Below the pieces are notes generated by a model, which saw only the letters and a program-made list of their open reading frames with translations, was not told where the DNA came from and ran no database searches. Of a stretch of 17,901 nt of DNA, positions 1 through 17,901 are shown one piece after another. Position numbers and translations under genes: made by a program. Numbering within the stretch: position 1 is the first letter of the stretch; each line of letters opens with the position of its first letter. Source of the stretch: Methylophilaceae bacterium (lineage in GTDB: Bacteria > Pseudomonadota > Gammaproteobacteria > Burkholderiales > Methylophilaceae); assembly GCA_017880825.1 (NCBI GenBank), contig JADGRN010000008.1, positions 1 through 17,901 on the forward strand. The letters are read 5' to 3'.

Positions 1-674
1 ATGGCGGTAAGCACTACATTCGGCTGCAGGTTTTCTTTGCCAAACACCCGACTGACCAGCGAGCCGCCAGTAAAGGCATAATCATAAGTAATCAACGGAT
101 AACGCGTGATTTTTTCCAGTGTCAGCGGCGTATCGGTAAGCAACGGATGCTGATGCGGAGTCACCACACAGCGGTTCCAGCTATAGCAGGGCAGGCAGAC
201 CAAAGACGGATAAGTACTGATGGCTTCGGTGGCGATACCGATATCAGCCTCGCCCCTGGCGACCTGCTCGGCAACTTGCGTCGGATTGCCCTGATGGATA
301 TGCAGCCGCACGCCGGGGAACTGCTGCGTAAAAACTTTGACCGCGGCAGGCAGGCGATAACGGGCCTGCGTGTGCGTGGTGGCGATGGTCAGTGTGCCGG
401 TCTCTTCATGAGTGAATTCCTCGCCCACGCGCTTGATGTTCTCCAACTCGCGCATGACGCGCTCGGCCAACTCCAGTATGATCTTGCCTGGCTCAGTGAT
501 GCCGATTAAGCGCTTGCCGTTGCGCTGGAAAATTTTCAGATTGAGCTCTTCTTCCAGCAATTGAATCTGTTTGCTGACACCGGGTTGCGAGGTATGCAGA
601 GCCTCGGCAGCCACTGAAATATTGAGCCCCTGTCTTGCGACTTCTCGCACATAGCGTAGCTGGTGAATTTTCAT
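1..674 (-). CDS. cysB: CysB-type LysR transcriptional regulator (3' end outside window)
   Basis: Transcriptional activator of sulfur assimilation genes, a LysR-family DNA-binding protein that senses N-acetylserine and sulfate in the related enteric CysB. The reading frame starts at ATG 674 (minus) and stays open to the left edge, giving about 224 residues of an expected ~310-325. Seen: N-terminal winged helix-turn-helix with NISVAAEALHTSQPGVSKQI (about residues 18-37), then an effector domain containing TTHTQARYRLP, which places Thr100, Thr102 and Gln103 exactly where enteric CysB contacts its ligand. It is divergent from the TSUP-cysI-cysH-cysDN run, the usual arrangement for a regulator of that operon. 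The paralogue Cbl is an alternative, but the setting favours CysB. Confidence 0.93.
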   Translation of the reverse strand, partial: MKIHQLRYVREVARQGLNISVAAEALHTSQPGVSKQIQLLEEELNLKIFQRNGKRLIGITEPGKIILELAERVMRELENIKRVGEEFTHEETGTLTIATTHTQARYRLPAAVKVFTQQFPGVRLHIHQGNPTQVAEQVARGEADIGIATEAISTYPSLVCLPCYSWNRCVVTPHQHPLLTDTPLTLEKITRYPLITYDYAFTGGSLVSRVFGKENLQPNVVLTA

Positions 675-803
675 AAGCGACCTTGGCCTTAACTTTATAA
701 TCAAATCAGATAAACATAGAATAACATATTATTAAAACATTGGATTTCTTGCTGTTATAGTGTTCAGCTACCTGAATTTGGCCTTAAACAATAGATTTTA
801 AAC
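675..803. promoter_or_regulatory. Divergent promoter region between cysB and the cys operon
   Basis: This 129-bp AT-rich spacer must carry the promoters for cysB (leftward) and the cys operon (rightward). Seen: a TATAGT element at 756-761 that could be a -10 box for the rightward operon but has no good -35 at normal spacing, as is typical of activator-dependent promoters; an AATAA-cata-TTATT dyad at 720-733; and an identical 10-bp direct repeat TTGGCCTTAA at 683-692 and 778-787, close to each start codon. CysB binding here is inferred from gene order, not from a recognised operator. Confidence 0.5.
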
Positions 804-1592
804 ATGGATTTTGCTTACATATTCTCCGGTTTCGCGGTTGGCCTGCTGGTTGGTTTTACCGGCGTTGGCGGCGGCTCGCTGATGACACCTTTGCTGGTAT
901 TTTTATTCAATTTCTCGCCCGCAGTGGCGGTGGGCACAGACCTGCTGTTCGCTTCCATCACCAAAACCTGCGGCGTATGGGTGCATCACGGCACACATGG
1001 CTCAGTAAACTGGAAGATTGTGCGCCAGCTTGCCTATGGCAGCCTGCCAGCGGCGCTACTCACAATCCTGCTGTTACGCTATCTCCACCAGAACAGCAAA
1101 GATATTTCCGGCATCATTACCTACAGCCTGGGTTTCGCCCTGATCCTGACTTCGATCGCGGTGTTGATTCGCTCCTACTTGCAGCGCCATGCTCCGCCAC
1201 TATCCAACGAAAGCAGCGTAGGCCGCTTTGGTGATAAGCAATTACCTTATACGGTTTTCACTGGTTTTGTTCTGGGTGTATTGGTGACACTTTCATCTGT
1301 CGGCGCCGGCGCGCTTGGCACTGTAGCGTTGTTCTTTCTCTATCCGCGGTTGCCCGCGATCAAAATAATCGGTACCGATCTGGCTCACGCCATCCCGCTG
1401 ACGGCGATTGCCGGGCTAGGCCACTTGAGCCTGGGCAATGTGAACCCCACATTGCTATTGAGTCTGTTGATTGGCTCCCTGCCCGGAATTTGGATAGGAA
1501 GCCATCTAAGCGCCAGGATTCCTGATAAAATATTGCGCCCTGCACTGGCCTCGGTATTATTGTTAATCGGCCTTAAATTTGTTCTGAAATAG
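804..1592 (+). CDS. TauE/SafE (TSUP) family membrane transporter
   Basis: Polytopic inner-membrane protein of 262 residues of the TSUP (formerly DUF81) family, which includes sulfite/sulfonate exporters and some sulfate permeases. Seen: two internal repeats, the first with a glycine-rich GFTGVGGGSLMTP segment (about 18-29) followed by AVGTDLL (42-48), the second with SSVGAGALG (164-172) followed by IIGTDLAHA (188-196), plus about eight hydrophobic stretches and a polar central loop near 128-148. It is the first gene of the cys run, 13 bp before cysI, so transport of sulfate in or excess sulfite out is the likely role; the direction cannot be told from sequence. The ATG at 804 has only a weak ribosome binding site. 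Confidence 0.88.
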   Translation: MDFAYIFSGFAVGLLVGFTGVGGGSLMTPLLVFLFNFSPAVAVGTDLLFASITKTCGVWVHHGTHGSVNWKIVRQLAYGSLPAALLTILLLRYLHQNSKDISGIITYSLGFALILTSIAVLIRSYLQRHAPPLSNESSVGRFGDKQLPYTVFTGFVLGVLVTLSSVGAGALGTVALFFLYPRLPAIKIIGTDLAHAIPLTAIAGLGHLSLGNVNPTLLLSLLIGSLPGIWIGSHLSARIPDKILRPALASVLLLIGLKFVLK

Positions 1593-1605
1593 GCAGTTAA
1601 ACGCT

Positions 1606-3288
1606 ATGTATAAATACGACAAAATTGACCAAACCAACGTGGACGAACGCGTTGCCCAGTTTCGCGACCAAACGCGCCGCTTTCTGGCAGGCGAGTTGAC
1701 TGATGACGAATTCCGTCCGCTACGTCTGCGCAATGGTCTGTATATCCAGCGCTATGCGCCGATGTTCAGAATTGCCGTGCCCTACGGCATGCTGGCATCC
1801 AGGCAATTGCGTAAACTGGGTGATATCGCCAAACGCTATGACCGCGGCTATGGCCATTTCAGCACACGGCAGAATCTGCAATTGAACTGGCCAAAACTGG
1901 AAGATGTGCCAGAAATGCTGGCTGAGCTTGCCACTGTAGAGATGCACGCGATTCAAACCTCCGGCAACTGCATCCGCAACATCACCACCGATCAGTTTGC
2001 CGGCATTGCTCCGGATGAAGTGATTGATCCACGCGCCATGGCTGAAATCTTGCGCCAATGGAGCACTTTTCACCCTGAATTCGCGCTGCTTCCACGCAAG
2101 TTCAAGATTGCGGTGTCAGGCACCAAACAAGACCGCGCCGTTGTGCAGGCACACGACATCGGCATGGAGTTCTACCTTGATGCCAATAACCAAGTAGCCA
2201 TCAAGGTTTGGGTGGGCGGCGGCCTCGGGCGCACTCCTATTCTGGGTTCGGTGATCCGGGAATACCTGGAATGGCAACATGCGCTGACCTATTGCGAGGC
2301 CATTATTCGTGTTTACAATCTGCATGGCCGTCGCGACAATATTTTCAAGGCGCGCATCAAGATTTTAGTCAAAGCGCTAGGCATCGATGAATTCCGTCGC
2401 CAGGTCGAAGCAGAATGGCTGCATCTGAAAGACAGCCCCAACACCATTACTGAAGCAGAGCTTAAGCGTGTCAGCCAGCATTTTGAGCAAATGCCTTACG
2501 AAGTATTGCCCGCGCATAATGCGTCGTTTGATGCGGCTATTGCCAGCAATCCTGCGTTTGCCGCATGGGTCAAGCGCTGCGTACACCCGCATAAGCAACC
2601 GGGCTACAGAGCCATAACGCTGTCTCTCAAGCCACACGGCAAAGCGCCTGGCGACGCCACCTCAGAGCAAATGCATGTGGTCGCTGACTTGGCAGACCAA
2701 TACAGCTTCGGTGAACTGCGCGTTTCACATGAGCAAAACCTGATCCTGGCCGACGTCAAACTGAGTGACTTGTTTGCCTTATGGGGAAAAGCCCGCAAGC
2801 ACGGCTTGGCAACGCCCAATATCGGCCTGCTTACCGACATCATCTGCTGCCCGGGCGGCGATTTCTGCTCGCTGGCAAATGCCAAGAGCATCCCGATTGC
2901 CGAGGCCATCCAGCAGCAATTTGACAACCTTGATTATCTGCATGATATCGGCGAGATCGAAATCAATATCTCGGGCTGCATGAATGGTTGCGGCCATCAC
3001 AGTGTCGGTCATATCGGCATTCTGGGCGTGGATAAAGACGGTTCGGAGTGGTATCAAGTCAGCATCGGCGGCAAGCAGGGCAACGATGCCAGCCTGGGCA
3101 GCGTGATTGGGCCTTCCTTTGCTGCGGAAGAAATGCCCGACGTGGTACAACGCCTGATCGATGTCTATGTGCAGCAACGCACCCCTGAAGAACGCTTCAT
3201 CGATACTGTCCGCCGCTTGGGCATTGCGCCATTCAAGGCACGCGTCTATGCGGATAAAGATGTACATAAGGAAGTTGCGCATGCCTAG
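1606..3288 (+). CDS. cysI: Assimilatory sulfite reductase hemoprotein (nitrite/sulfite reductase family)
   Basis: Cytoplasmic siroheme/[4Fe-4S] enzyme that reduces sulfite to sulfide, 560 residues, the normal size for CysI-type proteins. Seen: two ferredoxin-like half domains; FSTRQNLQLNWP (85-96) and TSGNCIRNITTD (118-129) in the siroheme pocket region; and the cluster ligands Cys415-x5-Cys421 (CPGGDFC) and Cys458-x3-Cys462 (CMNGC). The paralogous assimilatory nitrite reductases share this fold, but position between a TSUP gene and cysH fixes the role as sulfite reduction. No cysJ flavoprotein gene is present, so electrons probably come from a ferredoxin or a partner outside the window. The last 8 bp overlap the next gene. 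Confidence 0.93.
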   Translation: MYKYDKIDQTNVDERVAQFRDQTRRFLAGELTDDEFRPLRLRNGLYIQRYAPMFRIAVPYGMLASRQLRKLGDIAKRYDRGYGHFSTRQNLQLNWPKLEDVPEMLAELATVEMHAIQTSGNCIRNITTDQFAGIAPDEVIDPRAMAEILRQWSTFHPEFALLPRKFKIAVSGTKQDRAVVQAHDIGMEFYLDANNQVAIKVWVGGGLGRTPILGSVIREYLEWQHALTYCEAIIRVYNLHGRRDNIFKARIKILVKALGIDEFRRQVEAEWLHLKDSPNTITEAELKRVSQHFEQMPYEVLPAHNASFDAAIASNPAFAAWVKRCVHPHKQPGYRAITLSLKPHGKAPGDATSEQMHVVADLADQYSFGELRVSHEQNLILADVKLSDLFALWGKARKHGLATPNIGLLTDIICCPGGDFCSLANAKSIPIAEAIQQQFDNLDYLHDIGEIEINISGCMNGCGHHSVGHIGILGVDKDGSEWYQVSIGGKQGNDASLGSVIGPSFAAEEMPDVVQRLIDVYVQQRTPEERFIDTVRRLGIAPFKARVYADKDVHKEVAHA

Positions 3289-3898
3289 TTCAAACCTCAT
3301 TCGCGGTAACGCAATCGTTGCTAACGAATGGACATGCGTCACGCTACCTCCTCCCGCTGAAGAAACGGTGCGCAAGCAGGCCGGGAAAGTCGTGCTGTTC
3401 AAGCTGACCGGTGAAGTCAGCGCAACGCCTGAACAAATTGCGGCTACGCAGATTCCGGCAAGCGGCAAAGTATTGGTGCCGCTATCCGTCTGGCTTGCGC
3501 GCAAACAGGAGCTGGCCGGTCGCCTGGATAAAGGCGAACTTGGCGTCTGGCTGGATACGCATGAGTTGATTGAGTCGCTGGTCGAAGGCGAAGCTGATCT
3601 CAACGACTTCCCACTGATCGGCGTGCATGTTGAGCGCTGTGCCGATGGCCGCATCTTCTCCATCGCCACCCTGCTGCGCACGCGCTATGGCTACAACAAC
3701 GAACTGCGGGCCTTTGGCGATGTGTTGCGCGACCAACTGTTTTTCCTCAAACGTTGTGGCTTCGATAGCTTTTTAATTCGCGCCGATCGCTCTGCCGAAG
3801 AAGCCCTCGCCAGCCTGAAAGATTTTTCTGCGCCCTATCAGGGCGCGGTAGACGATCAACTACCCATTTGGCGGCGCATCAACCGCAATGCACTATGA
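3281..3898 (+). CDS. DUF934 domain protein of the sulfite reductase operon
   Basis: A 205-residue soluble protein of the DUF934 family, found beside cysI in many beta- and gammaproteobacteria, biochemical role unproven. Start chosen at ATG 3281, which overlaps the cysI stop by 8 bp and suggests translational coupling; an in-frame start further upstream would lie wholly inside cysI. Seen: no signal peptide or membrane segment, a hydrophobic core VLVPLSVWLARKQEL near residues 64-78, and the conserved-looking stretch FPLIGVHVERCADGRIFSIA followed by LLRTRYGYNNELRAFGDVLRD in the second half. Its stop overlaps the cysH start by 4 bp. Context suggests an accessory factor for sulfite or APS reduction; that is inference. 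Confidence 0.85.
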   Translation: MPSSNLIRGNAIVANEWTCVTLPPPAEETVRKQAGKVVLFKLTGEVSATPEQIAATQIPASGKVLVPLSVWLARKQELAGRLDKGELGVWLDTHELIESLVEGEADLNDFPLIGVHVERCADGRIFSIATLLRTRYGYNNELRAFGDVLRDQLFFLKRCGFDSFLIRADRSAEEALASLKDFSAPYQGAVDDQLPIWRRINRNAL

Positions 3899-4656
3899 AT
3901 GGTGAAGTTTCACTGCTGCGGCCAGCTGTCAGCAACCCGGCCACACGCCCGGAGCTTAGCGATACTCTGCGCGCATCGGTAATGGCCAGGCGTACGCAGG
4001 TCACTGAACTGCTGAAAAAGGCCGTGAGTGAATTCGGCAACGAGATAACCTTTGCCAACAGCATGGGCGCCGAGGATATGGTACTCACCGACATCATCCT
4101 GCGCGAACAACTGCCCATCGAGATTTTCTCGCTGGATACCGGACGTTTACCCGTCGAGACTTACGATTTGATGGCCGAGGTCGAAAAAACCTACCACACC
4201 AGATTGAAGATATTTTTCCCACGTTCTGATACGGTTGAAAATTACGTACAAAGCAACGGTATCAATGCCTTTTATGAATCCATCGACCTGCGCAAAGCCT
4301 GCTGCCATATGCGTAAAGTCGAGCCTTTAGGCCGCGCGTTGAAAGGCAAAAAAGCCTGGGTTACCGGCATGCGCGCGCAGCAATCTGCCACTCGTGCTGA
4401 TTTACCGTTGCGCGAGTTTGATGAAAGCCATGGCCTGGAGAAATTCAACCCGCTGTCCGACTGGACCGAGCAGGAAACCTGGGCTTATATCCGCATGCAT
4501 GAAGTGCCCTACAACAAGCTGCATGACCAGTTTTACCCAAGCATAGGCTGTGCGCCCTGCACGCGCGCGGTTGCCGTGGGCGAGGATGTGCGCGCTGGCC
4601 GCTGGTGGTGGGAAGACCCAGCATCAAAAGAATGCGGCTTGCACGTAAAAAAATAA
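3895..4656 (+). CDS. cysH: Assimilatory adenylyl-sulfate (APS) reductase
   Basis: Reduces activated sulfate (APS) to sulfite using thioredoxin-type thiols; cytoplasmic, 253 residues. Start chosen at ATG 3895, which forms an ATGA overlap with the DUF934 stop; a longer in-frame start at 3868 would lie inside the upstream gene. Seen: PP-loop type N-terminal half with FANSMGAEDMVL (53-64) and SLDTGRLP (79-86), cysteine pairs Cys136-Cys137 (KACCHMRK) and Cys219-x2-Cys222 (GCAPC), and the C-terminal catalytic KECGLH with Cys247. The two cysteine pairs bind a [4Fe-4S] cluster and mark the enzyme as APS reductase rather than the cluster-free PAPS reductase, which agrees with the absence of cysC nearby. 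Confidence 0.94.
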   Translation: MNGEVSLLRPAVSNPATRPELSDTLRASVMARRTQVTELLKKAVSEFGNEITFANSMGAEDMVLTDIILREQLPIEIFSLDTGRLPVETYDLMAEVEKTYHTRLKIFFPRSDTVENYVQSNGINAFYESIDLRKACCHMRKVEPLGRALKGKKAWVTGMRAQQSATRADLPLREFDESHGLEKFNPLSDWTEQETWAYIRMHEVPYNKLHDQFYPSIGCAPCTRAVAVGEDVRAGRWWWEDPASKECGLHVKK

Positions 4657-4758
4657 AATCTATTCACCACCGATAAAAACGGATGAACGCCGATTTTGGC
4701 GAAACATCTTTTTCTCGACTATTAGTTGTCGACGGTTAAAACAAATTTTTAGAGAATT
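4657..4758 (+). other. cysH-cysD spacer with small dyads and degenerate CCGAT/CGGAT repeats
   Basis: The only sizeable gap inside the cys run, 102 bp and noncoding. Seen: a run of near-repeats with CCGAT, CGGAT and CCGAT at 4671-4696, resembling the degenerate dispersed intergenic repeats common in proteobacterial chromosomes; a small dyad CGCC/GGCG at 4688-4701; and a second dyad TCGAC/GTCGA at 4715-4732. There is no T-tract, so neither dyad is a convincing terminator. The AGAGAA just before the cysD ATG may serve as ribosome binding site. A secondary promoter for cysDN is possible but not identified. Confidence 0.4.
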
Positions 4759-5673
4759 ATGACGACTTTGACTAAACAAACTTTATCCCACCTCGACTGG
4801 TTGGAATCCGAAGCGATTTACATCCTGCGTGAAGTCGCCGGCCAGTGCTCCAACCCGGTGCTGCTGTTCTCCGGCGGCAAGGATTCGCTGTGCATACTGC
4901 GTCTGGCCGAGAAAGCTTTTCGCCCCGGCCGCTTCCCTTTTCCGCTGATGCATATTGATACTGGCCATAACTATCAGGAAGTCATCGATTTCCGCGACCA
5001 GCGCGCTGCCGAGCTGGGCGAGCGCCTGATCGTGCGTTCTGTGGAAGACTCCATGAAACGCGGCAGCGTCGTGCTTAAATCAGCGGACGAGCCGCGCAAC
5101 AAGCACCAGTCAGTCACGCTGCTGGAAGCGATCGAAGAATTTGGTTTTGACTGCTGCATCGGCGGGGCGCGCCGTGATGAGGAGAAAGCCCGCGCCAAGG
5201 AACGCATCATGAGCTTCCGTGACGAATTCGGCCAATGGGATCCGAAGAATCAGCGCCCTGAGCTGTGGAACCTGTACAACGCGCGTTCGCACAAGGGCGA
5301 GAACATTCGCGCCTTCCCCATCTCCAATTGGACTGAGATGGATGTCTGGCAATATATCGAGCGCGAAAAGCTAGAGTTGCCAAGTATTTACTTCGCGCAC
5401 ACCCGCCCTATCGTGCGCCGCAGCGGCGCCATCGTACCCGTGACGCCGATCACTCCGGCCAAGCCGGGTGAGCAGGTGGAAGATTTGCTGGTGCGCTTCC
5501 GTACCGTCGGTGATATTACCTGCACGGCGCCGGTTGAGAGCGATGCTGATACGGTATCCAAAATCGTGATTGAAACAGCTACAACGACCATTACCGAACG
5601 CGGCGCCACGCGTCTGGACGACCAGACCTCCGATGCTTCAATGGAGCAGCGTAAAAAAGAAGGTTACTTTTAA
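4759..5673 (+). CDS. cysD: Sulfate adenylyltransferase subunit 2 (ATP sulfurylase small subunit)
   Basis: Catalytic subunit that forms APS from sulfate and ATP, working with the GTPase CysN; cytoplasmic, 304 residues, the family's usual length. Seen: N-terminal LTHLDWLE-like start (LSHLDWLESEAIYILREVA), the PP-loop SGGKDS at 38-43, HIDTGHNYQEVIDFRD, CCIGGARRDEEKARAKER, FPISNWTEMDVWQYI, and the conserved C-terminal RKKEGYF. It is followed after 13 bp by cysN, the invariant partner gene. Confidence 0.97.
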   Translation: MTTLTKQTLSHLDWLESEAIYILREVAGQCSNPVLLFSGGKDSLCILRLAEKAFRPGRFPFPLMHIDTGHNYQEVIDFRDQRAAELGERLIVRSVEDSMKRGSVVLKSADEPRNKHQSVTLLEAIEEFGFDCCIGGARRDEEKARAKERIMSFRDEFGQWDPKNQRPELWNLYNARSHKGENIRAFPISNWTEMDVWQYIEREKLELPSIYFAHTRPIVRRSGAIVPVTPITPAKPGEQVEDLLVRFRTVGDITCTAPVESDADTVSKIVIETATTTITERGATRLDDQTSDASMEQRKKEGYF

Positions 5674-5686
5674 GGTTTTATATACA

Positions 5687-6982
5687 ATGTCCAAGATTGA
5701 AAATTTACCAACCCATAACGATAGCCTGCTGCGCTTCATGACCTGCGGCAGCGTCGATGACGGCAAGAGCACGCTGATCGGACGCCTGCTGTTCGACACC
5801 AAGACCATCCTGGCTGATACCCTGACGCAGATTACGCGCACCTCGAAAAAGCGCGGCCTCGATGTGGTGGATCTGTCGTTGCTGACCGACGGACTGCAAG
5901 CCGAACGTGAGCAAGGCATCACCATCGACGTCGCCTACCGCTACTTCTCCACCGGCACGCGCAAATATATCATCGCCGATGCGCCAGGCCATGAGCAGTA
6001 CACGCGCAACATGGTCACGGCGGCGTCCACCGCCAACCTGGCGATTATTCTGATTGATGCGCGCAAGGGCGTGCTGACGCAGACCCGCCGCCATTCTTTC
6101 CTGGCACATCTGGTCGGCATTCCGCATATTGTTGTCGCAATCAACAAAATGGACCTGGTCAATTACGACCAAACCGTTTATGACAGGATTTGCGCGGATT
6201 ATCTGGCCTTTGCTACCGAAATCGGCCTGCAGCGCGATGGGCACGACATTTGCTTCATCCCGATGTCGGCGCTGAATGGCGACATGCTGGTTGACCGAGG
6301 CAAGTCTATGCCCTGGTACAGCGGACCAACCATGATAGAAATCCTGGAATCCGCGCCGCCTGCACATTCCGAGCAGGCTGAACAATTCCGCTTTCCGGTA
6401 CAATTCGTCTGCCGCCCGCAGGCGTCTGATGATCCTGAGCTGCATGATTTCCGCGGCTTCATGGGCCGTATAGAAGCTGGTGAAATCGGTATCGGCGACG
6501 AGGTAACTGTGTTGCCGTCTGGTTTGAGTTCGCGCGTCAAAGCCATACAGATTGGCGATGAGAAAATACCACACGCCATCACCGAACAGTCTATTACGCT
6601 GCTGCTGGAAGATGAAATCGATACCTCGCGCGGCGACATGATCGTCAAGACCGGACAAGCCCCCGAGCCTGTGAAGCAAATCGAAGCCATGCTGTGCTGG
6701 CTATCGGAGACTCCGCTTTCCACGGCCCGCACTTACATCGTGCGGCATACCACGCGCGAATCCAAGGCTAAAGTCGGTGAGATCAGTTATAAAGTAGACG
6801 TGAATACCCTGGAACAATTACCCACCCAAGGTTTGGCCATGAACGACATCGCCCGTATCAGCTTCAAACTCGCAAAGCCGTTGATGGTCGACCCCTATGC
6901 CGTCAACCGTGCCACCGGCGCCTTCATCCTGATTGATGAATCCACCAACAACACGGTGGGTGCGGGGATGATAGAAGGCTGA
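5687..6982 (+). CDS. cysN: Sulfate adenylyltransferase subunit 1 (GTPase subunit)
   Basis: EF-Tu-like GTPase that couples GTP hydrolysis to APS formation by CysD. Start taken at ATG 5687, 13 bp after the cysD stop, giving 431 residues that begin MSKIENLPTHND; a longer frame from 5570 would overlap cysD by over 100 bp and adds no family sequence. Seen: P-loop GSVDDGKST (21-29), switch region EREQGITIDVAYRYF, DAPGH (98-102) and NKMD (153-156), followed by beta-barrel domains. It is a stand-alone CysN without the fused CysC kinase found in NodQ-type proteins, in agreement with APS rather than PAPS being reduced. Confidence 0.96.
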   Translation: MSKIENLPTHNDSLLRFMTCGSVDDGKSTLIGRLLFDTKTILADTLTQITRTSKKRGLDVVDLSLLTDGLQAEREQGITIDVAYRYFSTGTRKYIIADAPGHEQYTRNMVTAASTANLAIILIDARKGVLTQTRRHSFLAHLVGIPHIVVAINKMDLVNYDQTVYDRICADYLAFATEIGLQRDGHDICFIPMSALNGDMLVDRGKSMPWYSGPTMIEILESAPPAHSEQAEQFRFPVQFVCRPQASDDPELHDFRGFMGRIEAGEIGIGDEVTVLPSGLSSRVKAIQIGDEKIPHAITEQSITLLLEDEIDTSRGDMIVKTGQAPEPVKQIEAMLCWLSETPLSTARTYIVRHTTRESKAKVGEISYKVDVNTLEQLPTQGLAMNDIARISFKLAKPLMVDPYAVNRATGAFILIDESTNNTVGAGMIEG

Positions 6983-6991
6983 TAAAATAAC

Positions 6992-7010
6992 GCTTTAGTT
7001 TGGCTAAAGC
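6992..7010 (+). other. Small inverted repeat between cysN and fdxA
   Basis: A perfect 7-bp dyad GCTTTAG / CTAAAGC with a 5-base loop sits in the 50-bp cysN-fdxA gap, 11 bp before the GAGGAG ribosome binding site of fdxA (7021-7026). No T-tract follows, so it is not a standard terminator. It could shape or stabilise the 5' end of an fdxA message; no function is shown. Confidence 0.35.
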
Positions 7011-7032
7011 AAAGCACCAAGAGGAGAAATAA

Positions 7033-7356
7033 ATGACTTACGTTGTGACTGAAAGTTGTATCAAATGTAAATATACCGACTGCGTAGATGTATGCCCGGT
7101 AGATTGCTTCGTGGAAGGCCCCAACTTCCTCGCCATCAACCCGGACGAATGCATTGACTGCACGCTGTGCGTCGCAGAGTGCCCGGTAGAAGCCATTTTC
7201 GCCGAGGATGATGTACCTGCCGACCAGCAGGAATACATCGAACTGAATGCACGCCTATCCGCCCTGTGGCCAACGATCACTTCCAGGAAAGACGCGCTGC
7301 CGGATGCCGATCAATACAGCAAGGTAAAGGACAAGCGTAAGTTGCTGATTGAATAA
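7033..7356 (+). CDS. fdxA: 7Fe ferredoxin, FdxA type ([3Fe-4S][4Fe-4S])
   Basis: Small cytoplasmic electron carrier, 107 residues, typical FdxA length. Seen: start [20 protein letters not shown] and a cysteine pattern that matches Azotobacter ferredoxin I: Cys9, Cys17 and Cys50 for the [3Fe-4S] cluster, Cys21, Cys40, Cys43 and Cys46 for the [4Fe-4S] cluster, with Cys12 and Cys25 as the extra cysteines of the family. A strong GAGGAG ribosome binding site lies at 7021-7026. It follows cysN by 50 bp and ends at a strong terminator, so it may be the last gene of the cys operon; donating electrons to CysI is an inference. FdxA is also common outside cys loci. Confidence 0.95.
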
Positions 7357-7377
7357 GGCTTCGGCATTTAAATAAAC

Positions 7378-7407
7378 AAAAACGCCAGCTAGATGCTGGC
7401 GTTTTTT
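7378..7407 (+). terminator. Rho-independent terminator after fdxA
   Basis: A perfect 9-bp G+C-rich stem AACGCCAGC / GCTGGCGTT (7381-7389 with 7395-7403) with a 5-base loop, flanked by A's on the left and a T-tract on the right, begins 21 bp after the fdxA stop. The A and T flanks mean it could also stop transcription coming leftward out of the cassette array. Confidence 0.92.
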
Positions 7408-7499
7408 ATTGCCGGCTTTGCCCTAACCCACTGCTAAGCTGGGATTTTTAGCTCACCGGTTCGGGCGAATCGGGTAAATAACTATTGTCGATAGAGTTG

Positions 7500-7568
7500 T
7501 CTTAACGTTTGACATGAGCGGCAGGCACCAACTTGCCGGTGGCTGTCCGCTCAATGGAAGAGTTAGAG
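7500..7568 (-). repeat. attC site A (end of the PAP2-hydrolase cassette)
   Basis: 69 bp. Core end TCTTAAC (7500-7506) and far end GTTAGAG (7562-7568), each one mismatch from consensus; the hydrolase stop codon lies inside the far end. Inner stem: TGAGCGG/CCGCTCA (7515-7521 with 7547-7553), CAG/CTG and CACC/GGTG, loop 7530-7537, with a single unpaired T at 7546, like the extrahelical bases that set strand choice in attC sites. Confidence 0.8.
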
Positions 7569-8261
7569 AGCATTTTCAACCTCGCGCACGAAGGCGGCAA
7601 CAATTCGAGCCGCCTCAGAGGGCACGGCCTGTAGAAGGAAATGCGGAGCTTCCAGTTGCACCACCTCCGCACGTGGGCAGAGTTGCGATACAAGCTTTGA
7701 AGCGGTTTGAGGGACCAAACGGTCTTGTGAAGCGCGCAAGTACAAAACCGGAACATTAACTTCTGCGAGTTTGGCCGATACGTCCACGGAGAGCACCCCC
7801 TGTAGCCTGGCGCGAAGGGCGGACGGAGAAACCCGAGCGAGAGCTTGCGTCAGGGCCGTGCGCAAGGCGACAGTGGATGAGCGGCCAAGCAAAAGGTAAA
7901 TCAGAAAGTGCACTGGCGCGAAGGCGACGGGCAGCACGCCAACGAAGGGCTTGAGAACGGAGAAGACCGGCCGAGGATTGCGGACAAAAGTGCAACACAG
8001 CACCAAGCCCTTGAGCTGAGGGGAGCAAGAAGCGGCGAGCGAGACTGCAATGGGACCGGAGAAGGACTCGCCAAGAATGACAAAGGGGCCTTCTGATGGG
8101 AGCGCGCTGCGGGCAATAGATTCAAGCTCCGGGTAGCCCAGCGGCTCAGTGGTGGGGTAACTCACCACTTTCACGTTGAACTCGGACCCCAGAGCAGCAA
8201 CAAAAGCCTCAAACAAGGTTCCCGTGCCGTCCATGCCAGGTAGTAGGACCAGTGTGACCAT
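7563..8261 (-). CDS. Alpha/beta hydrolase (cassette gene)
   Basis: Alpha/beta-hydrolase fold protein, substrate unknown, 232 residues from the ATG at 8261; a longer frame reaches a TTG at 8339 but would overlap the preceding PAP2 gene, while the ATG has AGAGGG just upstream (short spacing). Seen: oxyanion-hole region LLPGMDGTGTLF (6-17), nucleophile elbow GESFSG with Ser66, acid Asp180 in RASQDRLVP, and base His207 in EAPHFLLQ, so the Ser-Asp-His triad is complete. A hydrophobic patch at 108-126 might form a lid or membrane contact. It lies 52 bp after the PAP2 stop with no attC between, so both share one cassette. Confidence 0.85.
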   Translation of the reverse strand: MVTLVLLPGMDGTGTLFEAFVAALGSEFNVKVVSYPTTEPLGYPELESIARSALPSEGPFVILGESFSGPIAVSLAASCSPQLKGLVLCCTFVRNPRPVFSVLKPFVGVLPVAFAPVHFLIYLLLGRSSTVALRTALTQALARVSPSALRARLQGVLSVDVSAKLAEVNVPVLYLRASQDRLVPQTASKLVSQLCPRAEVVQLEAPHFLLQAVPSEAARIVAAFVREVENAL

Positions 8262-8313
8262 TACCCTCTGATGTCCAAGCTCAGCCGCTGATGATGTCGA
8301 CGGGATGGCATCG

Positions 8314-9036
8314 TCAGGCCTGACGTAACTCAAGCGCAACGCTTATCGCCAGAGGCAGAAATGCGCCGATGCACGCAGCGACCAATACGTCAGTCGGCCA
8401 GTGCACACCAAGCACCAGACGCGAAATGGCGACAAGAGCTATCCATAAGATCGCTATCGACAGCGCGAGCTTGCCCGTCGCTGGCCTGATTCGGCTCACG
8501 CAAAGAGCGGCGGCGATAGCGAATGTCGCGACGACCAGAGTATGCCCGCTGGGAAAGCTGGAACCCCAATACCACTCTGTGCCCCACAGCGCCGGCCGAG
8601 TTCGGCCGACCACCGTTTTGACAAAGTAAATCATAATCGCACCGCTGATCACCGAAGCTGCGACAAGTAGAGCCTCGAAGCGGTGTCTTGCGTACAGAAG
8701 TGCGATGGTCGCCACGGCCGCGAGCGGAAACAGAACCATTGGTGACCCTGTAAACGTGACTACTTCGAAGAATCCGGTTAGCGTGCTCGGAACGTGACTA
8801 TGGATGAAAAGCAAGATGGCCCTATCGATCGGACCTGATTCTCCGCCGAGCACATCTTCGCTCACTTTAACTGCGGATACCACGAGGACGAGCACCAATA
8901 AAGTGGTCAAACGGCGTTTCTCCAGCGGTTTGGACCATGCAGGTTGCTTGCGGCGCACGTATGCACCAAGGACGAAATAAATACAGACGACGATGAGCGC
9001 CAGCTTCGCGGTGTCTTCGATCAGCTCGAAGATCAC
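8314..9036 (-). CDS. PAP2-family membrane phosphatase (cassette gene)
   Basis: Integral membrane lipid-phosphate phosphatase of the PAP2 superfamily, 240 residues with about six hydrophobic segments. Seen: the three catalytic motifs KTVVGRTRP (Lys140-x6-Arg147-Pro148), PSGH (162-165) and SRLVLGVHWPTD (Ser205-Arg206, His212, Asp216), with the active site facing the periplasm in known members. Likely substrates are undecaprenyl pyrophosphate, phosphatidate or phosphatidylglycerol phosphate; the sequence does not decide. It starts with GTG at 9036 with GGAG three bases upstream; no longer start is available in frame. It is the first gene of the largest cassette, about 125 bp from the cassette junction, leaving room for its own promoter. 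Confidence 0.92.
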   Translation of the reverse strand: MIFELIEDTAKLALIVVCIYFVLGAYVRRKQPAWSKPLEKRRLTTLLVLVLVVSAVKVSEDVLGGESGPIDRAILLFIHSHVPSTLTGFFEVVTFTGSPMVLFPLAAVATIALLYARHRFEALLVAASVISGAIMIYFVKTVVGRTRPALWGTEWYWGSSFPSGHTLVVATFAIAAALCVSRIRPATGKLALSIAILWIALVAISRLVLGVHWPTDVLVAACIGAFLPLAISVALELRQA

Positions 9037-9160
9037 ACGCGCTCCGACTGGCGCCTGCCAAATGAAGCCGTGAGTAAGGAGACTGAAAGACCAAACCTCC
9101 GGGCAACTCGCGACTGCTGGTGACTCATAAGCTTCCGTTCCTCAGGGTAGTCAGGGAAAC

Positions 9161-9241
9161 GCCTAACGTTCGCTATAATCGGCGCATTTGTGGTAACTGG
9201 AGGGAGCGTCAAATGCGTTCGTGTTCATGGCGTTGTTAGCG
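9161..9241 (-). repeat. attC site B (end of the DUF302 cassette)
   Basis: 81 bp, the longest of the set. Perfect core GCCTAAC (9161-9167); far end GTTAGCG (9235-9241) is weaker, 9 bp from the DUF302 stop. Inner stem CGCATTTG/CAAATGCG is a perfect 8-bp pair (9183-9190 with 9210-9217) around a 19-base terminal loop. Confidence 0.75.
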
Positions 9242-9249
9242 GCGAGTAT

Positions 9250-9633
9250 TCATTTCGCCTCGTCAACCATCTGAATGGTCTTTTCCTCAACCTCTTTGGC
9301 AACTTGAACTAACGCTGCATCCTGGGATAGCGCCGAAAGCATTTGCACTGGCTTAATAAGGCCAATCTTCGTTTTGCCTTTCTCGGTAAACACCGAGATA
9401 CGGCAGGGCAACGCCATGTTTAGGCGCATATCGGCGGACAAAACTTTCGCCGCCTGTCCCGGATTGCACACCTCGAAAACCTTGCACTCCTCATCAAAGG
9501 CAATGCCTTTACTGCGCAGTGTGGCCCCCAAGTCGTGAATATGCAGCACGCCGAAGCCATGACGTTTAACTGCAGAGTCAAGGTCTGTTGACGCTTGGTT
9601 GAATGATTTGCTTGTTTCAACTATGTAATACAT
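9250..9633 (-). CDS. DUF302 domain protein (cassette gene)
   Basis: A 127-residue protein of the DUF302 family, function unknown; the domain fills the chain. Seen: FGVLHIHDLGATLRSKGI (27-44), CKVFEVCNPGQAAKVL (50-65), MALPCRISVF (73-82) and TKIGLIKP (88-95), with three cysteines (50, 56, 77) and no signal peptide or membrane helix. The ATG at 9633 is preceded by an excellent GAGGTGA ribosome binding site. It sits alone between attC sites C and B, a textbook single-gene cassette, 27 bp from its junction. Confidence 0.9.
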   Translation of the reverse strand: MYYIVETSKSFNQASTDLDSAVKRHGFGVLHIHDLGATLRSKGIAFDEECKVFEVCNPGQAAKVLSADMRLNMALPCRISVFTEKGKTKIGLIKPVQMLSALSQDAALVQVAKEVEEKTIQMVDEAK

Positions 9634-9660
9634 GAAATCACCTCGATCTTTGTGGTTGAC

Positions 9661-9722
9661 ACCTAACGTTTAAAATAAACAGCCCGCACCTTTTTCGGGC
9701 GGACTTGATTGATTTGTTATAC
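9661..9722 (-). repeat. attC site C (end of the DUF2784-DgkA cassette)
   Basis: 62 bp. Perfect core ACCTAAC (9661-9667) and far end GTTATAC (9716-9722, one mismatch), 18 bp from the dgkA stop. Inner stem AGCCCG/CGGGC plus flanking pairs around a T-rich loop (9687-9695). Confidence 0.75.
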
Positions 9723-9740
9723 CCAGCATTAAGCATAATT

Positions 9741-10100
9741 TCATGTATAGGGTAGAAAAATAATGAGCCCGATAATTACTGCTCCCAGAGCACTTATCAG
9801 CACTGCACCAGCAGATATATCTTTCGCCTTTTTTACTAAGGGGTGAAATTCTGGATTTGTTACATCACATAAATATTCAAAAGCGGTATTTAATGTCTCT
9901 GCTACCCATACAGATATAATCGTTAATGTAATGATTGCCCAATGCGTCGCAGTAATTTCATAATAGAAGCCGGCCAGTATGACAACTGCTATTGCTAGAA
10001 GATGGATCCATGCGTTGTGTTGCGTTTTGAACATTAGCAACAAACCTTCCAGCGCATACCTGATGCTTCGTAATCTACCTGTCAATGTGAATTTATTCAT
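9741..10100 (-). CDS. dgkA: DgkA-family diacylglycerol/undecaprenol kinase (cassette gene)
   Basis: Small inner-membrane lipid kinase, 119 residues, the normal size. Seen: amphipathic N-terminus, three hydrophobic helices (about 31-50, 54-72 and 95-116) and the family signature ETLNTAFEYLCD with Glu68, Asn71, Glu75 and Asp79, matching the catalytic Glu69, Asn72 and Glu76 of E. coli DgkA, followed by KKAKDISAGAVL. It phosphorylates diacylglycerol or undecaprenol; members of this family differ in preference and the substrate here is open. Its ATG overlaps the DUF2784 stop by 4 bp (ATGA), so the two are translated together. The gene is visibly richer in A+T than the host genes on either side, as expected of acquired cassettes. 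Confidence 0.92.
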   Translation of the reverse strand: MNKFTLTGRLRSIRYALEGLLLMFKTQHNAWIHLLAIAVVILAGFYYEITATHWAIITLTIISVWVAETLNTAFEYLCDVTNPEFHPLVKKAKDISAGAVLISALGAVIIGLIIFLPYT

Positions 10101-10471
10101 TTTGATCGGGAAATCCTTAGCCTATAAAGAAGCCATCCATATATTGCAACGTTGATGAGTACTACAAAGCCCGCCAATTCAAATTGTATGCTTCTTGTGA
10201 GTCCAGCAGGATAGATGATGGGCAGAAGATAATGTTCAATGAAGCTGTCCGAGTAGCCCGCATCACCGGCCGCACGACGAAGGCTGGCTTCCAGTGTGGT
10301 AAGTGGGCACACCCCTCCGGTCAATTCGATGAAGACTCCCCAGCAGGCGACCGGTATGTGGCCCAGCGCAACCCAGGCAGAGCGAGACACAATAAGGCCA
10401 CCGAAAATGACGAATCCGATAAACAGGAGATGGAGAACGAGAACGGAGTCTGCCAGGAGTCGATAGGTCAT
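10097..10471 (-). CDS. DUF2784 domain membrane protein (cassette gene)
   Basis: A 124-residue membrane protein of the DUF2784 family, function unknown. Seen: ADSVLVLHLLFIGFVIFGGL (7-26) as first helix, a second hydrophobic stretch around 33-50 with HIPVACWGVFIELTGGVCPLT, the family-typical GYSDSFIEHYLLPIIYPAGLTR (72-93), and a last helix at about 98-116 ending in a basic tail. Start at ATG 10471 has no clear ribosome binding site. It is coupled to dgkA by an ATGA overlap, making a two-gene cassette whose 5' junction is the reduced attC at 10500-10520. Confidence 0.87.
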   Translation of the reverse strand: MTYRLLADSVLVLHLLFIGFVIFGGLIVSRSAWVALGHIPVACWGVFIELTGGVCPLTTLEASLRRAAGDAGYSDSFIEHYLLPIIYPAGLTRSIQFELAGFVVLINVAIYGWLLYRLRISRSK

Positions 10472-10499
10472 CAGGATTTGGAAAAGTGTTTGGTATACC

Positions 10500-10520
10500 G
10501 TTTAACGTTTGAGTTATGCC
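10500..10520 (-). repeat. attC site D, reduced to both end boxes without the stem
   Basis: Perfect core GTTTAAC (10500-10506) with the usual AACGTTTGA continuation, but the opposite end box GTTATGC (10513-10519) follows at once and the methyltransferase stop codon starts at 10521. The central arm seen in the other sites is missing, so this looks like an internal deletion of an attC; it probably cannot fold for recombination. Confidence 0.55.
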
Positions 10521-10994
10521 TCACAGCCACCGGCGAACTCTTGATATGTAGGCGGAGTAGCCAGTGCCGAACATGGCTGAAAGCACTCTTTCCTCGGGTG
10601 CGATTTGGAACCGGTTTATGTAGAGCACAAAAGCCAACGATCCAAGCAACGCCCAAGCAGAAGACAGGAATACCGCCCATGCGACGAGAACGAAGAGAAG
10701 ACCTACGTACATGGGATTTCGAGTAACTCGGTAGATACCTGAGCAAACTAACGAAGACGTCGTTTCCGGCTTCATTGGGTTGACAGTCGTTCTCGCGCGT
10801 CGAAACGAGATGACACCTGCGAGGCTGAAGCCACCACCAGCCAGAGCGATTGCTAGCGCCGCGGCTACACGAATGAACATGGGCGCTTCAAGCAACGGGG
10901 CAACCAAAGAGATTCCCCACATGGCGCCTGCGATCAGCACCGCAACCGCTGGCGGTGGGATCTTGAGTTCAAGTGCTTGCATGCGGATGATCAT
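10521..10994 (-). CDS. Isoprenylcysteine carboxyl methyltransferase family protein (cassette gene)
   Basis: Integral membrane protein of the ICMT/PEMT-like methyltransferase group, 157 residues. Seen: four to five hydrophobic segments, the SAM-binding region GIYRVTRNPMYVG (86-98), EERVL (134-138) and the usual C-terminal SAYISRVRRWL. Bacterial members methylate small or lipid-like substrates, mostly unidentified; no prenylated protein partner is implied. The frame begins at ATG 10994, four bases after the cassette core GTTATGC, without a visible ribosome binding site; the in-frame ATG at 10982 is an alternative. It ends directly at the reduced attC, so it may now be locked to the next cassette. 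Confidence 0.86.
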   Translation of the reverse strand: MIIRMQALELKIPPPAVAVLIAGAMWGISLVAPLLEAPMFIRVAAALAIALAGGGFSLAGVISFRRARTTVNPMKPETTSSLVCSGIYRVTRNPMYVGLLFVLVAWAVFLSSAWALLGSLAFVLYINRFQIAPEERVLSAMFGTGYSAYISRVRRWL

Positions 10995-10997
10995 GAG

Positions 10998-11060
10998 GCA
11001 TAACGTAAAAGTAAAGGGCTGCGCGCTTTTGCACAGTCCCGCTTGACTGCCGGGTTAGCC
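10998..11060 (-). repeat. attC site E (end of the broken unknown-gene cassette)
   Basis: 63 bp. Core GCATAAC (10998-11004) and far end GTTAGCC (11054-11060), each one mismatch from consensus; the stop codon of the preceding gene lies in the far end. Inner stem GGG-CTG-C-GC / GC-A-CAG-T-CCC around 11016-11040 with an unpaired T at 11037, in the same relative place as in sites A and F. Confidence 0.72.
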
Positions 11061-11462
11061 CTTTGATTTCTGTGTGGCATAGGTGGCTAGGAACTCTTCA
11101 AGAATGAGGTTGAGGTGATTGAAACATGCAGGGAGTTCCTCCCAGCTTGTCTCAGGATATTTTTCGTCCGTTCGGCCAATTAAGAAGTGAACCGTTCGTT
11201 CTTCTTCACTCCCGACCGAGTGTACGGCGTCAAAGAACTGGTGTTCGGAAAAATGGACATAGCCAGAGGTAAAGTCGTAGACATTTCGGACCCAGGGAAA
11301 CCGCTCAGTAAGGCGATCAACCAAATATCTATCTGTCAGAGGTTTGCCGTTAGTGCATTTGAACTTGTTTAAAAGCTTGACCCCAATAACCTCCTTGGCC
11401 ACTTGTTCAGGATCGTGAACGTATTGGTAGGCACATAGCCTAGAGATTGTATCTAGCTGCAT
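11055..11462 (-). CDS. Second fragment of the split unknown cassette gene
   Basis: 135 residues from ATG 11462, the longer of the two pieces. Seen: MQLDTISRLCAYQYV at the start, then DRYLVDRLTERFPWVRNVY and TSGYVHFSEHQFF (about 65-77), an acidic middle and a helical C-terminus ending in Lys-rich TQKSKG. There is no ribosome binding site before the ATG and it overlaps the upstream fragment by 10 bp, so it is more likely the 3' part of one gene than an independent one. Re-initiation after the upstream stop is possible. Function unknown. Confidence 0.55.
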   Translation of the reverse strand: MQLDTISRLCAYQYVHDPEQVAKEVIGVKLLNKFKCTNGKPLTDRYLVDRLTERFPWVRNVYDFTSGYVHFSEHQFFDAVHSVGSEEERTVHFLIGRTDEKYPETSWEELPACFNHLNLILEEFLATYATQKSKG

Positions 11463-11671
11463 CCGCAGAACTGCGCGACACAGACGATGTTTCGCGCCTC
11501 GATGAGAACAAGGAGGCCACTCGCAAGGCTGAGAGTTCTCTTGATTGCGCCAATGACGATGAAATCCAGCACATACAAAGGGGCACCCGCTTCACCGAGC
11601 ACAGCTATGGCCTTGCGGGGAAGGATGTCTATGGACGACGAGAGAGTTTCGATTTCAGCAGCAAGTGCCAT
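11055..11671 (-). pseudogene. Cassette gene of unknown function, split by a frameshift
   Basis: Two frames lie in one cassette with no attC between them. The first (11671 to 11453, 72 residues, starts MALAAEIETLSSS) runs into a stop in another frame, and the second continues to 11055. Reading the second frame back past its ATG gives AVLRMQLDTISRL, a natural continuation of the first frame's LLVLIEARNIVC; one lost base near 11470-11476 would join them into a protein of about 205 residues. Seen: no membrane segment of full length, no motif of known function. The rejoined protein resembles uncharacterised cassette-type proteins I have seen, with ALYVLDF-like and SGYVHFSE-like stretches; this is memory, not a search. 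A sequencing error is also possible. Confidence 0.6.
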
Positions 11672-11680
11672 GGCGTGAAG

Positions 11681-11737
11681 AGCTAACGTGTAGCTAAGCG
11701 GTGCGCGAAACGCATCCGCTTGAGCGCTTTGTTGGCG
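11681..11737 (-). repeat. attC site F (end of the cytochrome b cassette)
   Basis: 57 bp. Core AGCTAAC (11681-11687, one mismatch); far end GTTGGCG (11731-11737), with a perfect GTTGAGC also present at 11741-11747. Very regular inner stem AAGCGG/CCGCTT (11696-11701 with 11716-11721) and TGCG/CGCA (11702-11705 with 11711-11714), loop 11706-11710, and one unpaired T at 11715. Confidence 0.76.
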
Positions 11738-11756
11738 CTCGTTGAGCCGTGAGATC

Positions 11757-12500
11757 TCAGTTCCGGGTGCTGCGCTCTTCATCCACGGGACGCCCACTGA
11801 TGATCTTTCGTCCCGTGAACATTGCGGAAATGATGCTGCCACCTTCCCTCAACTCCGTGATGATTACCGACGCCACGTGCAGTACCACGACCACAACCAG
11901 CACATAAAAGCCGTATAGATGGACCATTGCAAAGGGTTTTCGGAAAGCGCGCATGCTTTCATAGGCCGCCGCGTCATACATCTCGGGCGCATAGGGCCTT
12001 AGCGAACCAGGAGCAACATCAGGCGCCGCCACCCACTGCGCGATCCAATGCCCGAGCGGTGGATAGAACAGGTCAGTACCCGCCAGTAGCAGGCCGGTGA
12101 TCGCCAGAATCGTGATGAGGAGAAACAACACGGCTATCCCCAGCCGTCCCGCTGGGTTGTGGCCCATGTATTGTTCGGGATGGCCGGCGATGAAGGCCGC
12201 GACATAGCTGCGTAGCGCCTGAAAGTATCCCCTGCCCCCGGGAAGGATCGAACGCCACTTGGCATAACGGTTGCCAAAGAAAGCCCATACGATACGCCAG
12301 AGCAGGTTCAGCACGAAGACGTAGCCGATCCATACGTGGATCGTTTTAAGGGTCAATTTACCTGCGGTGGGCACCTCGAGCGCGCCGGTATTGAGAATCA
12401 GAAATCCCACAACCGCCAAGGCGATGACACAGAGCGCATTGATCCAATGAAACCAGCGGGTACTCGCATCCCACACAGCATAAGTTTTCAGCTCAGGCAT
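11757..12500 (-). CDS. Cytochrome b561/Ni-Fe hydrogenase cytochrome b-like protein (cassette gene)
   Basis: Inner-membrane di-heme b-type cytochrome, 247 residues from ATG 12500 (MPELKTYAVWD); the frame stays open upstream to 12590, but that part is not family-like. Seen: four membrane helices with the expected heme-ligand histidines His18 (RWFHWINA), His55 (KTIHVWIGY), and His194 and His208 in the last helix, plus a long periplasmic or cytoplasmic loop between about 141 and 187. Such proteins pass electrons between the quinone pool and a soluble or membrane partner; no partner gene is present, and a c-type cytochrome elsewhere would be expected. It is the first cassette from the right, with about 120 bp between junction and start codon. 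Confidence 0.88.
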   Translation of the reverse strand: MPELKTYAVWDASTRWFHWINALCVIALAVVGFLILNTGALEVPTAGKLTLKTIHVWIGYVFVLNLLWRIVWAFFGNRYAKWRSILPGGRGYFQALRSYVAAFIAGHPEQYMGHNPAGRLGIAVLFLLITILAITGLLLAGTDLFYPPLGHWIAQWVAAPDVAPGSLRPYAPEMYDAAAYESMRAFRKPFAMVHLYGFYVLVVVVVLHVASVIITELREGGSIISAMFTGRKIISGRPVDEERSTRN

Positions 12501-12543
12501 ACAGGTTTTCCATTTTTTCCCCAGAGATTCATGTGGCAAGCTC

Positions 12544-12569
12544 GCGAAGATACAACCTGCTGTCTTCGC
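12544..12569 (-). other. Hairpin in the leader of the cytochrome b cassette
   Basis: A perfect 7-bp dyad GCGAAGA/TCTTCGC with a 12-base loop lies in the noncoding leader between the cassette junction and the cytochrome b start codon. It has no T-tract. It could influence the leader RNA or mark a regulator site; no role is shown. Confidence 0.35.
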
Positions 12570-12619
12570 AGATGAGTGTTTGATTTGCAATCGTTATCTT
12601 ATTGCGCATCTTGTGCTAC

Positions 12620-12666
12620 GCCCAACGTTTGAAATAACCGGCTGGCGCGGCTTTATCGCGCCTAAC
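12620..12666 (-). repeat. Array-proximal half attC with two core sites (site G)
   Basis: Perfect core GCCCAAC (12620-12626) with the usual AACGTTTGAAATAACCGG arm, then a hairpin GGCGCG/CGCGCC (12644-12649 with 12657-12662), but instead of the opposite arm a second perfect core GCCTAAC (12660-12666) in the same orientation. Sequence beyond 12666 shows no further site. It may be a truncated attC fused to an old attI or cassette junction. Confidence 0.5.
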
Positions 12667-12707
12667 ACTGAGGCTATAAATATCTTTTAAGTGATACTAG
12701 CAGAAAT

Positions 12708-12741
12708 AAAAAACAATTAACTCGTGCTTTTTTGTTTAATT
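12708..12741 (-). terminator. Weak A/T-rich terminator after the mazG operon
   Basis: On the minus strand, 11 bp after the mazG-like stop, an A/T-rich dyad (CAATTAAC 12714-12721 with GTTTAATT 12734-12741, one bulge) is followed by six T's (12713-12708). The stem is weak. It would limit read-through from the operon into the cassette array. Confidence 0.45.
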
Positions 12742-12751
12742 ATCTCCCTAA

Positions 12752-13105
12752 TTATTCGTAGGCAGTATATTTTGCGTTGCTGCCGCGTACTTTTTCCACC
12801 GGATATTTCTTGGCGTTGAGGTCAATCTTGGCGTTGGTCGCCGCGATTAAATCCACGCCAGTCACCTCGGCGATGCGCAGCAAATAGACAAAGGTATCGG
12901 CCAGCTCATGGCTCACCTGCTCGCGCTTTTCGGCGCTGAGCTGGTAGCTCTGTTCTATGGTGTTCCACTGAAAATGTTCCACCAGTTCGGCCGCCTCGAC
13001 GATCATCGCCATGGCCAGATTTTTCGGCGAATGGAACTGCTCCCAGTCGCGCTCCTGCACAAAAGTATTGATGCGTGTTCTCAGGTCATCCAAGGAATCA
13101 CTCAT
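12752..13105 (-). CDS. MazG-like nucleotide pyrophosphohydrolase
   Basis: House-cleaning enzyme that hydrolyses nucleoside triphosphates to monophosphates and pyrophosphate, cytoplasmic, 117 residues from ATG 13105, which has AAGGAGA about 9 bases upstream; a longer frame reaching 13177 overlaps rlmL and is not family-like. Seen: all-alpha single MazG domain with the metal-binding pattern Glu37-x2-Glu40 (EAAELVEHFQW) and Glu67-x2-Asp70 (ELADTFVYLLRIAE), and KIDLNAKKYP near 93-102. It is closer to the short RS21-C6/dCTP pyrophosphatase-like group than to full two-domain MazG. Its start overlaps the rlmL stop by 8 bp, so it is the last gene of that operon. Confidence 0.9.
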   Translation of the reverse strand: MSDSLDDLRTRINTFVQERDWEQFHSPKNLAMAMIVEAAELVEHFQWNTIEQSYQLSAEKREQVSHELADTFVYLLRIAEVTGVDLIAATNAKIDLNAKKYPVEKVRGSNAKYTAYE

Positions 13106-14273
13106 GGCCGATTTTCTCCTTGCGATTGGAACCTGCCACCATTTTAATCTCAAATAAACGGCATTCCAGCGGCCCATTGAATAACGGTGTGCGCTTGCTT
13201 GGTGTCAAGCGCATCAGCTTGGGCAGGCGCATGTCGTTGCTGAGAAAGTACGTATTCCAGCCGGCAAACTTGCGCTTCAAAGCCTCCCCCATTTTGGGGT
13301 AGAGCGCTGCCAGTTCTTCATCTTCACCTATGCGTATGCCATAGGGCGGGTTGGCCACCAATACGCCCTCGCTGGCGGGTGGTACTGCGTCTGTGATATC
13401 GGTTTTAGCCAATTGCACGGCATCCAATAACCCGGCCTGCTGCAAGTTTTGCCTGGTCACACGCACCGCGCGCAAATCAGCATCGCTGCCGTAAATCTTC
13501 TGAAATTCTACCGGCTTCGCTCTATCCAGCGCCTTCTGACGAATTTTTTGCCAGGCTGCTGCATCAAAATTTTTCAGCTTCTCGAAACCAAAGCTACGTC
13601 CGCTGCCAGGTGCGATATCCAGCGCCATCATGGCGGCTTCCAGCAAGAATGTGCCACTGCCGCACATGGGATCCAGCAGCGGCACGCCGGGCTTCCAACC
13701 GGACAATTTCAGGATGCCCGCCGCCAGGTTTTCGCGTAGCGGTGCCTCCACACTGGCACGACGCAATCCGCGCTGAAACAATGCCGCGCCGGAGGTATCG
13801 AGAAATAGCTCGTAAATCCTATCCGTCAGATAGGCATGCACGCGCACGTCCGGTTCCTTGGTATCAATGTAAGGGCGGCTGCCGACTGCCACACGAAAGC
13901 GGTCGCACACCGCATCCTTGATCCGCAGAGTGACGAATTCCAGGCTTTTCAGTGGCGATTTTGAGGCCGTCACCTTGACCATGAAGTCGCGACCCACATC
14001 AAACCAGCTGTGCCAGGGCAGCGCATAGGCCGCCTTGTAGATATCCTCTTCGCTGGCGTAAGGACCTTTGCCTACACGCCATAAAATACGGGTCGCCATG
14101 CGGCTTTCCAGATTGGCGCGATAGCAAAGCGACAGATCACCGGCAAAGCCAACACCACCATCGGTCGGGTCAAGTGCCTGCGCGCCAAGCGCAATCAGCT
14201 CGTCCTTGAGCAGCGTCTCCAGCCCACGCGGGCAAGTGGCAAAAAATTGGTGTGCAGTATTTACGGTGCTCAT
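13098..14273 (-). CDS. rlmL: RlmL-type 23S rRNA guanine-N2 methyltransferase (THUMP domain)
   Basis: SAM-dependent methyltransferase that in E. coli RlmKL makes m2G2445 in 23S rRNA; here a 391-residue protein equal to the N-terminal half of that bifunctional enzyme. Seen: N-terminal ferredoxin-like and THUMP regions (about 1-155), the conserved RGLRRASVEAPLRENLAAGI linker, SAM motif I DPMCGSGTFLLEAAM (201-215) and the catalytic NPPYGIRIG (308-316). The RlmK half is absent, common in betaproteobacteria. Its start forms an ATGA overlap with the SpeE-like gene upstream and its stop overlaps the mazG-like start by 8 bp. Confidence 0.92.
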   Translation of the reverse strand: MSTVNTAHQFFATCPRGLETLLKDELIALGAQALDPTDGGVGFAGDLSLCYRANLESRMATRILWRVGKGPYASEEDIYKAAYALPWHSWFDVGRDFMVKVTASKSPLKSLEFVTLRIKDAVCDRFRVAVGSRPYIDTKEPDVRVHAYLTDRIYELFLDTSGAALFQRGLRRASVEAPLRENLAAGILKLSGWKPGVPLLDPMCGSGTFLLEAAMMALDIAPGSGRSFGFEKLKNFDAAAWQKIRQKALDRAKPVEFQKIYGSDADLRAVRVTRQNLQQAGLLDAVQLAKTDITDAVPPASEGVLVANPPYGIRIGEDEELAALYPKMGEALKRKFAGWNTYFLSNDMRLPKLMRLTPSKRTPLFNGPLECRLFEIKMVAGSNRKEKIGHE

Positions 14274-15088
14274 GATGCAATATCGCCTTCCAGCAGTAGT
14301 CTGTTATTGGTGCTGGCATTGTTGTCACGCAGCTTTTCCACAAATTGCAGAAACTCGATTTTATAATTGGATTCAAGTGCTTTTGCACGTTCGCGCAGTG
14401 TCGTCCAGCGTAAATCAGCCGGAACCCGGCGGAAGCCAAGGACGACGATATTGCCCGGCCGTCCGGTGGGCAGCATCAACACACGCTGGTTAAAACTGTT
14501 TTCGATGCGTTGCAAATACACATCAAAGTTTTTGTCGCTGCCCCAAAGGTTAATTACCAGCATGCCGTCACTGCTCAGTGCAGCGGCGCAGCTGTCAAAA
14601 AACTCCTGGGTGCACATATCCGCCGGGATGCCATTGCTGTCAAAGGCATCAATCATCAGCACTTGCGACGAGTTTGGATTTTCACCCAGATACGATACGC
14701 CATCGCCTTCGATGACCTGCAATCTTTCATCATCGTCCGGCACCTCAAAATGACTGCGGGCGATACGGATGATCCGCGGATTGATTTCCACCACTTTTAT
14801 CTGTATCCCAGGCAAGTGCTGATGGATATATTTAGGCACAGAACCGCCGCCCAGGCCAATCGCAAGTACATTCTTCACCTGCGATGAAAACAGCAGGAAT
14901 GCCATCATGCCGCGGGTATAAGCCAGCTCCAGTGCGTAAGGCGCCGACAAGCGCATCGAGCTCTGGATGGTGTCTGTCCCCAGATGCAGCGAGCGCACAC
15001 CATCGGATTCGCTTACATCCACACTGGAGTCGTTAGCGAAGCTGCGGTGTATGCCGCGCGCAAATGTACGAGAGCCTAAACGAAACAT
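14270..15088 (-). CDS. Spermidine synthase-like (SpeE family) protein
   Basis: Rossmann-fold aminopropyltransferase-like protein, 272 residues, cytoplasmic. Seen: VRSLHLGTDTIQSSM (31-45), the nucleotide-binding GLGGGSVPK (78-86), VVEINP with Glu101, GDG (128-130) and DAFDSNGIP (147-155). In true polyamine aminopropyltransferases the last motif carries the catalytic Asp and is usually followed by a proline; here DAFDSN differs, so polyamine synthesis is not certain and a divergent methyltransferase-like role is possible. It starts one base after the RNase II stop codon and overlaps rlmL by 4 bp, so it belongs to a four-gene operon. Confidence 0.82.
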   Translation of the reverse strand: MFRLGSRTFARGIHRSFANDSSVDVSESDGVRSLHLGTDTIQSSMRLSAPYALELAYTRGMMAFLLFSSQVKNVLAIGLGGGSVPKYIHQHLPGIQIKVVEINPRIIRIARSHFEVPDDDERLQVIEGDGVSYLGENPNSSQVLMIDAFDSNGIPADMCTQEFFDSCAAALSSDGMLVINLWGSDKNFDVYLQRIENSFNQRVLMLPTGRPGNIVVLGFRRVPADLRWTTLRERAKALESNYKIEFLQFVEKLRDNNASTNNRLLLEGDIAS

Positions 15089-15089
15089 A

Positions 15090-17000
15090 CTACGCTGCCG
15101 CTCCTACTTCTTCTGGTCCTATTGCTTCTGAAATTTGTGTTATAGATGTTGCTGCTTTTGTCACCTTAACTTCAGCGACCTTAAAGCGTGTATCCAGCTC
15201 CAGCAGCAGAAGGTCGATGCGCTTGATTTCCAGTTGCACGTGAGTACCGGAGGCCAGTTCCGGCAGGCTGTGTACCTTGGTGATAAAGGGCATGTCATCC
15301 AGCCGTACCAGATTCTCCCGCCACACCGTGGCACTAACTTGCTCTACACCCTCCTGAATCAGGTATTGCAGGCACCAGTAACGTTCCATGCGATTCTGGA
15401 ATTCATTGTAGGCGTTGTAGGCAAGATCAAAATCACGCATCGCGGTGGTCAGCGCTTCGCTGTTTTTGGGGTATGCCGGTTCTGTATTTCGTACCACTGA
15501 CAATATCTGGCGCTGGTTGATCAGGTCCACAGCGCGCCTTAAAGGCGAGGTAGTCCATGTGTATTGTGCCACGCCTAGGCCCTGGTGCGGCTCGGCCTTG
15601 ACTGTCATATAAACCTTGCCGCCGTTCTGCGCGCGGTAGATGCCGGGAACATCTTGCTTGGCCAGCATCGCACCCCACTGGCTATTGGCTTCTATCATCA
15701 GTTCCGCCACCAGCTTGTCCATCGGCGAGCCGCGATGGCGACTGACAATGCGCACTCGGCCATTTTCTACATAAAAGTTGTAGTCGAGCTGAGGCGGTTT
15801 ATTCGGGTCGAATTTGCCACGCGCTTTTTCCAGTGATTCCGCCAGCTTATGTAACAGTGAGAGGCGTTCCCAGTATGGGTGGCCGCTATCGGCTTGCAGC
15901 GTATTTTCATTGAAATACGGCTCCAGTAAATCATGGCGCAGATTATCGGCAATCTTCACCATCTCGACCTTGCTTTGACGGTTGATTATGGTCAGGTCGG
16001 GAGCGACGTCCAGATACATGGAAAGCGCGGGTCTCACTTGCCCCTCGGTCAAACTGAAAGGGGTAATGGCTTCTTCCGGCAGCATGGTGATCTTGTTGCC
16101 GGGCATGTAAACCGTGGAAAGGCGCTGCATGGCGATGGAATCCAGCACCGATCCGATCATAATCCCCAGAGCCGGTGCCGCGATATGGATGCCCACCCGC
16201 GTATTACCATCGGGCAGCGTCTGCACCGAGAAAGCATCGTCAATCTCGGTCGTGGTGCTGTCATCGATGCTGAAGGCTTCAACTTCAGCGAGCGGCAGAT
16301 TATCCGGCAGGCTGACTGATTCATGCGCCGGGAAATCCACCCCTTTGGGGAAGTACTCACGCAAAAAGGCGCCGAAGTGATAATCCTGCGCCGAGGGTAT
16401 GGCTCCGCAAGCCTCTAGCAGCTTGATCTGGCTGCTGTTGAATTCGGTTGCCGCCTGATCCAGCGCCTTCCATTCCGGCGTATTTTTGTCCGGCTCGTAG
16501 AACAGCATATCCAGCTTATTGCCAAACTCCGTTGGCAACTGATGCGCCTTCAATTGCTCGACATAAGCGGCAATTTTCTCCGCCTGCAGGCGCTTCTTTT
16601 CCTGCGCGGCAAGTGCGGACTTCAGATTTTCTTCCGGCGCCGCCTTGTAGCGCCCCTTGCCTTTGCGGTAGAAATACATCGGCGCGCTATGCAGACGTAT
16701 TGCCACCGCGGCAGCTTCAAGCGCGTTCGGCGCATGGCCGTAATAGTCTTTTGCCAATTCCTCAAAACTGAATTCCGGCTCAGCACTGCATTCCCACAAG
16801 AATGTTGTGTCCAGCGTTTCAGCTTCGGCTGTGGCAGACTCCATGAAGCCTGCAAGCTGGCTTTCAAAACGCAACAGCACATGCGCGGTCTTGATTTTGG
16901 AGCGTTTGCCACCAAGGGCTTCAATTTGCAGTGAACCTGGATTTTCTGACATCACCGAGGCCGCTTTGAAATTGCTGTCTTCTTCGTAAAATACGTTCAT
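15090..17000 (-). CDS. RNase II/RNB-family exoribonuclease
   Basis: Processive 3'-5' exoribonuclease of the RNB family, 636 residues, cytoplasmic. Seen: divergent N-terminal RNA-binding region (1-230) with a Lys-rich helix near 125-150, the RNB metal site SIDDSTTTEIDDAFS with Asp246, Glu252, Asp254 and Asp255, and YTWTTSPLRRAVDLINQRQI late in the domain, which carries the catalytic Arg region. Glu252 replaces one of the four Asp of E. coli RNase II, a change also seen in related RNB proteins, so activity is expected. A short divergent S1-like tail follows. It is the first gene of the minus-strand operon; its ATG at 17000 has a weak ribosome binding site. Confidence 0.92.
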   Translation of the reverse strand: MNVFYEEDSNFKAASVMSENPGSLQIEALGGKRSKIKTAHVLLRFESQLAGFMESATAEAETLDTTFLWECSAEPEFSFEELAKDYYGHAPNALEAAAVAIRLHSAPMYFYRKGKGRYKAAPEENLKSALAAQEKKRLQAEKIAAYVEQLKAHQLPTEFGNKLDMLFYEPDKNTPEWKALDQAATEFNSSQIKLLEACGAIPSAQDYHFGAFLREYFPKGVDFPAHESVSLPDNLPLAEVEAFSIDDSTTTEIDDAFSVQTLPDGNTRVGIHIAAPALGIMIGSVLDSIAMQRLSTVYMPGNKITMLPEEAITPFSLTEGQVRPALSMYLDVAPDLTIINRQSKVEMVKIADNLRHDLLEPYFNENTLQADSGHPYWERLSLLHKLAESLEKARGKFDPNKPPQLDYNFYVENGRVRIVSRHRGSPMDKLVAELMIEANSQWGAMLAKQDVPGIYRAQNGGKVYMTVKAEPHQGLGVAQYTWTTSPLRRAVDLINQRQILSVVRNTEPAYPKNSEALTTAMRDFDLAYNAYNEFQNRMERYWCLQYLIQEGVEQVSATVWRENLVRLDDMPFITKVHSLPELASGTHVQLEIKRIDLLLLELDTRFKVAEVKVTKAATSITQISEAIGPEEVGAAA

Positions 17001-17081
17001 GCTGCGCTTATAAAACTAAGTAGCACGTATTTTACCTCGTATTGTGCAAACGGCTTTCATGGATTTAGGCCAGTCGTTAAG

Positions 17082-17335
17082 ATGCCGTTTAGTTTTCCTG
17101 GCGAGTCATGGATAGAAGAATCCCCGCAACGCTTGAAAGGCATTATCCATGCCGAGGATCAGCCTGCCCCGCTGGCTATACACGCGGTGCATAGCACGCT
17201 TTACCCGCCCAAACTACTCAAAGGTGGGATGAGGATGAGCCGAGCACGCGGGTTGTGCTGATTGGCAAGGGGCTGGTGAACCCAAGATACGCAATTCGCT
17301 ATTGCAGATCTGAGTTAGGCATATGCCTATACTAG
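17082..17335 (+). pseudogene. 3' remnant of a CobW/YjiA-type GTPase gene
   Basis: This stretch carries no intact gene but reads as the C-terminal domain of a COG0523 (CobW/YjiA, metal-chaperone GTPase) protein in two frames. Seen: frame one from 17082 gives ESPQRLKGIIHAEDQ and AIHAVHSTLYPPKLLKG; the frame then shifts by one base near 17223-17228 and continues as WDEDEPSTRVVLIGKGL, matching the family pattern RLKG...GVQ...W..E.PxSxxVFIG. The GTPase domain, with its P-loop and CXCC motif, is absent. The remnant ends at a TAG (17333-17335) that overlaps the pagP stop. Family assignment is from pattern memory. Confidence 0.6.
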
Positions 17336-17892
17336 AAGCCAAACCTCGACCAGAAGAACAATATATTGCCATTGCCGCTTGTCCCCGGAACAAAGGTAGT
17401 ATTGACCGCCGCTTTGCCATAGTTGACTGATGCTATCGGCAAAATACCCGGTATCGGGGTGTAATGGCCGAAATCAGAGCGCGCTGTCAGAAATGCGGTA
17501 TAACCCAACCCCGTATGAAATCCCTGCCGCTCGCCCCATATCCATTGATGGCCATAACCCACTATGTGTTCCGGCTTATTGTGTGAATCCAGGAACGACA
17601 TGGCGTAGAGTCCATCCCAGTTTCCATCCTCATCATAGCGACTACGCCCGTAGCCCAAACCCCAGCTGTCTTCATGAAAAGAGTCGATCTTTTCATCGCT
17701 ATAAGCCGAGCGCAGATGATAGGTATGCAGCGGAAGATAGAGATCGTTGTTGCCCTCTCTCCACGTTTCGGTCACGCGCTTGCAGGCACGATCAAGCAGC
17801 GAAGTTGTTTCATCGCATATAGCATGCGCAGGACTTGCGGCCGAAAATAGCAACGCTGCAGATATCAAACTAGCGTATTTACGAGTCATCAT
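17332..17892 (-). CDS. pagP: Lipid A palmitoyltransferase PagP
   Basis: Outer-membrane beta-barrel enzyme that moves a palmitate from phospholipid to lipid A, altering membrane barrier properties. 186 residues, the normal precursor length. Seen: signal peptide with basic start, hydrophobic core and cleavage after SPAHA (about residue 24); then LYLPLHTYHLRSAY with His59, GNWDGLYAMSFLDSHNKPE with Asp102-Ser103 (the His, Asp, Ser triad positions of E. coli PagP), GLGYTAFLTAR, PIPGILPIASVNYG, and the terminal aromatic WSRFGF expected for barrel insertion. Two adjacent ATGs (17892 and 17889) are possible starts; GAGA lies just upstream. Its promoter is outside the window. Confidence 0.94.
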   Translation of the reverse strand: MMTRKYASLISAALLFSAASPAHAICDETTSLLDRACKRVTETWREGNNDLYLPLHTYHLRSAYSDEKIDSFHEDSWGLGYGRSRYDEDGNWDGLYAMSFLDSHNKPEHIVGYGHQWIWGERQGFHTGLGYTAFLTARSDFGHYTPIPGILPIASVNYGKAAVNTTFVPGTSGNGNILFFWSRFGF

Positions 17893-17901
17893 GAAGATCT
17901 C

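Follow-up and report, generated by a model that had tools for sequence, protein, structure and literature searches.

A chromosomal cluster of attC sites without an adjoining integrase, flanked by fdxA and mazG in a Methylophilaceae bacterium

We analysed a window of 17,901 nucleotides (positions 1 to 17,901 of contig JADGRN010000008.1, assembly GCA_017880825.1) from a metagenome-assembled genome of the family Methylophilaceae. Between fdxA and mazG the window holds six minus-strand cassette units, at 7500–12626, bounded by attC-type sites (Table 1). The left flank gene fdxA adjoins cysN in relatives, and 137 of the 149 other genomes of the family gave a match to it at E ≤ 0.001; three of these matches are weak, and the strong ones are 76–87% identical. 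On the right, the MazG-like protein is up to 85% identical in relatives, where the rnr-spe-rlm-mazG order is kept wherever the locus reaches far enough.

Table 1 Features of the fdxA–mazG locus, in window positions.
Feature	Positions	Strand	Basis
fdxA-type ferredoxin, left flank, downstream end of cys operon	7033–7356	+	Pfam Fer4 and DUF3470
Terminator-like hairpin, both strands	7378–7406		Minus: 12-pair stem and T tail; plus: 5-pair match
attC site H, 3' end of array	7500–7569	-	R2 34.3 bits, E 1.4e-7
Alpha/beta hydrolase cassette gene	7563–8258	-	Pfam Hydrolase_4, Abhydrolase_1
Possible decayed attC in PAP2–hydrolase gap, boxes GCCTGAC and ATCAGAG	8263–8319	-	Fit to circular-cassette rule
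PAP2-family phosphatase cassette gene	8314–9036	-	Pfam PAP2 1.7e-20
attC site F, weakest of the five	9161–9243	-	R2 20.1 bits, E 0.0012; R1 E 0.058
DUF302 cassette gene	9250–9633	-	Pfam DUF302 8.9e-17
attC site E	9661–9722	-	R2 34.0 bits, E 1.7e-7
Diacylglycerol kinase (DgkA-type) cassette gene, 4-base overlap with preceding gene	9741–10100	-	Pfam DAGK_prokar 1.3e-34
DUF2784 protein cassette gene	10097–10471	-	Pfam DUF2784 5.2e-36
Stem-deleted attC remnant D: R'' GCATAAC, TCAAAC, R' GTTAAAC	10500–10519	-	Homology with L232, L233
PEMT/ICMT-type methyltransferase cassette gene	10521–10994	-	Pfam PEMT 4e-12
attC site C	10998–11060	-	R2 48.5 bits, E 1.6e-11
Frameshifted cassette gene, ~205-aa family of unknown function, break near 11480	11055–11671	-	Homologue P0002
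attC site B	11681–11737	-	R2 38.6 bits, E 8.7e-9
Cytochrome b561-type cassette gene, first of array	11757–12500	-	Pfam Ni_hydr_CYTB 1.3e-28
5' edge A, attC right half: GTTAGGC 12660–12666, GTTGGGC 12620–12626	12620–12674	-	Half-site score
MazG-like gene, right flank, 3' end of rnr operon	12752–13105	-	Pfam MazG-like

As an earlier note on this DNA had proposed, we searched for attC sites with covariance models. We used two models, R1 and then R2; the training set of R2 consisted solely of attC sites that adjoin intI in relatives, and R2 never saw the window. Five sites were matched by R2 at E values between 1.6e-11 and 1.2e-3, all five on the minus strand, with 0.4–1.6 kb between successive matches and open reading frames in between. 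A control scan of eight mazG or fdxA regions in relatives (118,958 bases) gave no R2 match at E ≤ 1, and a second scan of 23 control loci gave one match at E ≤ 0.1 in 397,793 bases, locus L093 being common to both sets. The Rfam search of the window gave no match. Strict regular expressions for R''/R' found no paired site in the window and were replaced by the covariance models, while a looser fold-based scanner was dropped for its many false sites. The earlier note had described six units, each followed by an attC-like site with conserved end boxes, a foldable stem and AACGT at the core junction. The six units stand and R2 recovers five of the sites, whereas the sixth, D, keeps both end boxes but has no stem. 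AACGT is present at four of the six cores; B has CACGT and C has TACGT.

Folding energies of the bottom strand varied widely, with z-scores of -4.35 for H, -2.62 for B, -1.61 for E, -0.40 for F and +0.76 for C, so that C and F fold no better than shuffles; folding energy by itself is weak evidence for attC sites. Pairwise, the five sites are 51–65% identical (mean 56%). Site C is closest to the attC class of the family itself (68–73% to five family sites), which resembles both site C and the 5' edge and is found in the intI-linked integrons of Methylophilaceae. Site H shares 89% of its nucleotides over 64 bases with an attC in locus L244, and has 81% identity with the segment that separates dfrB from aac(6') in an annotated class 1 integron. 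In ten intI-linked family loci with at least four sites, collected by the model itself, which was trained on similar sites, mean attC likeness was 67–83%, and thus the intI-linked arrays are not uniform either. This fuller count replaces a figure of 93–98% that had come from five family sites among the best matches.

Homologues of the hydrolase at E ≤ 1e-20 occur in 12 of 368 other genomes, at best about 41–42% identical, and R2 found neither a match nor a cassette context in the four of 11 homologue loci that were searched. The gene at 11055–11671 is broken: homologue P0002 aligns to it in two frames, 11656–11480 and 11480–11058. Its family is about 205 residues long (35 of 43 proteins have 196–224 residues, the 43 including the window's own 135-residue frame), and a protein search recovered relatives of just 32–40% identity. 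PADLOC gave no defence match for the eight cassette proteins of the window, one of them represented by P0002. Five plasmid records had a match, each covering at most 9% of the array.

The PEMT/ICMT-type unit is the one cassette for which we found boundaries at R boxes elsewhere, as in a mobile cassette. It is present in two genomes of other families (L232 and L233), with 94% and 91% identity in nucleotides and 92% and 89% in protein. The homology stops at the box boundaries (10513/10514), where both genomes have an attC-like stem. Of these D-equivalent sites, the copy in L233 was matched by R2 (E 5.3e-5) and the copy in L232 was not. The gap between the PAP2 and hydrolase genes may hold a seventh, decayed attC site; its boxes were chosen by eye, and R2 gave no match at 8263–8319. 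We compared R' at the start of each cassette with R'' at its end, and 22 of 28 positions agree against a permutation mean of 14. The corresponding P of 6e-4 for seven units is biased, since the expected sequence was already known when boxes were assigned to site D and to the decayed site; the first five units, among which site D is counted, give a P of 0.017.

At the 5' edge (A) the right half of an attC is recognizable. Compared with family attCs it scores 22, while the maximum of 1000 background sequences was 17 and the five true sites score 16–21. As a whole attC edge A is not significant (R1 6.4 bits, E 5.1; R2 8.5 bits, E 2, for 12620–12839). An attI at edge A was also considered and rejected: with a cut-off of E ≤ 10 the attI model R3 matches nothing in the window, whereas the same search finds contig C182 at E 9.3e-7. 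The host genome keeps attI-like sites on contigs C182 and C158.

No homology to IntI or to any tyrosine recombinase was found anywhere in the window, confirming that an integrase gene is absent from it. A wider search for intI and attC, also proposed earlier, covered the assembly (1.45 Mb, 75.76% complete, 199 contigs). The assembly has two tyrosine recombinases, XerC over the cut-off and XerD cut by a contig end, and a TIGR02249 search of it returned four matches, none over the cut-off. The wider search also revealed a second cassette array, inside which contig C182 stops; the gene beside that array was without a match across 59 further genomes of the family, and a cassette protein from it matched only a cold-shock model in PADLOC. 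An IntI gene may lie in the quarter of the genome that the assembly lacks. Owing to the incompleteness, the fragmentation and the end of C182 inside an array, the absence of an integrase is established for the window only; a CALIN (a cluster of attC sites lacking an integrase) does not require genome-wide absence, although some readings imply it.

We also compared the fdxA–mazG junction with relatives. A tblastn search with the cargo proteins at E ≤ 1e-8 gave no match in 66 other mazG or fdxA regions from relatives (some overlap, most reach 1.5 kb to either side, and the sample includes no genome of the same genus), and hence the array is not ordinary conserved chromosome. Where a relative has both genes on one contig, the shortest distance noted by eye is 15.7 kb, in G032. 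With five covariance-supported attCs where at least two define the class, in one orientation with genes between, and no adjoining integrase although both chromosomal flanks are present, the evidence supports a chromosomal CALIN adjoining the cys operon, much as the earlier note had it in placing a cassette island beside a sulfur assimilation locus. Relative to a complete integron, the window lacks intI, and no attI heads the array. The block is a real integron cassette element of a well-known kind, partly decayed.

Since the right half of an attC, and not a family attI, forms its 5' edge, we read the block as detached and decaying. This reading is probable, given the single orientation of the attCs, the mobile-cassette boundaries of one unit, the headless array, the stemless attC, the frameshifted gene and the lack of an adjoining integrase. 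An integron integrase, working on the bottom strands of attC sites, would have captured the cassettes one at a time in circular form, and the block would then have been placed here by off-site insertion or rearrangement at an attC. With no integrase in cis, it would now be losing sites and genes, although an IntI provided in trans might still be able to excise those units that have intact attCs on both sides.

A sedentary chromosomal integron degraded in situ, with intI and attI deleted between mazG and the first cassette and the array left behind, is an unlikely alternative. Arrays headed by attI without a nearby IntI exist in the family, L214 and L216 being among the loci with such an orphan attI, and edge A is truncated, which makes a deletion there plausible. 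However, edge A is attC-like rather than attI-like and the window has no IntI homology. The chromosomal integrons with intI in the same family (L098–L114) differ in this respect, and their attCs appear less heterogeneous than those of the block. In addition, in the relatives listed, inspection by eye found no intI that shares a contig with mazG or fdxA and lies less than 30 kb from either, so that none shows such a platform at this place. It is very improbable that the assembly joined unrelated metagenome pieces at attC repeats: the genome is in 199 contigs, and C182, C121 and C46 end at or near cassette-type sites, but the five attCs are too dissimilar to act as assembly repeats and both flanks carry Methylophilaceae genes arranged as elsewhere in the family. 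That this is ordinary chromosome in which inverted repeats arose by chance has a negligible probability, since the poor folding of two site stems is outweighed by the covariance scores, the control scans and the cassette-exact homology across families, the last of which refutes it for the PEMT unit.

Clusters of this type are common, both in the literature and in Methylophilaceae. In RefSeq, CALINs are about as frequent as complete integrons (2961 versus 2760, PMC9024848). Like the present locus, they combine two or more attC sites with intervening cassette genes and have no nearby integrase, and no categorical difference from the detached block emerges; here decay can be read site by site, from the stem deletion and the frameshift to the half-site edge. 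In Xanthomonas, about 50% of genomes have cassette clusters at loci other than that of the canonical integron (PMC12444791), and these off-locus CALINs differ from the Methylophilaceae block in family, loci and cargo. An integrase can also put cassettes into chromosomal sites, termed attG, that are neither attI nor attC (Loot et al. 2024, as cited in PMC12444791 and PMC12901181). This is a possible route for the block, whose own 5' edge, however, is attC-like.

Lacking the promoter of an integron, the cassettes, should they be expressed, would depend on read-through out of the rnr-spe-rlm-mazG operon, which runs in the same direction, or on promoters of their own. Such transcription would run up to the hairpin at 7378–7406, where the fdxA and cassette transcripts perhaps both end. 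Two matches count against read-through: one, weak and terminator-like, lies at 12573–12555, between edge A and the first gene; the other, promoter-like (9/12), lies at 12539–12512, just before the cytochrome b561-type gene. Terminator-like matches (12 versus 7.8 expected) and promoter-like matches (2 versus 4.5 expected) are both about at chance level.

The locus adds a well-delimited CALIN to a methylotroph family, and its decay is visible stepwise. One attC has lost its stem, as was recognized because two other families carry copies of the same cassette; one gene is frameshifted, and the edge is a half-site. We also consider a broader and rather doubtful proposal, that Methylophilaceae hold several arrays per genome, some attI-headed without integrase and some headless, which would be satellites served in trans and transcribed from upstream housekeeping operons rather than dead relics. 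One integrase would serve, or have served, all arrays, and the housekeeping operons would replace the integron promoter. If so, counts of integron size and activity in genomes would change, because arrays far from intI would be part of one working system. Outside the window, several relatives carry attI-headed arrays without intI nearby, and these are more unusual than the CALIN described here.

The window array is a genuine CALIN (a cluster of attC sites lacking integrase), ordinary in kind and with its decay still readable; the literature consulted was PMC9024848, PMC12444791, PMC12901181 and PMC11089894. We took 14 candidate sites, found by pattern in arrays beside relatives' intI genes, and aligned 11 of them into a covariance model (R1), which gave 106 matches at E ≤ 1 across 17 intI-linked loci. 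The 94 matches at E ≤ 0.005 were used to build a second model, R2; the window sequence was absent from both. With filters off, R2 found five attC sites in the window, every one of them minus-strand and with E no higher than 0.0012, and the next-best matches had E of 1.5 or worse. As controls, 119 kb of junction loci from relatives gave no match at E ≤ 1, and 398 kb surrounding mazG in relatives gave a single site at E ≤ 0.1. In L140, a locus from a Methylophilaceae MAG, a strong attC match of 55.4 bits stands about 7.4 kb away from mazG. Bottom-strand folding energy backs sites H and B, gives a borderline result for E and lends no support to F or C, so the attC case is carried by the covariance model and homology.

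Coordinates of cassette-type sites and nearby signals (unprefixed positions, window; G000, source MAG; C numbers, its contigs; L numbers, loci examined)
Feature	Position	Strand	Remark
Edge A	12620-12674	minus	right half only
Site B	11681-11737	minus	R2 match
Site C	10998-11060	minus	R2 match
Site D	10500-10519	minus	GCATAAC-TCAAAC-GTTAAAC
Site E	9661-9722	minus	R2 match
Site F	9161-9243	minus	R2 match
Decayed site	8263-8319		possible attC, between PAP2 and hydrolase genes
Site H	7500-7569	minus	R2 match
Promoter-like match	12539-12512		
Weak terminator-like site	12573-12555		just past edge A
Strongest terminator-like site	7406-7378		12 pairs, past last cassette
Strong attC match in another MAG	L140:2560-2618		
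Second array	G000:C182:4471-5489		L205, L122
attI-like half-site	G000:C158:105-156		24.5 bits
attI-like half-site	G000:C121:7277-7308		15.5 bits, E 0.027
Degenerate attC right half	G000:C46:1-66		L124; 18.6 bits, E 0.26

Circular cassettes require complementary boxes at their start and end. Over seven units, start and end boxes were complementary at 22 of 28 positions, against an average of 14 in permutations (P = 6e-4), an optimistic value because the boxes of D and the decayed site were chosen knowing the expectation; the first five units gave P = 0.017, also optimistic but less so. The PEMT-type unit shares 94% and 91% DNA identity with loci in genomes of two other families (G082 and G250, respectively), and these alignments span 10513/10514 to 11005/10999, bounded by the R'' box of D on one side and the R' box of C on the other. 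An attC-like stem lies 3' of the PEMT gene in those genomes, matched by R2 in one locus (L233) and seen by eye in the other (L232, no R2 match). Since these copies keep the stem while the window retains only the short remnant, we read site D as an attC that has lost its stem. An attC in another locus (L244) shares 89% identity with site H over 64 bases, and the segment separating dfrB from aac(6') in a class 1 integron annotated on NZ_CP043574.1 shares 81% with it. R2 on 18 of the 25 non-window loci fetched by three cargo searches gave three matches at E ≤ 1. The five window attCs are 51-65% alike in pairs (mean 56%); mean likeness in ten intI-linked loci with at least four sites is 67-83%, none as low as the window, a contrast that is partly built in, as the model that gathered those sites had been trained on similar ones.

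The window holds no tyrosine recombinase. The MAG has two PF00589 matches, one XerC over the NCBIfam cut-off, the other XerD truncated by a contig end (313.8 bits, below the cut-off of 329.6). The MAG's four TIGR02249 (IntI) matches all fall short of that model's cut-off, which 42 of 100 sampled genomes pass; with the MAG 75.76% complete, this does not prove absence from the genome. A sequence model of the family attI (R3), built from 13 sites beside intI, had no match in the window. Edge A matches family attCs in their right half, with a score of 22 (background mean 10, maximum 17 in 1000 draws). The test is not sharp, since right halves of the five true sites score 16-21, but edge A passes it. 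Thus, the array is not headed by attI, and it looks detached.

attC matches at E ≤ 0.001 occur in 41 of 60 family genomes, and 13 of the 60, own MAG included, have at least two attC matches with no IntI over the cut-off (a hand count that does not consider clustering). Among 62 attI-like sites (E ≤ 0.01), 41 have no IntI match closer than 2 kb among the matches listed, which may miss weaker ones. We studied 16 of these orphans more closely: 12 have a same-strand attC 0.27-0.70 kb downstream, 12 lack IntI homology throughout loci that measure 4.0-9.5 kb, and 11 combine both. These are attI-headed cassette arrays from Methylophilaceae without IntI homology within the fetched stretch (L213-L219, L221, L224, L229, L230). 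Two other sites (L222, L226) adjoin short pieces resembling the N-terminal part of IntI (67% over 55 aa and 63% over 70 aa), where integrase may possibly have been lost in place; at L220 and L225 the IntI-like matches are weaker or farther away. By eye, the intergenic region adjoining attI is retained at several orphans. The single-contig genome G047 has four attI-like sites and one IntI over the cut-off; three of its arrays are attI-headed without IntI homology nearby, and that IntI lies elsewhere.

The cargo comprises, 5' end first, cytochrome b561, a ~205-aa family (frameshifted near 11480 in the window copy), a PEMT/ICMT-type methyltransferase, DUF2784 with diacylglycerol kinase, DUF302, and PAP2 phosphatase with an alpha/beta hydrolase. 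Several domain names suggest lipid or membrane association, by selection or chance. PADLOC found no match among eight window proteins, the frameshifted gene being represented by its homologue P0002. The window is an entire contig of a 1.45 Mb, 199-contig MAG. With names based partly on Pfam domains, one flank of the array is a cys operon whose last gene is fdxA, and the other is the operon rnr-spe-rlm-mazG. Both flanks match Methylophilaceae (Methylophilales LSUCC0135, Methylovorus, Methylobacillus, Methylotenera and others); MazG identity reaches 85% at most, and the family samples include no genome of the same genus. The cargo proteins had no match at E ≤ 1e-8 in 66 other relatives' loci around mazG or fdxA, most reaching 1.5 kb either side.

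The cassettes are co-directional with the mazG operon. On the minus strand, the stretch from mazG to edge A (12620) is free of terminator-like sites; a weak one follows at 12573-12555, and further weak ones lie within the array. Terminator- and promoter-like matches are near chance numbers, the 12-pair stem excepted; read-through from the mazG operon into the cassettes is thus possible on these predicted signals.

Across the MAG, R3 matched contigs C182, C158 and, weakly, C121. The C182 array has an attI-like edge without intI, a cold-shock/DUF1294-like cassette, an attC (24.6 bits, E 0.0055) and the start of another ORF before the contig end; no counterpart of the 218-aa gene upstream turned up in 59 other genomes of the family. 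The C158 half-site follows a peptidylprolyl isomerase gene near a contig end, and that of C121 follows gyrB, also near a contig end, with a small ORF beyond. The degenerate right half on C46 opens its contig, upstream of a 6-phosphogluconate dehydrogenase gene.
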